Source of the DNA: Salegentibacter agarivorans
Lineage (GTDB): Bacteria > Bacteroidota > Bacteroidia > Flavobacteriales > Flavobacteriaceae
Length of the DNA stretch: 64,000 bases
Direction of reading: 5' to 3'
Assembly (NCBI RefSeq): GCF_900113135.1
Contig: NZ_FOOH01000022.1
Coordinates: forward strand, 1-64,000
Position numbers and translations under genes: made by a program. Every line of letters begins with the position of its first letter. Positions within the stretch are counted from its first letter, which is position 1. The notes under the pieces were generated by a model. The model saw only the letters and a program-made list of their open reading frames with translations, was not told where the DNA came from and made no database searches. Shown here in pieces: positions 1-64,000 of this stretch.

Positions 1-84
1 TGGCTATTTCGGAGTGATGGTGCCACCTGTTTCGGTCAAACAGTGCCACTTTGAAAGATACTGCAATTATATAAAAAATTAATG

Positions 85-828
85 TTACTCGTTCTTTAAA
101 GCTCCTTTTCTTAGTGATTCTCCTTTGAGGTCGATCCGATGCGAGGAGTTCACGATCCTGTCTAGGATAGCGTCTGCAATAGTTCCTTCCCCAATAATAT
201 CATACCAGGCGGATACAGGTATTTGTGAAGATATAATTGTGGAAGCTTTGTTGTACCGGTCATCGATGATATCCATCAGTGTTTCCCTGGCGTGGTTATC
301 AAAACTCTGCAGGCCAAAGTCATCGAGGATCAGTACATCCGCTTTAATGAGTTTCCCAAGTTCCTTAAGATAAGTGCCATCCACTTTACTCAGTTTTAAT
401 TTCTTAAAAAGGCGGGCAGTATTGGTGTAAATGGTTTTGTATTCCATCATACACCCCTGATGACCTAAAGCCTGGGCCAGGTAACTTTTGCCAACCCCGG
501 ACGCCCCGGTAAGGATAATATTTTCCTTTCTGGTGATAAAATCCAGTGTCCCCAGGCGGGTAAACATGTTCTTGTCCAGGTTTCGTTGCTGGGTGTAATT
601 TACATCGGCCAGGTTCGCCTCTTGTTTAAAGCCGGCCTGTTTTAAGAGCCGCTCTATCTTCCGGTTCTGCCGGTCTTCCCATTGGTGATCGATCAGCAGA
701 GCGAGGTATTCATCAGCAGTGATATTCTCTATACGATTGTCCTTTATGTGCTGCTGGTGCAACTGGGCCATAGCCCCCAGGCGCATTTGTTTAAGTTTTT
801 CAATAGTCTGATTGTTATTCATATTCAT
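85..828 (-). CDS. istB: IS21 helper ATPase IstB
   Basis: AAA+ ATPase of the IS21 family (247 aa, normal length) that works with the IstA transposase in target selection and strand transfer. The Walker A motif GASGVGKS lies near residues 108-115 and Walker B VLILDDFG near 165-172. The N-terminal ~90 residues are the helical IstB-specific part. It lies 17 bp downstream of istA on the same strand, the standard IS21 order. It is distantly related to the DnaC-like protein at 14082-14744, but the paired istA and the terminal repeats make the IS assignment secure. Confidence 0.95.
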   Translation of the reverse strand: MNMNNNQTIEKLKQMRLGAMAQLHQQHIKDNRIENITADEYLALLIDHQWEDRQNRKIERLLKQAGFKQEANLADVNYTQQRNLDKNMFTRLGTLDFITRKENIILTGASGVGKSYLAQALGHQGCMMEYKTIYTNTARLFKKLKLSKVDGTYLKELGKLIKADVLILDDFGLQSFDNHARETLMDIIDDRYNKASTIISSQIPVSAWYDIIGEGTIADAILDRIVNSSHRIDLKGESLRKGALKNE

Positions 829-845
829 TGGATTTAAATGGTTTA

Positions 846-2399
846 TTATTTATATGCAGAAGCACCCCGTAAGTTATCGTGTTCCGGGATGTGTGGTTTA
901 TCTTCTTCGAGATCCTGGTAAAACAGGGAGCTTTTGTCCAGGTTGTTTTTCAGGATATTTTTAATGCGCAGGTAAGTAACCGCGTCTGCCTGCAAAGCTC
1001 TTTTACAGGCATCATCCAATCGCTGGGAGCCATAGGATTTATGGAGCTGGATGACCCCCATAGCTCGTTTATATCCTATTTCAGGATAGTCTACCGCGGT
1101 GATTATTTTCTCAATACAGCCCAGCACGTGCTTGCCATGTATGGCCGCTTTCTTTTTAAAAAATTCAGGACTCCAATCGCTATAGTATTTATGGGTACTG
1201 CTTAAATGATCTTTGTTGGTATTATAACTGCCTTTTGATGGGTTGCGCTGGTGCAGGGCGATCCGCTGATGATAATAATATACTTCTACAACGGAACTGG
1301 TATAATGGATGGTGGTTTCCTTTCCTATGTAACGATAGGGTGCGCTGTAATAACTTTTATCCGGGGAGAAGTATACATAGCCTATTTTCTGAACCTTTGC
1401 CCTTCGGTAGCCTTTCAGTTCATAGACTGTCTCTGGCAGGGGCTTTAGGTATTCCCGTTCCACAGATTGGAAGAGTTCCCTGCGACTGGCTTCCTTGCGG
1501 GAGAACAACAGGTCATTGTACCGCTCCAACAAGCGTTTTATCTCCCGGTTCAGATCTTCCAAAGAGAAGAAGCTCATTTCCCGAAGGGGATAATAGATTC
1601 GCTGGTAGGCAAGGTTTACGGCATTCTCCACCAAGGCTTTATCTTGCGGGGCATAGCCCCGGGCAGGATTTATCACACAGTCGTAATGCCGTGCGAAGTC
1701 TTTAAAACTCCTGTTGATGTCAGCCTCATACCTGCTGGCCCGGGTTACCGCTGATTTTAGGTTGTCGGAGACAATGGCTTTGGGAACGCCTCCATAAAAG
1801 TGCAGGGCATTACAGCAACAGGTAATCAGGTCCTCTCGTTTCTGGCTCCTGCAGGCTTCCACGTAAGTGTACTGGCTGTTGGGAAGGATGGCTACAAATA
1901 CTTCTACCGGGATTAGTTCACCGGTTTCCTTATCAATAATTTGGAGCTTTTTGCCGGCATAATCAATAAAGACTTCATTCCCAGGATCGTGTTCAAGTTT
2001 CATCGAACCTTTAACCTTGGCATATTTGCGCCGGTAGTGTTCCATAAACTGGGTATAACCATAAGGATCTTTAGCCTGCGCTACATATTCCTGATAATGG
2101 TATAAAAAAGTAAACCCTGGATGATTCCGGGCCTTGTTGACCCCCTCAAAATATAACATCAGTTCCTCATAACGAGGGTTGTCAATAGTAGTGTGTGAAG
2201 GAAAAAGCTTTTCTAAGCCAGCATTATCAAGGGCCAATAATTCCTTAAGGGAAGAGCCGCTGGCCTTGAACAGCCGCATATAAGTATTTACCGTATTGCG
2301 GGAGATCCCAAGGGTGGCACCTATTTTACGGTTGCTAAATCCATCGAGATGTAAGGAAATAATTTGTTTTAAGTCCATTGGATCAAGTGTATTGGCCAT
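846..2399 (-). CDS. istA: IS21 transposase IstA
   Basis: 517-aa DDE transposase of the IS21 family. An N-terminal helix-turn-helix (about residues 8-45, FSNRKIGATLGISRNTVNTY) recognises the ends. The catalytic RNase H-like core follows, with acidic residues visible in VFIDYAGK (about 143), IVSDNLKS (about 209) and ALVENAVN (about 257). The C-terminal part is a Mu-type beta-barrel-like domain. No frameshift or internal stop is seen. It is transcribed toward istB from the right-hand end, where the terminal repeats lie upstream of the start. Confidence 0.95.
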   Translation of the reverse strand: MANTLDPMDLKQIISLHLDGFSNRKIGATLGISRNTVNTYMRLFKASGSSLKELLALDNAGLEKLFPSHTTIDNPRYEELMLYFEGVNKARNHPGFTFLYHYQEYVAQAKDPYGYTQFMEHYRRKYAKVKGSMKLEHDPGNEVFIDYAGKKLQIIDKETGELIPVEVFVAILPNSQYTYVEACRSQKREDLITCCCNALHFYGGVPKAIVSDNLKSAVTRASRYEADINRSFKDFARHYDCVINPARGYAPQDKALVENAVNLAYQRIYYPLREMSFFSLEDLNREIKRLLERYNDLLFSRKEASRRELFQSVEREYLKPLPETVYELKGYRRAKVQKIGYVYFSPDKSYYSAPYRYIGKETTIHYTSSVVEVYYYHQRIALHQRNPSKGSYNTNKDHLSSTHKYYSDWSPEFFKKKAAIHGKHVLGCIEKIITAVDYPEIGYKRAMGVIQLHKSYGSQRLDDACKRALQADAVTYLRIKNILKNNLDKSSLFYQDLEEDKPHIPEHDNLRGASAYK

Positions 2400-2445
2400 A
2401 TCGCTTGTTTTTAAGCGACAAGGTATTATTTACTTGATCTTTCAA

Positions 2446-2587
2446 AGTGGCACAAAACGAACCGAAACAACTGGCACAAATCGAACCGATATAGGTTCAC
2501 CTATAACCTAAAAGTGGCACAATTTGAACCGAAATGCCTGGCACTAACCGACCGAAATCACTGGCACAAATCGATCCGAGATATCCA
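2446..2587. repeat. IS21 right terminal repeats
   Basis: Five spaced copies of a GGCAC(a/t)(n)CGAnCCGA motif lie between 2446 and 2580, ending in ...CGAGATATCCA at 2587. The left end (1-55) has inverted copies (GGTGCCAC, AGTGCCAC). Multiple terminal repeats of this kind are transposase-binding sites in IS21 elements and usually also cover the istAB promoter. Confidence 0.75.
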
Positions 2588-2617
2588 ATTGGCGATGAAC
2601 CGTCTTTGTTGGGCGTA
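2588..2617. other. Remnant of attC-like recombination site, interrupted by IS21
   Basis: Between the IS21 end and the next gene lies a short stretch ending in the core GTTGGGCGTA (2608-2617). This is the exact inverse complement of TACGCCCAAC at 3560-3569 on the far side of the gene. Read on the minus strand, it gives CAACAAAGA, then a GGT and CCAAT, which resembles the start of the site at 4598 (CAACAAAGA...GGT...CCAAT). The rest of the site appears displaced by the IS. Confidence 0.55.
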
Positions 2618-2626
2618 GTTCTCTGG

Positions 2627-3538
2627 TTAAATCAATTTGCCATCTTTTACAATATACTCTACGTTATTGTGATAGAATTTTCCATCTTTATAATTTTGTT
2701 GTTGAAATATCCTCTCTCTTTCTTCCTTAAGATTGGCTATTTCGTTTTCTGGTAATTTCTTAAATGTATATTTATGCTTATCAAAATTATATTTCTCTAA
2801 CTTTAAATATAATTGTAAGAATTCATATAAATGGAGGTCACTATTGTGCAAAGTATAGGAGCCTAAATTTGCATACTTATTCATATTTTTTGATAATTTC
2901 AGGAACTGAGAATTATCTATACTTGATAATATTTCAACTAATTTATAATCTAGATTGTTGGAAATTGGAAGTCTAAATAGATCTTCAATTTGCTTTGATA
3001 ATTTTTTATGAAATTCATCAAGACTATGATGGAAAGTAAAAACTCCCTTTGAAAGATCTTCTTGTTTAATGATCTCTTTTGAATTGAAAATAATTATGCG
3101 AGATTGATAATATGTTCTTTCAAACTCCGGTTTGTACTTTTCAATTTTCTTTAAATCTTCTATTTTAATTTCCTTATCATCTTTATTTAAATCAATTATC
3201 ATTTTTAAAGGAGCTATAATTGAACTCATCGTCAAATAAATTCCTTTAATATTAGATTTACAGGCTAAAAAAGCTTTTCTGGAAGCAATTTTATTAGGAA
3301 TGAAATCTATTATTAAATAAATAAGATAACCTGAAATAATTGCTAAACTGAAATTTTCAAGTAGACGAAATAATTCTCCGGTTTCAGTATTTACTTGTGG
3401 TTTTTGTAATAAGTCTGCTATGAAATTAGGAATAAAATTTGGAGTTGATAAGGTAGAGTTTTTAATAACTATTAGTAAGCAACCTAATGATATTAAACTG
3501 AGTAAATTAAAAACTTTTGTAGAGGTCTTTATAGTCAT
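2627..3538 (-). CDS. Cassette gene A: membrane-anchored protein of unknown function
   Basis: 303 aa; I do not recognise the family. An N-terminal hydrophobic segment (about residues 12-28) and a second (about 66-82, FSLAIISGYLIYLIIDF) suggest two membrane passes with a large soluble, mainly helical, Lys/Glu-rich remainder in the cytoplasm. A further weakly hydrophobic stretch follows near 100-115. The gene fills a cassette bounded by GTTGGGCGTA (2608-2617) and TACGCCCAAC (3560-3569), with no room for another gene. The sequence is AT-rich compared with the neighbouring IS. A defence or membrane-effector role is possible by context only. Confidence 0.7.
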   Translation of the reverse strand: MTIKTSTKVFNLLSLISLGCLLIVIKNSTLSTPNFIPNFIADLLQKPQVNTETGELFRLLENFSLAIISGYLIYLIIDFIPNKIASRKAFLACKSNIKGIYLTMSSIIAPLKMIIDLNKDDKEIKIEDLKKIEKYKPEFERTYYQSRIIIFNSKEIIKQEDLSKGVFTFHHSLDEFHKKLSKQIEDLFRLPISNNLDYKLVEILSSIDNSQFLKLSKNMNKYANLGSYTLHNSDLHLYEFLQLYLKLEKYNFDKHKYTFKKLPENEIANLKEERERIFQQQNYKDGKFYHNNVEYIVKDGKLI

Positions 3539-3559
3539 TTAAATTTTTCTCTTAAGAAT

Positions 3560-3695
3560 TACGCCCAACTTCTCAAAAAAAACTGTGCGGCGATTGCCAG
3601 CGTTGATTTTCCTGCGGAAAATCCGCTAAGCAAACAAGCACGATGTTTCGATTTGAGACAGGTTTGAGCATCTTTGTTTTTATATTGTTGTGCGC
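3560..3695. other. attC-like cassette recombination site 1
   Basis: The site begins with GCCCAAC (3563-3569) and ends with GTTGTGC (3687-3693). These match the RYYYAAC and (loosely) GTTRRRY core boxes of integron attC sites. The inside can fold: ATTTTCC-TGC-GGAAAAT is a perfect hairpin near 3612-3628. The outer flanks match the neighbouring cassettes rather than each other, as expected after site-specific insertion with crossover inside GTT. Length about 130 bp. Confidence 0.55.
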
Positions 3696-3713
3696 TGGCT
3701 TTTATCCCATTTA

Positions 3714-4433
3714 TCAATACTTTTGTTTTAAATATTTCATAAATCTGGTAGCAGTTTCTTTGTCCATTCTCAACGAATATAACTCAGCTATTTTATTCAA
3801 TCGGTCATCGTTAAATTCATATAAATTTCGGTAAATTTCTGAAGAAAGAGCTTCTAAAAATTTATTAGGACAATCCTTTATTCTCTTAAAAAATGCCGAA
3901 AGTTCATAGTGTCTCATATATTTAAGATCCGAAAACTCCGAAATACTTTTAATCTTGTTGTCGATATGTTTAGTTGAATGCTTTATAGAATTATTGACTT
4001 TGCGTAAATCATTAATCTCTTGATATGCATTCAGTTCTGAATATCTAATTTTTTTAGACCTTAAAAAATCGGTAACGGAATCCCATTTGTAGAATTCTTT
4101 GATTTCAATACCGTAAGCGGCACTAATTAGTTTCTTAAGGTTTATTTCAAAATCTTTGTATGCGTAAACAATATTCATTTCGGAAAGAGCCAACAGTTTA
4201 TCTTCTAAGAAATAGGTGTCAAGGTGGTAATTCTGATGAGCATTTTCCTCTTGTTCTTGAAACTCTAAAAATTCCGTTATTTCCTTATTTAGTTCCGTTT
4301 TTAAATTTGTTATTAATTCATTAACGGCATCATTGAAGCTGTTTTCTTTAAGATTATGAACAAATAGTTCCAAGCCTATTTTGTCCATTTCTCTTTGGTT
4401 TTCAAAACTGTTTGGATTAAACTCTTCGTTCAT
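3714..4433 (-). CDS. Cassette gene B: helical protein of unknown function, possibly HEPN-like
   Basis: 239 aa, no signal peptide or membrane segment, strongly helical. The stretch DLRKVNNSIKH (about residues 143-153) resembles the R...N..xH helix of HEPN-fold proteins, which often act as RNases in toxin or phage-defence systems. However, the Arg-His spacing is one residue longer than the usual RX4-6H, so this is only a suggestion. The gene is flanked by GTTGTGCGC (3687-3695) and its inverse complement GCGCACAAC (4453-4461), marking it as a single-gene cassette. It has its own short 5' leader, and the ATG start follows 19 bp from the cassette boundary. Confidence 0.7.
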   Translation of the reverse strand: MNEEFNPNSFENQREMDKIGLELFVHNLKENSFNDAVNELITNLKTELNKEITEFLEFQEQEENAHQNYHLDTYFLEDKLLALSEMNIVYAYKDFEINLKKLISAAYGIEIKEFYKWDSVTDFLRSKKIRYSELNAYQEINDLRKVNNSIKHSTKHIDNKIKSISEFSDLKYMRHYELSAFFKRIKDCPNKFLEALSSEIYRNLYEFNDDRLNKIAELYSLRMDKETATRFMKYLKQKY

Positions 4434-4452
4434 ATATTACTTTTTTTAGCTT

Positions 4453-4598
4453 GCGCACAACGGTCTCGGTTATCGCCAGTTGGCGGAGTAGGGGGCGCGG
4501 ATTTGTCGGCTTATAGTATTGGTTTGTTGGTCACGTTAATTATTTTCTTTCTAACGGTGCCGGCTATTGGAATTTACCTCAGTTCTTTGTTGTGGCCA
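4453..4598. other. attC-like cassette recombination site 2
   Basis: The site starts with GCACAAC (4455-4461) and ends with GTTGTGG (4589-4595), about 140 bp. The left flank (GCG) matches cassette B and the right flank (GCCA) matches cassette C. The interior is GC-rich relative to its surroundings (for example TATCGCCAGTTGGCGGAG near 4471-4488) and contains no gene. The end bases CGGTCTCGGTTATC resemble the surviving half of site 3 (TCGTTATATC). Confidence 0.55.
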
Positions 4599-4601
4599 GT
4601 A

Positions 4602-6686
4602 CTATTCTATATTTAAAATTTGATCTATTACCTTTTTCATTCCTTCAGGTTTATACCCCTCATTCTTCATCTTGGAGATAATAAGATTTCTAAATTGCTC
4701 GTATCTAATAATGTTTATTTTATTGGTAAAGCATTTTAAAATATTTCTACCATTGAATATTAATTTCCAAGAATCATCCTTAAGTGAAGTTTGAAATTTA
4801 TTTGAAATTATCTTTTCCTTTTTTAAAAGTTCACGTTTACTTAAGATATTATTCTTTTTCAATTCAATTTCTGAGATCGTTTTTTCTATGGCCTTAAAAT
4901 ATTCTTCATTCAATGGATTTGTATCGTTTATTTTAATTGTTACTGAATGTTGTAATTCAGATGTTACAAATTGGTTTAGTTCATGTTGGATATGAAAATT
5001 CAGATTATTTTTTGCGCAATTTTTCAATTCGTCTAATATCTTACTGTGGGAATCATATTGTTCTTTATTATAGCCTAGATCCAGTAATACTTTTAAAATA
5101 TATTCTTCATTTAGTAGATAGTTTTCAATATGATAGGCGTCCCATGAGAATTCTAGAGTTTCAAGATCTTCAATAACTTTACTGGAATCTTTATCAACTA
5201 TTGAAATAAATCTTTTGGAAATTATTCCTTCGTCAGCTGCAGTTTTTAAAACATTCTGAAGATTCGAAACATTTGTTTTACTTCCAGCAGAAATTGAATT
5301 TGTACTATTCTCAAATTCTGGGAATAATATACTAGTCATTGTTTTATCAAACTCAGAATCTTCTCCTTCAAAAATTACGATTTTATTATTTTGATCATAT
5401 TCTGAGAATTCACCTATTAAATCTATTAATGCTGCTTCTGCTTCATTTTCTAATGAAATTTTTCTTGCTTGATTATGGCCATCATTCAACGATTCAGACA
5501 TGTGAAAAATACTGTAATCTTTGTTGCCAGCAACTTCGCGTAAAATTGCATCAGAGTGAGTAACTAGCCATATTTGATTACCTAATTCTTTTCCTATGGT
5601 TTCGTAATAAAATTCAGGTAATTTTTTAGCTAGTTTAGGATTTAGATGTAATTCTGGTTCATCAATAAGAATAACAGAATTTTTTGGTGCTTGATTTCTA
5701 AGCCTTAGATATCCAAATAGAACTTCTTTTTCTCCAGAACTTAAATCGGCAATATCATGCTTTTCACCAGTTTTAATTTTAACGGGGAATTCTAACGAAC
5801 CGTTCGCATTAGGAATCATTCCATCAAAACTTTTTCCCGGGAAAAAGTTTGAAAATAATGAACTCAAAGAATTATTGAGATCTGATAGTGCGTGATCAGT
5901 GGCGCCACTTTCTTTAGCTATCAAAGCTTTCACATAACTCGATGCCATTTCTGTCTTTACATTATTATACTTATTTGTATAATTATATAAAGCATGATTT
6001 TGGTAATTATCATTGGAATTATCAAATCTTAAATTAAGATTTTGCAAATTTTCTTTTTGGTAATTCCTATGAGCACCGTGATAATCTATTATGCCCAACT
6101 CGTCTGGACTGAATGTATTAAATAGAATTTCTAAAACGATATTTGAAAGAACTTTCTGTGTATTATCTGAAAATATTAGAACCTCGCCATAAAATTCATT
6201 TGACTTAATTAACCTATCAAATTCTACCATGTATTTCTTGGCTTCTTGGTCAACTTTGTTGCCATACATTCTTTGATTTGATGCAGCTGAATTAGCAATA
6301 TCATCTATAGGATCATAATTAGGATTTTTGGTATACAACCTCCATAATAGCCTTTTAAGTAAATACTCTCCATTCTTTTTTAAGAAGTTAATTTCGTACT
6401 CACTAAGCTCAATTGTAGCTTTAATATTTATAGGTTTATCTCTGTTCCTAAATAATTTTTCTAGATTAAATTGATTTCCAACTTTTATCTGAAATTCATT
6501 ATAAAAATTGTTTACTTCATTTTGATTATAACTTCCATAATTAGATTTAAATAATCTGATACAATCAAAAATGCAAGATTTGCCAACTCCATTCTGCCCC
6601 GCAATTAGTACTAAATCTCCTAAGGATTCTAATTCTAAAAATTCAATTGCTTTAAAGTTGGTGATTCGTAATTTTTTGAATTTCAT
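4602..6686 (-). CDS. Cassette gene C: OLD-like AAA ATPase with C-terminal TOPRIM/DUF4435-like region
   Basis: 694-aa SMC/OLD-type ATPase. The start LRITNFKAIEFLEL leads into Walker A AGQNGVGKS (about residues 29-37). An ABC-type signature LSSGEKEVL (about 319) and Walker B ILIDEPELHLN (about 344), with a following switch histidine in WLVTHSDA, complete the nucleotide-binding domain. The C-terminal third has IVIFEGEDSE and ISIVDKDSS, acidic motifs like those of TOPRIM nucleases, followed by HIENYLLN as in DUF4435-type proteins. Such proteins are widespread in anti-phage systems (OLD, Gabija-type, retron effectors), but no partner helicase is present. It fills its own cassette between 4589 and 6721. 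Confidence 0.8.
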   Translation of the reverse strand: MKFKKLRITNFKAIEFLELESLGDLVLIAGQNGVGKSCIFDCIRLFKSNYGSYNQNEVNNFYNEFQIKVGNQFNLEKLFRNRDKPINIKATIELSEYEINFLKKNGEYLLKRLLWRLYTKNPNYDPIDDIANSAASNQRMYGNKVDQEAKKYMVEFDRLIKSNEFYGEVLIFSDNTQKVLSNIVLEILFNTFSPDELGIIDYHGAHRNYQKENLQNLNLRFDNSNDNYQNHALYNYTNKYNNVKTEMASSYVKALIAKESGATDHALSDLNNSLSSLFSNFFPGKSFDGMIPNANGSLEFPVKIKTGEKHDIADLSSGEKEVLFGYLRLRNQAPKNSVILIDEPELHLNPKLAKKLPEFYYETIGKELGNQIWLVTHSDAILREVAGNKDYSIFHMSESLNDGHNQARKISLENEAEAALIDLIGEFSEYDQNNKIVIFEGEDSEFDKTMTSILFPEFENSTNSISAGSKTNVSNLQNVLKTAADEGIISKRFISIVDKDSSKVIEDLETLEFSWDAYHIENYLLNEEYILKVLLDLGYNKEQYDSHSKILDELKNCAKNNLNFHIQHELNQFVTSELQHSVTIKINDTNPLNEEYFKAIEKTISEIELKKNNILSKRELLKKEKIISNKFQTSLKDDSWKLIFNGRNILKCFTNKINIIRYEQFRNLIISKMKNEGYKPEGMKKVIDQILNIE

Positions 6687-6711
6687 TTATTGTTTGAATT
6701 TTCATTAGTAT

Positions 6712-6745
6712 TGGCCACAACTCGTTATATCTCACATGATTTATC
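6712..6745. other. attC-like site 3, distal half only
   Basis: TGGCCACAAC (6712-6721) is the inverse complement of GTTGTGGCCA at 4589-4598 on the other side of gene C. The following TCGTTATATC resembles site 2. After about 25 bp the resemblance ends and the sequence joins unrelated XRE-remnant DNA, so the array is broken here. Confidence 0.5.
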
Positions 6746-6874
6746 TATTTAACAATAGATAGAACGGGATAAACCCAGGTTTCGCTAAATATAAAACAAT
6801 AAAAAAAAGAAAAAAACGGAAAACCGTAAAGGATAGAGATCGAATAGGAGGGAAAAAATTGGAAATATACGTTA

Positions 6875-7000
6875 CTACAGTGGTTTATCCGGCCAAAAAT
6901 CTTTAGGAGAGCATTCATTGTTTAAGTGGTTAAGGATGTATTTTTGCTCTTCTTTTTTTGATTCAACTTGAGAAACGAAACTATTACTTAATTAGATTTA
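6875..7000 (-). pseudogene. Remnant of an XRE-family regulator
   Basis: Reading the minus strand gives SFVSQVESKK...ILNHLN then CSPKDFWPDKPL and a stop. This closely matches the C-terminal half of the intact regulator at 15731-15958 (SFISHVESK..., NCSPKDFWPEKPL). About five codons are missing in the middle, and an in-frame stop lies just upstream of the SNSF segment, so the N-terminal half is lost. The downstream flank also matches the flank of the intact copy (TTTCGCTAAATATAAAA), so the duplication included non-coding DNA. Confidence 0.75.
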
Positions 7001-7025
7001 CATCAGTATCTATTAATAGAAGTGT

Positions 7026-7559
7026 ACCCGTTCAGCCCATTCCCACTACATTCCGAAAAAGCTTTATTCCGGGAAAAGCGCTTCTCTTTAAAGGTCTTGG
7101 ACACCATCGAAGAAATTGCGACTTCCATTACGCTAACCCGATGAAAAATCGGAAAGCTCCACTCCAGTTCGAAATTTTTCAATGAAGTCCGCTTGGTTGA
7201 ACTTTCCATCATAGTACTTCTTTCTTAAAAAAATGGTGGTCTTTCCTAATTCATATGCAAACGTCATCCTTAAGCCCCCTCACCTTTTTAAGATGCAAAG
7301 AACAGAATCCTTTCCTGGACAGCGGCATAAAGCCGGTTTGGCTTCGCCTTCTCTTTTTATACGCTTTACCAGGCTAGGATGTTTTAAATAAATGCATCAA
7401 AAAAGGTAATGTGAAGGCGCTATAGGAAGTAAATCTACAAGGAAGCGGAAGCCTCAGTTCAAAACCTTAAAAAGCTTAGATCGAGTCTGGAGTTCAAATT
7501 CAAAAAAAGGAAAATGCTCCGGATATAATAAGTAAATCAGTTAAAAATTAATTCTATGA
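7026..7559. repeat. Dispersed ~0.5-kb repeat, copy 1
   Basis: First of three related copies (others at 20311-20823 and 31619-32142). The best conserved part is the first ~170 bp (CCCGTTCAGCCCATTCCCAC, GGGAAAAGCGCTTCTC, GAAGAAATTGCGACTTCCAT, CCACTCCAGTTCGAAATTTT). The last ~120 bp (CAAAACCTTAAA, GGATATAATAAGTA) are also shared. No intact reading frame is conserved among copies. It is unknown whether this is a decayed mobile element or a non-coding RNA. Confidence 0.75.
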
Positions 7560-7719
7560 TTGGATTGTTGCCTTACCCAATTAATAATATTTGTGTAAAT
7601 AGGGTACTTTAAAAATAGAATCAAGGCCATAAAAAATTATTGAGTATAGAAAACCCATCATAATATGAAACTAATCGGTTGGTTTTACTAGTGTTTTGGT
7701 ATTATTAAACCCAGTAAAA

Positions 7720-8436
7720 TCACTCATTAAAAAGATTAGGGTTTTCCTCTACTTTTTCCAATATTTCAGGAGTATTAGTATGTATACCTCGTTTATATAG
7801 ATCCCTGGTTACCGGATGCGCTTTAAAAGGCTCTCGCATAAAACTCGTAGCCAGCACTTCCTCAATTCCTTTGTCGTTTAAATCGGGATCAAGCCATTCT
7901 CCTTCAAAATTACGATCTACGGCCAATGGCATTCTTTTCTTCTTATTATGGATTTCAGCAAAGAAATCATTCGCCTCCCTAGTAATTAAACTCACTGTCC
8001 AATAGCCCTTATCATAAGTATTATAGATTCCTGCAAAGCTAAAGAGTTTACGGTCTTCCAGATAACAATAATATGGCGTAGCCGGACCACTCATTTTTTC
8101 ATAGTGAGGTTCAAAAAAACCATCTGCAAGTATTAAACAGCGACGTTCTCTGGAAGCTTCTTTATACATATTACTGGTTAAAAGTGTTTCTGCTTTCGCA
8201 TTCAGCGTATTATATTTTTTTCGAAATTTCAAAATGTCGTCTGCCCACGGCGCAAGTAGCCCCCATTCCATCGGCAAAATAATATCCGGTTCGTCCATAG
8301 GAATACAAAACATATTAGGATGAGTAAATCCCGACAAATGATACCAGGGTTCATAAACTTCTGGGTATCGCATAACCGCACCGGCATGTTTCTCAATTGA
8401 TTTTAATTTTTTGGACAGGCTGGTTTCGTAACACAT
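7720..8436 (-). CDS. SOS response-associated peptidase (SRAP/HMCES/YedK family)
   Basis: Protects abasic sites in single-stranded DNA by covalent attachment through its N-terminal cysteine. I chose the start at 8436 (MCYETS...) rather than the longer frame from 8460, because the catalytic Cys must be residue 2. Other family marks are ADGFFEPHYE (active-site Glu), the fold-defining RCLILADGF block, and HNKKKRMPLAV (catalytic His, then RMP). About 238 aa, normal for the family. It is divergent from umuDC, with only 66 bp between the starts, and probably shares SOS-type control. Confidence 0.93.
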   Translation of the reverse strand: MCYETSLSKKLKSIEKHAGAVMRYPEVYEPWYHLSGFTHPNMFCIPMDEPDIILPMEWGLLAPWADDILKFRKKYNTLNAKAETLLTSNMYKEASRERRCLILADGFFEPHYEKMSGPATPYYCYLEDRKLFSFAGIYNTYDKGYWTVSLITREANDFFAEIHNKKKRMPLAVDRNFEGEWLDPDLNDKGIEEVLATSFMREPFKAHPVTRDLYKRGIHTNTPEILEKVEENPNLFNE

Positions 8437-8477
8437 AATTTTAAATTGGATTATATCCATTTATATGGAATTTTACC

Positions 8478-8485
8478 TAATTTTG
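8478..8485 (+). promoter_or_regulatory. Candidate -7 box for umuDC
   Basis: TAATTTTG fits the Bacteroidota -7 consensus TAnnTTTG and lies 17 bp before the ATG at 8503. No clear TTTG -33 box is seen at the usual distance. If this is the true promoter, the longer reading frame from 8446 could not be fully transcribed, which supports the start at 8503. Confidence 0.4.
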
Positions 8486-8502
8486 TTTTTCAATGTTTGC
8501 TT

Positions 8503-8919
8503 ATGAAAATTTACAAAAAATATTCTTTACATAATCTTATAATGCCGGTTTCTATCAATGGAATCTCTGCGGGCTTTCCTTCCCCGGCGGATGATCATTT
8601 AGAGGATATTATAGATCTTAACCATCAACTGATCAAAAATAAAGAAGCTACTTTCTTTGGCAGAGCTGAAGGTGATAGTATGATAGGTGCCGGGATTGGT
8701 AACGGCGACCTGTTGGTCATCGATAAAAGTCTAAGACCAAAAAATGAAAATATCGCGGTGTGCTTTTTAGATGGAGAGTTTACTGTAAAGCGTATTAAAA
8801 TTGAAAAGGATATGATCTGGCTTGTAGCTGAAAATGAAAAATATAAACCAATTAAAGTCACTAGCGAAAATGATTTTGTGATCTGGGGTATCGTTACTCA
8901 CTGCATAAAAGACCTGTAA
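8503..8919 (+). CDS. umuD: UmuD-like S24 self-cleaving protein
   Basis: Processing subunit of the error-prone polymerase V. From the ATG at 8503 the product is 138 aa, the usual UmuD length; the frame is open from 8446, but that adds an unlikely leader overlapping the SRAP upstream region. An Ala-Gly cleavage site is visible in [12 protein letters not shown]. The catalytic Ser is in [10 protein letters not shown] and the Lys in GEFTVKRI, the S24/LexA dyad. It is one base from umuC, so the two are surely cotranscribed. RecA-stimulated autocleavage would give UmuD'. Confidence 0.93.
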
Positions 8920-8920
8920 T

Positions 8921-10180
8921 ATGTTTGCCCTGGTAGATTGCAATAATTTCTATGCGAGTTGTGAACGGGTATTTGATCCTTCTCTTCGAAATAAACCGGT
9001 GGTAGTACTTAGCAATAACGATGGTTGTGTTATTGCGCGAAGTAATGAAGCTAAAGCAATGGGCATTCCCATGGGTGCCCCTGCTTTTCAATTTGAAAAG
9101 GATTTTGAAGCTAAAGGAATTTCGGTCTTCTCCAGTAATTATTCGCTTTACGGAGATATGAGCGGCCGCGTAATGAATATCCTTTCCCAATTCACCCCGG
9201 ATATTGAAATCTACTCCATAGATGAATCTTTTCTTAAGTTTATCGGCTTTGAATTATACGACCTGGAGCGGATTGGAAAAGAGATGGTGGAAAGTGTGTT
9301 CAGGCAAACCGGTATTCCTATTAGTGTGGGCCTGGCTCCTACCAAAGCCCTGGCAAAAATTGCCAATAAGATCGCCAAAAAATTCGCTGATCGTACCGGG
9401 AGTGTTTACGCCATCGATTCTGAAGAAAAGAAAGAAAAGGCATTACGCTGGACCAAAATTGGCGATGTATGGGGGATTGGCAGACAGCACGAAAAACGAT
9501 TACTTGGTATTAACGTAAAAAATGCCTGGGATTTTATTCAGTTACCCAATGAATTTACCCTGAAAAAAATGAGTGTAGTGGGTTTAAGATTAAAACGGGA
9601 TCTCTCAGGAGAAAGTACGCTGGATTTTGAGGAAGTGAAGAATAAAAAGAACATCGCGGTTACCCGAAGCTTTGAGAAAATGTACAGTGAATTCGACGAT
9701 CTTCGGGAACGGGTAGCTACTTATGCAGCAAAAGCCGCAACAAAACTCCGCAAACAGGATTCAAATTGCACGCTACTCTATGTATTTCTGATTACTAATC
9801 CTTTTAGAACCGACCTTAAGCAGTATCGCGCCAATATGGTGGTGAAACTTTCCACTCCAACCAATTCCACTATGGTATTAACAAAAGCTGCTTTATATGG
9901 GCTTAAAAAGATTTTCAAACCCGGTTATCAATATAAAAAAGCCGGAGTAATTATTATGGGAATTACGCCAGCTTCTGAGCGGCAGCTTTCCTTGTTTGCT
10001 GAGAAGGATCCCAGGCATCAGATGCTTATGAAAACCATAGACCGCCTAAACCAAACAGAAAACGGAAAAGTGAAATTTGCAGGTATGGATCTTGGTCGTA
10101 CCTGGAAGATGAAACAGGAACGTCTTTCAAACCGTTACACCAGCAGAATTGATGAGATTATTCGGGTAAGGTGTAAATAA
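8921..10180 (+). CDS. umuC: UmuC-like Y-family DNA polymerase
   Basis: 419-aa translesion polymerase subunit. The N-terminal [17 protein letters not shown] carries the first catalytic Asp and the [10 protein letters not shown] signature; [10 protein letters not shown] (about residues 99-108) has the second acidic pair (DE). The thumb region with helix-hairpin-helix, [15 protein letters not shown] (about 188), and the little-finger domain follow. A C-terminal DUF4113-like segment ([15 protein letters not shown]...GKVKFAG...[12 protein letters not shown]) is typical of UmuC rather than DinB. Paired with UmuD just upstream. Confidence 0.95.
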
Positions 10181-10383
10181 AATGGGAAATTTCCATTCTA
10201 AAAATTTATCTAGCATTTTTATATACCCCAAGCTTCTAAATAGTCAAATATCATAATCTTAGGAGATTAACAACTTTTTCCCTACAATTTAAATTGCACG
10301 TTTTTCCTTGTAGCGAAGTATAAGCACGCTTTTAAAAGTGGGATACAAAATTGCCTCTTATTTAAAAATCACAGCTTCATTAC

Positions 10384-11295
10384 TTATGAATTTCGGATGA
10401 TCTTCTGATAATGCTTGGGTGTAACCTTGGTTTTTTCTTTAAAGCTTTTTGAAAAATGCGGATATGATCCAAACCCCATCTTATCAGAAATTTTGGCTAG
10501 ATCTAGATCTGTGGTTTCAATAAGAAATTTACACCGTTTAATTCTTTCCCTGGCGTGGTATTGAAACGGAGTGCAGCCAAAAATCTCTTTAAAAACGGTT
10601 TTAATCTTATGCTCATTAGTGTTAAATAGCTCCGCAAGTTGATCCAAAGGTTTTAAAGTTTCTTCTAGGTGATGCATAATATAAATATGGATTTCATGAA
10701 ATAGTTTCTGGTCCCATTTCGAATAGGTCTTAATTCCAGAATCCTTAGGTAGCTCAGAAAAAAAATCCTTTGAAGTATCCAGGTGATAAGAGGTGACAGT
10801 AAACTTCCCCTTACCCCTTCCCTTTAACCTGGAGACCACTGATGGTAAACTGATTTTTAAATATTCATCAAATTGATATTCGAGGTTTAGATTAAAAGAT
10901 TGAGCGTTATTATCTAAAAAATCCACTATTTTTTCCTGCCATTGCCCTTGGAATTTTCCTATCAATAATTCCTGAAATGCTTTACCTATTATTTTCGAGG
11001 ATTCAACTTCCTCATTATCGGGATGCCTATAACTATAATCGAGAACTTCCAGGTTTTCATCCAATATAAACACCGCTGATCGCACCATTACGATCTCATT
11101 TCGAAGGTTAAGCCAAAGAAATTGGTCTCTTTTATTATTGAGTTCCTCCCCGGTCTGGTTAAAATAAGCTACCAGGCCTTCCAGATTATCCTGGTACCTG
11201 GTTCGTTTTATCTTGTAAGAAAAATTTCCTTTAGCCCATTCCGTGAGCATACGGTAGATCCCCCGTAAATTAGCTTGATTAAATTCACGTTCCAT
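10384..11295 (-). CDS. AraC-family transcriptional regulator
   Basis: 303 aa. The C-terminal ~100 residues form the AraC double helix-turn-helix (LDQLAELFNTNEHKIKTVFKE and LAKISDKMGFGSYPHFSKSFKE, then TPKHYQK). The N-terminal two-thirds resemble a PAS-like sensor domain (AVFILDENLEVLDYS). No membrane segment, so it is cytoplasmic. The small STAS-like gene at 11316-11690 lies 20 bp upstream on the same strand, so the two are probably one transcript. The ligand and targets cannot be told from sequence. Confidence 0.88.
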   Translation of the reverse strand: MEREFNQANLRGIYRMLTEWAKGNFSYKIKRTRYQDNLEGLVAYFNQTGEELNNKRDQFLWLNLRNEIVMVRSAVFILDENLEVLDYSYRHPDNEEVESSKIIGKAFQELLIGKFQGQWQEKIVDFLDNNAQSFNLNLEYQFDEYLKISLPSVVSRLKGRGKGKFTVTSYHLDTSKDFFSELPKDSGIKTYSKWDQKLFHEIHIYIMHHLEETLKPLDQLAELFNTNEHKIKTVFKEIFGCTPFQYHARERIKRCKFLIETTDLDLAKISDKMGFGSYPHFSKSFKEKTKVTPKHYQKIIRNS

Positions 11296-11315
11296 TTTAA
11301 AAATAAATTTAGTTA

Positions 11316-11690
11316 TTACTTCATATCGATGTAGGGTTTTAAAAAATTTATAGCCTGGCTTTTTTTTGTGAAAAATTCTGTGGGAACCTTATGGGACAGG
11401 GTTTTTAGGTAGAATTCCGTGAGGCGGCCTGCGACCGGCGATGTTGTATAGAAGGCAAGCGCTTTTATTAAAAGGGTGCCTTCTTGTACCATATAATGAC
11501 GGGCGTCTAAGCTGGAGTCGGTCACCCCGGAAAGATCACAGCACACAGGGTATTCAAGGTTTTGTTGAAACTCCAGGCGATCCCTTACCACCTGCTTTGC
11601 AACCTTCAGGCTTATTACCAGTTCGGGCTTATAAACTACAAAGAGTATATTATCGCGGCTCCAATATTGTCCATACCTTCCTTCAAACAT
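11316..11690 (-). CDS. Small STAS/SpoIIAA-like protein
   Basis: 124 aa, soluble. The pattern of a short beta-strand (NILFVVYKPEL), a helix, a strand ending in YPVCCDLSGVT, a helix and a strand AFYTTSPVAGRL fits a STAS-like fold of the kind annotated as DUF7793 in Flavobacteriia; this is a resemblance, not a firm match. It is cotranscribed with the AraC regulator and may serve as its partner or sensor. The start at 11690 (MFEGRYGQYW) is preceded by an AT-rich promoter region. Confidence 0.6.
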   Translation of the reverse strand: MFEGRYGQYWSRDNILFVVYKPELVISLKVAKQVVRDRLEFQQNLEYPVCCDLSGVTDSSLDARHYMVQEGTLLIKALAFYTTSPVAGRLTEFYLKTLSHKVPTEFFTKKSQAINFLKPYIDMK

Positions 11691-11974
11691 GGGGGTTTAC
11701 TTTAGTTAAGGAATGGTTTTTTAAGGAAGAAAGTGCCTGGTCCACCAGGCTAAACATATACCAAATATAAACTATAAATAAAAAAAACTTATATATTCTG
11801 AAGGTAAAATTGTGAATTTAATGAATTATCAGTAATTTTTAGGGTGTAACAAACATATTTAATCTCATTTGGATTAATTTAATACCAGATGAGGATTACC
11901 CAGTAAAACCATCCTTAAACAAACCAGACTTGATAGCCCAGCAACGTTTTTATTTACTTTCATTTACCAACAGT

Positions 11975-12808
11975 ATGTTTGAAAAGGCCATGTCGACATT
12001 TAGCGAAAAAGTCGAAAGCTTAATTCAGTCCGAGAAACCGGACCTGAAGAAAGCTGAAGATGGGATAAGTTTATGTATTGAAACATTATCAAAACTGCAA
12101 AAGAAGGTGGAGCAGGAAGATTTCGAGGATGCTCAGGAGGAGATCGATTTTTTCAAGAACATCAAACCTTTCCCGATGAGTTATCTCATTTATTTCTCTG
12201 AAGTCCGCACCTGCGAACTGATGCTGCCTAAAGCCGGAAATTCCAATAAGGTGCGGTTTCTAAAAAAAGAGATGAAAAAGATCAATAAGTTCTTTACCGT
12301 CAATAGCAGTTTTGTAAGCTATATGGAACAAGGCCGTACTTACCTGGATCATCAGTTCTTCAGCCGAAATGCAAGGCCTGATTTCTCCTTTTCCCCATCC
12401 ATTAATTATTACATAAACCCAGAATTCTCCACCAGTCACGATATGTTATGGGCTAAGGTGCAAGCCCTTTACCGTTATATACACTACATCCGTGAAAAAT
12501 CAGAACGCATTGAACCCGGAAGCAGTGGAAGTTACCGGGAACGACAACCCAATGTTCTGGTTTGGTCAGGCGCTAAAATTTCATTGGTTGAAATGATTTA
12601 CTCCCTTTACCATGCAGGAGACATCAACCATGGAACAGTCGATCTTAAAACCCTTTTTTCAGTTTTTGAGGATATCTTCAATATTAAATTTGATAATTAT
12701 TACAAGAATTACGGCGAAATGAAAGCCCGGAAAGATCCCAGGGCAAAATATCTTTACAAGATCGCAAGCATCCTGGAAACCAAAATGCGAGAAGATGATG
12801 AAAAGTAA
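11975..12808 (+). CDS. RteC-domain protein
   Basis: RteC proteins control excision and mobilisation of Bacteroidota conjugative transposons. The frame is open from a TTG at 11930, but ATGs at 11975 and 11990 are better starts; I use 11975 (277 aa). Family features are the FKNIKPFPMSYLIYFSEVRTCEL block (given here only as its pattern: a proline-rich turn followed by YFSEVR), the SYMEQGRTYLD helix, and the C-terminal WSGAKISLVEMIYSLYHAG with a following short helical region. It heads a module with an excisionase-like HTH, a Rep-like protein and a DnaC-like ATPase. An inverted repeat right after the stop is a likely terminator or regulatory site. Confidence 0.85.
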   Translation: MFEKAMSTFSEKVESLIQSEKPDLKKAEDGISLCIETLSKLQKKVEQEDFEDAQEEIDFFKNIKPFPMSYLIYFSEVRTCELMLPKAGNSNKVRFLKKEMKKINKFFTVNSSFVSYMEQGRTYLDHQFFSRNARPDFSFSPSINYYINPEFSTSHDMLWAKVQALYRYIHYIREKSERIEPGSSGSYRERQPNVLVWSGAKISLVEMIYSLYHAGDINHGTVDLKTLFSVFEDIFNIKFDNYYKNYGEMKARKDPRAKYLYKIASILETKMREDDEK

Positions 12809-12809
12809 T

Positions 12810-12836
12810 TTTTCGTAGTAAATCGTACTACGAAAA
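12810..12836. repeat. Perfect 11-bp inverted repeat after the RteC gene
   Basis: TTTTCGTAGTA (12810-12820), 5-base loop, TACTACGAAAA (12826-12836). It starts 1 bp after the RteC stop codon. It could terminate transcription, but no clear U-tract follows. The same half-site CGTACTACGAAA recurs at 12938-12952, so a protein-binding site is also possible. Confidence 0.6.
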
Positions 12837-12937
12837 TTCAATTCTTCATTAATTTTATCAAGAAATCCATCTCCCCTCCCACCCGTTAACCATCAAACTT
12901 CACCATTTCCCATCATAATTTATTAAGTGTTAAACTT

Positions 12938-12952
12938 TTTCGTACTACGAAA
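12938..12952. promoter_or_regulatory. Palindrome TTTCGTA-C-TACGAAA, candidate operator
   Basis: Perfect 7-bp arms around a single central base, sharing its sequence with the inverted repeat at 12810-12836. It lies 108 bp upstream of the excisionase-like gene. The repeated motif flanking this intergenic region suggests a common binding protein, perhaps RteC or the HTH protein itself. Confidence 0.45.
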
Positions 12953-13060
12953 GATATAGGGAAAGAAAAAGCAGAAAGCAAGTCAAATTTGTAGAACAAT
13001 TGTCAAACAAGGTCAGGGACTCTCAAATGAAATGTCTCTACCCCTAAAATTTGTTCTATT

Positions 13061-13342
13061 ATGCCAACATCAATTATTACCACCGATGATCTTCGGGAAT
13101 TCAAAATGGAATTGCTCGATGATATTAAACAACTTCTTACCAGCCAGGATTCCGGAACTCTTAAAAGGTACCTGAAATCTTCGGAAGTTATGGACTTGCT
13201 ACAAATAAGTCCGGGAACACTCCAGAATCTACGGGTAAATGGCACTCTTCCCTATTCCAAGGTAGGTGGCATCATTTACTATGATGCGCAGGAAATTCAG
13301 AAGGTTATGGAAGAGAACCGGATACATCATTTAAACTTTTAA
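13061..13342 (+). CDS. Excisionase-like helix-turn-helix protein
   Basis: 93 aa. The C-terminal half (about residues 38-88) is an HTH_17/MerR-like winged helix: YLKSSEVMDLLQISPGTLQN, then LPYSKVGGIIYYDAQEIQ. Such proteins direct excision or regulate transfer genes in Bacteroidota integrative elements. The N-terminal ~35 residues form a charged helix (DLREFKMELLDDIKQLL). It lies 3 bp upstream of the Rep-like gene. No integrase is present nearby, so the partner recombinase would have to lie elsewhere. Confidence 0.85.
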   Translation: MPTSIITTDDLREFKMELLDDIKQLLTSQDSGTLKRYLKSSEVMDLLQISPGTLQNLRVNGTLPYSKVGGIIYYDAQEIQKVMEENRIHHLNF

Positions 13343-13345
13343 GAA

Positions 13346-14098
13346 ATGAACTATATCAAGCAATTAAATGCGGCCTTTGAGAAGTTCTACTTTGATGACC
13401 GGTTAAATCCAACCCACATTAGCTTATACATGGCTTTATTTCAGGAATGGAATAGCAGCAGGTTTGCCGATGAATTTTTTGTGAACCGCAGGGATCTGAT
13501 GAAGGTAGCTAAGATCGGTTCCAAATCTACCTACCACAGGTGTGTTACCGATCTTAATGCCTGGTCTTACCTTAGCTATTATCCCTCTAACAATCCTTAC
13601 AAAGGCAGTAAGATCAAGATGTTCATTCTCGGGACAGGTGATGAATCGCAACCGAACCAGTATGATCCCAAATTGGAACAACTGGCAGATCAGTACCATC
13701 CCATACGGGAACCTGTCATGAACCGTCACCGATCGGTCAGTGAACAGGTAATGGACTCGCAGCGTCCCGTGAGTGGACAAGCATTGGTATCTACTATAAA
13801 CAATACCAAACTAATAAAACATAATAAACAACCAAACAGCCTGGAGGTGGTTTTGAATTTTTTTAAGGATAAGGATCTTGATCCGGATTACGCAAAAACA
13901 TTCTTCGAATATTATCAGGATCGGGATTGGCTTACCAGCGATGGCCTGGAGGTCAGGGATTGGCGATCCCTTGCTTTGTACTGGGCTGAAAAAAAATCGC
14001 TGGCGAGACAAAAAAAGAAATTAAATCAAAAGGAGGGGTCCCAGTTTCGGGACAACTTGCGAACCACTAAAAATAAGGATTATGGACAACCCCTCTAA
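13346..14098 (+). CDS. Rep-like protein of a mobile element (winged-helix, DnaD/O-like layout)
   Basis: 250 aa. The N-terminal ~100 residues look like a winged-helix replication or plasmid-control domain (HISLYMALFQEWN, RRDLMKVAKIGSKSTYHRCVTDL). A variable linker follows, then a C-terminal domain (VLNFFKDKDLDPDYAKTFFEYYQDRDW...WRSLALYWAEKK) of the kind found in primosomal helicase-loading proteins. It overlaps the start of the DnaC-like gene by 17 bp, a classic replication initiator plus loader arrangement. A paralogue lies at 34352-35032, with the same ends (NK(D/N)YG(Q/E)PL). Exact function is inferred. Confidence 0.65.
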   Translation: MNYIKQLNAAFEKFYFDDRLNPTHISLYMALFQEWNSSRFADEFFVNRRDLMKVAKIGSKSTYHRCVTDLNAWSYLSYYPSNNPYKGSKIKMFILGTGDESQPNQYDPKLEQLADQYHPIREPVMNRHRSVSEQVMDSQRPVSGQALVSTINNTKLIKHNKQPNSLEVVLNFFKDKDLDPDYAKTFFEYYQDRDWLTSDGLEVRDWRSLALYWAEKKSLARQKKKLNQKEGSQFRDNLRTTKNKDYGQPL

Positions 14099-14744
14099 AA
14101 TAACCGAAGGTGGTGTGGAATATTCTCTGGGTAAGTTCGATGGGAAATGTGTACAATATGATTTTCCTAAGATTTTAGTGTATCTCAACGCCAAAGGAAA
14201 ACTCCTTTTTGGAAATAAATTTAAAATTTACAAGGAAGATAAAGCGGTCCTGCTAAAACTGTGTTCCTACTTTATCCGTGATAAGGAAAATTGTAAAAAG
14301 CACGGAATTGATATCGATAAGGGGATTTTACTATCAGGCCCTGTAGGATGCGGAAAAACTAGCTTAATGAAATTACTGCGGCATTTAGTACCTAACCAGC
14401 GACACTATGAAATGATACCCAGCCGGAACGTGACTTTTAGTTTTAATCATCTTGGATATAAAACCATCGAAGACTATGGTAGCACTAAATTCTTTTGTTT
14501 TGATGACCTGGGCGTTGAACCACCCGGCAGGTTTTATGGCAAGGATTTAAATGTTATGGGCGAGGTACTGCTATCGAGGTATGAACTTTATCTGGAAACC
14601 AATAAAAAGCTCAAAACACATGCCACCACAAATTTAAACGCTGAAGAACTGGAAGTACGTTACGGAAACCGGGTGCGGAGCAGGATGCGGGAATTGTTTA
14701 ATTTAATCGCGTTCAGTGAACGATCAATGGATAAAAGGAAGTGA
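14082..14744 (+). CDS. DnaC-like AAA+ ATPase (helicase-loader type)
   Basis: 220 aa. Walker A is GPVGCGKTS (about residues 87-95), Walker B FFCFDDLGVEP (about 141), and an arginine-rich RYGNRVRSRMRELF (about 190) near the C-terminus supplies the arginine finger or DNA contact. By family it should load a replicative helicase or assist the Rep-like protein upstream, with which it overlaps by 17 bp. Immediately after its stop the sequence passes into a truncated minus-strand gene, so the right border of this mobile module is close to 14745-14760. Confidence 0.8.
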   Translation: MDNPSKITEGGVEYSLGKFDGKCVQYDFPKILVYLNAKGKLLFGNKFKIYKEDKAVLLKLCSYFIRDKENCKKHGIDIDKGILLSGPVGCGKTSLMKLLRHLVPNQRHYEMIPSRNVTFSFNHLGYKTIEDYGSTKFFCFDDLGVEPPGRFYGKDLNVMGEVLLSRYELYLETNKKLKTHATTNLNAEELEVRYGNRVRSRMRELFNLIAFSERSMDKRK

Positions 14745-14947
14745 TAACCCCGGGGGCCCATAATACTAGCAGTCAAAAAACCCAATTGTTTCTTATTTTC
14801 ATTATCGTGGTTTTCTAAAATTTTTATTTGATCAAAATACCTTTTGTTATATCGATTCCAGAAAAATTCAATAACAGGTTTCCATTCGTCCTCATTAAAA
14901 ATTTTTGTTGAAAGTGTAGAAACCTGTTCTGATTTTAATTTATCCAT
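14660..14947 (-). pseudogene. Small gene cut off by the neighbouring module
   Basis: The frame starts at 14947 (MDKLKSEQVSTLS) and has a plausible helical, charged protein for about 62 residues (EWKPVIEFFWNRYNKRYFDQ). At about 14755 it then runs into the antisense of the DnaC-like gene and stops at 14660. The natural 3' end therefore seems replaced. It is the third gene of a minus-strand operon (15623, 15084, 14947) with 11 bp to the gene before it. I do not recognise the family. A short intact gene that happens to lack a stop of its own is less likely. Confidence 0.5.
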
Positions 14948-14958
14948 TAAAATTCCCT

Positions 14959-15084
14959 TTATTTTTTTCCATTTTTGGTTTTTGGATCTGTGGGAACTTC
15001 TCCTTTTTCAATTCTATCGGTTGGAAATTTGGGAAGTACTGGTTTCTCTGGCTTTTTTGGTTCGTGCTTGTCTTTGTCGCTCAT
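14959..15084 (-). CDS. Small 41-aa Lys/Pro-rich protein
   Basis: Starts MSDKDKHEPKKPEKP and ends in NGKK. The start ATG overlaps the TGA of the membrane-protein gene (ATGA at 15081-15084), a sign of translational coupling. The product is highly basic and proline-rich, probably unstructured. Position between two genes in one operon supports it as real; no function can be assigned. Confidence 0.6.
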   Translation of the reverse strand: MSDKDKHEPKKPEKPVLPKFPTDRIEKGEVPTDPKTKNGKK

Positions 15085-15623
15085 AATTGAAGAGTTTTTA
15101 TTGTTAGTATAATTATATTCAAGCCTGAAGCTATTAATGTAAGAATTATGAATGTTCTACTTCTATATAAATCTATGCTTCTCTGATCATTAATTAAAAT
15201 ATGATTATCAGAAACTTTATTTAGTCTTTTAATGATTATGCTTTCAAAAGTCACCTTCTCATCTACTTGATTATTATAATTATCCAATTCATTTTGGAAA
15301 TTAGATATTTCTGATGGTTTTGCTAAGTTTCTATAGCTAAATCCTCTGAATAGATTATTGTATGATTTAATTAAAAAGAAGAGACTAATCAGAAATAATA
15401 GAGAGACTACAGGAAATCCAGAATAATCCAAAATTAGAATTTCGTTTATATCTCTTATTCCAACATTTTTTAAATAATAATAATTTAGACCAACTATTAA
15501 AGTTAAAATTGTAACGGGTAAGTTTATTGAATTATCTAATTGTATCCTTCTATTTAGTTCTCTGTCATAAAGACTTTTATAAAATGAATAGCTATCCATA
15601 TGTTTTTTGCTTGCTACCAACAT
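15081..15623 (-). CDS. Small multi-pass membrane protein (SLATT-like layout)
   Basis: 180 aa. Two hydrophobic segments (about residues 34-51, NLPVTILTLIVGLNYYYL, and 72-88, VVSLLFLISLFFLI), then a ~70-residue cytoplasmic loop with helices, then a third segment at the C-terminus (about 157-177, FIILTLIASGLNIIILTI). This N-terminal pair plus C-terminal segment resembles the SLATT/S-4TM class of putative pore-forming effectors in defence systems. I see no conserved signature, so this is a topology-based guess. It follows an XRE regulator and precedes two small genes. Confidence 0.7.
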   Translation of the reverse strand: MLVASKKHMDSYSFYKSLYDRELNRRIQLDNSINLPVTILTLIVGLNYYYLKNVGIRDINEILILDYSGFPVVSLLFLISLFFLIKSYNNLFRGFSYRNLAKPSEISNFQNELDNYNNQVDEKVTFESIIIKRLNKVSDNHILINDQRSIDLYRSRTFIILTLIASGLNIIILTIKTLQL

Positions 15624-15730
15624 GTTATATTCCCCACAATATACTTTTTAAATAAGAAATGCCATGGGATTAATCCACTTTCGCTAAATATAAAATAGCA
15701 GGAATATGTGGAAAACCGTAACCTGATAAA

Positions 15731-15958
15731 TTAAAGTGGTTTTTCTGGCCAAAAGTCCTTAGGAGAGCAATTGAAGATTTGTGCAATTTCGTTCAAGTGG
15801 TTTAGGTTATATTTTGCCCTTCTATTTTTTGATTCTACATGCGAAATGAAACTATCACTCAAGTTTAATTTTTGGGAAAGGGCTATTTGAGATAGGCCTT
15901 TCTCTTTGCGCATCTCTTTTACTTTTTCAATTATATAGATTTCAATTTTGCTTACCAC
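15731..15958 (-). CDS. XRE-family regulator
   Basis: 75 aa with a single Cro/C1-type HTH (residues about 12-66): VKEMRKEKGLSQIALSQKLNLS, then SFISHVESKNRR as the recognition helix region. The start appears to be GTG at 15958, since an in-frame stop lies two codons upstream. A perfect 10-bp inverted repeat lies 2 bp upstream (15961-15993), so autoregulation is likely. It is divergent from the sigma factor/dCas12f operon. Small size and arrangement resemble controller proteins of restriction or toxin operons. A decayed paralogue is at 6875-7000. Confidence 0.88.
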   Translation of the reverse strand: MVSKIEIYIIEKVKEMRKEKGLSQIALSQKLNLSDSFISHVESKNRRAKYNLNHLNEIAQIFNCSPKDFWPEKPL

Positions 15959-15960
15959 GG

Positions 15961-15993
15961 ATTATGTTCCAAGGCTACAATTAGGAACATAAT
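15961..15993. promoter_or_regulatory. Inverted repeat, probable XRE operator
   Basis: ATTATGTTCC (15961-15970), 13-base spacer, GGAACATAAT (15984-15993): perfect 10-bp arms directly upstream of the XRE start codon. The position fits autorepression. Confidence 0.65.
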
Positions 15994-16008
15994 AAAACTT
16001 TTAACAAA

Positions 16009-16047
16009 GGTACCTGTACCATTGGTTGAAAAATTTTATTATATTTG
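16009..16047 (+). promoter_or_regulatory. Candidate promoter of the sigma-dCas12f operon with a palindrome
   Basis: TATATTTG (16040-16047) fits the TAnnTTTG -7 box. A second palindrome, GGTAC-CT-GTACC (16009-16020), lies at the -35 side, where a repressor or activator would act. The start codon of the sigma gene is 107 bp downstream, leaving a long leader. The promoter region is shared with the divergent XRE gene. Confidence 0.4.
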
Positions 16048-16154
16048 AGTGTTATTAGAAGACTTGTAAGCATTTTATTCCATCATGTTGTAAAAGTTCT
16101 TTTTAATGACCTGAAAAAACCCTACGTAATATGAATTTATAAATCTAGCTTATT

Positions 16155-16937
16155 ATGTTGCAGCGTATTTTTGAATTATTACAACAAGGACATCCAGAGG
16201 CTTTGGAATTGATCTATGCCAGGTATAACCGAAGCCTCTTCTGGCTTGGCAAAAGAACAATTAAGGATGAATTTGTCATAGAAAACATCCTTCAGAATAC
16301 TTTCTTAAAACTATGGGAGAAAAAAGACCGGATAGAAGACCCGGAACATATTTACTTTTTCCTTCGTTATGTAATGAAAAGAGATTGTACCTATTATTAT
16401 TGCCGACCTCGGAAAAAGTTTCAACGGAACATAGAAAGGTTAGAATTTTATGAAGACTACCAGGAATATATGCATGGTTATGACCCGGAGGAAGAGGATA
16501 AGCATCTGTTGGAGCAGGAAGCGGACCAGAAAGCTTTCGACCAGATTCGAAATGTTCTCCCTTTGCTTAGCGGTAAAAGAAAGCTCCTGATTGAACTCTG
16601 TTTAAAATACGGTTTTCAGTATAAAGCCATCGCCGAAGCGATGGGAACCAGCATCACCAAAACCAGTATCGAAGTAAAATGCGCCATTGAAGATATTAAG
16701 AATATCATTAATAAAGGGAGGCCCCTTGAAGCTAAACCACAACCGATGATAGCGGTAAATATCCAGGGTACCATGACCCGGGAACAGGAAAAGGTGTTAC
16801 AGCTGCGTACAGAAAAGCAATATTCATTTGCTGCCATCGCTAAGGAACTGAACCTTTCTCAAAAGGAAGTACATCAGGAATTTATGGCTGCCTATAAATT
16901 ATTACAGCTCAAACACGAACAACAACAATCAGCTTAG
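16155..16937 (+). CDS. ECF-type sigma factor paired with a dead Cas12f, with an extra C-terminal HTH
   Basis: 260 aa, longer than usual for an ECF sigma factor (~180-200 aa; compare 184 aa at 30870). Region 2 spans about residues 14-75 (ARYNRSLFWLGKRTIKD, ILQNTFLKLWEKKDRI). Region 4 spans about 130-180 (LPLLSGKRKLLIELCLKYGFQ, KAIAEAMGTSITKTSIEVK). A second region-4-like HTH follows at about 207-252 (TREQEKVLQLRTEKQYSFAA, IAKELNLSQKEVHQEFMAAY). No anti-sigma gene is nearby. Its stop is 2 bp before the dCas12f start, so the two are cotranslated. Nuclease-dead Cas12f homologues paired with such sigma factors in Bacteroidota are known to direct RNA-guided transcription; assigning this pair to that class is inference from layout and domains. 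Confidence 0.85.
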   Translation: MLQRIFELLQQGHPEALELIYARYNRSLFWLGKRTIKDEFVIENILQNTFLKLWEKKDRIEDPEHIYFFLRYVMKRDCTYYYCRPRKKFQRNIERLEFYEDYQEYMHGYDPEEEDKHLLEQEADQKAFDQIRNVLPLLSGKRKLLIELCLKYGFQYKAIAEAMGTSITKTSIEVKCAIEDIKNIINKGRPLEAKPQPMIAVNIQGTMTREQEKVLQLRTEKQYSFAAIAKELNLSQKEVHQEFMAAYKLLQLKHEQQQSA

Positions 16938-16939
16938 TC

Positions 16940-18040
16940 ATGGGAAAAGATACGATAAAACTCACCCGGAAGATCCAGCTACAAGTGGATGCCCCTACCA
17001 AGGAAGAAAAAAAGGAGGTTTATGACACGCTGTACCGCTGGCAGAACCGTAGCTTTAAAGCAGCCAATCTCATTGTTTCACATCTGTACGTGCAGGAAAT
17101 GATCAAAGAATTCCTTTATTTATCGGAAGGAGTAAGATATAAGCTGGCAGATGATAAAAAAGCTGAAGACGGCATCTTGGATCGGCACCGGCTCAGTACT
17201 ACCTACCGGGTGGTATCCGATCGGTTTAAAGGGGAAATTCCCACCAACATTTTAAACAACCTGAACAATAATATCATCAATAACTTTCGTAACAATTGGC
17301 CAGAATATATTAGAGGAGAACGCTCCCTGGCAAATTTCAAAAGGAATATCGCTTTTCCTTTTGGACCGGTAGGTATTCATGGTTTATCTTATAAAGAAGA
17401 AAAAAAAGCATTTTGTTTTCGTTTGTTTTCCATTCCACTTAAAACATATTTAGGGAAGGATTATACTGATAAACGAAGCTTGCTGGAACAGGTAATAGCC
17501 GGAAAAATCAAGCTATGTACTTCTAAAATTCAACTGAAAAAACAAAAAATTTATTTGTTAGCGACCTTTGAATTTGAGAAAGAAAAGCATAGCCTGAAAC
17601 CGGAAGTAATTGCAGAAGCTTCTTTATCTCTTGAATACCCTATAACAGTGAAATCCGGAAAAGCAACACTTAGTATCGGCAATAGGGAGGAATTCCTATA
17701 TAGAAGGCTAGCCATACAGGCTGCTCAAAAAAGGGCACAAAGCGGGGCCACCTATTGCAGACCCGGAAAAGGCCGTAAACGCAAAACAAAAGCAGTGGAT
17801 AAATTCTACGAACTGGAAAAAAACTATGTAAGTAACCGCTTGCATGTATACAGCCGGAAGCTAATTGATTTTTGCATTAAACAACAGGCAGGGACACTCA
17901 TTTTGTTAAACCAGGAGGATAAAAAAGGAATCGCCAAAGAAGAAGACGGATTTCTTTTAAGGAATTGGAATTACTATGAACTGACGACCAAAATAAAATA
18001 CAAGGCCAAGAAGGCCGGTATTGAACTTATAGTAGGTTAA
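16940..18040 (+). CDS. Nuclease-dead, shortened Cas12f/TnpB-like RNA-guided protein
   Basis: 366 aa. The C-terminal third reads like a Cas12f/TnpB RuvC domain: NREEFLYRRLAIQAAQKRAQ (about 248-267), the RPGKGRKRK basic turn (274-282), SRKLIDFCIKQQAGTLILLN (305-324), and LRNWNYYELTTKIKYKAKKA (340-359) before GIELIVG and stop. Catalysis is lost. The RuvC-I strand reads EASLSLEYPI (226-235) where active enzymes have G(I/V)DLG. The protein stops before the zinc finger and RuvC-III Asp. The RuvC-II glutamate is not clearly kept (residues 322-327 LLNQED). It should still bind a guide RNA and DNA, here to recruit the sigma factor encoded 2 bp upstream. A structured scaffold begins 10 bp after its stop. 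Confidence 0.88.
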   Translation: MGKDTIKLTRKIQLQVDAPTKEEKKEVYDTLYRWQNRSFKAANLIVSHLYVQEMIKEFLYLSEGVRYKLADDKKAEDGILDRHRLSTTYRVVSDRFKGEIPTNILNNLNNNIINNFRNNWPEYIRGERSLANFKRNIAFPFGPVGIHGLSYKEEKKAFCFRLFSIPLKTYLGKDYTDKRSLLEQVIAGKIKLCTSKIQLKKQKIYLLATFEFEKEKHSLKPEVIAEASLSLEYPITVKSGKATLSIGNREEFLYRRLAIQAAQKRAQSGATYCRPGKGRKRKTKAVDKFYELEKNYVSNRLHVYSRKLIDFCIKQQAGTLILLNQEDKKGIAKEEDGFLLRNWNYYELTTKIKYKAKKAGIELIVG

Positions 18041-18050
18041 ATCGAATTAG

Positions 18051-18139
18051 GAGGGTGCTTGTACACCCATAAGGTGAGGTATTTAATGACACTCACTAAA
18101 TGCACACAGCATATACAACCTTCCCTGAAAGATTAAAAG
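18051..18139 (+). ncRNA. Guide RNA unit 1 (scaffold 18051-18119 plus guide)
   Basis: The 69-nt scaffold has three predicted stems: GGGTG/CACCC, GTGAG/CTCAC and ATGC/GCAT, ending in ATATACAAC. The variable stretch from 18120 (CTTCCCTGAAAGATT...) is the guide in the position used by Cas12f and TnpB RNAs (3' of the scaffold). It lies 10 bp after the dCas12f stop and is probably processed from the operon transcript or made from its own promoter. Guide length is assumed (~20 nt). Confidence 0.75.
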
Positions 18140-18230
18140 GAACTGGAATTATTATGAACTGGTGACCAAAAAATAAAATACAAGGCCGGTAAAGCCGGTA
18201 TTGAATTTATAGTAGATTAAATTCAATGAT

Positions 18231-18319
18231 GAGGGTGCTTGTACACCCACAAGGTGAGGTCCCTAATAGCACTTACTAAATGCACGCAGCATATACAACC
18301 CTCCCCTAAAGATTAAAGG
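18231..18319 (+). ncRNA. Guide RNA unit 2 (scaffold 18231-18299 plus guide)
   Basis: Same three stems as unit 1; stem 2 reads GTGAG/CTTAC, still pairable with a G-U. The guide from 18300 begins CCTCCCCTAAAGATT, three differences from unit 1. Confidence 0.72.
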
Positions 18320-18406
18320 AACTGCAATTATTATGAACTGATGACCAAAATCGAAGACAAGGCCGGTAAAGATAGTATTGAACTTATACTGGATTAATTT
18401 AATTAT

Positions 18407-18495
18407 GAGGGTGCTTGTACACCCGCAAGGTGAGGTCCCTAATAGCACTCACTAAATGCACGCAGCATATACAACCTCCCCCTAAAGATTAAAGG
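18407..18495 (+). ncRNA. Guide RNA unit 3 (scaffold 18407-18475 plus guide)
   Basis: Stems GGGTG/CACCC, GTGAG/CTCAC, ATGC/GCAT. The guide from 18476 begins CTCCCCCTAAAGATT, two differences from unit 2, both in the first three bases. Confidence 0.72.
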
Positions 18496-18583
18496 AACTG
18501 CAATTATTATGAACTGATGACCAAAATAAAATATAAGTCCGAGAAAGCCGGTATTGAACTTATGGTAGATTAAATTCAATGAT

Positions 18584-18672
18584 GAGGGTGCTTGTATACC
18601 CATAAGGTGAGGTATTTAATAACACTCACTAAATGCGTTTAGCATATACAACTTAATTCGATTAGCCTAGCT
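18584..18672 (+). ncRNA. Guide RNA unit 4 (scaffold 18584-18652 plus guide)
   Basis: Stems GGGTG/TACCC (G-U closing), GTGAG/CTCAC, ATGC/GCAT with a changed loop (GTTTA). The guide from 18653 (TTAATTCGATTAGCCTAGCT) is unrelated to units 1-3, so this unit should address a different target. Confidence 0.72.
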
Positions 18673-18769
18673 TGAAAGCCGAAAAGAACTGGAATTATCG
18701 TGAGAAGATGACTAAAATAAAATACAAGGCCGGTAAAGCCGGTATTGGACTTATAGTGGATTAAATTTT

Positions 18770-18857
18770 GAGGGTTCCTGTATACCGCTAAGATGGAGTT
18801 GAAATCATACTCATTATATGCTCTTGGCATACACAATATTGAAGGAGCAGGCACTGA
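18770..18857 (+). ncRNA. Guide RNA unit 5, diverged (scaffold 18770-18837 plus guide)
   Basis: Most diverged copy: stem 1 is weakened (GGGTTCCTGTATACCGC), stem 2 reads ATGGAG/CTCAT with a bulge, stem 3 ATGC/GCAT is kept, and the 3' end is ATACACAAT. The stretch from 18838 (ATTGAAGGAGCAGGCACTGA) would be the guide. It may be non-functional. Confidence 0.55.
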
Positions 18858-18860
18858 TTC

Positions 18861-19145
18861 TAATTTCCATTACATTTTTTAGATTTTTTTAGGCGTGCAG
18901 AAAAAAAATTATTGAAAACAATGGCCAAAAGCCTATCACTAGAAATTCTTGCGGATGACTTAATATTAAACTTGATATGCGGGAAAGTTCTTATAATCTA
19001 ATTGAATTCCCTCATTTATAAAATTTTATTTACCTTTTATTCATCTCATTTTCAGTCTAAAAATCGGGATTAATTGATAAAATCAGGATAGTTTAGGCTA
19101 AAACTATTTTTAGTAATGTCCGCATGTCGCTAAAACTAAATTAAT
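18861..19145. other. Intergenic stretch without recognised features
   Basis: AT-rich DNA between the guide array and the AAA ATPase gene. I see no gene, scaffold copy or strong inverted repeat. It should contain the promoter of the ATPase gene. Confidence 0.5.
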
Positions 19146-20243
19146 ATGAAGAATTCTACATCCCATAAAAACGTTCCGGAAAAAGTGAGTAGTAAAAAAT
19201 TAGAAGCCCAAATTCCTGATATTTTTCATCCCGGTGCTAAAGGTATTAGACCAGACAAAACATTTTTCTATTATTTCCAGGACATTCCTAAAAGTCTGAA
19301 GTTTGAAGACGTAAATCCAGATATTTTTCTTGAACTTTTCAAAAAGCAATATTCAGATAAAATTCTCAAGGATTTTTTTGAAAAGTCTATTTCAAGAAAT
19401 GGAAAGGAAACGCTAAAATCCCAATATCTTATTCTTCGGGATAATGTAATAATTTATTTGGAATATGGAGATATTAACTTATTATACTCTGGGTCCGAAG
19501 AAGAACTAGTTATTGAATTAAAAAAAATAATTTTAAGTTGTTATAAGGAGAAAAAAAAGAAACCAGAAATTGCCGTTATTGTTTCAGAAGGTAGCGGATA
19601 TCTTAGTACGAAAAATATAAAATTTAAAAAACCCATAATTAATTTTCAGGAAAATTATTGTGATGATTTTTTGGCTGTTCATCAGGAAGTGAAAAATCAA
19701 CTTAAGAGGAAAAATGAAAGTGGACTTTTTCTATTCTACGGAAAACCAGGTACAGGAAAAAGTACGTATTTACGTTACCTGATAAAAACAATTAAGAAAA
19801 AGACAATATTTATATCACCAAAAATGGCTGGGAATCTTGATAATGTTGAAATAACAAGACTTTTACTGGATAATAAAAATTGTATAATAGTGATAGAGGA
19901 CGCAGAGGGGTTGGTAGTCTCCAGAAATCATGAAAAGAATTCTAACCTTTCGATGATTTTAAATTTAACAGATGGAATCTTGGGTGAAAGCCTGGGGATC
20001 CAGATTATCGCAACATTCAATACAGAATTGAAAAATATAGATTCTGCATTAATCCGAAAAGGTCGGCTTAAACTTTCCTATGAATTTAAAGAGTTGCCGG
20101 AAGAAAAGACTTTCCGCCTTCTTCTTAACCAAGGTATAGAAGTAAATAATCCAGGTCCTATGACTTTGGCCGAAATCTTTAACTACACCCCGACTAACAA
20201 TTCTTCAGAATCTCAGAAATCTATGGGTTTTATGAGAAATTAA
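19146..20243 (+). CDS. BCS1-like AAA ATPase
   Basis: 365 aa. Walker A GKPGTGKSTYLRYL (about residues 199-212), Walker B CIIVIEDAEGL (about 249), sensor-1 and arginine finger in FNTELKNIDSALIRKGR (about 297-313). This is the AAA core of the group that includes BCS1 and some bacterial defence ATPases. The N-terminal ~150 residues are not recognised. No membrane segment. It stands alone, with the guide array upstream and a dispersed repeat downstream, so no partner is evident. A functional link with the sigma-dCas12f locus cannot be judged. Confidence 0.78.
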   Translation: MKNSTSHKNVPEKVSSKKLEAQIPDIFHPGAKGIRPDKTFFYYFQDIPKSLKFEDVNPDIFLELFKKQYSDKILKDFFEKSISRNGKETLKSQYLILRDNVIIYLEYGDINLLYSGSEEELVIELKKIILSCYKEKKKKPEIAVIVSEGSGYLSTKNIKFKKPIINFQENYCDDFLAVHQEVKNQLKRKNESGLFLFYGKPGTGKSTYLRYLIKTIKKKTIFISPKMAGNLDNVEITRLLLDNKNCIIVIEDAEGLVVSRNHEKNSNLSMILNLTDGILGESLGIQIIATFNTELKNIDSALIRKGRLKLSYEFKELPEEKTFRLLLNQGIEVNNPGPMTLAEIFNYTPTNNSSESQKSMGFMRN

Positions 20244-20310
20244 GAGTTGATCTTTTTAAAAATTTCACGCACTGTAAAGTGCATAAACAATTTGCGGTAA
20301 TAATGGTAAC

Positions 20311-20823
20311 ACCCGTTCAGACCATTCCCACTATATTTCGCAAAAGCTTCATTTCGGGAAAAGCGCTTCTCTTAAAGGTCTTGGACACCACCGAAGAAAT
20401 TGCGACTTCCATTACTCTAACCCGATGAAAAATCGGATCGCTCCACTCCAGTTCGAAATTTTTCGATGAAGTCCGCTGGGCTTACCGGGAAGTCATTGTT
20501 CATCTTCCAAAGATTATAGTAGCCGTTACTGATAGCTACGTATACTCCATTCCCGAAACCCTCCATTTTTAACATCAAAAAACATTATATCGTGGACAGT
20601 GGCATATAGCGGTTCCGTCTTGGCCGGCTTTTTTTTCGCTTTACCAGGCCAAGATGTTGTAAAATAGAAAGCATTCAAAAGCCAATAAACTGCTAGAGAA
20701 AGTAAATTCGAAAGAAAAAGCTATCATCATTTCAAAACCTTAAAAATTTAGATCAAACTTGTGATTAAAAATAAAAGGGAATGTACTAGATATAATAAGC
20801 AAACTACCTAAGAGTAAGCTATG
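20311..20823. repeat. Dispersed ~0.5-kb repeat, copy 2
   Basis: Shares with copies 1 and 3 the opening CCCGTTCAGACCATTCCCAC, GGGAAAAGCGCTTCTC, CACTCCAGTTCGAAATTTTT and the tail TATAATAAGCAAA. Copies 2 and 3 also share GGAAAGTCATTGTTCATCTT and TTCCAAAGATTATAGT, which copy 1 lacks. Confidence 0.75.
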
Positions 20824-20939
20824 AACTATTTAAGAAATGGCAGTAAGAATCAGTGGATAACCTAAAAACTGGGTAGCTGAGAATTTTGAATTTTTTGGTT
20901 TAATGGTTTTATAAATTATATACAATTAACCGAATAAAT

Positions 20940-21023
20940 AGGGGTTACTTGTATACCCATGAGAATTTTAATTAGCCTCATTGAATGTACTAGCATATAG
21001 AACTTATAGGCAACGCTTGTTTG
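20940..21023 (+). ncRNA. Solo guide RNA (unit 6) at the 3' end of the SusCD operon
   Basis: Same architecture as the array units: GGGT/ACCC, then ATGAG/CTCAT (compensatory change from GTGAG/CTCAC), then ATGT/GCAT, ending ATATAGAAC at 21003. The following TTATAGGCAACGCTTGTTTG would be the guide, and a run of eight T lies just after. It stands 2.9 kb from the dCas12f gene and has no gene-tail copy attached, so it is an independently placed guide RNA that would act in trans. Confidence 0.65.
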
Positions 21024-21033
21024 GTTTTTTTTA

Positions 21034-21060
21034 TTAAGGCAGAAGTTTATTCTGCCTTAA
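21034..21060. terminator. Perfect hairpin between guide RNA 6 and the operon end
   Basis: TTAAGGCAGAA (21034-21044), 5-base loop, TTCTGCCTTAA (21050-21060). It sits between the convergent guide RNA and the SusCD operon, 50 bp after the last stop. The T-run lies before rather than after the stem on the + strand, so intrinsic termination is uncertain. Confidence 0.45.
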
Positions 21061-21109
21061 TAACCTGAAAATTAGTAATAGGTGTAAAATGGGTCTTTTT
21101 AATCTAATT

Positions 21110-21970
21110 TTACTCATTAATAAATAGAATTGCATTTGCCACTTCCCGTTCTCCCTGGTGATCGAACAACTTATTATCACTGGGATAATTAACTATTCCG
21201 AATTCTTTTATCCAGAGGCTTGAAGACCCACCTCCATCAAGGTTCATTGCTTTGCTGCACCCCAGGGATTGCATAAGCTGGGCTAATTCCGTTATGGTCA
21301 TACCCTGAGCCTGGGCATTCCTTCCGTCCACTACAACTGCTATTAGCTTATTGTCTTGAGTAAGGCCGATTGCAGTACGTGGGTGCCGATTGGTATTAAA
21401 GGGTTCAGCGACCTGGTTAAGCAATCGATCATTTGCTATTAACATGGGCCCCGAAACAAGTACGGAATGATAGTTTTTTAGTGGCTCCCATCCGTCTCCT
21501 GGCTTTTCTATCAAATCGACTTTGTTATCATTAAAAACAAATCCAGCATTTTCACGGTAGGTCTGAAATCCTTCTCTTGTGGAGTGGATAAGCTCATCAT
21601 TCACTTTAAGAAAGACAGTTCCACCACCTTTTTCAGTATCAAAAAATGATCCATTGATAGCTGCCACAGCTTCCGACTCCTCAGCAGAATCGCTTGTTTT
21701 AAAGAAACCTTTTTTAACATAAGGAACTTGTATCCTTACATTTTTCAGGTCGACCTCAAGGATCGTGATACTCTGTGTAGAGTTGAAGAGAGAATCGAAC
21801 TGTCCGTACTTCCACAGGATACCATCTGACACTTCCCTCACCTTTAATTCTTCCTTATCGATCATTTTAATCAGATCACTGCCATTAGTCTGTGCAGTAG
21901 ATATGGAAGCATTAAGAAACAGTAGTATCAAAACTGGTATTCCGGAAAAGAATCTAATATAGGATTTCAT
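21110..21970 (-). CDS. Phosphodiester glycosidase-family protein (NAGPA/DUF2233 domain)
   Basis: 286 aa with a signal peptide (hydrophobic stretch about residues 8-24 ending STAQ). NAGPA-type domains hydrolyse the phosphodiester that joins a sugar to another group, as in exposing mannose-6-phosphate. Visible family motifs are VAAINGSFFDTEKGG (about 103), HPRTAIGLTQDNKLIAVVVD (about 196) and the C-terminal CSKAMNLDGGGSSSLW (about 238). Last gene of the SusCD operon, 27 bp after the PHP gene. The product should act outside the cytoplasm. With the neighbouring phosphodiesterase it points to a phosphodiester-containing substrate. Confidence 0.88.
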   Translation of the reverse strand: MKSYIRFFSGIPVLILLFLNASISTAQTNGSDLIKMIDKEELKVREVSDGILWKYGQFDSLFNSTQSITILEVDLKNVRIQVPYVKKGFFKTSDSAEESEAVAAINGSFFDTEKGGGTVFLKVNDELIHSTREGFQTYRENAGFVFNDNKVDLIEKPGDGWEPLKNYHSVLVSGPMLIANDRLLNQVAEPFNTNRHPRTAIGLTQDNKLIAVVVDGRNAQAQGMTITELAQLMQSLGCSKAMNLDGGGSSSLWIKEFGIVNYPSDNKLFDHQGEREVANAILFINE

Positions 21971-21997
21971 ATAATCTGTGATTTTAATGATTTTTAA

Positions 21998-23170
21998 TTA
22001 TAAGTCCACATTAATCTGGGTCTCTAAAGGCTTTTCCGGAGACACTAAGATATTCTCTACTACAAGGTCCATTGTGAGAGTATCTGGATATTCCCAGACA
22101 GGATGAAGCATTACAGAAGTGGTTTCATTTGCTTTAAGTTTCAACCTACCTAATGGAAGGTTCTCAACAATATAATCTGTTTCCAGTTTAATATCAAATG
22201 GCACATCCGAATTGTTAGTGAAATTTACTTTTAGCATTGGTGCTTTTCCGGAAGTTATTTTTTTTGTGGTTATCTCAAGTGAAGACCTGAAAAAAGGTTC
22301 TGCCTCACGCATCCTTCCCACCAGATAGTCTCCGAAATAAAGCATTGTGCGTTTATCCCGGATAGCCTCTTCAATAGCCGATTTTGATTTTTCAGTAGCA
22401 AAAATCAGGGTCATAGGCCGATGGTCACTATATGATCCTTCTATTTCATAATGTTCATCAGAATTAGCAAACATCGTGAGGTCATATTTCTCTGCCATAC
22501 GATGCGCGATAATATTGTACTTTCCGGAGTTTACCACTTCCACCCCACCAAGAATTTTCCTGGCCAATAGTTCCTGATGAATATCCGTAAAGAGTTCTTT
22601 TTCTTTTTTATCCCACCATTTATAAGAGGGATGATTATAAAAAACGAAACCTCCCTGTTTCTCTACCTCCTCAAAAGGAGCCATGACATCTTTCCTTTTT
22701 ATTTCATCATTCATAACAAAGGTGTGATGCGTATCTTTCATGTAAGGATAAGGAAGCTTATCCACATTTTCCAGAAAGAGAGCATTGTTGTGATACGGAG
22801 GTACTCGAGGAGAAATCTCCACTCCCTTGATTAAAATAACATCCGTTTTCTTTGCTCTTTCCTCAGCGATTCTGAACGCCTCTTCTCGGTGATACTTAAG
22901 TTCATTCGGAAACCCTTCGTAATCAATATGTTCCGTTATGGAAATTACATCAAGACCATCCCGCTGTGCCTCCCTGACTCTAAAAGTAGGCCAGACGTGA
23001 CCATCAGAGAAAACAGTATGCATGTGAAAATCTCCTTTAAGTGTTATAAAACCGGGGATATCCGGTAGATTTACTAAAGTATTTCTTTCCTTATTTTCCT
23101 GTCCATATGAGGCAATGGAAACCCAGGTAAACAGTACCAAAAGGATGAAACATTTGGTTATTTTTTTCAT
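21998..23170 (-). CDS. Secreted PHP-domain phosphodiesterase (Sb-PDE-like)
   Basis: 390 aa; signal peptide in residues 1-23 (ILLVLFTWVSIASYGQ). The PHP metal site is visible: KGDFHMHTVFSDGHVWPTFR (about 45-64), SITEHIDYEG (about 77) and a later FANSDEHYE (about 235). PHP enzymes use a trinuclear metal centre to cleave phosphoesters. The C-terminal ~100 residues look like a beta-sandwich. Its place between the SGNH hydrolase and phosphodiester glycosidase genes, with 19- and 27-bp gaps, makes cotranscription certain in practice. Confidence 0.85.
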   Translation of the reverse strand: MKKITKCFILLVLFTWVSIASYGQENKERNTLVNLPDIPGFITLKGDFHMHTVFSDGHVWPTFRVREAQRDGLDVISITEHIDYEGFPNELKYHREEAFRIAEERAKKTDVILIKGVEISPRVPPYHNNALFLENVDKLPYPYMKDTHHTFVMNDEIKRKDVMAPFEEVEKQGGFVFYNHPSYKWWDKKEKELFTDIHQELLARKILGGVEVVNSGKYNIIAHRMAEKYDLTMFANSDEHYEIEGSYSDHRPMTLIFATEKSKSAIEEAIRDKRTMLYFGDYLVGRMREAEPFFRSSLEITTKKITSGKAPMLKVNFTNNSDVPFDIKLETDYIVENLPLGRLKLKANETTSVMLHPVWEYPDTLTMDLVVENILVSPEKPLETQINVDL

Positions 23171-23189
23171 TTTACTTCTAATGATTTTA

Positions 23190-24290
23190 TTATTTATTTT
23201 CTAGCTTTAATATTTGTTGTAATTTTTTTTCTAAAATAATTGCCATTCTATGATTTCCCAGATCGGACAAATGAACCCCGTCGGTTGTAGCTTCATGATC
23301 TTCTCCGATTAGGTTATCTCCCTCCAGGTAAAACAATTTTTGCTCACCTCTATTTTTTAATTTCAAGAAGGCTTCTGAAAAAGCTTGAATTTGGGCGTGT
23401 ACCCTCTTTCCTATCTTTTTATCCCAGTGTCCGGTTTCCCGAAAGATGCTTTCTATCATCAGGATGGGCACATCAGGTCTATATTCACGGAGTATGGTCA
23501 CAAAGGGAATAGCACGTCGTTCAATTTGTTGTGGTGATATGTTTGGCACACAATCCAGAATAAAAACATCAGCAGCTATCTGTCCCAGGATATGAGCCAT
23601 TTCAGCTTCCATTTTACCTGAGCCACTGAACCCTAAATTAAAGATCTCTACATCAAGTTTCCTCGAGATGATGGAAGTGAAAGTCATACCCGGTCTGGAA
23701 GCCGAAGCTCCCTGTGTAATACTGGAACCGTAAATAACCACCCTAGGTTGCTTTGTTCTTGGTACAGGTTTTATCGATGCTATGTTTTCTACCCCTATCT
23801 CTAATTCCTGAACCCCTGAATACAATGGAAAATAAAGTTTGTAAATTCTGTTTTTTCCATCCATATTTCTAATTAACTCCAGCTCATTCTCACTGGAAGA
23901 GGCGACCGCTGATGCCATATATTGCCAATTTCCAGCAGTTTGGCAATACAGATCAAATCCATTAACAGCCAGGGGAGTCATATTACCCAATACCCGGTAT
24001 TTATCCAGTTTCCATTTTAAATAAATCTTCCTGGAGTTGGTTTGAAATTCCAAATTTAAACCTGAGGTGTTGCCAGCAAGCTCCTGCACTTTTACAGGAA
24101 GACGTTTAACGAATGTAGCATCTATACGGGCATAGGGCTCTGAGTTAATTTCTTTGGCCTTCCCCTTTAGCGTGAAATCCAATGCGCAGTAATAGCTGAT
24201 ATCTTTTTGTTGAGCTTCAATAGGCCAACAAAAAAAGTACAGCATCCATAGAATTAAAATCTTATTGTTTAATTTCATTAAACCATTCAA
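23190..24290 (-). CDS. Secreted SGNH/GDSL hydrolase
   Basis: 366 aa with an N-terminal signal. The N-terminal ~165 residues form a beta-sandwich-like domain found in front of Bacteroidota SGNH hydrolases. The catalytic domain starts at VVIYGSSITQGAS (about 184, nucleophile Ser) and has the FNLGFSGSGKME Gly block, ILDCVPNIS (Asn) and DGVHLSDLG (Asp-x-x-His). Such enzymes remove acyl groups from glycans. It fits de-esterification of the operon's substrate before uptake. Confidence 0.87.
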   Translation of the reverse strand: MNGLMKLNNKILILWMLYFFCWPIEAQQKDISYYCALDFTLKGKAKEINSEPYARIDATFVKRLPVKVQELAGNTSGLNLEFQTNSRKIYLKWKLDKYRVLGNMTPLAVNGFDLYCQTAGNWQYMASAVASSSENELELIRNMDGKNRIYKLYFPLYSGVQELEIGVENIASIKPVPRTKQPRVVIYGSSITQGASASRPGMTFTSIISRKLDVEIFNLGFSGSGKMEAEMAHILGQIAADVFILDCVPNISPQQIERRAIPFVTILREYRPDVPILMIESIFRETGHWDKKIGKRVHAQIQAFSEAFLKLKNRGEQKLFYLEGDNLIGEDHEATTDGVHLSDLGNHRMAIILEKKLQQILKLENK

Positions 24291-24437
24291 ATTTAAAAAG
24301 GGAATATTCCTTGCGCCTTATGTTTTTGCCGACTAGTAAAAAGGTTGGTTTATTCAGCTGATTAATATTTACTCTCCCTACCAAATGCAGGGAGAATAAA
24401 TAATGGCTGAGAATTCATAAGTTTTCGGCGCTAATTA

Positions 24438-26168
24438 TTACCAGCCTGGATTTTGTTCTAGATTTTCATTCAATTGTAAATCTTCAATTGGTATGGGGTA
24501 GAAATAGTCTTTGGGCTCAACAAACTCTCCTCCATCACTGAAAGGATCGAGGTTTCCTGAGGTTCCATTGGTCAGTGGTTTTTGCATTACATTAATTAAA
24601 GAAGTCACACCACTTGGGGCACCTGAAGCATCTCCCTGGTGAAGGTAAACATCTGGTGTACCATCATTATTGAAATCATGAGCTCCCAGGCTTGAAAAAT
24701 ATATCCCCACCATTGGTTGTTCTACTTTTTTGCCTTCTTTCCATCGTAGAAGATCCTGCCATCTAAGGCCTTCGTTAAAAAGTTCTATTCTTCTTTCCCT
24801 CCTAATCTCCAGAATGACCCCTTTGTTTTCTCCTTGTTCGATATTAGAATAAAGGTTTTCTTGATATGGGTCTGGATTAGTGTTGGCTTCACTGAGCATT
24901 AGGTGTGGCATCGCTACACGATCTCTTAATAAATTAATACTAATATCAAGATCGCCCTGGGTTAAGGTTCCTAGTTCAGCTTTTGCCTCCGCAAAGATTA
25001 ATAGGGCCTCCGCATATCGAAAAATAATCACATCAAAATAAGCAGCATTCCACTGGCTTCTAGGGGGTAGCGCTTTGATTATCCTATACCCGGTAGTCGA
25101 GGCATCCAAAGACACCGGTTCAGGTGAACTCTCTCCTATTACCGTAAAACCTGGGCCTGCAGTGGTCTGTGTCAGTCTGGGGTCACGGTCCTGCATTTCC
25201 TCATAATATTCCATAGTTTGGAAATCTTCTTTTGAGGTAAACCTACTGCCATCGGTCATAAGGTAACTATTCACTGCATCTTTGGTCATTCCCCAACCTC
25301 CCATTGTAGGTGCAGTCATGAGATATCCGAGATTATGCTGTTCGAGTTCCTGGTCAAAATCACGAGCGAGTATGGTCTCTGTCACATCCTGGTCATCTCG
25401 AGCAAACAAGCCTCGATACGCCTCTTCTGGGCCGCCTGCAGAATATATACCATAGGCTCCGGAATTAATAAGCTCTTGAGATGCCGAAACCGCCTCATTT
25501 AAAAACTTGTCCGAACCGTCAATATTATGGTATTTCCTGAAGGTGCCTTCAAAAAGAGCTATCCTCGCTTTTAAAATGAGAGCAGTATACCTGGTAATTC
25601 GATTTAACTGCACCTGTTCTGGAATATTTTCAATGGCATAATCAATATCAGCCAAAACTGAATCCATAACTATTTGCCTGGATTCCCTTGGTTTATAAAG
25701 TTCAGGGTCTCCTGCTTCCATTACCTGCCCATACCAGGGAACATCTCCAAAGTTTACCACTTTATCAAAATAAAAATATGCCCTGAAGAATTTAGCTACA
25801 CCACTATAATGCTGCTTGGCCATGTCATCTTCCACCTTGTTGTAATTCTCAAGAAAAAAATTAATGTCGCGCAAACGTGTCCAATTCCATCCACCGCTGC
25901 CTCTTTCGGTTGGGACAATTCTCCCACCACGTATCCTAGCCGCAGGGGTTAACTGCATCATATTATCTGACGATCCATCATCTGTATATGTTCCTGTAGT
26001 AGGCAGCATAGTGTAGAAATCGTTAGTCGCCACCTCTAGGTCCTTGCCTGTGTTGAAAAAATATTCAGCTGCCACCTGATCTTCTGGAGGATTTACTAAA
26101 AAATCATCATCACAGCTTTGCATCAAAAGGCAAATAACAAGGAAACTCATTAAAAGTATTCTTTTCAT
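24438..26168 (-). CDS. SusD/RagB-family surface glycan-binding lipoprotein
   Basis: 576 aa. Lipobox LLMQSC at residues ~14-19, so it is exported and anchored at the outer membrane. The body shows the SusD signature of TPR-like helices (AEYFFNTGKDLEVATNDFY near the N-terminus; RYAEALLIFAEAKAELG and RRERRIELFNEGLRWQDLLR in the C-terminal half) and ends in ENLEQNPGW. It partners the SusC-like transporter encoded 22 bp upstream, capping it to capture oligomers. Substrate not predictable from sequence. Confidence 0.95.
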   Translation of the reverse strand: MKRILLMSFLVICLLMQSCDDDFLVNPPEDQVAAEYFFNTGKDLEVATNDFYTMLPTTGTYTDDGSSDNMMQLTPAARIRGGRIVPTERGSGGWNWTRLRDINFFLENYNKVEDDMAKQHYSGVAKFFRAYFYFDKVVNFGDVPWYGQVMEAGDPELYKPRESRQIVMDSVLADIDYAIENIPEQVQLNRITRYTALILKARIALFEGTFRKYHNIDGSDKFLNEAVSASQELINSGAYGIYSAGGPEEAYRGLFARDDQDVTETILARDFDQELEQHNLGYLMTAPTMGGWGMTKDAVNSYLMTDGSRFTSKEDFQTMEYYEEMQDRDPRLTQTTAGPGFTVIGESSPEPVSLDASTTGYRIIKALPPRSQWNAAYFDVIIFRYAEALLIFAEAKAELGTLTQGDLDISINLLRDRVAMPHLMLSEANTNPDPYQENLYSNIEQGENKGVILEIRRERRIELFNEGLRWQDLLRWKEGKKVEQPMVGIYFSSLGAHDFNNDGTPDVYLHQGDASGAPSGVTSLINVMQKPLTNGTSGNLDPFSDGGEFVEPKDYFYPIPIEDLQLNENLEQNPGW

Positions 26169-26190
26169 TTTTTGTCGTTTTATTTAAATT

Positions 26191-29100
26191 TTACAATGAA
26201 ATATTGATACCTAGTGAATAGGTTTTACCCATAGGATAGGATCTTAAATCTGCTCTTCCTACGGCACTACCAGGGTTGGAATAATTAATCGCTGACCCAG
26301 CCATCTCCGGATCAATGTATTTAGATAGGTCTCCAAAACGCCAGGTAAATAAGTTCTCTCCACTGAAATAGATCCTAAATTGTTTTACCTCAAACTTTTC
26401 AGTAAAATCTTTTGGAAGTCTGTAACCAAGGGTTAGGTTCTTAATCCTTAGGAAGCCTACATTTTTCAAGTAGTGATCATTCATCTCGTATAGGGACCTG
26501 CCTGATCCCAGTGAGGCATATCCTCGTTCTATCTGCGGATACTCTCCTCCATTTTCTGGGGTCCAGGCGTTTGAAACCAGATCTTTCCTTAACAAAGTAA
26601 GGTAAGGTCGCTGGTAAGTTCCCCAGTAGATGTCGCCTGTAGGATACCAGTTTTGCTTTCCTACACCCGCTCCTGCTACCGAGAGGTCAAAATTTTTCCA
26701 GTTTGCATTGATATTAAAACCAAAAGGAAATTTAGGCATGGCATTCCCGATTGGCTGAAGATCACCATGATCTTCAAGGGTGTAGTTTCCTCTATCTATC
26801 CTCCCATCACCGTCTACATCCAGATATTTGATATCTCCTGCTCTAAGATGACTCCACTCGTTATTTTGGGCAATGTTGAGTATAAAATTATAGACATTTC
26901 CCAGGCTATTTGATGGGTTTTCGAAACTATCCTGATAAGCCAGGGCTTCTTCATCGCTCTGAAATTGACCATCAGTGGGATACCCCCAGATTTGACCTAA
27001 TTCCTGTCCTTCCCAGTAAGTACTCATAAGTCCTTCTGGATTACTATACTTAGTGATGATCCCCTTAAAATTACTTATACTGGCTGATGTACTGATTTGA
27101 AAGGGAGAACCTCCAACTTCAAAAGAATCCTGGTAGCCAATTCCCAGCTCAAAACCTCTGGTCCTAAGGGAGGCAAGGTTTTCTCTCGGTTCCGCGGCAC
27201 CAAATACTGCTGGAAGTGGCATTCCAGGAAGGTACATATCCTCCGTATTTTTTTCATACCAGTCAAAAGTTGTTGTCAGTTTGTTTTCAAGAATACCAAG
27301 GTCAAACCCAAAATCAAGTGTGGAAGTAGTCTCCCAGCTAACCACTCTTGGAAGTGATCCCGGAGCACTGGCATAATTCAGACGTTCTCCGTTGTCCAGC
27401 CAGGAAGATACTCCAACATTCATCAATTGCAGGAAGGTGTTTACTCCTACATTTTGATTTCCAAGTTGACCATAGGAGGCACGCAGTTTTAAGGAGCTAA
27501 TAGAATTTTCCAATGGTCTCCAAAAATCCTCACGATCGACTTGCCAGCCAGCTGACACAGAAGGGAAAAAACCGTATTGACTATCCTGCGGAAAACGTGA
27601 AGATCCGTCATATCGTGCATTTACTTCTAGGTGGTATTTGCCCCTATAATCATAATTGAATCGTCCAAAATAACCTCTAATGGACCAGTTAAGGGCCGAT
27701 CCATCTGCGGCCATTATTTCGGTACCCAATGCCAGGTTGTCTAATTCCCTAACCAGAAGGCCTCCCTGCTGGGCTGCTATACGATCCCGGTCGAATTCTT
27801 CTTGATTAAACCCGACCATTAACTTGAAATTATGCTTGTTCAGCAGATTATAATCATAGGAACCATAAAGGTTTAATACATTGTAGCGATCTTTCCAACG
27901 GTACTCGGTAAGCCTGTTTAGTCCTGCCGTGGTCATTTCTAACCTATCACTACTTAGATATTCGAATTCGTTATATCTATAGCTATTGGATGTATTGGTA
28001 AAACGATTGCTATAATTGAGATTTACCTCCAAGCCTTTAAGGGGGGTTAATTTTGCCCGAAATATATTGGTAAACTCCTCCGTATCAAATCGCTGCCAGT
28101 TGTTTCCGGCTTCCATCGCCGGGCCTCCTCCCTGGCCTCCGTTTCCGCTCCTTCCTACATCCGTAGGCACGCCATCGACAAAATTCGGATAAAAAGCCAT
28201 CAAGTCATACCAGGTAGTCGTACTGAATATTCCGCCGTAGCCATTACGATATCCTCCAAACTCTTTATTTTGTTCATGGCTAAATAAAATATTATTTGAG
28301 AGCTCCAACCAGGATGTGGGATTATAAGTGACACTGGATTTGAGATTATACCTTTCCATCTCAGAATCCTGGATGTTATTAATGGTCTCTCTTTCATAGA
28401 CCCTTCCGGATAGAAACCCCTGGATTTTTTCGCTCCCACCTGAAATAGATATATTATGCATAGTGGAAGGCTGCCATTCCTTAAATATATAGTCGTACCA
28501 ATCAGTCTTGTAAAAGAATTTATTGGAGCCGTCTTCCTGAAGTTCAAGAAATGGTGCTAGCTCACCACTTGCAACACTTTGAATGGTCTGCCAGTCCTCT
28601 TCGTCATAACCGGTAAAGTTCGTCCCGTTATACCCGAAAATTGCTGCATCTACTGTTTTTCCGTAAACATATGGATCTGAGATATAATCGGTACGGACGG
28701 TCGGGGTAGTATAGTTAAAATTATTGGTATAATTAACTGTCAAGTCACCAACGGTCCCGGACTTTGTGGTCACTATGATCACTCCAAAAGCACCTCTGGC
28801 ACCATATATGGCTGCCGAAGCCGCATCTTTCAATACGGATATGCTCTCGATATCCTGGGGATTGATCCTTGTTAGATTTCCCTCAATACCATCGATAAGA
28901 ACCAGAGGTCCACCCCCATTTATGGAATTAAAGCCCCTCACGTTTATATCCGGTGCTGCAGTAGGATCCCCTGAGTTCATTTGAACATTGAGCCCGGGTA
29001 ATAAACCTTGCAACGAGGATGTTATATCAGCCGCCGGACGCAGGGCGATATCCGCTGCATCAATATGGCCAACGGCCCCCATCAAATTCCCTTTTCTTTT

Positions 29101-29727
29101 ATTACCGTATCCAACCACTACAACTTCATTTAATTGAGAGGCATCTGTCTCCAACTGAATTTCAAGCTCATAATCGTTGGTTACAACTATTTCATAAGGA
29201 CGAAAACCTACATAAGAAACCTTTAATGTATCTCCCTGTTCGGCTCGAATAGAGAATTCTCCATCAAAATCTGTGATAACCCCCACGTTTGTACCCAATA
29301 TATTGACCGAGGCCCCGGGCAGGGGAATTCCTTTTTCATCGATTACCTCACCGGTAATAGGTTGTTGATACATTGCTTTTGACAAGTCAGGCTTTGTAAT
29401 TTTTACTGATATAACTTTATTTACAAGCTGATAATCAATGGGATTTATTTTTGATATTTTTTCCAGAACATCCTTTACACTGATATTGTTTTGATTTATG
29501 TTATACTTTATTGTTTGCTGAGAAATTTCTTCCGGAAAACTAAAAGTATAATTAGTCTGGTTCTCAATTTTCTGGAAAACTGCGGTAATAGATTCATTAT
29601 TGATTTGAATATTTACATAAGTCTGATCTAAATCCTGGACCTCACTTCCCATCATGGTTTTAGTACCAAAAAGTATAGTAAAGAACACGAAAAGATTTAA
29701 ACCCTTTTTAAACATCTTATTATTCAT
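26191..29727 (-). CDS. SusC/RagA-family TonB-dependent transporter with STN signalling domain
   Basis: 1178 aa outer-membrane importer. After the signal (residues ~1-28) come an STN domain (about 38-115) that contacts the FecR anti-sigma factor, a carboxypeptidase-like regulatory domain (about 125-205, GEVIDEKGIPLPGASVNILG), the plug (GNLMGAVGHIDAADIALRP, RGFNSINGGGPLVLIDG) and a 22-strand barrel ending GKTYSLGINISL. The STN domain is present only in transporters that use transmembrane signalling, and the matching FecR and FecI are encoded directly upstream. Confidence 0.96.
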   Translation of the reverse strand: MNNKMFKKGLNLFVFFTILFGTKTMMGSEVQDLDQTYVNIQINNESITAVFQKIENQTNYTFSFPEEISQQTIKYNINQNNISVKDVLEKISKINPIDYQLVNKVISVKITKPDLSKAMYQQPITGEVIDEKGIPLPGASVNILGTNVGVITDFDGEFSIRAEQGDTLKVSYVGFRPYEIVVTNDYELEIQLETDASQLNEVVVVGYGNKRKGNLMGAVGHIDAADIALRPAADITSSLQGLLPGLNVQMNSGDPTAAPDINVRGFNSINGGGPLVLIDGIEGNLTRINPQDIESISVLKDAASAAIYGARGAFGVIIVTTKSGTVGDLTVNYTNNFNYTTPTVRTDYISDPYVYGKTVDAAIFGYNGTNFTGYDEEDWQTIQSVASGELAPFLELQEDGSNKFFYKTDWYDYIFKEWQPSTMHNISISGGSEKIQGFLSGRVYERETINNIQDSEMERYNLKSSVTYNPTSWLELSNNILFSHEQNKEFGGYRNGYGGIFSTTTWYDLMAFYPNFVDGVPTDVGRSGNGGQGGGPAMEAGNNWQRFDTEEFTNIFRAKLTPLKGLEVNLNYSNRFTNTSNSYRYNEFEYLSSDRLEMTTAGLNRLTEYRWKDRYNVLNLYGSYDYNLLNKHNFKLMVGFNQEEFDRDRIAAQQGGLLVRELDNLALGTEIMAADGSALNWSIRGYFGRFNYDYRGKYHLEVNARYDGSSRFPQDSQYGFFPSVSAGWQVDREDFWRPLENSISSLKLRASYGQLGNQNVGVNTFLQLMNVGVSSWLDNGERLNYASAPGSLPRVVSWETTSTLDFGFDLGILENKLTTTFDWYEKNTEDMYLPGMPLPAVFGAAEPRENLASLRTRGFELGIGYQDSFEVGGSPFQISTSASISNFKGIITKYSNPEGLMSTYWEGQELGQIWGYPTDGQFQSDEEALAYQDSFENPSNSLGNVYNFILNIAQNNEWSHLRAGDIKYLDVDGDGRIDRGNYTLEDHGDLQPIGNAMPKFPFGFNINANWKNFDLSVAGAGVGKQNWYPTGDIYWGTYQRPYLTLLRKDLVSNAWTPENGGEYPQIERGYASLGSGRSLYEMNDHYLKNVGFLRIKNLTLGYRLPKDFTEKFEVKQFRIYFSGENLFTWRFGDLSKYIDPEMAGSAINYSNPGSAVGRADLRSYPMGKTYSLGINISL

Positions 29728-29833
29728 TAGATTTGATTATTAATTTTGTTATTTTTTAATAAGCCCTGAATCGGTAGCCGCCGAAGAGGGGTTTTTTTGG
29801 TTTTGGAGTTGTCGATTTACATAGGCATGGCAT

Positions 29834-30763
29834 TTATTTATTTTTGAATAATTCGATGGTATCTCTATTTATCTTTCGATTTTCAATACCGAAAATGAAT
29901 TCTAAACTTTCAAGTACATCCCAAATGCTTTCTCCTGAAAAATTTCCTGATAAGGGTGGTAGCCCCGCCCGGGATTCATCGATTAGCACTTTTATATCAT
30001 ATCTTCGGTTTAGTATTCTAGCCAACTCTGCAGGAGTAGACTCCTCAAAGTGTACCTTTTTTTGAAGCCATGAAGTGACCATTTCGGAATTCACCTGGTC
30101 CAATAGTATTTTATTATTAACTAGACGTATGCGCTGATTTTTGGTAATTATCTGGGACTGATTAATTTTATCGGATACACGAACTTTTCCGGACAATACC
30201 ACTACTTCTGAAGTTTCCTCAGGATAGTTTCGTACCGTAAATCGAGTACCAAGCACCTGAGTAACAAAATTTCCGGATGAAATAACAAATGGTCTATTTT
30301 TTTCGTGTGTTACTGAAAAGTAGGCTTCACCTTCCAACTTAATTGCCCTTTCTTCCTGACTGAATTTTTTTGGAAAAATAATTCTGCTGTCGGCATTCAA
30401 AATAACTTGTGAAGAATCGCTTAGAATTATGCTTTTTTGCTCTCCCTTTCGTGTAATTATCTCTGAATATTCCGTAAGTTCTGGCGAGGGGAAATTTGAA
30501 ATATATGCATAGCTTCCTAGCATTAACAATAAAGCGGCTGCGACGGCTATAGCCTGATAAATTTGCCTGGTCCTTTGAGTTCCCTTTTTCTTTATATTTT
30601 TTAGAATACGATACTTTAATTGATGCTCGTACTCCCTTTCGGAAGGTGATCCCCCAGTCTCTTGTAGCGAGGTTAGGAATAATTCGACAGCACGTTTTTC
30701 CCGGCTGGTTGCATTTCCTTTTTCATATTTCTCTAAAAGCTTTTTGAACAGCCTTTCCTTCAT
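29834..30763 (-). CDS. FecR-family anti-sigma factor
   Basis: 309 aa, inner membrane. N-terminal ~85 residues cytoplasmic, one membrane helix (about 91-108, AIAVAAALLLMLGSYAYI), then the FecR domain (EIITRKGEQKSIILSDSSQV, ALKLEGEAYFSVTH-like core, FVTQVLGTRFTVRNYPEET) and the C-terminal DUF4974 domain (HFEESTPAELARILNRRYDI), which binds the STN domain of SusC. It releases FecI when substrate is transported. Between the FecI-like gene (30870) and susC. Confidence 0.94.
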   Translation of the reverse strand: MKERLFKKLLEKYEKGNATSREKRAVELFLTSLQETGGSPSEREYEHQLKYRILKNIKKKGTQRTRQIYQAIAVAAALLLMLGSYAYISNFPSPELTEYSEIITRKGEQKSIILSDSSQVILNADSRIIFPKKFSQEERAIKLEGEAYFSVTHEKNRPFVISSGNFVTQVLGTRFTVRNYPEETSEVVVLSGKVRVSDKINQSQIITKNQRIRLVNNKILLDQVNSEMVTSWLQKKVHFEESTPAELARILNRRYDIKVLIDESRAGLPPLSGNFSGESIWDVLESLEFIFGIENRKINRDTIELFKNK

Positions 30764-30869
30764 AATAGTAGTGGATTTAAGGTCCTTCTACTATATAAGT
30801 ACCGCCAAATGAAATATCCACTACTACAAATTGGAGAGATGATGTTTTGTTAACAGGAGCTACATTTAA

Positions 30870-31424
30870 TTAACATTCAATAAGAGAGGCCATTCCAGAG
30901 ACTATTAGACTAATAGTAACAATGTCATCATAAATGGAGGCTTGCTTAAGTAAGCTGAGAGCTTTGCTGATATGGTTTTCTACAGTGTTTACCGAAATTC
31001 CAAGGCGCGAGGAAATGTCTATATATGAAAGGTTCTCCTTATATCTGAGCCAAAACACCGCATAGCATTTGGGTGGAAGTAGCTTTTGGGCATTCGATTC
31101 TACCTGGGCTAATAAAACAGATCTGACTTCATCCTCGCAAATACTTTCTTCCATACTGCTCAATGCATATTCTACCTTCTCTAATTGGACATGGTCAAAA
31201 GTAACTTTCTTGAGTCTTTTTATACATTGGAACTTGCAGGCCCGAAGTAAATAATGTTTATAATTCTCAATTTCCAAAGTTGCAAAGCGTTTCCAAAGAT
31301 CCAGGAAAATTTCCTGGGTAACATCCTCAGCTGCTTCTTTATCTCTTAGAAGGTTATTGGAGTATGTGTAAATCTCAAACCAATGTTCATTATAAATTTG
31401 GTCAAATTTCTTTTCATTTACCAT
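30870..31424 (-). CDS. FecI-like ECF sigma factor
   Basis: 184 aa. Region 2 at about residues 8-75 (FDQIYNEHWFEIYTYSNNLL, DVTQEIFLDLWKRF) and region 4 at about 115-170 (LPPKCYAVFWLRYKENLSYI, DISSRLGISVNTVENHISKA). Partner of the FecR protein encoded downstream; it should transcribe the SusCD operon when released. It is a normal ECF sigma factor, unlike the 260-aa one at 16155. Confidence 0.93.
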   Translation of the reverse strand: MVNEKKFDQIYNEHWFEIYTYSNNLLRDKEAAEDVTQEIFLDLWKRFATLEIENYKHYLLRACKFQCIKRLKKVTFDHVQLEKVEYALSSMEESICEDEVRSVLLAQVESNAQKLLPPKCYAVFWLRYKENLSYIDISSRLGISVNTVENHISKALSLLKQASIYDDIVTISLIVSGMASLIEC

Positions 31425-31618
31425 ATTAAAAACAAGAGCTTATTTAATTACTTTTGGAAAGAACATATTTAAGGCTTATCCTTTAATATTGCGTAAGGCC
31501 TGTGTTAACAAAAAATAAACTTTAGAGAAGGAACGGGGTTAGTGCTCCGTAAAAGATCTCGCTAGATTTTTTAACTTTCTTTCATATCCGGAATCAAGCA
31601 AATACCAGCTATACAAAA

Positions 31619-32142
31619 ACCCATTCAGCCCATTCCCTCTGCATTTCGCAAAAGCTCCATTTCGGGAAAAGCGCTTCTCTTAAGGGGCTTGGACACCATC
31701 GAAGAAATTGCGACTTCCATTACACTAAGCCGATGAAAAATCGGGTCGCTCCACTCCAGTTCGAAATTTTTCGATGAAGTCCGCTGACCGGAAAGTCATT
31801 GTTCATCTTCCAAAGATTATAGTGGCCGTTACTGATACTTCCATAAACTTCATTCCCACAACCCTCCCTTTTTAAAACTTTAAAAAACATTCTTATCATA
31901 ACTGTGGTATAAAGCCGTTCCGAATTTCCCTACTCTTCTTATACACTTTCATAAGACAAAAATATTGTAAGCAAAAGCATCAAGAAAGGCTAATGTGACT
32001 GCTCTAAGGGAGTAAATCCACAAGAAAGAGGTAGACTCAGCTCAAAACCTTAAATAGGTTAGATCGAGCTTGGAGTTAATATTTAAAAAAAGGAAAATGT
32101 TCTGGATATAATAAGTAGATCATTTAAAAATTAATTCAATGA
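31619..32142. repeat. Dispersed ~0.5-kb repeat, copy 3
   Basis: Third copy, opening CCCATTCAGCCCATTCCC and closing GGATATAATAAGTAGATCA. Shares the whole central block with copies 1 and 2. It lies in the 1.26-kb gap between the FecI gene and the mobilisation module. The remaining ~340 bp before the candidate oriT (32143-32484) are AT-rich with no gene that I can support. Confidence 0.75.
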
Positions 32143-32484
32143 GTGGGGTAAGTTTTCTAAAATTGGATATGATTTTTTTAAAATTAAAAGTGGAAATTTT
32201 AAATGGCTTTTAGCCTCCGTAATTAAAAATCTGCCGTCTCAAAAATCCTGATTTGAAATATTTGGAGGTTTTTATATCAATTTAGACCAACCGGCACCAA
32301 ATCAAATGAAAATTTCATTTTTAATGAAGCTGTAGAAATAGTATTTTAAAGTGTTGATTTTCTGATAAATATCATTAAAGGAATTCTACGGTTTTGAGGT
32401 TCGCTGAATTTTTAAATGTGCACAAAAAGGAAGTGGATTATATAATTCCAGCAGTTGGTGTAAATCAAATTGTATGAAAATTTT

Positions 32485-32549
32485 GTCCCGCCTGCGGGAC
32501 GAAATCGAATAGCAAGAGGGTAACACGTTGCACGGTGTTATTCGATTTC
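32485..32549. other. Candidate origin of transfer (oriT)
   Basis: Stacked perfect inverted repeats: GTCCCGC-CT-GCGGGAC (32485-32500); GAAATCGAATA (32501-32511) paired with TATTCGATTTC (32539-32549); and inside it AACAC/GTGTT (32522-32526 and 32535-32539). They lie 140 bp upstream of the BfmA-MobB mobilisation genes, where oriT is found in related elements. The nick site cannot be placed by eye. Confidence 0.5.
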
Positions 32550-32688
32550 TTTTTTTGTAAACCCTGTGTTTATAGGGCTTTCTAAAATTGAAGCTTTAAA
32601 AAATATCCACCCTACTGGATATACCCCGCTGGAAAGGCCCGTAAAATAAAGATGGCGGTAGCCAGTAAATAGTAAAATAGTATCCATT

Positions 32689-33213
32689 ATGGCGAAATCA
32701 AGACTACAATTAAAAGCAAGTACTGCAAAGCGGTTCCGGGAGTTTTCTAAGAAAAACAATAGCAACCAGTCTGAAACTTTAGACCTGATCCTGGACTTTT
32801 TTGAGCATAATAATCTCTCTCCTTTTGAAACTTTAGTGCCTTCAAAAGTGAGCCTGGAACAACTGATTAAAAAAAGGATCGATGCCGTTATCGCCATCCT
32901 TAAAAATATTGAGAAGACCCAGACCAAACCAAGTTTATTAATGCTAGAGTTACTTATGGAAGGGCGCTCAGTCCCAAAGCTTGAAGTTGCCAAAAAAGAA
33001 AAGATATCCGCTTCTAATGAAAAAAGCCCGGCACAATTGAAATTAGAAATCTCCAGGCTCCAGGAGGTATTGAAAACTAACAAAAGGGATCTGCTGTACT
33101 TAATACAGCACGTAGAGATTAAAAGCAATGCCTTTGGTCCGGATTATTTAAAACTCAATATCCCCCGTTCAGAATTTGAACATTATAAAATAGCTATTAA
33201 ACAAAAGAACTAA
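32689..33213 (+). CDS. BfmA/BtgA-family mobilisation accessory protein
   Basis: 174 aa. The N-terminal ~45 residues are a ribbon-helix-helix-like DNA-binding part (KSRLQLKASTAKRFREFSKK), typical of BfmA/BtgA proteins that bind oriT and help the relaxase. The C-terminal half is a charged coiled coil (SPAQLKLEISRLQEVLKTNK). The stop is immediately followed by the relaxase ATG (33214), so the two are cotranslated. Confidence 0.85.
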   Translation: MAKSRLQLKASTAKRFREFSKKNNSNQSETLDLILDFFEHNNLSPFETLVPSKVSLEQLIKKRIDAVIAILKNIEKTQTKPSLLMLELLMEGRSVPKLEVAKKEKISASNEKSPAQLKLEISRLQEVLKTNKRDLLYLIQHVEIKSNAFGPDYLKLNIPRSEFEHYKIAIKQKN

Positions 33214-34239
33214 ATGTATATCAGCATCTCTCCTCAGAAAACTGGTGCCGCTTTTTCAAAAAGTGCAGGAGATTTTGTGAGCTACCTGGAAAAAGAAAAC
33301 GCGGGAAAAAGCCTGTTGAAAAAGGAATATTTCTTTAATCAGTATGAAGATAATATACAGCCGTACGAAGTAATTAAAGGGATCGATGGGAATACCGCGA
33401 AATTAAAAAACAAAGAACCCAAATATTATTCCATCACCATGAGCCCCAGCCAGTACGAATTAAAACATATTCGTAATAATCCTGAAAAGCTAAAAGCTTT
33501 TGTCCGTGACGCAATGAAGGAATATGCCGGATCCTTCAACCGGGAGATCAATGGAAAACCGATTAATGTTGATGATATTAAATATTACGCCAAAATCGAA
33601 TATGAGCGATCTTATAAAAGTAACGATGTAGCTATTCGGGAAAATAAAGCCTACAGCAAGCAGATCGCCCATCTTAAAAATGAACTTCGCAAAGTGGAAC
33701 GTGGAGAAATTTCGGGAAACCCACGGAAACTTGAAAGTGAAATTCAAAAACTGGCTAGGGATGCTCCTTATAAAATCCGGGGAAAGGTGATAGAACCGGG
33801 AATGAAAAAAGAAGGGCTGCAAAGCCATATCCATATTATTGTAAGCCGAAAAGATGCTTCAAATACCTACAGCCTTTCCCCAGGCAGTAAATACAAAGCT
33901 TCTGAAGTGGAGATGCATGGTAAAATGGTCAAGCGGGGTTTTGAGCGGGATCGCTTTTTTCAGAATTCCGAAAAAGCTTTTGATAAGATGTTCCAGTACA
34001 ACCGGAATTATGTGGAAAGCTATGCAGCCAAAAAGATGCTGAGTAAGGATCCTAAACAATATTTTTTAGGCTTAAGGAACCTGGGGTTCAATGAGAAAAA
34101 GATCGCTTTTAAAATGATCCGACAAGCAGGGTTACAATTACCCGTATTAAACCTGCCTACTAGTAAAGTTGGGTTCGCCTATAAACAACTAAAAAGGATC
34201 ATCGAAACCGGAATTAAATCAAGTTCTATCGGTTATTAA
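33214..34239 (+). CDS. MobB-family relaxase (DUF5712)
   Basis: 341 aa relaxase of Bacteroidota mobilisable elements. The N-terminus MYISISPQKTG and the block EPKYYSITMSPSQYELKHI are family marks, and the metal-binding histidine motif is SHIHIIVSR (about residues 206-214). It nicks oriT and leads the strand out through a conjugation machine supplied by another element; no type IV secretion genes are present here. The C-terminal ~90 residues are helical. Confidence 0.87.
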   Translation: MYISISPQKTGAAFSKSAGDFVSYLEKENAGKSLLKKEYFFNQYEDNIQPYEVIKGIDGNTAKLKNKEPKYYSITMSPSQYELKHIRNNPEKLKAFVRDAMKEYAGSFNREINGKPINVDDIKYYAKIEYERSYKSNDVAIRENKAYSKQIAHLKNELRKVERGEISGNPRKLESEIQKLARDAPYKIRGKVIEPGMKKEGLQSHIHIIVSRKDASNTYSLSPGSKYKASEVEMHGKMVKRGFERDRFFQNSEKAFDKMFQYNRNYVESYAAKKMLSKDPKQYFLGLRNLGFNEKKIAFKMIRQAGLQLPVLNLPTSKVGFAYKQLKRIIETGIKSSSIGY

Positions 34240-34250
34240 ATTCATCTGTT

Positions 34251-34355
34251 ATGCTATCAAATATCTTTTTTTCCGAGCAAGATCTGGAATTGAATTTTCC
34301 CAAAGGATATGAAGAAACGAAAGCAATATACAAACCTGAAAACCTACTGATATGA
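34251..34355 (+). CDS. Small 34-aa protein between relaxase and Rep-like genes
   Basis: Starts MLSNIFFSEQDLELNFP and ends in NLLI. It begins 11 bp after the relaxase stop and its TGA overlaps the ATG of the Rep-like gene (ATGA at 34352-34355), so it is likely translated and coupled. No known domain. It may serve only to couple translation. Confidence 0.55.
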   Translation: MLSNIFFSEQDLELNFPKGYEETKAIYKPENLLI

Positions 34356-35032
34356 GCGAAGTCAATTACATTAGCCACTTAAACGGAGTATTACGGAAAT
34401 TCGCTGATGACGACAAGATCTCGTCCTCACACCGCAGTTTATACTTGGCATTTTTTGAATTATGGAACCAAAAGCGTTTTCCGAAAACAATTATACTTAA
34501 CAGTAAACAGGTGATGGCACTAGCCAAAATACGTTCCAGAACGACCGACCACAAATTACTTCGGGAGCTAACAAACTGGGGATATCTTAAATACCATCCC
34601 TCCAGTAGTCCCCTAATGGGATCACTCATGGAGATGTCCAGATTTGATACACACCCTGATCAAAAAATGAACAGGACTTGTCCAGTTTCTGAACAGGTAC
34701 CTGTCCAAAAATTGGTATCTTATAATAAACATAAGAGTAAACATATAATAAACTCTTTTAAAACCACTTGTCCAGAAAATGAACAAGAGGTTATTGAGTT
34801 TTTCAGAGAAGAAAAAAGAAGTATTCTGGAGGCTAAAAAATTCTATAATTTTTATGAATCCATAGGCTGGAAATTAAATGGTAAAAATCCAATTACAAAG
34901 TGGCAAGCCTGTGCCCAAAGTTGGATGCTAAAGGCTGACGAAATAAAAAAAGATCTAAAGTCTAATTCACCGTCCCATAACCGGGGCTACTTGCATACTA
35001 GTAGGAATAAAAACTATGGGGAGCCGTTATAG
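34352..35032 (+). CDS. Rep-like protein, paralogue of 13346-14098
   Basis: 226 aa. Same layout as the protein at 13346: YISHLNGVLRKFADDDKISS, a winged-helix region (LNSKQVMALAKIRSRTTDHK), a C-terminal VIEFFREEKRSILEAKKFYN with FYESIGWKLNG, and the same ending NKNYGEPL. In the first module the DnaC-like gene starts inside this ending. Here the corresponding ATG frame closes after 15 codons, so the ATPase is missing. It may have been lost when the defence island joined. Confidence 0.62.
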   Translation: MSEVNYISHLNGVLRKFADDDKISSSHRSLYLAFFELWNQKRFPKTIILNSKQVMALAKIRSRTTDHKLLRELTNWGYLKYHPSSSPLMGSLMEMSRFDTHPDQKMNRTCPVSEQVPVQKLVSYNKHKSKHIINSFKTTCPENEQEVIEFFREEKRSILEAKKFYNFYESIGWKLNGKNPITKWQACAQSWMLKADEIKKDLKSNSPSHNRGYLHTSRNKNYGEPL

Positions 35033-35204
35033 ATTAGATGATCAAATTCAAAATTTCATTTAATTTGAAAGCTGTATGCTGTAATGTTTACCCTCTTTTT
35101 TATTTCACTAAACGGAAATCTATTGGAGCATACAGAATCGAATAGTAAAAAGAAAACCAATAAATTTTAAGATTTTTTATACACACTTTTAGTTGACAAA
35201 TAGA

Positions 35205-35212
35205 TACATTTG
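35205..35212 (+). promoter_or_regulatory. Candidate -7 box of the XRE-ImmA/PIN operon
   Basis: TACATTTG fits TAnnTTTG and lies 23 bp before the ATG at 35236. The region 35205-35224 (TACATTTGCAAATATTTGTA) is nearly palindromic, so the encoded XRE protein may bind its own promoter here. Confidence 0.45.
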
Positions 35213-35235
35213 CAAATATTTGTAAACCCAACCTT

Positions 35236-36282
35236 ATGCAAGCTATTTTTTCTAAACGTCTTAAAAGTGCCAGAATTCTTGCCGGAATGTCTCAAGACGA
35301 TCTCGTGAAAAAAATAGATAAACTGGTTTCTAAAAATGCTATTTCCAAATATGAAAAAGGGCAAATGCTACCAGATTCCAATGTGTTGATCCAACTGGCA
35401 AAAGCTCTCAATGTAAAGCCCGATTATTTTTTTAGAAGTTATAATGTGGAAATCGAAAAAATTGAATTTCGGAAAAAGAAAAAATTGGGCACCAAAAAAT
35501 TAAATGCCATTCAGGAGCAAGTGAAAGATATGGTAGAACGCTATCTGGAACTGGAACAATTCCTTGAGATTAAATCTGAATTTAAAAATCCTGTCAGCGA
35601 TAAAATTATCAATGATGGCGATGATGTCGAAAATGCGGTAAACACTCTGTTAACTGAATGGAAATTGGGCTTTAATGCCTTGCCAAACGTGGTGGAGTTT
35701 TTAGAAGAAAAAGAAATAAAAGTAGTAGAGATAGAGGCGCCCCCCGCTTTTGACGGGTTCTCCGGCTGGGCCGATAAAGTATACCCGGTGGTAGTGTTGA
35801 ATAAAAACTATTCCATAGAACGTAAACGCCTCACTGCTTTACACGAATTAGGGCACTTACTTTTAAACTTCAATACCAATTTGGAGCATAAGGATATTGA
35901 AAAACTATGTTTCAGGTTTGCTGGTGCAATGCTAATTCCGAAAGAAACCTTTTTTAAAGAACTTGGAGGAAAACGAACTTCCATTAGTCTTAACGAGCTT
36001 ATAAATACCAAAGAAGAATACGGTATGTCTGTACAGGCAATTATGCGAAGGGCTAAGGATTTAGAGGTTATTACCGATTATTATTACCGGGGCTTTTGTA
36101 TAAAAATGGTGAAAAATAAAGAAGAGGAAGGCCTGGGAAAATATGTGGGAATTGAAAAATCCAATCGATTTAATCAACTTTTATATCGTGCAGCTTCCGA
36201 AGATATTATTTCCTTAAGTAAAGCTGCGAATTTGGCTAATTTAAAATTGGCAGCATTTAGAAAAGAGTTTATCGCTTTATGA
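35236..36282 (+). CDS. XRE regulator with ImmA/IrrE metallopeptidase domain
   Basis: 348 aa. HTH in residues ~6-62 (RLKSARILAGMSQDDLVKKI, KNAISKYEKG). The zinc-peptidase domain covers about 150-250, with HELGH at about 200 (LTALHELGHLLLNF) and a downstream FRFAGAMLIPKE Glu-region, the IrrE/ImmA pattern. Such proteins cleave or inactivate a repressor or act as antitoxin in some toxin-antitoxin pairs. The PIN gene overlaps its stop by 4 bp (ATGA at 36279-36282), so the two form one unit. Confidence 0.9.
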   Translation: MQAIFSKRLKSARILAGMSQDDLVKKIDKLVSKNAISKYEKGQMLPDSNVLIQLAKALNVKPDYFFRSYNVEIEKIEFRKKKKLGTKKLNAIQEQVKDMVERYLELEQFLEIKSEFKNPVSDKIINDGDDVENAVNTLLTEWKLGFNALPNVVEFLEEKEIKVVEIEAPPAFDGFSGWADKVYPVVVLNKNYSIERKRLTALHELGHLLLNFNTNLEHKDIEKLCFRFAGAMLIPKETFFKELGGKRTSISLNELINTKEEYGMSVQAIMRRAKDLEVITDYYYRGFCIKMVKNKEEEGLGKYVGIEKSNRFNQLLYRAASEDIISLSKAANLANLKLAAFRKEFIAL

Positions 36283-36788
36283 GAATTATTGTCAATGATG
36301 CTAATATTCTCATAGACCTGGTTGAACTTGACCTGCTCCCCCATTTTTTCGACCTTGAGTTTGAATTTCATACCACGGCTCTGGTATTAGACGAATTATT
36401 TGAGGAGCAACAGGAAGCTTTAAGGCCTTATATAGACCAAAACCTGTTAATTGTATCTCTTATTTCTGGAGAAGAATTAATCGAAATTGCTAAGCTACAA
36501 TTATCCAAACCCAAACTTTCTGAACAAGACTGCTCAGCTTTTTTCCAGGCCAAAACCAAAGGAGGTACTTTAATTACAAGCGATAAAAATCTACGGAAAT
36601 ACGCTACAGAGGAAACGGTAGAAGTACACGGGCACCTATGGATTTTTGATGAAATGGTAGAAGCCGCTACTATCTCACCTCATAGAGCTTCTGAAAAGCT
36701 TAACGAACTATGCAAAAAGGTCAATCCTAGACTTAACTTACCCTCAAATGAATGTAAAAAGCGACATTCTTCCTGGAGCAAGCTTTAA
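36279..36788 (+). CDS. PIN-domain protein, probable ribonuclease toxin
   Basis: 169 aa. PIN fold acidic residues: VNDANILIDL (first Asp near residue 6), a middle LVLDELFEEQ, then SEQDCSAFFQAK (Asp about 85) and LITSDKNLRKYA (Asp about 100). PIN toxins cut tRNA or mRNA. The translational overlap with the XRE-ImmA gene suggests a toxin-antitoxin-like or defence pair. Sits at the left edge of the restriction-rich island. Confidence 0.83.
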   Translation: MRIIVNDANILIDLVELDLLPHFFDLEFEFHTTALVLDELFEEQQEALRPYIDQNLLIVSLISGEELIEIAKLQLSKPKLSEQDCSAFFQAKTKGGTLITSDKNLRKYATEETVEVHGHLWIFDEMVEAATISPHRASEKLNELCKKVNPRLNLPSNECKKRHSSWSKL

Positions 36789-37207
36789 GCTTTCTATTTC
36801 TTCACTTTCCTTTACCTATTACCCAAATTTTTCTAAATTGTACCACTATTAACAAGCCCTACCTTGTTGGCATTGCATTACCCAATTTTTAGTGAAGATT
36901 GTAATGCTTTTTAATTTTAAAAGACTCCAATATTATAATGTACAAAAAAGAACTGCCGGATAAAGTTGCCAGTCTACTCTGCCTTTCGGCTATCAGAAAA
37001 AACGCAATACTAAAATTAGGGCTTTCAATTAATAACATACCTTACGGAATACCTCTCAATAATAGCTTTTTAAGCTTTCCTTCTGGAGTGGAAATTTTAA
37101 TTCCAATGCTTTGCTATGTGTTATTTAAAACTGATACATTAAACTATAAAGCCATTATTGACTCATAAGCTTATTCAAAAAATAATAAATAAACAATTAA
37201 AAAATAA
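36789..37207. other. Intergenic region before the restriction operon
   Basis: 418 bp. A 76-codon frame at 36938-37168 has no recognisable domain and I do not accept it as a gene. The stretch should contain the hsdM promoter. No repeat or hairpin stands out. Confidence 0.45.
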
Positions 37208-38755
37208 ATGACAAGTACAGCACAAAGAGCCGAATTACAGAGCCAAATTTGGAGAATTGCCAATGATGTTCGGGGTTCGGTAGATGGATGGGATTTTAAA
37301 CATTTTGTTTTAGGAACCCTTTTCTATCGATTCATCAGTGAAAACTTCATTATTTACATTGAAGGTGGCGATGAGAGCATAGATTATGCAAACCTATCTG
37401 ATGAAGTAATTACAGCAGAAATAAAAGAAGATGCGGTAAAAACAAAAGGCTATTTTATTTACCCAAGCCAGCTTTTTGTAAATGTGGTTAAAGATGCTAA
37501 TAGCAATGAAAACTTAAATACAGATTTAGCCGCTATTTTCTCTGCTATTGAAAGTTCTGCCAACGGTTATCCTTCCGAAGAAGATATCAAAGGCCTGTTT
37601 GCAGATTTTGACACTACAAGTAGCCGACTTGGTAGTACGGTTGAAAGTAAAAACAGCCGACTAGCTAAAGTCTTAAAAGGAGTGGCCGGTTTAAAATTTG
37701 GAAGTTTTGAAGATAATAAAATTGACCTGTTTGGTGATGCTTATGAGTTTCTAATTTCCAACTATGCAGCCAATGCGGGTAAATCTGGAGGTGAGTTTTT
37801 CACTCCCCAAAATGTATCTAATCTGATTGCGCAATTGGCATTGCACAAACAAGAAACGGTTAATAAAATTTACGATCCAGCGGTGGGTTCCGGTTCTTTG
37901 CTTCTACAGGCCAGGCCACATTTTAAAAAGCACATTATTCAAGAAGGTTTTTATGGCCAGGAAATCAATTACACCACCTACAACCTGGCACGTATGAATA
38001 TGTTTTTACACAACATCAACTACGATAAATTTCATTTAGTACACGGTGATACCTTAATACATCCGGAGTTGGGAGATGAAAAACCTTTTGACGCCATTGT
38101 ATCAAATCCCCCATACTCAGTTAAATGGGTTGGAGACAACGACCCTACTTTAATTAATGACGATCGTTTTGCCCCTGCAGGTGTACTTGCTCCTAAATCT
38201 AAGGCAGATTTTGCTTTCGTAATGCACGCCTTAAGTTATTTGTCGAGTAAAGGTAGAGCGGCTTTAGTTTGCTTTCCAGGTATTTTTTACCGTGGCGGTG
38301 CGGAGCAAAAAATAAGAAAGTACCTGGTGGATAACAACTTTGTAGAAACGGTGATCTCTTTAGCACCTAACTTGTTTTTTGGGACTTCTATAGCGGTAAA
38401 CATTTTAGTGCTTTCAAAGAGCAAAACTGATACTAAAACGCAATTTATAGATGTAAGCGGGGAAGATTTTTTTAAAAAGGAAACCAATAACAATGTGTTG
38501 CTAGATTCGCATATCGACGAGATTATCAAAATGTTCGATAATAAAGAAGAAGTTCTCCACGTAGCCACGACTATCGATAATAATAGAATTTCAGAAAATG
38601 ACTATAACCTATCGGTAAGTTCTTATGTAGAACCTAAAGACACACGAGAGGAAATAGATATAAAGGTTCTGAATAAAGAAGTTGCTCAAACCGTAAAAAA
38701 AATAGATAACCTTCGTACTGAGATTGATACCATTGTAAAAGAGATTGAAGGATGA
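37208..38755 (+). CDS. hsdM: Type I restriction enzyme modification subunit HsdM
   Basis: 515 aa N6-adenine methyltransferase. N-terminal HsdM domain (about 9-150), then [18 protein letters not shown], the AdoMet motif [14 protein letters not shown] (about 221-234) and catalytic [10 protein letters not shown] (about 297-306, NPPY). It forms M2S with HsdS and M2S R2 with HsdR. Start at 37208 gives the complete N-terminal domain. The HsdS gene overlaps its stop (ATGA). Confidence 0.96.
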
Positions 38756-40017
38756 ATTATTTAGAAAAATTATTAGAAGGGGTTGAAGTTGAGTGGAAAG
38801 AAATTAATAATATTTCTGAAATATACGGAGGTCTGAAAGGAAAAAGTAAAGAAGATTTCACAGATGGCAATGCTAAATATGTGTCATATAAGAATATTTT
38901 CTATAACATCGAAGTTGATTTTGAAAGACTTGAAACTGTAAAGGTTGCGTCAGATGAAAACCAATATGAAGTAAAATATGGAGATGTAATTTTTACTGGT
39001 TCATCAGAAACAGCTAATGAAGCAGGAATGTCTTCTGCTGTTACTAATAAATCGGACATTAAGGTATATCTAAATAGTTTTTCTTTTGGACTAAGGTTTA
39101 ATTCAGATATTGAACTTTTACCTGAATTTTCAAAATATTTATTTAGAAGTCATTTTATGCGTAAGGCAATAGCGAAAACAGCAAATGGCGTTACTCGTTT
39201 TAATATTTCAAAAAAAAGATTTAAAAAACTTCAAATTCCAATCCCTACCCTAGAAATTCAACAAAAATTAGTTGATATTCTCGATTCGTTTACAAAACAT
39301 ACGACAGAGCTTAGAACAGAGCTTAGAACAGAGCTTACCGGACGTAAACAGCAGTTCACCTATTATCGAGAACAGTTATTAAGTTTTGATAAAGAAGAAG
39401 TCCTACATTTACCATTGGGTGATGAAAATATTGGTGAATTTATTCGCGGTAAACGATTTGTAAAAACTGATATTCTTGAAGAAGGAGTTCCTGCAATTCA
39501 TTACGGTGAGATGTATACCCACTATGGTACTTGGGCAAATCAAACAAAATCTTATGTCAGTAGAGAATTAGTAGATCGGAAAAAGTTAAGGCTTGCTGAA
39601 AAAGGAAATGTTATTATAGTCGCAGCTGGTGAAACTATTGAAGATATAGGTCAAGGAACAGCTTGGTTAGGTGATGAAGGAGTAGTCATCCACGATGCTT
39701 GCTTTTATTACAAAAGTGATTTAAATCCTAAATATGTAGCTTATTTCACGCGTACAAGACAATTTCACGATCAAATTAAGAAACATATCCGAACAGGTAA
39801 AATTTCTGCAATCAATGCAAAAGGGTTGGGCCAAGCAATAATACCTATACCTTCACCCGAAGAACAAGAACGCATAGTTTCCATCCTAGATAAATTTGAT
39901 AAGCTTACTATTTCGATTAGTGATGGTTTACCAAAAGAAATAGAATTAAGGCATAAACAGTACGAGTATTACCGCACCTTGTTATTAGACTTTCCTAAAG
40001 CAAATGTAGATATATAA
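38752..40017 (+). CDS. hsdS: Type I restriction enzyme specificity subunit HsdS
   Basis: 421 aa with two target recognition domains (about 15-175 and 215-395), each ending in a conserved helical region ([40 protein letters not shown]). These set the two half-sites of the recognition sequence. The central spacer contains a tandem [11 protein letters not shown] repeat (DNA 39304-39337) that may vary in copy number and so change the distance between half-sites. Followed by an ATPase gene with a 1-bp gap. Confidence 0.95.
39304..39337. repeat. Tandem 12-bp repeat within hsdS
   Basis: ACAGAGCTTAGA at 39304-39315 and 39316-39327, then 10 bases of a third copy. In frame, so the copy number changes the protein spacer by four residues per unit. 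Confidence 0.8.
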
Positions 40018-40018
40018 T

Positions 40019-41179
40019 ATGAGCCAATCCTTAGAGCAAATAGCCCAAAAACTTAAAGACAGTCCAAAGAAGGTCCAGTTAATTTATGCCTTTAATGGAA
40101 TAGGTAAAACAAGGTTGTCCCGTAAATTTAGATTATTAGTAGACCCAAAGGAAACAGCAGAGGAGGAAGAAGAACAAGAAGATACCCGTATTAAAGTAAT
40201 GTATTATAATGCATTTACAGAAGATCTTTTCTATTGGGATAATGATTTAGATGCAGACACAAATAGAAGGCTAATTATACGGCCTAATAATTTTACAAAT
40301 TTAGTTTTGCAGTTCCTCAAGGATCAAGATTTAGATGGTAATATAGCGTCTAATCTCCAGCATTATACAAATAAATACCTTACACCATATTTCAACGATA
40401 ATTATTCAGAAGTTTCTTTCTCAATTGAACGAGGGGGTGATGATACCTTGAATAACATTAAAATATCTAAAGGGGAGGAAAGTAACTTTATATGGTGTGT
40501 TTTCTTTAGTCTTTTAGAACAAATTGTTGATATATTAAATATTGCAGAAATTGAAGATCGCTCCACAAGCCAGTTCAACAATTTAGAATATATTTTTATA
40601 GATGACCCAATTAGTTCATTAGATGAAAATCATTTAATTGAGCTTGCTGTAAACTTAGCTGAATTAATTAAAAAATCTAACGGATTAAAATTTATAGTTT
40701 CAACACATAATCCTCTTTTCTATAATGTATTGTATAATGAGCTTGGTTTAAAGAAGAAGAAAGGAGCTTTTATGTTAAGTAAAAACGAAGATGGCACTAT
40801 TAATTTAGATGATAAATATGGAGATTCCAACAAAAGCTTTTCCTACCATCTTTATTTAAAGGAGACAATTGAAGAAGCAATTCAATCAAACACTATTGAG
40901 AAGTATCATTTTATGTTGCTTCGTAATTTATATGAAAAAACAGCTAATTTTTTAGGTTATCCGGAATGGAAAAGGTTGTTACCAGAGGACAGACAATTAT
41001 ATTATAATAGAATAATTCAGTTTACAAGTCACTCTACCTTATCTAATGAAACTGTACCTGAGCCAACTAATCCTGAGAAAAACACTGTAAAGTTATTACT
41101 TGAACATTTGGTTGATAGTAAATATTGGAAAGAAGAAGTAGAACCGTCAGCAATGGAAACAGAAAATGTCACAGTATAA
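40019..41179 (+). CDS. ABC/AAA-type ATPase embedded in the type I restriction operon
   Basis: 386 aa. Walker [11 protein letters not shown] (about residues 26-35), a degenerate signature ISKGEESNF (about 157), Walker [16 protein letters not shown] (about 194-208) and switch His in VSTHNPLF (about 230). This order resembles PrrC/RloC anticodon nucleases and RloA-like ATPases found inside hsd operons. A clear nuclease triad is not visible in the C-terminal part, and the ATPase is short, so the activity is open. It overlaps the start of hsdR by 14 bp, so its expression is tied to the restriction system. Confidence 0.75.
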
Positions 41180-44100
41180 ACCCATAGCAGAATCAAAAAA
41201 CTTTATTGTTTTAGATAAGTATAAAAAGTTTTCAGAACTTAATGAACCGCAGGTTAGCTATCAAACAGAGGCAGATTTAGAAAAAGAACTTATCGAGGAC
41301 CTAAAAAATCAAGGTTACGAGGTACTTCCGCAGCTTAATCAGGAACGTATGCTGGCAAATGTTCGGGTTCAATTGCAAAACCTGAACAATATGCAATTTA
41401 CGAATAATGAATGGCAGCGTTTTTTAGTAGAATACTTAGATAAACCCAGCGATAATAGTATTGATAAAACAAGAAAGGTACACGACGACTATATCTTCGA
41501 TTTTGTATTTGACGATGGGCATATTCAAAATATTTACCTGGTAGATAAACAGAATATGACGCGTAATAAGGTTCAAGTGGTTTCTCAATTTGAGCAAAAA
41601 GGAACACACGCCAATCGTTATGATGTCACGATTTTAGTCAATGGTTTACCCTTTGTACAAATTGAACTTAAAAAAAGGGGTATTGCCATTCGTGAAGCCT
41701 TTAACCAGGTACACCGTTATACCAAAGAAAGTTTTAATACTACAAATTCACTGTTTAAATACTTACAGCTTTTTGTAATTTCAAACGGTACAGATACCCG
41801 ATACTTTGCAAATACCGTAGAGCGAAATAAAAACAGTTTCGACTTTACAATGAATTGGGCAAAATCTGACAATTCACTCATCAAGGATTTAAAAGATTTT
41901 ACAGCTACTTTTTTTGAGAAAAATACCTTACTCAATATTTTGCTTAATTATTCGGTGTTCGATATAAGTAATACTTTACTTATAATGCGTCCTTATCAAA
42001 TTGCTGCAACTGAAAGAATTTTATGGAAAATCAAAAGTAGTTATGAAACTAAAAAATGGGCAACTACAGAAAGTGGCGGTTATGTTTGGCATACCACAGG
42101 CTCAGGTAAAACCCTTACCAGTTTTAAAGCTGCAAGGCTTGCAACAGAATTAGATTTTATAGATAAAGTATTGTTTGTTGTAGATCGTAAAGATTTAGAC
42201 TTTCAAACAATGAAGGAGTATCAACGCTTTTCTCCAGATAGTGTAAACGGTTCAGAAAATACTGCCGGGTTAAAAAGAAATATTGAGAAAGAGGATAATA
42301 AGATTATAGTTACTACTATTCAAAAATTGAATAACCTCATTAAAAGCGAAAATAATTTAGCCTTATACCAGAAGCAAGTCGTTTTTATTTTTGATGAAGC
42401 ACATAGATCACAATTTGGAGAAGCTCAAAAAAACTTACAGAAGAAGTTTAAAAAGTACTATCAATTTGGGTTTACCGGCACCCCAATTTTTCCTGAAAAT
42501 GCTCTAGGTGCAGAAACGACGGCAAGTGTATTCGGGAGGGAGTTGCATTCCTACGTAATTACCGATGCAATTCGTGATGAAAAAGTATTAAAATTCAAGG
42601 TAGATTATAATGATGTTCGTCCTCAATTTAAAGGGATAGAATCAGAACAGGATTTAGAAAAGTTAAGTGCAGCAGAAAACAAAAAGGCATTATTACATCC
42701 TACAAGAATCAAAGAAATATCACAGTATATTTTAAACAATTTCAGGCAAAAAACCCATAGAACTAAAGGGGGCAGCAATAGCGGTTTTAATGCAATGTTT
42801 GCGGTAAGCAGTATCGATGCAGCAAAGTCCTATTACGAAATGATAAATGAGTTGCAAAAAGACAGTGATAAACCTTTAAAAATAGCAACTATTTTTTCTT
42901 TTGCAGCCAATGAAGAACAAAATGCAATAGGTGAAATTCAGGACGAAACCTTCGAGCCTGCTGCAATGGATATGAGTGGAAAGGAATTCTTAACCAAAGC
43001 TATTGGTGATTATAACCAAATGTTTAAAACCAGTTTTGGAGTAGATAGCAAAGAATTTCAAAACTATTATCGTGATTTAGCCAAAAGGGTGAAGAATCAG
43101 GATATCGACTTCTTAATCGTAGTAGGGATGTTTTTAACCGGTTTTGATGCTCCTACGCTTAATACCTTATTCGTTGATAAGAACCTGCGTTACCACGGCT
43201 TAATGCAAGCCTTTTCACGTACCAATCGTATTTACGATGCAACAAAAACTTTTGGAAATATTGTAACCTTTAGAGATTTAGAAAAAGCTACGGTAGATGC
43301 AATTACGCTATTTGGAGATAGCAAAACAAAAAATGTGGTTTTAGAGAAAAGCTATAAAGAATATTTAGAAGGGTTTGAAGACATAGCCACAGGGAAAGCG
43401 CGACGCGGTTACATAGAAATTGTAAACGAGTTGAATGAAAAGTTTCCGAATCCTGATCAATTAGAAACGGAAAAGCAGAAAAAAGAATTTTCTAAACTTT
43501 TTGGAGAATATTTACGTGTAGAAAACATTTTACAGAATTATGATGAATTTACACATCTTAAAGAACTTCAAAAAATAGATAAAAATGACACAGAGGCTAT
43601 CGAAGAGTTTAAGGAGGAGAATTTCTTAAGTGATGCAGATATTAAAAAAATGCAAGGCCTTGAAGTGCTGGAAGAACGAACCGTACAAGACTATCGCTCT
43701 ACCTATAACGATATTCGCGATTGGCTAAGAAGAGAAAAACAAGGTAAGGAAGCTGAAGAATCTAATATCGATTGGGATGATGTAGTTTTTGAAATAGACT
43801 TACTAAAATCACAGGAAATCAACTTAGACTATATTCTTGAATTGATTTTTGAGAATAATAAGAAAACAAAAAGTAAAGCAGACTTAGTTGAGGAAATAAG
43901 ACGTGTGATTCGTGCTAGTATTGGGAATAGAGCAAAAGAAAGCTTAGTCGTAGATTTCATAAATTCAACCGACCTGGATGCAATAGAAGACAAGTCTAGT
44001 ATTATAGATGCTTTTTTTGCATTTGCTCAAAAGAAACAAAAGAAAGAAGCAGAAGAATTAATAGAGGACGATAACTTAAATGAAGAAGCAGCTAAGCGCT

Positions 44101-44273
44101 ATATGCTATCTTCACTAAAACGCGAATACGCCAGTGAAAACGGTACAGAATTAAATTCGATTTTACCAAAGATGAGTCCCTTGAACCCTCAGTATCTAAC
44201 CAAAAAACAAACTGTATTTCAAAAAATATCGGCTTTCGTAGAAAAGTTTAAAGGTGTTGGGGGCAAAATATAA
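41166..44273 (+). CDS. hsdR: Type I restriction enzyme endonuclease subunit HsdR
   Basis: 1035 aa. N-terminal PD-(D/E)XK nuclease ([20 protein letters not shown], about residues 150-169), then the SF2 translocase with Walker A HTTGSGKT (about 310), DEAH box [11 protein letters not shown] (about 409), FGFTGTPIF (about 434) and the motif VI region [10 protein letters not shown] (about 677). The C-terminal ~300 residues are helical and bind HsdM. Normal length; no defect seen, so the system appears complete. Confidence 0.96.
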
Positions 44274-44360
44274 CTCCATCAATAAACTACTTTGCTAAAA
44301 ATGGTTATGAACTTTAGGGTAAATAAAGGAGGGAATAAGAATAGTTGAAAATTCTTAATT

Positions 44361-45506
44361 ATGAAAAAAGAAGCTACAAAATTTAATAGGCTTGTACTAG
44401 TTGGGAATGGTTTTGACCTTGCACTTGGATTAAATACAGGGTACAATGATTTTGTACTTTGGTTATTGAAAAAGTATTTTTTTCTAACTTTAAATAATAG
44501 TGAAGTTGTAACCCGTGACAGAAGAAGCTTCAATGGTGGTTACCTTAACAATGATACTTTTGAGATAGGAATTCGGCAAAATTATTCTAATGTTTCTTAT
44601 GAAGTTGAAATATCTAAAATTGAATCAATTAAAGATATAAAGCACTTATGGGAAAGATATGATATCGAATATAAAATTAAATCGAAATTCCTTAATCTAA
44701 TCATTAAACATAGCGATGATTTAGGTTGGGTTGATATCGAGTCATTATTTTATCTGGAGCTTAAAAACTGCATTAACAATAAACAAGAAGATATAAACCG
44801 TCTTAATCATGAGTTAGATTTTTTATCTAAGGAACTTGAATTACACCTATATGAAGTTGATGATTTACCAGATGGATGGCAGAAATTTGGCGCTACTGTT
44901 TGCAGTCAACTATCCCGAGAAATTGGGAAGGATGAATTAGAGGATGAAAGTTTGTTAAGTGAAGATAAATTACCAGATATTCTCTATTTTCTTAATTTTA
45001 ATTATACTAAGTCTTTGTTTAATTTAACCCGCGACATTAGAACTTGGAATCATCTAAAAGAAATCAATCCAGAATGGAATCCCATTCACGGACAAATTAG
45101 AAATAAAAATGCACCTATTGTATTTGGTTTTGGAGATGAGAGTGATAAAGATTACCAAAGAATAGAAAATCTAAATAAAAATACTTTTTTTGAACATATC
45201 AAATCGTTTAAATATTCTCAAACTAAAAATTACCAGCATTTAATTAAATTCCTTGATTCTGCTAATTTTCAGGTTTTTATTTACGGCCATTCTTGCGGTC
45301 TTTCAGACAGAACAATGCTAAAGGAAATTTTCGAACATAAAAACTGCAAATCTATTAAGATATTTTATTACAAAAGACCTGATGGATCTGACGATTTTTT
45401 AGAAAAAACAATGGAGATTTCAAGACATTTTTCAGATAAAGCCTTAATGCGCCGGAAGGTTGTAAATAAAGAGTTATGCCACCCAATCCCTCAAAACTAT
45501 TTCTAA
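44361..45506 (+). CDS. AbiH-family abortive infection protein
   Basis: 381 aa. The N-terminal signature LVLVGNGFDLALGLNTGYND (about residues 11-30) is diagnostic of AbiH. Further family marks are the YFLNFNYTKSL block (about 211) and HGQIRNKNAPIVFGFGDE (about 248). The C-terminal FQVFIYGHSCGLSDRTMLKE resembles a GHSL-type turn near the end of the family. AbiH aborts phage infection by an unknown mechanism. It follows hsdR by 87 bp and precedes a DUF5655 gene by 0 bp. Confidence 0.9.
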   Translation: MKKEATKFNRLVLVGNGFDLALGLNTGYNDFVLWLLKKYFFLTLNNSEVVTRDRRSFNGGYLNNDTFEIGIRQNYSNVSYEVEISKIESIKDIKHLWERYDIEYKIKSKFLNLIIKHSDDLGWVDIESLFYLELKNCINNKQEDINRLNHELDFLSKELELHLYEVDDLPDGWQKFGATVCSQLSREIGKDELEDESLLSEDKLPDILYFLNFNYTKSLFNLTRDIRTWNHLKEINPEWNPIHGQIRNKNAPIVFGFGDESDKDYQRIENLNKNTFFEHIKSFKYSQTKNYQHLIKFLDSANFQVFIYGHSCGLSDRTMLKEIFEHKNCKSIKIFYYKRPDGSDDFLEKTMEISRHFSDKALMRRKVVNKELCHPIPQNYF

Positions 45507-46412
45507 ATGCAGTTATTTTTAAATTCCGCCTCTCAAGTATTGACTAGTATAAAAGAAAAGCCTTTTAAACTGGAGCGTGAAATTCAGATTCTATTTGAGT
45601 CAAATCTGAAGGAGTTAATGGAGTTAGTTTTGGTGAAATCTGAGTTCTCTATAAAAAATAAACGTATAGACACTTTAGCCTTTGACCCTGAGACAAAAGC
45701 CTTCATTATTATTGAATACAAACGAAGTAAGAATATTAGTGTCGTAGATCAGGGCTTTACTTATCTCAGTCTTATGCTAGAGAACAAAGCTGATTTCATA
45801 GTTGAATATAATGAAGCCCTACAAGCGAATCTTAAAAGAAAAGAGGTAGACTGGTCTCAGACTAGAGTTGCTTTTGTTTCTACCGGTTTTACCGAAAACC
45901 AAACTACAGCTACTAATTTTAAAGATATAGCAATAGAACTTTGGGAAATAAAACGCTATGAAAACAATTTGATAAGTATCAATCAAATTAAGAAAAGTAA
46001 ATCGGCAGAAAGCATCAAACCACTAACAGAAAAAAGCCAAACGCTTAAATCCGTTTCAGAGGAAATAAAGGTTTACACTGAGGAAGATCACTTAGGAAAT
46101 AAGCCTCAGGAAATAGTTGAACTATACGAAAGTTATAGACAATCTATTTTAAACCTTGCTGATGATATAGAAATTGAACCCAAAAAGCTTTATATAGCAT
46201 TTAAGAAAGGAAAAAATATCAGCGATATAGTTGTGCTTCACAAAAGCTTAAAAATCTTTATAAACTTACCCAAGGGAAAATTAGACGATCCAAAAAAATT
46301 AATGAGGGATATTTCAGAAAAAGGACATTGGGGCAACGGTGATTATGAGGTAAATGTAAAAGACGATAAACATTTAGAGTATATAATGAGTTTGATCAAG
46401 CAAACTTTGTAG
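45507..46412 (+). CDS. DUF5655 protein with PD-(D/E)XK-like N-terminal part
   Basis: 301 aa. The N-terminal ~150 residues have a nuclease-like pattern: KNKRIDTLAFDPETKAFIII then EYKRSKN (D...ExK, about 50-77), typical of NucS/PDDEXK enzymes. The C-terminal part (KKLYIAFKKGKNISDIVVLH, KIFINLPKGKLDDP) is DUF5655. Starts directly after the AbiH stop, so it is translationally linked. DNA cleavage or binding is inferred, not shown. Confidence 0.8.
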   Translation: MQLFLNSASQVLTSIKEKPFKLEREIQILFESNLKELMELVLVKSEFSIKNKRIDTLAFDPETKAFIIIEYKRSKNISVVDQGFTYLSLMLENKADFIVEYNEALQANLKRKEVDWSQTRVAFVSTGFTENQTTATNFKDIAIELWEIKRYENNLISINQIKKSKSAESIKPLTEKSQTLKSVSEEIKVYTEEDHLGNKPQEIVELYESYRQSILNLADDIEIEPKKLYIAFKKGKNISDIVVLHKSLKIFINLPKGKLDDPKKLMRDISEKGHWGNGDYEVNVKDDKHLEYIMSLIKQTL

Positions 46413-46428
46413 AATAAAACAAAATAGA

Positions 46429-47646
46429 ATGGCAAAATATCTAGATACTTCCCAAATTTCTAGTGAATTAATGCAGTTGCTCAAAGAGGCAAGGGAAAAA
46501 ATTATTTTAGTAACATTTTCACTACAAGTAAACGAGCAAATCCAAGAAAGGTTAAGAACAAAAAGTAAACTTGGAACATTATCGGAAATAACCATAATTT
46601 ATGGAAACACGCAGCTAAAAGAAAAGGAATTAAAATGGATGGAAGATATAGATGATCTGAAAGTTTTTCAGAAAAAAAACCTTCATGCTAAGTGCTATAT
46701 TAATGAAAACAAAGCGATTATATCCTCAATGAATCTTTATGACTATAGTCAGGCTAAAAATATAGAAATGGGCTTTCTTATTGAGCGAGATGAGGATAAC
46801 GAAGCTTACGAAAAAATGATGGAGGATATAAATGACTTGAAAATCAATGGAGATAGAAAAAAATTAGATGAACTGGAGGAAATAGGTAAGGGAGATTTGG
46901 AAAATAATAAAGCAACCAAAAATGAAAAGTCTCACGCTAAACAACCAATTAGATTAAGTTATTTACAGCAAATCCAGAAGTTTTTGTTAGAGGATTTTCG
47001 AAAACAATTTTCACATGAAATCAAGCAAAAATCTGAATCAATACTTTCAGATGAAGATATCGTTAATATAGTTACAAGTCAGAATATTTCGGTATCAGGT
47101 CTTGTAAACATATTACGGAATAGAAAAAAAGCCGATCAATTATCTCACCATATAATAGATATAATGAATTGGTCTCAAAGCTATACAGTTGGAGAAATAA
47201 TAGATACAAGATATCAAAATGACCAATTCAGTTACGATCAAATAAAAATGAAGACTTTAGGGGAGAATCTTACCCGGTGGTATGATACTAAACAAGAACT
47301 TCCCCAAAGGGGTGAAACTGTAGCCGTGACTTTGAATAAAAATTGGTTTAACGACTATTTTATATTAGAAGAATCAAAAGAGGAAGATTCCAAAGGAGAA
47401 ACAAAAATAATTGATTTTTCCAATTCAGTGTACCGTTCGACTAAAGAACTATCGGAAATCACCTCCCTAAGTAGTAGGGAGATTAATTCAATTTTAGTGG
47501 ATAACAAACTGATGGAGAAGGAAGGTAATGATTGGTACGCTACCAAAAAAGGAAATAGCTATGGTGCTTTACAGAAAGAAGGGAGGTATGGGAAGTTTAT
47601 ACTATGGCCAGAAGAAATTGTGGATTTAATGAGTTTGCTTAATTAG
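46429..47646 (+). CDS. Phospholipase D-like protein
   Basis: 405 aa. One PLD-type catalytic motif is visible, NLHAKCYINENKAIISSMNL (about residues 84-103: HxK then a distal polar cluster). With only one HKD motif it would work as a dimer, as nuclease-type PLD enzymes do. The C-terminal half has helical and winged-helix-like segments (STKELSEITSLSSREINSIL). Located 16 bp after the DUF5655 gene, so probably part of the same defence operon. Confidence 0.78.
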   Translation: MAKYLDTSQISSELMQLLKEAREKIILVTFSLQVNEQIQERLRTKSKLGTLSEITIIYGNTQLKEKELKWMEDIDDLKVFQKKNLHAKCYINENKAIISSMNLYDYSQAKNIEMGFLIERDEDNEAYEKMMEDINDLKINGDRKKLDELEEIGKGDLENNKATKNEKSHAKQPIRLSYLQQIQKFLLEDFRKQFSHEIKQKSESILSDEDIVNIVTSQNISVSGLVNILRNRKKADQLSHHIIDIMNWSQSYTVGEIIDTRYQNDQFSYDQIKMKTLGENLTRWYDTKQELPQRGETVAVTLNKNWFNDYFILEESKEEDSKGETKIIDFSNSVYRSTKELSEITSLSSREINSILVDNKLMEKEGNDWYATKKGNSYGALQKEGRYGKFILWPEEIVDLMSLLN

Positions 47647-47822
47647 ATAAAAAAGCTAAAAGAACAATAGTACTTATTTTACGTTTTAAAGTTGTAATAA
47701 GATTTCCTAAAAGCTTTGAAAAATAATTTATTGGATAGGAATTTAAAAGGAAGTTGTATGAAATAAATTAATTAGAATCACCAGAGAATCAAAATTTATA
47801 AATATTTTAAAATTTTATTTAA

Positions 47823-48224
47823 ATGGGTTGGATAGGAGAGCTTCGTGATTTGATTTCCTGGATTGGAAGCCGGAAAAAAAAAGAGCAAAAGATCGCAAAT
47901 AGAAAAGTATCTTCTATTTCAGCTCCAAAAGTTTATAACGATTTTCAATTATATCCGAATAAACATAAATATCGAGATTATAAGGTGAAATGGCATTGTG
48001 ATTTTATGAAATTGGATAGCTCTTTAGTTTTTAACCAAGTTCATTTAAACAGTAGTGGTGTCAATATTCATTCAAAAGTTTCATTAGATAATTATCCCGA
48101 GCTTAAAAATGAAAAAGAAGGAAAAAAGTACATAATAACTGGTATTATAGAAAAAACAGAAAAGGACGGTATTTATTTAAGTAAATTAATAGAACTCAAA
48201 GAAGATACATTTTTTATTATTTAA
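47823..48224 (+). CDS. Small protein with OB-fold-like C-terminus
   Basis: 133 aa. The N-terminal ~35 residues are basic and helical (SRKKKEQKIANRKVSS). The C-terminal ~80 residues have alternating strands including KYIITGIIEKTEKDGIYLSK, the pattern of tRNA_anti-like/OB-fold proteins that bind nucleic acid. Not a confident family match. It stands alone, 176 bp after the PLD-like gene, and is the last gene of the island. Confidence 0.55.
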   Translation: MGWIGELRDLISWIGSRKKKEQKIANRKVSSISAPKVYNDFQLYPNKHKYRDYKVKWHCDFMKLDSSLVFNQVHLNSSGVNIHSKVSLDNYPELKNEKEGKKYIITGIIEKTEKDGIYLSKLIELKEDTFFII

Positions 48225-48524
48225 GGAAGAGATTATATCAAATCAACTGAGAAACTAAGACTAGTAATAACAAAAAATGTCCTTAAAAAGGCTTTAATGC
48301 CTGACCGTGAACGGTCATTAAACCATATCTGTCCATAAGATTTAAGAAGAACACCACCACATTCATAAACCAGTTTTTCAATATATGTAAAACCTTAGAC
48401 CAAAATTGGTCAAAGGCATAGAAAAATATTTAACAATGCTAGATGAAAGCATTTGAGGTCAATTAAGAATTTGCTTTTGAATATGGGGTAATTCTGTACC
48501 TATTCTGTACCCAGTAAAAAAAGA
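48225..48524. other. Gene-free stretch at the island-tRNA border
   Basis: About 300 bp with no gene. It contains a perfect palindrome TGACCGT-GA-ACGGTCA (48302-48317) and a near-tandem repeat ATTCTGTACC/TATTCTGTACCC (about 48490-48512) close to the tRNA gene. Both could be recombinase sites; this is conjecture. Confidence 0.4.
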
Positions 48525-48550
48525 AAGGCTTCACATTTCTGTGAAGCCTT
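48513..48550 (-). terminator. Intrinsic terminator of the tRNA transcript
   Basis: On the minus strand, AAGGCTTCACA/TGTGAAGCCTT (11-bp perfect stem, 48525-48550) is followed by a T-rich run, the standard rho-independent form, 12 bp after the tRNA gene. Confidence 0.85.
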
Positions 48551-48561
48551 GTCTTTGCTAG

Positions 48562-48634
<73 letters not shown>

Positions 48635-48687
48635 ATATCGACTGCAAATATACAGTCATTTTTTGTTTCTCCAAAGCTTTTTTTCAA

Positions 48688-49041
48688 TTAAATCATTACC
48701 CAATTCATAGCTTTCATTCGCTCCTTTTTTTTAAAGGCTTCTACATCTGCCGGAACAATAAAATCTTTTATTTTCATAGATTTCTTAAACATCTTATCAT
48801 CAGTAACAATAGCTATTTTTTTTAGATCTTCAGGATGTGAAAAATGAAATTTTACTGCCTTAAAAAAACCTCCCAGTGAGATTCCTTCATCAGATTCGTC
48901 CTCTAAATAAAGACATATTGGCCTTATTTTTTCTAAACGATTTTCTATTTTTGAAAGGATCTCTTTCATTTTTTTGTGATCAATTTCTTCCTTAATCATA
49001 AAACCGACAACATGATCGGCAAACTCAAAAGTTTTTTCCAT
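48688..49041 (-). CDS. STAS/SEC14-domain (SpoIIAA-like) protein
   Basis: 117 aa, soluble. The pattern FEFADHVVGFMIKEEIDHKK, ICLYLEDESDEGISLGGF and KKIAIVTDDKMFKKSMKI fits the SpoIIAA-like family (PF11964). Function in Bacteroidota is unknown. Separate from the CPXCG gene by 81 bp on the same strand. Confidence 0.78.
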   Translation of the reverse strand: MEKTFEFADHVVGFMIKEEIDHKKMKEILSKIENRLEKIRPICLYLEDESDEGISLGGFFKAVKFHFSHPEDLKKIAIVTDDKMFKKSMKIKDFIVPADVEAFKKKERMKAMNWVMI

Positions 49042-49122
49042 TGGGTTATAGAATGGTTAGTATATTCCGTAAGTTAAAAAAAGAAAATGAATTTGGAAGT
49101 AGATAGAAAGTAATTTAGAAGC

Positions 49123-49305
49123 TTACTGTTCAATATTCACGGCCTCATAAGATGTTAATTCTCCATTCTCAAAAGAGACACGTATTTCTATAGGGTTACA
49201 GCAATTCTCGCAGTCTTCAATATAGGTTTGACTTCTAACCGATGGATCTAGAAGTACAGAGATTTCTTCCCAGCAATAGGGACATTGAAAAAAGTGTTCA
49301 AACAT
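49123..49305 (-). CDS. CPXCG-motif cysteine-rich protein
   Basis: 60 aa. CPYCWEEI near residue 8 and DCENCCNPIE near 31 form a probable zinc ribbon (CPXCG family; here CPYCW). It lies 3 bp after the TolC stop, so it is cotranscribed with the efflux operon. Function unknown. Confidence 0.85.
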   Translation of the reverse strand: MFEHFFQCPYCWEEISVLLDPSVRSQTYIEDCENCCNPIEIRVSFENGELTSYEAVNIEQ

Positions 49306-49308
49306 AAA

Positions 49309-50643
49309 TTACAATTCAATATTCAACAATTGGCCGGTGAGCTGTAGCAACTCCAATTCAGCAATCTTTGCATCATATTTTGCGAGATTAAGACTCGTTC
49401 TTGCATCCAGTAAATTCACCTGGGCCTGTCTAAATTCAATAGAAGTAATTCTTCCAAGATTAAATTGTTCCTGGGAACGCTCAAAATTATCCTGGTTTGT
49501 AGCCACGTTTTCTTCCTGAACCCTTAAAATATATAACCGGTTTTCATAATTTCCCAGAGCATTAGCAATATCCCTTCTAATTCCCAGGGCTACCTGTTTC
49601 TTTTGCAACTCCTGGTTCTCGTGGGTTATTTTAGCATTCTGAATTTGCACAGAAGTAGTACCACCATCAAAAAGATTCCAGGTTAAACTTACACCTCCCG
49701 AAATACCATCGGTAGTTTGGCGGCTCCCGGGAAAGAACGCTGTTGCTGCACTTCTATTAAAATTCCACCCATAAGAGCCGTTAAGATCTATAGTAGGCAA
49801 ATAACCCGATTTGCTAATTTTAATATCGTATTCTGTAATAGCCAAATTTCTATCCAGCTGAAGCAAGGAAACGTTATTAGCTTCGGCTTCATCAATATAG
49901 GCTTCCATTTGTAATTTTGGAATAAAAGTAACCGTGGTATCTACCTCAAAATCCTTGTTCATTATTTGTCTATCTACCAAAACATTTAAATCTCGTTTGG
50001 TATTATCCAGTTGTTGACGGGTTTGCAGCAGGTTCACACTATCGTTATTTACATCTACCCTGGCATTAAGCACCGCCAGGTTATTACTCTGCCCGTAATC
50101 GAACTGGTATTGTGCCCTGGTTACACGCTCTTTTGAAGTTTCCAGAACATCTTTTAATACTTCAACATTCTCGCTTAGGCGTGCAATTTCATAGTAAACG
50201 GTTAATAACTGAAGCATAGTATTTTCTATGGTTTCCCGGGCCTGAAGTTTAGATAAATCGTATTGTTCTTTTAAACTTTTGTAGTTGTAAAACCTACCCA
50301 AACCATCAAACAAAGTGTAATCTAAATTTATAGATGCATTATAAGAATTGCTTTCTATGCCTTGTTGATCTAGGGGTTCACCTTCTTCGGGTTCAGTAAG
50401 CCTGTTGTTAAGATCGTAACCGGCACCTGCTCGCCCAGTTACCGATGGTAAATAGCCAGAATTAAGGATTCCCTGATTGTTTTCGGAGATTTCCACATCG
50501 TTATTAGCCATTTTAATACCGTAATTACGCTCCAACGCGAGTGCTATAGCTTCTTCCTTGGTTAAGACATTTTCTTCCTGGGCAACCATACTACCCATAC
50601 AAAAAATAGCGACCACAAGTATTAAATTAACCAATCTCCCCAT
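49309..50643 (-). CDS. TolC-family outer-membrane efflux protein
   Basis: 444 aa with signal peptide (residues 1-21, ending AQE). Long coiled-coil helices with the repeated OEP pattern (SLNLAKYDAKIAELELLQLT near the C-terminus, and a similar block earlier) form the outer-membrane channel of the RND pump. Its 5' end overlaps the pump gene by 17 bp. Confidence 0.93.
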   Translation of the reverse strand: MGRLVNLILVVAIFCMGSMVAQEENVLTKEEAIALALERNYGIKMANNDVEISENNQGILNSGYLPSVTGRAGAGYDLNNRLTEPEEGEPLDQQGIESNSYNASINLDYTLFDGLGRFYNYKSLKEQYDLSKLQARETIENTMLQLLTVYYEIARLSENVEVLKDVLETSKERVTRAQYQFDYGQSNNLAVLNARVDVNNDSVNLLQTRQQLDNTKRDLNVLVDRQIMNKDFEVDTTVTFIPKLQMEAYIDEAEANNVSLLQLDRNLAITEYDIKISKSGYLPTIDLNGSYGWNFNRSAATAFFPGSRQTTDGISGGVSLTWNLFDGGTTSVQIQNAKITHENQELQKKQVALGIRRDIANALGNYENRLYILRVQEENVATNQDNFERSQEQFNLGRITSIEFRQAQVNLLDARTSLNLAKYDAKIAELELLQLTGQLLNIEL

Positions 50644-53600
50644 GTGCTTTTTCTTCTTTTTGTTCTTTAATAGCTCTTTCTACTTCTTCATGCGTCACTC
50701 TGTTTCCGCTGGCGAGCCATTTTCCACTCACTTTAATATTATTACTGATAGATAGAAGTAATGGTAAAAGCAGTAAGGTTAGTACCGTAGCGATAGCGAT
50801 TCCATAAGAAATAGAAATTGCCATTGGTTTTAAGAATTGCGCCTGCCTGCTTTTTTCAAGGAGTAATGGCGCCATTCCCGCAATAGTGGTAAGCGAGGTT
50901 AGAAAAATAGCCCTAAATCTTGCCCGGCCGGCTTCGTAAAGTGCATCGTTAAACTTCATCCCGTCTCGCAGGTTTCCGTTAAATTTACTTATAAGCACCA
51001 GCCCATCATTCACCATAATTCCTACTAAAGCAATAATTCCTAAAGCGGAAAGTACATTTACCGGGAAATCGTGAATCCAGTGTCCCCAGGCAACCCCAAT
51101 AATACTAAAAGGAATCATTATCATTAATAATAATGGCTGGCTGTAACTTCTAAAAGTAAAAGCGATTACCGCATAAATAAGGAATAACACCACCGGTAAT
51201 ACTCCCTTAGCGGAATCGGTTAGCTTGTTGGCTTCCCTGTTTTGCCCTTCATAAGAAACCGATAAACTGGGATATTTTGCAAGCAAATCGGGCATTACGT
51301 TACTTCTGATGTCTGCTAGAATTTCGGTAGAACTTCCGTTGGGATCTTCCATATCTGCACTCACCCTAATTTCCCGAAGTCCGTCCAAATGGCTTATAGA
51401 TTCGGTACCGCGCACAATATCATAATTTGCAATTTCATTAAACGGTACACGCGCGCCATCTGGTGTTGTTAATCGCATATCGTCTAGATCGTTAATAGAA
51501 GACCGATTCTCAAGATCGTAACGAACCCAAACCCTAATCTCATCCTGGCCCCGCTGAAAACGCTGTACCGGAGTTCCAAAAAAACCGTTTCTCACCTGGC
51601 GCATCACTTCACTAAGATCCAGGCCAAGAGCATAGGCGCTTTCTTTCAGTTTAATATTAATCTCTTTGATACCTTGCGGATCGTTATCCTTAACATCTTT
51701 TAAAAGCGCATTATTTTCAAAATTATCCTTTAGTTCTTCTTTTGCAGCCTCCAGTTCCTGGAGGTTATTCCCCAGTAAAGACACCGAAACCGGATCTCCT
51801 CCAAAATTACCACCAGAGCCAAAAGTAAGATTCTCTACACCAAAAACAGGTCCTACTTCATCCCTTATAGCATTTGTAATTTCTGGCGATCCAATATCTC
51901 TTTCTTCTCCGGGCAGTAAATTTACCTGCAGAGAAGCTTTATTATTTCCGGGGCCAACTCTTTTTATAGTATTTTCTACAACTTGTTTATTTCCGCTTTG
52001 GCGACTGCTAAAATCTTCATTTACGCGCCAGGCAGCTGCTTCAACCATAGAAATAATAGAGTCTGTTTTTTCGGGATTCACTCCTTCAGCCATTAAAAGA
52101 TCTATACTCACCCTGTCACTGGCAATACTTGGGAATAGGGTTATCCTAATCCAGTTGCCACCAATTGCGCCAATGGTTAGAATTAAAACAGCAACCAAAA
52201 TTCCTAAAGAAAGCATTTGTTGTTTAAGTACAAATTTTAATACGGGGCTATAAGATTTATCTCTTAAATAGCTCATAACCTTATCCCCGGTGCGGTTTAC
52301 TACCCGCATCTTAACAAAGAACTTAGCCAGGCCGGTTTTCTTGTTATCTTCTTCAACATTTCTGGCTTGTAATGCTTTTGAATGAGCAATGTGGGCCGGT
52401 AAGATAATAAGTGCTTCTACCAATGAAACCACTAAAGTAAGAATGACCACTGTGGAAACTTCGCCAAAAAATTCACCAATTCTACTGTCTAAAAATAAGA
52501 ATGTTGAAAAAGCTAAAACCGTAGTTAAAATAGCTGAAATTATGGGAGGAATAACTTCCATTGTACCATCTAAAGCAGCCTGAACGGGAGTTTTCCCCAT
52601 TTCATAATGCTGATAAATGTTTTCACCAATTACAATCCCATCATCTACCAGGATCCCAATTACGATAATCATCCCGAATAAAGAAAGGACGTTTATAGTT
52701 ACTCCAAACTGACCAGCAAATATAAACATCCCCAAAAACGCAATGGGAAGCCCAAAAGCCACCCAAAATGCCAGCCTTGTATTTAGAAAAATCGACAAGA
52801 ACAATAACACGAGAAATATTCCCATTGCCCCATTTTCTAGCAGGAGCTGGGTTCTTTGCCCTAATGTAATAGAAGAATCTGATACTACATCCAGGCGAAT
52901 ATTACTGCTTTTCGTATTATAATCTTTTACGTATTCTTTTACCTTTTTTGCAGCCGATAAAAGGTCTTCATTATTGGTATTGCTTATCGCTACATTTACA
53001 GCAATATTGCCGTTGAAATATGAAGAGTTAGAAGTTTCACCAAATTGATCCCTAACTTCGGCCACATCGCTTAAGCGGGTAGTTTGACCGGTAGCTGAAG
53101 ATCTTATAACCAAATCGTTTAAAGCATCGGCATAATAACTACGGCTGTTTGCTCTTATTAAATAATCTTCTGCTTCGGTTTTAATAGTTCCGCCGGTACT
53201 TAAGATATTTGCTGCGCCAACGGTTCTGGCAACTTCTTCAAAAGTTAGGTTATAAGCTAAAAGATCGTCCTGGCTCACTGCAATTTCAATTTCTTCTTCA
53301 GGAAATCCAGAAATTTCTATTTGCGAAATTCCGTCAAGCTGCCTTAGATCGTTCTCTACTTGCTCGCTAATACGTTTCAGCGTTACCAGCGGCACGCCAT
53401 CGCCGCTAATAGCAAAACTAATAGATGGGCGCACTCTTTCTTCTTTAGAAACCACTAAAGGCTCCATTCCGCCAGGAAAAGTAGGAACGCGGTCTACCGC
53501 GTTTTTTACTTCGGTGAGCATAACATCTATATCTTCGTCCTGCTCTATTTCTACTGTAATTGAACCGCCACTCTCCCGTGCTGTAGAAGTCACTCGTTCT

Positions 53601-53833
53601 ATACCCACCAGGCCTTTAAGGTTATCTTCAATTTTGAGAATAATCCCTTCTTCAATCTCCTCTGGAGCTGAACCCGGATAATTTACACTAATATTGATGA
53701 TGCGTGATTCTTCTAAAGGAAAAAAGGAAGAATTTAAGCTGAATACACCTACGAGGCCAAAAATTACAAAAGCGAGGATTACCACATTAACGGCTACCTC
53801 ATATTTTATAAAATAACTAATTAATTTTCTCAA
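50627..53833 (-). CDS. RND-family efflux pump permease
   Basis: 1068 aa, 12 membrane helices with two large periplasmic loops. Family features are the N-terminal SVNYPGSAPEEIEEGI, TM-4 region ILVDDGIVIGENIYQHYE (with the conserved Asp pair), and the later GIMVNDGLVLISKFN. It uses proton flow to export compounds through the adaptor and TolC-type protein encoded beside it. Substrate unknown. The 3' 4 bp of the adaptor gene overlap its start. Confidence 0.95.
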   Translation of the reverse strand: MRKLISYFIKYEVAVNVVILAFVIFGLVGVFSLNSSFFPLEESRIINISVNYPGSAPEEIEEGIILKIEDNLKGLVGIERVTSTARESGGSITVEIEQDEDIDVMLTEVKNAVDRVPTFPGGMEPLVVSKEERVRPSISFAISGDGVPLVTLKRISEQVENDLRQLDGISQIEISGFPEEEIEIAVSQDDLLAYNLTFEEVARTVGAANILSTGGTIKTEAEDYLIRANSRSYYADALNDLVIRSSATGQTTRLSDVAEVRDQFGETSNSSYFNGNIAVNVAISNTNNEDLLSAAKKVKEYVKDYNTKSSNIRLDVVSDSSITLGQRTQLLLENGAMGIFLVLLFLSIFLNTRLAFWVAFGLPIAFLGMFIFAGQFGVTINVLSLFGMIIVIGILVDDGIVIGENIYQHYEMGKTPVQAALDGTMEVIPPIISAILTTVLAFSTFLFLDSRIGEFFGEVSTVVILTLVVSLVEALIILPAHIAHSKALQARNVEEDNKKTGLAKFFVKMRVVNRTGDKVMSYLRDKSYSPVLKFVLKQQMLSLGILVAVLILTIGAIGGNWIRITLFPSIASDRVSIDLLMAEGVNPEKTDSIISMVEAAAWRVNEDFSSRQSGNKQVVENTIKRVGPGNNKASLQVNLLPGEERDIGSPEITNAIRDEVGPVFGVENLTFGSGGNFGGDPVSVSLLGNNLQELEAAKEELKDNFENNALLKDVKDNDPQGIKEINIKLKESAYALGLDLSEVMRQVRNGFFGTPVQRFQRGQDEIRVWVRYDLENRSSINDLDDMRLTTPDGARVPFNEIANYDIVRGTESISHLDGLREIRVSADMEDPNGSSTEILADIRSNVMPDLLAKYPSLSVSYEGQNREANKLTDSAKGVLPVVLFLIYAVIAFTFRSYSQPLLLMIMIPFSIIGVAWGHWIHDFPVNVLSALGIIALVGIMVNDGLVLISKFNGNLRDGMKFNDALYEAGRARFRAIFLTSLTTIAGMAPLLLEKSRQAQFLKPMAISISYGIAIATVLTLLLLPLLLSISNNIKVSGKWLASGNRVTHEEVERAIKEQKEEKAHGEIG

Positions 53834-54972
53834 AATTCCTCGGCTTTAGCAGTGTCTTTCTCTTCCTGTATTTGCACTTTCATTCCAGGATGGGCGCCGG
53901 GAACAGGGGCCGAAACAAGCTTATCGCCATCTTCAAGGCCTTTTATCACCACTTTATTGCTGGAAAAATAAACAGGATTAATTTCTTCTAAAACCATCAC
54001 GCTATCTTTTACCACGTAAACTTTTGACCGGTCTACCAACAATTCCCTGGCAATCTCAATGGCATTATCCTCATCACGAGCATCTAATTTTGCTTCCAGG
54101 TACATTCCTTCCCGAATATCGGGATCTTCAATTCTTATAAAAACCTGGATGGTTTGTGAAGCTCGGTCTACCCTGGCATTTATCCTGCTTACGGTACCTG
54201 TGTATGTCTGATTCCCGTCAAGATCCTGGAGCGCTACATTTTCTCCGATTTTTAATAAATCTGAAAACTTTTTCCCAACAGCAACTTCAAGTTCGTAAAC
54301 CGAAGGATCTATAAATTCGCCAAGTTTCTGGCCGGGTCTTACCAAAGTTCCCGGGTTTACGGAAGCTTCAGTTAAAACTCCATTAAATGGGGCAACTATA
54401 TTGAATTTTCTAAGGCGTTCTTCCAGGTTCTTTATCTCGTAATAAGCCGATTGGATTCCGCGGCCGGTAATAAAATATTTTTCTTTATCTGAATCTGCCT
54501 CAGGCAAAGGTTTGGTTGTACTGTTTACATCAAAATTATTCAGGTAATCCTGCCATTTCTGAAAAGAATCTGGATAATCCATTCTAAGATCGGGCATAAT
54601 GGAAGTGATATTATTGAATAATTCACTTTTAGCCGAACGCACACTTGCAGCATATTCTTCTGAATTAATACTTAATAGCACCTGGCCTTTATTATAACGT
54701 TGCCCGGGTCTAAAATCTTTACTGCTGTACTGGAAAATTCCTTCTACTTCAGAAAAAAGCTCCATTTTTTTAAGCGCGGTAACATTACCATTGGCGGGAA
54801 CTATTATGGGAACCCTTCGGTTTTCAACAGTTTCTACAAATACATTTTTTACCACTTTGGTAGTCTCGGGAACTTCTTTCACATTACTATCAATAATTGC
54901 TTTTGCACCAAAAACTGCTAAAACAATAAGTAATACTCCAAGTATAGAAAGTATAATTTTGCGTTTATCCAT
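53830..54972 (-). CDS. RND efflux periplasmic adaptor (membrane fusion protein)
   Basis: 380 aa. One N-terminal membrane anchor (residues ~6-24), then barrel-sandwich, coiled-coil and beta-barrel domains: FNIVAPFNGVLTEASVNPGT (lipoyl-like), FSDLLKIGENVALQDLD and TIQVFIRIEDPDIREGMYLE. Joins the inner-membrane pump to the outer channel. First gene of the three-gene efflux set; 60 bp downstream of the ABC-F gene. Confidence 0.93.
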   Translation of the reverse strand: MDKRKIILSILGVLLIVLAVFGAKAIIDSNVKEVPETTKVVKNVFVETVENRRVPIIVPANGNVTALKKMELFSEVEGIFQYSSKDFRPGQRYNKGQVLLSINSEEYAASVRSAKSELFNNITSIMPDLRMDYPDSFQKWQDYLNNFDVNSTTKPLPEADSDKEKYFITGRGIQSAYYEIKNLEERLRKFNIVAPFNGVLTEASVNPGTLVRPGQKLGEFIDPSVYELEVAVGKKFSDLLKIGENVALQDLDGNQTYTGTVSRINARVDRASQTIQVFIRIEDPDIREGMYLEAKLDARDEDNAIEIARELLVDRSKVYVVKDSVMVLEEINPVYFSSNKVVIKGLEDGDKLVSAPVPGAHPGMKVQIQEEKDTAKAEEF

Positions 54973-55032
54973 GTGTGTAAGACACCTATTTGCCCAATTG
55001 GTTTAATTTAAACTTGAAATTATAAGAATTGT

Positions 55033-56949
55033 TTATGCTAAACTATCCAGGCTTTCCTGAATTTCTTCCCATTCTTTCATAAGAGAGTTTAGCTCTTTTT
55101 TCTTTGTTTTATACTTCTCCAAATATCCTGGCTTCGCTGCAACTTCATCGTAATTTGTAGCTAATTCCATATCACGCGTTTCGAGTTCTTTTTCTAACTT
55201 AGTGATTTTAGATTCGGTATTGCTCAACCTGTTTTTTAAAGATTTTACTTTTTTCTGATCTTTGTAGGCTTTTTTGTTGTTAGAACCGGCATCTTTTTGA
55301 ACTTTCGCCGCCTTATCTCTTTTTTCAACACTACGCATATCTTCCAGTTTACGCTGCTCTAAAAAGTAATTAATATCACCCAGATATTCCTTTATTTTGG
55401 TATGCTTAAACTCATAAACTTTATTAGAAAGTCCTTGAAGAAAATCCCTGTCGTGAGAAACAATTATTAAAGTTCCCTCAAACCTGTTCAACGCTTCCTT
55501 TAATACGTTCTTGGATTTAATATCAAGGTGGTTGGTAGGCTCATCCATTATAAGAACGTTGAAGGGCTGTAGCATAAGCTTACAAAGCGCCAAACGGTTT
55601 CTTTCCCCTCCTGAAAGCACTTTCACCTTCTTAGATACTTCATCTCCTCTAAAGAGAAATGAACCCAACATATCACGAACCTTACTTCTATTCTTTTCAT
55701 TGGCAGAATCAATCATAATATCCAATACGGTTTTCTCACCGTCCAGGTAATCGGCTTGATTTTGCGCAAAATATCCTAACTGAACATTGTGACCCAGTTT
55801 TAAATTTCCTTCGTAAGAAATTTCATCAATAATAATTTTAGCAAGCGTGGTTTTCCCCTGCCCGTTTTGTCCCACAAAAGCAATTTTACTTCCACGTTCT
55901 ATTAAAAGGTCAATATTCTTTAAAACCTGATTATTACCATAAGCTTTGCCAATCCCCTCTGCTTCTATAACCACTTTCCCAGGTTGAATAGAAATAGGGA
56001 AACTCACATTCATCACCGCATTATCATCCTCATCTACCTCAATCCGATCTATTTTATCAAGTTTTTTGATAAGCGACTGTGCCATAGAAGCTTTTGAAGC
56101 TTTTGCCCGAAATTTATCGATAAGCTTTTCGGTTTGCTCAATTTCACGTTGCTGATTCTTTTGTGCGGCCAGTTGTTGCTCTCTTAATTCCTCTCTAAGC
56201 ACCAGGTATTTTGAATACGGCTTATTGAAATCGTAAATCTGGCCAAGCGAAATTTCTATGGTTCTATTGGTAACATTATCCAGGAACATTTTATCGTGAG
56301 AAACAATAATCACACAACCTGAATAGTTATTAAGGAAATTCTCCAACCAGATAATACTTTCAATATCCAGGTGGTTGGTAGGCTCATCCAGCAACAGAAT
56401 ATCGTTATTTTGAAGTAAAAGTTTTGCGAGTTCAATTCGCATTCTCCAACCTCCCGAAAAAGTTTCGGTAAGTTTACCAAATTGTTCCCGCTGAAAACCG
56501 AGTCCAAGTAACACCTTTTCGGTATCACCTTCGTAATTATACCCGCCAATTATTTCGTAGGTATGTGTAATCTCACTTAAATCCTGAATAAGTTGGGTGT
56601 AAGATTCACTTTCGTAATCGGTTCTGGTTGCTAATTGATGGTTAATTTCATCAATTTGCTTTTCAAGTTTCTTTATTTCAACAAAAGCTTGTTGCGCTTC
56701 TTCTAAAACACTGCGACCCTGTTCAAAATCTATATCCTGCTTTAAAAAACCAATATTCAGTTCTTTATCACGCGCAATCTGCCCACCATCATATTCCTGC
56801 TCGCCGGCAAGAATTTTAAGCATTGTAGATTTTCCGGCACCATTCTTTCCTATTAAACCAACGCGATCTCCCGCGCCCAGTCTAAAGGTTATTTCTTCAA
56901 AAAGATATTCTCCGCCAAAGGAAACAGAGAGATTATGAATATTTAGCAT
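55033..56949 (-). CDS. ABC-F family ATPase (ribosome-associated type)
   Basis: 638 aa, two ABC domains without membrane helices. First: GLIGKNGAGKSTML (about 34), FSGGWRMRIELAK (about 164), LLLDEPTNHLD (about 186). Second: FVGQNGQGKTTLAK (about 362), LSGGERNRLALCK (about 448), LIMDEPTNHLD (about 470). Linker between the domains carries the charged P-site tRNA-interaction motif, and a C-terminal coiled coil of ~90 residues is present, as in Uup-type proteins. Likely a housekeeping translation factor. Confidence 0.94.
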   Translation of the reverse strand: MLNIHNLSVSFGGEYLFEEITFRLGAGDRVGLIGKNGAGKSTMLKILAGEQEYDGGQIARDKELNIGFLKQDIDFEQGRSVLEEAQQAFVEIKKLEKQIDEINHQLATRTDYESESYTQLIQDLSEITHTYEIIGGYNYEGDTEKVLLGLGFQREQFGKLTETFSGGWRMRIELAKLLLQNNDILLLDEPTNHLDIESIIWLENFLNNYSGCVIIVSHDKMFLDNVTNRTIEISLGQIYDFNKPYSKYLVLREELREQQLAAQKNQQREIEQTEKLIDKFRAKASKASMAQSLIKKLDKIDRIEVDEDDNAVMNVSFPISIQPGKVVIEAEGIGKAYGNNQVLKNIDLLIERGSKIAFVGQNGQGKTTLAKIIIDEISYEGNLKLGHNVQLGYFAQNQADYLDGEKTVLDIMIDSANEKNRSKVRDMLGSFLFRGDEVSKKVKVLSGGERNRLALCKLMLQPFNVLIMDEPTNHLDIKSKNVLKEALNRFEGTLIIVSHDRDFLQGLSNKVYEFKHTKIKEYLGDINYFLEQRKLEDMRSVEKRDKAAKVQKDAGSNNKKAYKDQKKVKSLKNRLSNTESKITKLEKELETRDMELATNYDEVAAKPGYLEKYKTKKKELNSLMKEWEEIQESLDSLA

Positions 56950-57056
56950 TTGTTGATTTTATTTTTGCAAATATGCCTAAATTTACAACGTGAAAAAAAT
57001 ATGTTTACTCCCAATCTAAAGCCACAACGAAACTTATAACCCCTTGATTATCAATT

Positions 57057-57443
57057 ATGGAATTTTTAAAAGGAACCAAGCTTTACAGTATACTTACAGG
57101 AACCTGCCCTGTTTGCCACGAAGAGAGTATGTATGTTGAAAGCAATCCTTATAAATTAGGACGTATTTTTGAAATGCACGAGCACTGTTCTAACTGCGGA
57201 ACAAAATATAAAATAGAGCCTTCTTTCTTCTTTGGAGCTATGTATGTAAGCTATGCGGTAGGCATCGCATTTTCTGTAGCAGCATTTGTAATTGCGTATT
57301 TCTTTTTTGGAGGTGGATTAATGACCTCTTTTTGGGCCATAATAGGAACGCTTGTAGTATTTATGCCAATAATTATAAGGCTTTCCAGAAATATCTGGAT
57401 TAATTTCTTTCTTAACTACAAACCCAATGCGGGAAAACGCTAA
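57057..57443 (+). CDS. DUF983 membrane protein
   Basis: 128 aa. A zinc-ribbon-like N-terminus (CPVCHEES about residue 18, HCSNCGTKY about 43) and two hydrophobic segments (about 64-84 and 90-110) followed by IRLSRNIWINFFLNY. Function unknown. It ends convergently with the flavoprotein gene, with a 4-bp overlap of the stops. Confidence 0.88.
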   Translation: MEFLKGTKLYSILTGTCPVCHEESMYVESNPYKLGRIFEMHEHCSNCGTKYKIEPSFFFGAMYVSYAVGIAFSVAAFVIAYFFFGGGLMTSFWAIIGTLVVFMPIIIRLSRNIWINFFLNYKPNAGKR

Positions 57444-58495
57444 GCCTTATAATGTTTCTTATTGAATCTTTGTAAATCTATTTCCTGCGGAAGCTGAACA
57501 TTTTCTTCAATAAACCTGATTAATTGTTCTGAAACCATGGGGGAAATAAGCACGCCTCTGCTTCCAAATCCGTTGCAGCAATACAGGTTTTTATATTTGG
57601 GATGCCTTCCTAACATTGGTTTGCGGTCTTTGCTGGCAGGTCTAATTCCCGCCGACTGGTCTACAACTTCAAACTTACAGGTAATTAACTTTTTAATTTT
57701 ATTTTCCAGGTCTTCCCGTGCAGTTTTACTGGGTTGTGGATCTGTATCCTTGTTGTTATAAGTAGCGCCAACTTTATATAAATTATTCCCTAGCGGAATA
57801 ATAAAAACCGAAGATTTTACTGCTTCTTCCAGTTTTAATTCTTCTGAATAAATAGTGATATATTCTCCTTTATTTCCGCGTAGCGGAAGGTAATTAAAGA
57901 AAGGATTATGTTGCATCCCAAATCCTTCACAAAAAACGATTTGTTTGGCTGAAACTCCATTATAGTTAACGGAATCTTCATTAACCTGAAGCGCCGAATA
58001 ATCAAATCTTTCAAATTGAATTTTGTTATTATTTTTTAAATAATTTCGGTATTCTTTTATGAGCACATCGGTATCAATAACCCCGGTTTGGCGAACCCTC
58101 CCAAAAGAAAATTCTGAAGGAATATTGGGATTTATCTCTTTAACCAGGTTTGTATCTAAATATTCTGAAAGTAAAGGTTTATCGGCTGCTTCAAACCAAT
58201 TGTTCTGCTCTTCGGCTGAAAAGAATTTTCTATAAATTTCTACAGGATAAACTATCTTAGCCTGTAATTTTGCCTCTAATTCCTTATAAAAAGGAATCGC
58301 GATTTTCATTTGTTCATTTGCATTCCAGGCCAGGGTAAAACGTTTAAGAATTACCGGGTTAAAAAGCCCACCGGCAACCAGGGAAGATTTTTGAGAATTA
58401 TCTTCAAAAACTACAAATTTCTTATTTCTGTCTTCCAGCCTTTGACTTATTGCAATTCCGCTTAGGCCTAAACCAACTACTATATAATCTAACAT
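57440..58495 (-). CDS. FAD-dependent oxidoreductase (DAO family)
   Basis: 351 aa. N-terminal Rossmann motif IVVGLGLSGIAISQRLEDR (about 5-23, GxGxxG), body of the D-amino-acid oxidase family, and C-terminal AGIRPASKDRKPMLGRHPKY, LYCCNGFGSRGVLISPMVSE (FAD contact). The actual amine substrate cannot be assigned. Cytoplasmic; no signal. Confidence 0.87.
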   Translation of the reverse strand: MLDYIVVGLGLSGIAISQRLEDRNKKFVVFEDNSQKSSLVAGGLFNPVILKRFTLAWNANEQMKIAIPFYKELEAKLQAKIVYPVEIYRKFFSAEEQNNWFEAADKPLLSEYLDTNLVKEINPNIPSEFSFGRVRQTGVIDTDVLIKEYRNYLKNNNKIQFERFDYSALQVNEDSVNYNGVSAKQIVFCEGFGMQHNPFFNYLPLRGNKGEYITIYSEELKLEEAVKSSVFIIPLGNNLYKVGATYNNKDTDPQPSKTAREDLENKIKKLITCKFEVVDQSAGIRPASKDRKPMLGRHPKYKNLYCCNGFGSRGVLISPMVSEQLIRFIEENVQLPQEIDLQRFNKKHYKA

Positions 58496-58540
58496 AGTTT
58501 AAAATTAAAAATTTATAGTTAACCTCCCTATTGAAAATGA

Positions 58541-58571
58541 AAAAGCGTCCCATAAGGAACGCTTTTCTAAT
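58541..58571 (-). terminator. Terminator of the gldKLMN operon
   Basis: AAAAGCGTCC (58541-58550) and GGAACGCTTTT (58556-58566) form a hairpin with one bulge. On the minus strand it is followed by a T-rich run. It lies 28 bp after the gldN stop. Confidence 0.75.
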
Positions 58572-58594
58572 AAATTTTTAAGCTTTTAAAGGAA

Positions 58595-59488
58595 TTAGTA
58601 ATTCCACATATCCAGCTCAAAGTTTCTTATTTGTTCTTTAATACGCTGGGCCTCTAAAAGTTCCATAAACGCATTATCTACAATGTATTCATCAATTTCA
58701 CGATCTCCATAGACATTATCTTCTTTATAGATCATCCCATCAAATCTTCTGGAATTGAGTAAATGATCAAAGGTGACGGTTTGCGCAGAACTACTACCGG
58801 TAAAGGCTTTATTATCATGCAAAACCTGCCTGGCATCGGGAAACCAAACCCAAAATAATTCTACCAGATCGGTTTGACCAGAATCTATAAAATTTACATC
58901 GGGAGCTACGGGAGCAATACCGAGAATTCTATACTTCAATTCTGCCTGGCGCTTATCAAAATACCACATTCCACGAATATGATATTCTGCGATATCAGCG
59001 GCACTTAAATCCCGTCTATCTATAAATTGTTCCTCAACCTGTTCCCCGGCATTATACTGCTCAATTCCAAGATCTGTAGTATCTACTTTAGATAAGGTTG
59101 CTTCAATATCCTTAAGGGTTCTCTTTTCTTTAAAGTAAGAATCGGCATAAATATTTTGAATTTTACCACTTTTAATAGCAGAAACCAAAACATCGTACAA
59201 GGCCCTACGGTTATTCCCAATATTATTAGTATCTATTGGGTAATACAATGGGAAATTAACCCTTTCATCAAGATCTATTTTTTCCCATACGTTTTTAGAC
59301 CATAATACATCACGATCTTCAATGTATCCATATTCAAGTGGTTTATCATTTATATCACTTTGAATCTGGGCTTCGGTTTTCCTGCCAATATCTTCAGGGT
59401 CTTTAGCGTTTAAAATATTCGCCTGCCCAAAAGATGTTATTGTGAAAGAAAACACCAAAGCATTCAATAAAAATCCTCTCCAATTCAT
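58595..59488 (-). CDS. gldN: Gliding motility/type IX secretion protein GldN
   Basis: 297 aa with signal peptide ending near residue 22 (SFGQ). GldN forms with GldK the periplasmic ring of the type IX secretion system. Family features are the LNAKDPEDIGRK region near the N-terminus, a central VLWSKNVWEKIDLDERVNFP and the C-terminal block ending ELDMWNY. Follows gldM by 13 bp. Confidence 0.95.
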   Translation of the reverse strand: MNWRGFLLNALVFSFTITSFGQANILNAKDPEDIGRKTEAQIQSDINDKPLEYGYIEDRDVLWSKNVWEKIDLDERVNFPLYYPIDTNNIGNNRRALYDVLVSAIKSGKIQNIYADSYFKEKRTLKDIEATLSKVDTTDLGIEQYNAGEQVEEQFIDRRDLSAADIAEYHIRGMWYFDKRQAELKYRILGIAPVAPDVNFIDSGQTDLVELFWVWFPDARQVLHDNKAFTGSSSAQTVTFDHLLNSRRFDGMIYKEDNVYGDREIDEYIVDNAFMELLEAQRIKEQIRNFELDMWNY

Positions 59489-59501
59489 CTTCTAAATTTT
59501 A

Positions 59502-61046
59502 TTAATTTGTTAACTCTATAACAACTGGAGAAACTTTCTTCAGTTTATATCCAGAGTTACCAGAGATACCCGCTTGAATATCAAAAATTTGCACAGATTC
59601 TCCTCGTCCTGCTCTTCTTAGAGCAGCTTTTGCTCTATCGTCTAACCTACTACCATTAACCTGAATAGTTGGTTGTCCCGGTACTTTAAAACTAAATCCT
59701 GTTACGTTTAGATCAAGATTGAAATCGAAATCTGGAAGTGTTGCCCCAATAGTAGAAACTTCTAAACTATTACGTTGCATTTGCACCGATCCATCTTCTC
59801 CCCTAACCGTACCTGCCGGTCTTGGAATATCTTTAATTCTAAATGTTTTACTATCTGAAACGGTTTCTCCACCGGGAAGCTTACCGCTTACATTAATTGC
59901 TACTTCTCTAGCCTGTAAATTAGTAACGTTCATCACGTATTGTCCCGCACCACCAGCTGGTGAAAGTCCTGGAGCCTGAGCACTAATACTACCAACACCA
60001 GGAATAGAAATCGTCATTGGGTTTTGAACCCCACGATAAAGTACATTCATTTTATCGGCAGAAATAACTGCTGAATTAGGCTTTGGAATAACAGCATAAG
60101 AACTATTAATAGGGATTCTCACAATTGAGTCACCTTCTTTAAACTGAAGCTCTCCGTTAATTTCTTTTTCACCTACATTACCTGCAGGGAAGTCTAACAT
60201 AACCTGTCCCGCCTGTGTGCTTTCTACCTTATTGCCGTTTATAGTAACATTTTCAAACTTTAAAGTAGGATCTACACGACCTAAAACTACTTTACCTTTA
60301 AAGTTTTCACCACTAAAAAAGGCAGTTTTGTCTGGCACTACTATGGCCTGATAATTAGTTAAGGAAACGTCACTTTGCAATTGCCCTTCAAGCATTGAAG
60401 ACAAAATATCGTTTTCTGTTGTTCTAACATCAGATTGTATCTGAGTTAATTTTGTAAGAGAAGCAATTAACGGAAATCCCTGATAGTTATACATCAACCA
60501 GGGTTGAGTTACATTCTCGTTATTAGTTACTTCTTCCGTAGAAAAATCGTTAGCTACTTTACTTCTAATCTGCGGAAAACCATCTCCCAGAATATTAAGT
60601 ACTTCATTTCTATAATTATCTATTGCAGCCACAAATTCTTCTCCCCTGGGAGTTACTCTACCACTTGCAAAAAACAAGTTATTTAGTTTATCTGCGCGAT
60701 CCATAGACTCATAATTGGTCCTTTCCTCACCTTCATAATCGGCTAATAATTCATCTTTAAGATTACCTACCGTATTGTATAAATTATCTGAAAGCACACC
60801 AATTTGTTCGGCTTTAGCTTTTAATTCTTCATATTTTGCAGGTTGTTCTTCGGCTTTGGCGGCTAAACCGGCCATTGCCATATCGTTACGTTGAGATGTA
60901 GTAGCATTAGATTCCTCAAGGTCTTCATTCATTTGACCAAAGGCTGTCAATACTTCCTTAGACATATTTAGTGCCATCATTGCGATGAACACCAGATACA
61001 TCAGGTTAATCATCTTCTGTCTTGGGGTTTGTTTTCCAGACGCCAT
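59502..61046 (-). CDS. gldM: Gliding motility/type IX secretion motor protein GldM
   Basis: 514 aa. N-terminal helix MASGKQTPRQKMINLMYLVF, the single membrane helix that pairs with GldL to form the proton-driven rotary motor, then a long periplasmic shaft of helical and beta domains (CGD-type, several repeats such as LTNYQAIVVPDKTAFFSGEN). Ends PVVIELTN. Starts 54 bp after gldL. Confidence 0.96.
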   Translation of the reverse strand: MASGKQTPRQKMINLMYLVFIAMMALNMSKEVLTAFGQMNEDLEESNATTSQRNDMAMAGLAAKAEEQPAKYEELKAKAEQIGVLSDNLYNTVGNLKDELLADYEGEERTNYESMDRADKLNNLFFASGRVTPRGEEFVAAIDNYRNEVLNILGDGFPQIRSKVANDFSTEEVTNNENVTQPWLMYNYQGFPLIASLTKLTQIQSDVRTTENDILSSMLEGQLQSDVSLTNYQAIVVPDKTAFFSGENFKGKVVLGRVDPTLKFENVTINGNKVESTQAGQVMLDFPAGNVGEKEINGELQFKEGDSIVRIPINSSYAVIPKPNSAVISADKMNVLYRGVQNPMTISIPGVGSISAQAPGLSPAGGAGQYVMNVTNLQAREVAINVSGKLPGGETVSDSKTFRIKDIPRPAGTVRGEDGSVQMQRNSLEVSTIGATLPDFDFNLDLNVTGFSFKVPGQPTIQVNGSRLDDRAKAALRRAGRGESVQIFDIQAGISGNSGYKLKKVSPVVIELTN

Positions 61047-61100
61047 GTGCTAATTAGTTTTGTTCTTTAATAATTTAAGTTTTCAGAGGTAATAAATTCA

Positions 61101-61763
61101 CTAATTAGTTGGCACACCACTGCGGGTACCGTTCATAGCTGTAAGCATACCTCCATAAACTCCGTTTAAAGAAGAAAGGTTAGCTGCAAGAGATCCCATT
61201 TCCTGGTTTAATTTACCGGCATTTTCTGCAACCTCCTGGTTGATTTCTGCCTGGCGTGAAGCTGATTCTACCTGAGCTTTATAAATATTATTTAAGGTTT
61301 CCATTTGCGTAGCTGCTGTAGTAAGCTCTTCGCTGTATTTCTTTTGAGAAGCCATAGCATCTACAGTAGGAGCAATTCCTTTTGCCGCTCCTTCAAAATT
61401 ACGGATACTGTCTCCAAGACTGCTCATTAGATTAGCATCTATCTTAGCTTCTTTAAGCATTTCATCTAATTTCTTAGAAAGTTGGCCCTGAGTTTCTTTG
61501 TCTTCCTCAATTACTGTTGCGCTACGTCGAGTTCCTTGTCCACCGGCTAATTCAGGGTAAACTAAAGACCAGTCAAGGTCGTCATCTGTAGGTTCAAATG
61601 CAGAATATGCAAATACAAAAGCCTCTACTACAAGACCTGCAATAAGCATTGGGTTTGCAAATGGCCAGTGCATAATTTTAAAAAGCGCACCTAATATTAC
61701 AACTGATGCACCTAAACCGTACACCATGTTAGTTATTCTCTTTGTTGAATTCGATTTTGCCAT
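61101..61763 (-). CDS. gldL: Gliding motility/type IX secretion motor protein GldL
   Basis: 220 aa inner-membrane protein. Two membrane helices (about 13-31, YGLGASVVILGALFKIMHW, and 36-54), with the conserved Glu in the second (VVEAFVFAY) that takes part in proton use. The C-terminal ~130 residues are a cytoplasmic coiled coil (LSKKLDEMLKEAKIDANLMS). Works with GldM as the motor. Confidence 0.96.
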   Translation of the reverse strand: MAKSNSTKRITNMVYGLGASVVILGALFKIMHWPFANPMLIAGLVVEAFVFAYSAFEPTDDDLDWSLVYPELAGGQGTRRSATVIEEDKETQGQLSKKLDEMLKEAKIDANLMSSLGDSIRNFEGAAKGIAPTVDAMASQKKYSEELTTAATQMETLNNIYKAQVESASRQAEINQEVAENAGKLNQEMGSLAANLSSLNGVYGGMLTAMNGTRSGVPTN

Positions 61764-61813
61764 AATAATAAAATAGATTTAGATTTTCTACTGGTTAAAT
61801 AGGTTGTTGTTAA

Positions 61814-63178
61814 TTATCTGTTTGGTTGATTTAGGGTAACATCTGTTCCGAGGTAATCTTGAACTGTTCTAAAGCCAATATAGCTTCTTGCAGAATCTGC
61901 ATATTCATAATCTCTTGAACTTACCTGAAGGAAATAAGCTACATCTTTCCAGGAACCTCCCCGCACTACTTTTCGCATATCGTCGGGATTATTAACCGTT
62001 GGGTTCATTGAAGACATGTATTCGTAAGAAGCGGGATCGTAAGACGAATCTACCCACTCTGCCACGTTTCCGGCCATATTATACAAACCATAATCATTTG
62101 GATCGTAAGATTGAGCTTCAACAGTATAAAGCGCCTGATCTGCCGCGTAATCTCCTCTTAATGGTTTAAAGTTGGCCATAAAACAACCACGATCGTTTTT
62201 GGCGTAAGGACCTCCCCACGGGTAAGTAGCTCCTTCTAAACCACCACGAGCTGCGTATTCCCATTCACCCTCGGTTGGTAAACGGTAAGAAGGCACGTTG
62301 TGCTCACCTTTTTCTCTTCGGTAATAATTATGATATAAGGTTCTCCATTGCGTAAAAGCCCTTGCCTGTTTCCAGGTAACTCCTACTACGGGATAATCGT
62401 CAAAAGCACTATGCCAAAAATAATCATTATGCATAGGCTCATTATATGAATAGTTGAAATCTCTTATCCAAACTGTAGTATCGGGATAAATTTGAATTTC
62501 TTCTCTTTTTATATAATCACTTCTATTTCCCTGTTTTTTAGCCGCACCCTGCACATCCATCCAGGTATAAGTGAACTTTAATTTTTCTACATCTATGGTA
62601 CGCTGTCCGTTATAAACCTCTTCCATGGGGATATACATCATATCCATAACTTCCGCATAATACACATCTGGATAATCTTCTGTATCCCAAATAATATCAA
62701 TATCCTTATTTAAACGGCGGTTCTCGTAGGTGTCAGATGGACCACCCTGGCCGTATGTATTCAGCATATATTCTTCATAAGGCGTCATGTCTCCCTCATC
62801 GGCATCCATAAAAGCGTAATCTCCAATTCCGCCTGAGCCTTCTGCTTCGCCCATGTTTTCAGCCATAATTGCTAATTCGGTTCTAACAATAGAATCCTTT
62901 ACATCATTAACAAATTGACGGTATTCGGCATTGGTAATTTCGGTTTCATCCATATAGAAAGAACGCACGGTCACCGTTTTAGGCGGGGCATTGCGTTGGC
63001 CTGCGATATCATCATCAGACTTTCCCATTATAAATGAACCTCCAGGAATTAATGTCATCCCAAGTGGTTTCTCCGGATTCCACTTCTCCCCTTTCGCACC
63101 AACCAGCTGTCCACGATCTCCACGACCACAGCTTGAAAGCAAGGCCAGAACAGCTATTAGCGAAATAAATTTCTTCAT
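61814..63178 (-). CDS. gldK: Gliding motility lipoprotein GldK
   Basis: I start at 63178 (MKKFISLIAVLALLSSCG), a lipoprotein signal with Cys in SSC. The frame is also open from 63205, but that would add nine residues before the signal. 454 aa from this start. The body is an FGE-sulfatase (SUMF1) domain: MTLIPGGSFIMGKS, GVTWKQARAFTQWR, RLPTEGEWEYAARGG, VVRGGSWKD, and the end YIGFRTVQDY. GldK builds the outer-membrane-associated ring of the type IX secretion system. First gene of the gld operon. Confidence 0.95.
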   Translation of the reverse strand: MKKFISLIAVLALLSSCGRGDRGQLVGAKGEKWNPEKPLGMTLIPGGSFIMGKSDDDIAGQRNAPPKTVTVRSFYMDETEITNAEYRQFVNDVKDSIVRTELAIMAENMGEAEGSGGIGDYAFMDADEGDMTPYEEYMLNTYGQGGPSDTYENRRLNKDIDIIWDTEDYPDVYYAEVMDMMYIPMEEVYNGQRTIDVEKLKFTYTWMDVQGAAKKQGNRSDYIKREEIQIYPDTTVWIRDFNYSYNEPMHNDYFWHSAFDDYPVVGVTWKQARAFTQWRTLYHNYYRREKGEHNVPSYRLPTEGEWEYAARGGLEGATYPWGGPYAKNDRGCFMANFKPLRGDYAADQALYTVEAQSYDPNDYGLYNMAGNVAEWVDSSYDPASYEYMSSMNPTVNNPDDMRKVVRGGSWKDVAYFLQVSSRDYEYADSARSYIGFRTVQDYLGTDVTLNQPNR

Positions 63179-63293
63179 AGTTTCTCTTAGGTTAAGACAT
63201 CTCAATTTACGGCAGTAAACCTATCTAATTATTTTTTAAAAAACAATATTTTAGGTAAAAATACAGTAAATACCAAGAATGCCTGAAATTATT

Positions 63294-64000
63294 TTAAACT
63301 TCGTTTTTTCTTTTTGCTTTATACCATCTTTCTGGAATTACCTGATTACAAGCTTCCAGGTAATCTTCCTCACTGCAAGGTAATAACGTACTCCTTTTTA
63401 ATTTAGTATCTACATGTTCAAGAAACGGAATCTCTATCCACCACCTCCCGCTAACAGGACTTTTGTAGAACACCAAAACCTCATCATCTATAGGAACCTG
63501 ATACTTTATAAACTCTTTTTTTGCCGAAATAGTATTTTCGTTAGTCCGGTAATTTATTCCTTCAGCAAAATACCACATCATTTGTGCCATTAACATGGCA
63601 CCCAAATTTCCGAATTTTAAATTATCATATTCATAAATCCCGAAAGAGCTAACTTTGTCACTAATCCCGGCGTAGCGAGCAAGCGCACAAATTTCTTTCC
63701 CATCAAATCCATTAGGGGAAGCAATATCACGAGAACCCGATGAAGGTGCACTTACAGCTGCTAAATCTATAGCCACCATATTTGCATCCCTCATTACCGG
63801 TTCTACTAATTTTATATTATTACTAACTTCTCCTAAACGATAAGCGTCAAAAAACAGGCGCTCCATTAACTCTATTTCGTCCTGCGAATTAAAATAGGTT
63901 TGATAGCCAATATTGGAATAATTAAATAAATTATAAGGCTGATTAACTACTATCTTACCAACGTAAGAGCAATTGCTTATCGGGTTTTCGGCATCTCCTA
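63294..64000 (-). CDS. Formimidoylglutamase (arginase fold), cut by the window edge
   Basis: C-terminal part only. The frame is open to 64000: upstream of the internal Met at 63866 it continues NLFNYSNIGYQTYFNSQDEI and LMERLFFDAYRLGE, so the gene begins outside the window. Arginase-type motif DLAAVSAPSSGSRDIASPNG with GFDGKEICALARYAG suggests the formimidoylglutamase branch, which is commonly located beside gldK in Flavobacteriia. It would hydrolyse N-formimidoyl-glutamate in histidine breakdown. The motif lacks the usual second Asp pair, so activity is uncertain. Confidence 0.8.
   Translation of the reverse strand, partial: GDAENPISNCSYVGKIVVNQPYNLFNYSNIGYQTYFNSQDEIELMERLFFDAYRLGEVSNNIKLVEPVMRDANMVAIDLAAVSAPSSGSRDIASPNGFDGKEICALARYAGISDKVSSFGIYEYDNLKFGNLGAMLMAQMMWYFAEGINYRTNENTISAKKEFIKYQVPIDDEVLVFYKSPVSGRWWIEIPFLEHVDTKLKRSTLLPCSEEDYLEACNQVIPERWYKAKRKNEV

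What the first reader, a model, noticed from the sequence alone, without database searches (positions are those of the whole stretch)
16155..18860. Sigma factor + nuclease-dead Cas12f + guide-RNA array: probable RNA-guided transcription system
A 260-aa ECF-type sigma factor is followed after 2 bp by a Cas12f/TnpB-like protein that has lost its RuvC catalytic residues. A structured scaffold with guide-like 3' extensions starts 10 bp after that. Seen in the sequence: domain order, spacing, repeated scaffold. Established: Cas12f and TnpB use a scaffold plus a 3' guide, and dead Cas12f-sigma pairs that direct transcription have been reported in Bacteroidota. Inference: this locus turns on genes chosen by its guides. 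The multi-guide array would let one sigma factor reach several promoters.
Basis: partly seen in the sequence, partly recalled or inferred. Interest (0 to 1): 0.95.

Follow-up and report, generated by a model that had tools for sequence, protein, structure and literature searches.

The report
RNA-guided transcription locus with guide array
The window holds a sigma factor paired with a nuclease-dead Cas12f and a row of five guide-RNA scaffolds, a member of a recently described family that uses guide RNAs to switch on bacterial genes, but which genes these particular guides switch on is still open.

Summary
A 260-aa ECF sigma factor (16155-16937) is followed after 2 bp by a 366-aa Cas12f-like protein (16940-18040). 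Its RuvC Asp is replaced by Ser and it ends before RuvC-III. Five scaffold copies follow (18052-18837). Both proteins match chains of one solved system (dCas12f in 9n9c/9n9m/9n9o/9n9q, RpoE in 9n9q), so the locus is a member of the known dCas12f-sigma kind.

Each array unit is a tandem copy of the dCas12f gene tail, scaffold and a short guide. Guides 1-3 are near-copies, guide 4 differs, scaffold 5 is decayed. Arrays of 2-6 scaffolds occur in 12 of 50 related loci.

In relatives, the commonest guide class matches G-flanked DNA, in the same orientation, upstream of SusC-like genes in 8 of 12 genomes searched, and upstream of sigma-dcas12f operons. That target lies in a bistable, terminator-like leader without an Rfam match. 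In 12 SusC operons with such leaders whose third gene was scanned, it is a peptidase (11) or amidohydrolase (1).

The window's own guides match their own genome only weakly: the best is guide 2, 11 of 14 bases, 80 nt upstream of a SusC gene. 'Several promoters' is not shown for this array.

The parts
16155..16937 (+). ECF-type sigma factor, 260 aa (regions 2 and 4 by TIGR02985/TIGR02937 over residues 15-183; a second region-4-like match at residues 206-249)
   Evidence: RpoE chain 9n9q_C E 2e-87, profile of 16 sequences E 1.5e-127; dN/dS 0.11-0.17 against six loci
16940..18040 (+). nuclease-dead Cas12f homologue, 366 aa, RuvC Asp replaced by Ser228, truncated before RuvC-III
   Evidence: 9n9c_A E 6e-172; AF2 model's top Foldseek hits 9n9m/9n9c at 70/67% identity; dN/dS 0.09-0.19 against six loci
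18052..18119 (+). guide-RNA scaffold 1
   Evidence: 92.9 bits with model R1; scaffold alignment and fold
18120..18136 (+). guide 1 (CTTCCCTGAAAGATTAA); its 3' part merges into the duplicated gene tail
   Evidence: sequence after the conserved ACAAC
18137..18220 (+). duplicated dCas12f gene-tail fragment, unit 2 (coordinates approximate)
   Evidence: repeats; frame
18232..18299 (+). guide-RNA scaffold 2
   Evidence: 84.5 bits
18300..18316 (+). guide 2 (CCTCCCCTAAAGATTAA)
18317..18398 (+). duplicated gene-tail fragment, unit 3 (approximate)
18408..18475 (+). guide-RNA scaffold 3
   Evidence: 90.7 bits
18476..18492 (+). guide 3 (CTCCCCCTAAAGATTAA)
18493..18574 (+). duplicated gene-tail fragment, unit 4 (approximate)
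18585..18652 (+). guide-RNA scaffold 4
   Evidence: 90.3 bits
18653..18672 (+). guide 4 (TTAATTCGATTAGCCTAGCT); related guides in L037 and L045
18684..18765 (+). duplicated gene-tail fragment, unit 5 (approximate)
18771..18837 (+). guide-RNA scaffold 5, decayed
   Evidence: 37.7 bits, E 5e-6
18838..18857 (+). putative guide 5 (ATTGAAGGAGCAGGCACTGA), function doubtful
   Evidence: no genome search made with it (scored only against two leaders)
15731..15958 (-). divergent small XRE-type HTH gene upstream of the sigma gene
   Evidence: HTH_3 E 3e-9; a divergent ORF of at least 50 aa lies within 700 nt upstream of sigma in 41 of 48 related loci (not all HTH)

Best explanation
A dCas12f-sigma RNA-guided transcription module. 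Shown by sequence: two adjacent genes under purifying selection, with the hallmarks of a sigma factor and a dead Cas12f; a conserved scaffold with short 3' guides; and in relatives guide-class matches (5'-G, one orientation) upstream of SusC-like genes and of sigma-dcas12f operons. Inferred: transcription runs through the sigma gene, dcas12f and the array; dCas12f binds a scaffold-guide RNA, opens DNA at a short G-flanked match, and the sigma factor brings RNA polymerase, which starts downstream of the R-loop. In the related loci the target strand is one arm of a terminator-like stem in a bistable leader, so a start inside that stem would bypass the terminator. The window array arose by repeated duplication of gene tail + scaffold + guide. 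It most likely carries redundant, drifting guides for SusC leaders rather than several distinct promoters.
For: Solved homologues: dCas12f chain of 9n9c/9n9m/9n9o/9n9q E 6e-172 and RpoE of 9n9q E 2e-87; titles of 9n9c and 9n9m 'dCas12f-gRNA complex' and 'dCas12f-gRNA-DNA complex (partial R-Loop)', released 2025-12-24. 50 homologous loci in flavobacteria; model R1 finds a scaffold in 50 of 50 (37 of its 43 rows come from these loci). Sigma stop to dcas12f start 1-2 bp in 46 of 48 loci with a sigma ORF (L042 11, L068 72). Class A guide pattern GCGTGGGCTCTCTTAT: 38 places at up to 2 mismatches in 12 genomes against 11 for the reversed control. Of the 30 places held as loci, 13 are guide RNAs, 15 leader elements, 2 look like chance. 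Of the 15, 10 (8 genomes) lie upstream of a SusC-like ORF in the same orientation and 5 upstream of a sigma gene. The base before the target is G in 29 of 30 aligned elements. Own genome: the orphan guide on C31 matches the leader of the sister sigma operon on C50 at 15 of 16; guide 2 of the C50 array matches 14 contiguous bases 84 nt upstream of susC on C31. dN/dS 0.11-0.17 (sigma) and 0.09-0.19 (dCas12f) against six loci.
Against: No transcript or binding data. Window guides 1-3 against the two own-genome SusC leaders: guide 2 at C31 11/14 with 14 of 200 shuffles as good; guide 2 at C34, and guides 1 and 3 at both, no better than 38-66 of 200 shuffles. The similarity of these guides to 'CCTTCCCCTAAGATTGG' needs a one-base gap. 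In the same test some antisense-strand controls of related genomes score as well (G006:C7 2 of 200), as expected from the hairpin there. Guide 4: 18 places at 2 mismatches besides itself against 10 in the control, none before a SusC-like ORF by eye. The window has no leader element upstream of its own sigma gene. The class A search used one common pattern, not each genome's own guide; within loci, guide and sigma-leader often differ at 1-3 of 16 bases; in L055, L056 and L082 and in Leeuwenhoekiella L038, L040-L042 the adjacent guide does not match the leader. Chryseobacterium-type guides start one base earlier (GGCGTGGGC), so the base before the leader match is then A or C in L075, L076, not G. 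The 14-base match of the C50 guide has A before it.
Confidence: 0.85

Rival explanations
1. The protein pair works, but the window array is a decaying tandem duplication: its guides no longer match anything and the proteins use guides supplied in trans (C50 array, C31 orphan) or are being lost.
For: Guides 1-3 near-identical, scaffold 5 decayed; own-genome matches weak; weak scaffolds also on C43, C49 and C31.
Against: Four scaffolds score 84-93 bits, in the range of single-guide loci; the same guide class recurs in seven related loci of three genera, L037-L042 and L045; both genes under purifying selection.
Confidence: 0.35
2. The module represses instead of activating: dead Cas12f roadblocks transcription, as TldR does, and the sigma factor is incidental.
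For: TldR is an established dead-TnpB repressor (PMC13418256, passages seen); targets lie inside leaders with a terminator-like stem.
Against: Sigma gene abuts dcas12f by 1-2 bp in 46 of 48 loci, and a solved entry with the homologous dCas12f also holds the sigma chain.
Confidence: 0.07
3. An ordinary TnpB/Cas12f nuclease gene of a transposon or CRISPR locus next to an unrelated sigma gene.
For: Matches to TnpB and Cas12f families below their cut-offs.
Against: RuvC Asp absent in 48 of 48 proteins aligned and RuvC-III missing; sigma-dcas12f adjacency conserved; in 72,556 plasmid and 50,697 phage records only distant matches, at most 28.3% identity.
Confidence: 0.02

Closest known systems
dCas12f-sigma(E) RNA-guided transcription (PDB 9n9c, 9n9m, 9n9o, 9n9q)
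   Same: Both proteins match along nearly their whole length (dCas12f 67-70% identity); truncated dead RuvC; scaffold RNA directly after the gene here and in 50 of 50 relatives. By recall also a 5'-G target motif and SusCD targets.
   Different: A five-unit array of gene tail + scaffold + guide, where 38 of 50 related loci have one scaffold next to the gene. Whether the publications describe arrays could not be checked.
TldR (TnpB-like nuclease-dead repressor)
   Same: Nuclease-dead TnpB-type protein with a guide RNA acting on transcription (PMC13418256, passages seen).
   Different: TldR represses host flagellin from prophages (passages seen); no sigma partner (recall).
Active miniature Cas12f (Al3Cas12f 9nzr, CnCas12f1 8hr5, AsCas12f 7wju)
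   Same: Fold; scaffold-plus-3'-guide principle (recall).
   Different: RuvC Asp present (9nzr) and longer chains; nuclease activity by recall; 17-28% identity.

Membership tests
dCas12f-sigma(E) RNA-guided transcription | Cas12f homologue with inactivated RuvC | tested here: met
   Asp replaced by Ser, RuvC-III absent
dCas12f-sigma(E) RNA-guided transcription | adjacent ECF sigma gene homologous to the RpoE chain of 9n9q | tested here: met
   2-bp gap; E 2e-87
dCas12f-sigma(E) RNA-guided transcription | conserved guide-RNA scaffold directly downstream of dcas12f | tested here: met
   five copies, 37.7-92.9 bits; scaffold in 50 of 50 related loci
dCas12f-sigma(E) RNA-guided transcription | guide matching a G-flanked site upstream of a gene in the same genome (family level) | tested here: met
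   class A pattern, up to 2 mismatches: upstream of SusC-like ORFs in 8 of 12 genomes; G in 29 of 30 aligned elements
dCas12f-sigma(E) RNA-guided transcription | the same for the window's own guides | tested here: inconclusive
   guide 2 11/14 at a susC leader, G-flanked, 14 of 200 shuffles as good; guides 1, 3, 4 not better than chance; guide 5 not searched in the genome
dCas12f-sigma(E) RNA-guided transcription | guide-dependent recruitment of RNA polymerase and new transcript starts | not testable with these tools
   needs experiment
TldR | repression without sigma partner, flagellin or phage context | tested here: not met
   sigma partner conserved; targets in relatives precede SusC-like genes; no close phage relative. 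Repression itself not testable here.
active Cas12f/TnpB nuclease | complete RuvC catalytic triad | tested here: not met

The most novel reading that the evidence does not exclude
RNA-guided transcription here is wired into an attenuator. The dCas12f target strand is one arm of a terminator-like stem in a bistable leader placed before susC-susD-peptidase operons and before the sigma-dcas12f operon itself. A start placed about 45 nt downstream of the target would leave that arm out of the transcript, bypass the terminator, and give positive feedback. Guide arrays spread by duplicating the gene tail with its scaffold, after which guides drift to follow leader variants.
Probability: 0.35. Interest if true: 0.85.

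Novelty: new member of a known kind. Interest (0 to 1): 0.6.

Why it matters
It places the system in a further strain with two full loci, one orphan guide and several decayed ones, so guide birth and decay can be followed. It ties the commonest guide class of relatives to SusC operons that also encode peptidases. It also shows that targets sit inside a conserved two-state leader for which Rfam gave no match in the loci searched. Together these make the questions 'what does RNA-guided transcription control, and why start there' directly testable.

Tried and rejected
Rfam for the leader elements: no match at gathering threshold in window, L014, L016, L050 (only tRNAs in window and L050), nor at E up to 1 in ten loci. 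A cobalamin-riboswitch-like look of the susC leader on C31 was my own impression and one search does not support it. Own-genome searches with guides 1-3: 21 places (three of them the array) against 15 in the control; 8 in G000 (three the array) against 3; of the 17 other places held as loci, one (L031) lies 145 nt before a SusD-like ORF by eye, with T before it, taken as chance; GCYYCCCYKAAAG gave one place, inside an ORF. Guide 4. The seed pattern GCCTTCCCYDAA in 8 genomes gave 39 places against 29 in the control; of the 30 held as loci, 9 are outside ORFs by my test and 4 of these lie 53-81 nt before the ORF start of a SusC-like gene (L204, L208, L213, L221). Plasmids and phages: only distant matches. 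Literature: ten searches (listings only) did not find the dCas12f-sigma publications in the held library; passages of PMC13418256, PMC12803034 and PMC12908284 were seen. What I say of the dCas12f-sigma papers (5'-G motif, SusCD targets, a fixed start distance of about 46 bp) is recall. No statement is made that arrays or the leader are unpublished.
Full report
What is in the window. Family scans call the first an ECF sigma factor and the second a distant TnpB/Cas12f. The closest solved proteins are the dCas12f chain of 9n9c, 9n9m, 9n9o and 9n9q (E 6e-172, whole length) and the RpoE chain of 9n9q (E 2e-87, residues 1-257). An AlphaFold2 model from 27 aligned sequences (mean pLDDT 77.5, pTM 0.57) has 9n9m and 9n9c as its best Foldseek matches, at 70 and 67% identity, with the titles 'dCas12f-gRNA-DNA complex (partial R-Loop)' and 'dCas12f-gRNA complex'. 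The identification rests on sequence, with fold as support.

Why it is dead, and why it is kept. Aligned to active Cas12f, the RuvC-I Asp faces Ser228; 48 of 48 proteins aligned lack Asp there (45 Ser, 2 Thr, 1 Cys). 48 of 50 proteins translated are 364-366 aa long and end before RuvC-III; L082 and L084 are interrupted, L086 was not included. The second acidic residue is less clear: the modelled strand ends at residue 323 and a well-kept Glu326 follows. dN/dS of window against C50, L037, L039, L045, L047 and L044 is 0.11-0.17 for sigma and 0.09-0.19 for dCas12f; against L050 synonymous sites are saturated. Both proteins are under purifying selection.

The array. Model R1, built from 43 scaffolds, finds five copies in the window, four strong and one decayed (37.7 bits). 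The spacing is 176-186 nt. Each unit repeats about 90 nt of the end of the dCas12f gene, stop codon included, then the scaffold, then a short guide. Guides 1-3 are near-copies. Among 50 related loci, 12 have two to six adjacent scaffolds: L037 3, L039 3, L044 3, L045 3, L046 2, L047 2, L061 2, L067 2, L070 4, L072 4, L074 6, L081 3 (some loci, such as L043, end soon after the gene, so this is a lower bound). In the Leeuwenhoekiella arrays L070, L072 and L074 the guides are diversified variants of one theme. The own genome has 15 R1 matches at E up to 1, two of them seen twice because contigs C49 and C50 carry the same sequence at their ends: the window array, the C50/C49 array, an orphan on C31, and weak copies on C24, C31, C43 and C49.

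Targets in relatives. The commonest guide (class A, GCGTGGGCTCTCTTAT) was searched as one pattern in 12 genomes at up to 2 mismatches: 38 places against 11 for the reversed pattern (L065 was asked for but not held). Of the 30 places held as loci, 13 are guide RNAs, 15 are copies of one structured leader, and 2 look like chance; the other 8 places were not fetched. Of the 15 leaders, 10 in 8 genomes lie upstream of a SusC-like ORF in the same orientation (by translation; in L127, L132, L134 and L141 only a short or broken ORF is visible) and 5 upstream of a sigma gene. A profile of the leader finds it upstream of the sigma gene on the same strand in 30 of 52 sequences (window, L014, 50 loci), 28 full and 2 partial (L058, L066), 60-1360 nt before the sigma start; not in the window.

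What the SusC operons hold. I read the downstream genes of 14 SusC operons with such leaders: 2 in the own genome and 12 elsewhere. Six of the 12 came from the class A pattern (L265-L270), two from a leader search in Leeuwenhoekiella (L273, L274), four from the second-motif or seed searches (L271, L272, L275, L276). The last six, and the two of the own genome, have leaders of the same kind, not proven guide matches. In the own genome (C31, C34) the order is susC, susD, M16 peptidase (Pfam). Elsewhere susC and susD were judged by length and position. The third gene was scanned in 10 of the 12: M16 in 5, DUF4953 Met-zincin in 3, amidohydrolase with beta propeller in 1, prolyl oligopeptidase in 1. 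L272 shows an HxxEH motif and L266 has no complete susC; neither was scanned.

The leader. In 30 aligned copies two mutually exclusive structures are supported. A nested set of helices with the hairpin GCTCACG/CGTGGGC: 92.5% of cells paired; percentage paired, double-changed cells and covariation score above all 500 shuffles and all slid versions; 7 of 500 shuffles reach the number of double-changed pairs and 79 of 500 the number of pair types; one of its six helices is poorly paired in this alignment (48.7%). A terminator-like stem in which the guide-matching strand pairs with ..CCACGCC before a T-run: 96.7% paired and covariation score above all 500 shuffles, though 44 of 500 shuffles and one slid version reach its number of double-changed pairs. 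The structures were drawn from these sequences, so the slid controls lean in their favour. The base before the target is G in 29 of 30, and the first target base lies 44-47 nt before the 3' arm in 30 of 30. If transcription starts at the distance I recall for this family (about 46 bp; recall, not from a call), the transcript would begin at the foot of the 3' arm and miss the 5' arm, so no terminator could form. This is inference. Rfam has no match for it.

Targets in the window's own genome. Two susC leaders (C31:114831-115531, C34:172425-173187) and the leader before the sister sigma gene on C50 were found. The C31 orphan guide matches the C50 leader at 15 of 16 bases. Guide 2 of the C50 array matches 14 contiguous bases 84 nt upstream of the C31 susC start, with A rather than G before it. 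The window's guides 1-3 resemble the neighbouring site G|CCTTCCCCTAAGATTGG (80 nt upstream of susC), but ungapped matches are weak: guide 2 at C31 11/14 (14 of 200 shuffles as good), the other five comparisons 38-66 of 200. The same guide class in G005 is better (11 contiguous bases, G before; 9 and 5 of 200), in G006 mixed (1-177 of 200), and in G007 not better than shuffles. Guide 4 has no convincing target; guide 5 was scored only against the two leaders, without a good match.

Reading. The family assignment is strong and the wiring in relatives is strong by sequence. The claim that this array lets one sigma factor reach several promoters is not supported for the window; redundancy and drift fit better. 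Activation itself, transcript starts and array processing are untested.

Noticed in passing
L014 (own genome contig C50), leader 2448-2640, - strand, sigma start at 2321: Second complete sigma-dcas12f locus with the structured leader upstream; dCas12f 80% identical to the window's; its array runs to the contig end and continues on C49.
   Followed up: yes
L016 9767-9850 (own genome C31:141766-141849): Orphan guide RNA behind a 62-residue fragment of the dCas12f gene end; its guide is of the class that matches sigma and SusC leaders.
   Followed up: partly
L262 1977-2045 (C43) and L015 16773-16836 (C49): Weak, decayed scaffolds with guide-like ends (GGCGTGGAGTCTAATA; AGCGGGGGCTACTTATT); the C43 one directly follows, and the C49 one lies about 1.4 kb from, similar DNA that looks like the end of a Fic-type gene (label by eye, no scan).
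   Followed up: no
window 15731-15958 and the upstream side of SusC leaders (L119, L125, L133, L137, L149 and others): A divergent ORF of at least 50 aa lies within 700 nt upstream of sigma in 41 of 48 loci, and HTH-looking ORFs lie upstream of SusC leaders. HTH was confirmed by Pfam in three cases only: window, L149 and L125. Leader and regulator may form one cassette.
   Followed up: partly
L149 1480-1640 and L044 8980-9130: A second conserved leader motif (AATTAGCC...GCCTTCCCC...GGGGAAGGC) about 80-110 nt before susC, also before sigma in Zunongwangia (L044, L067, L148); guides of the AAAGCCTTCCC and CCTTCCC classes resemble it.
   Followed up: partly
L054 20021-20088 (- strand) and L062 18445-18912: Extra guide RNAs 7-9 kb from the dcas12f gene on the same contig: another guide class in L054, two copies with the same guide in L062.
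   Followed up: no
window 13061-14744: An HTH_17 (excisionase-like) protein and a P-loop ATPase that looks DnaC-like by eye (Pfam only weak AAA) just upstream, suggesting a small integrated element beside the locus.
   Followed up: no
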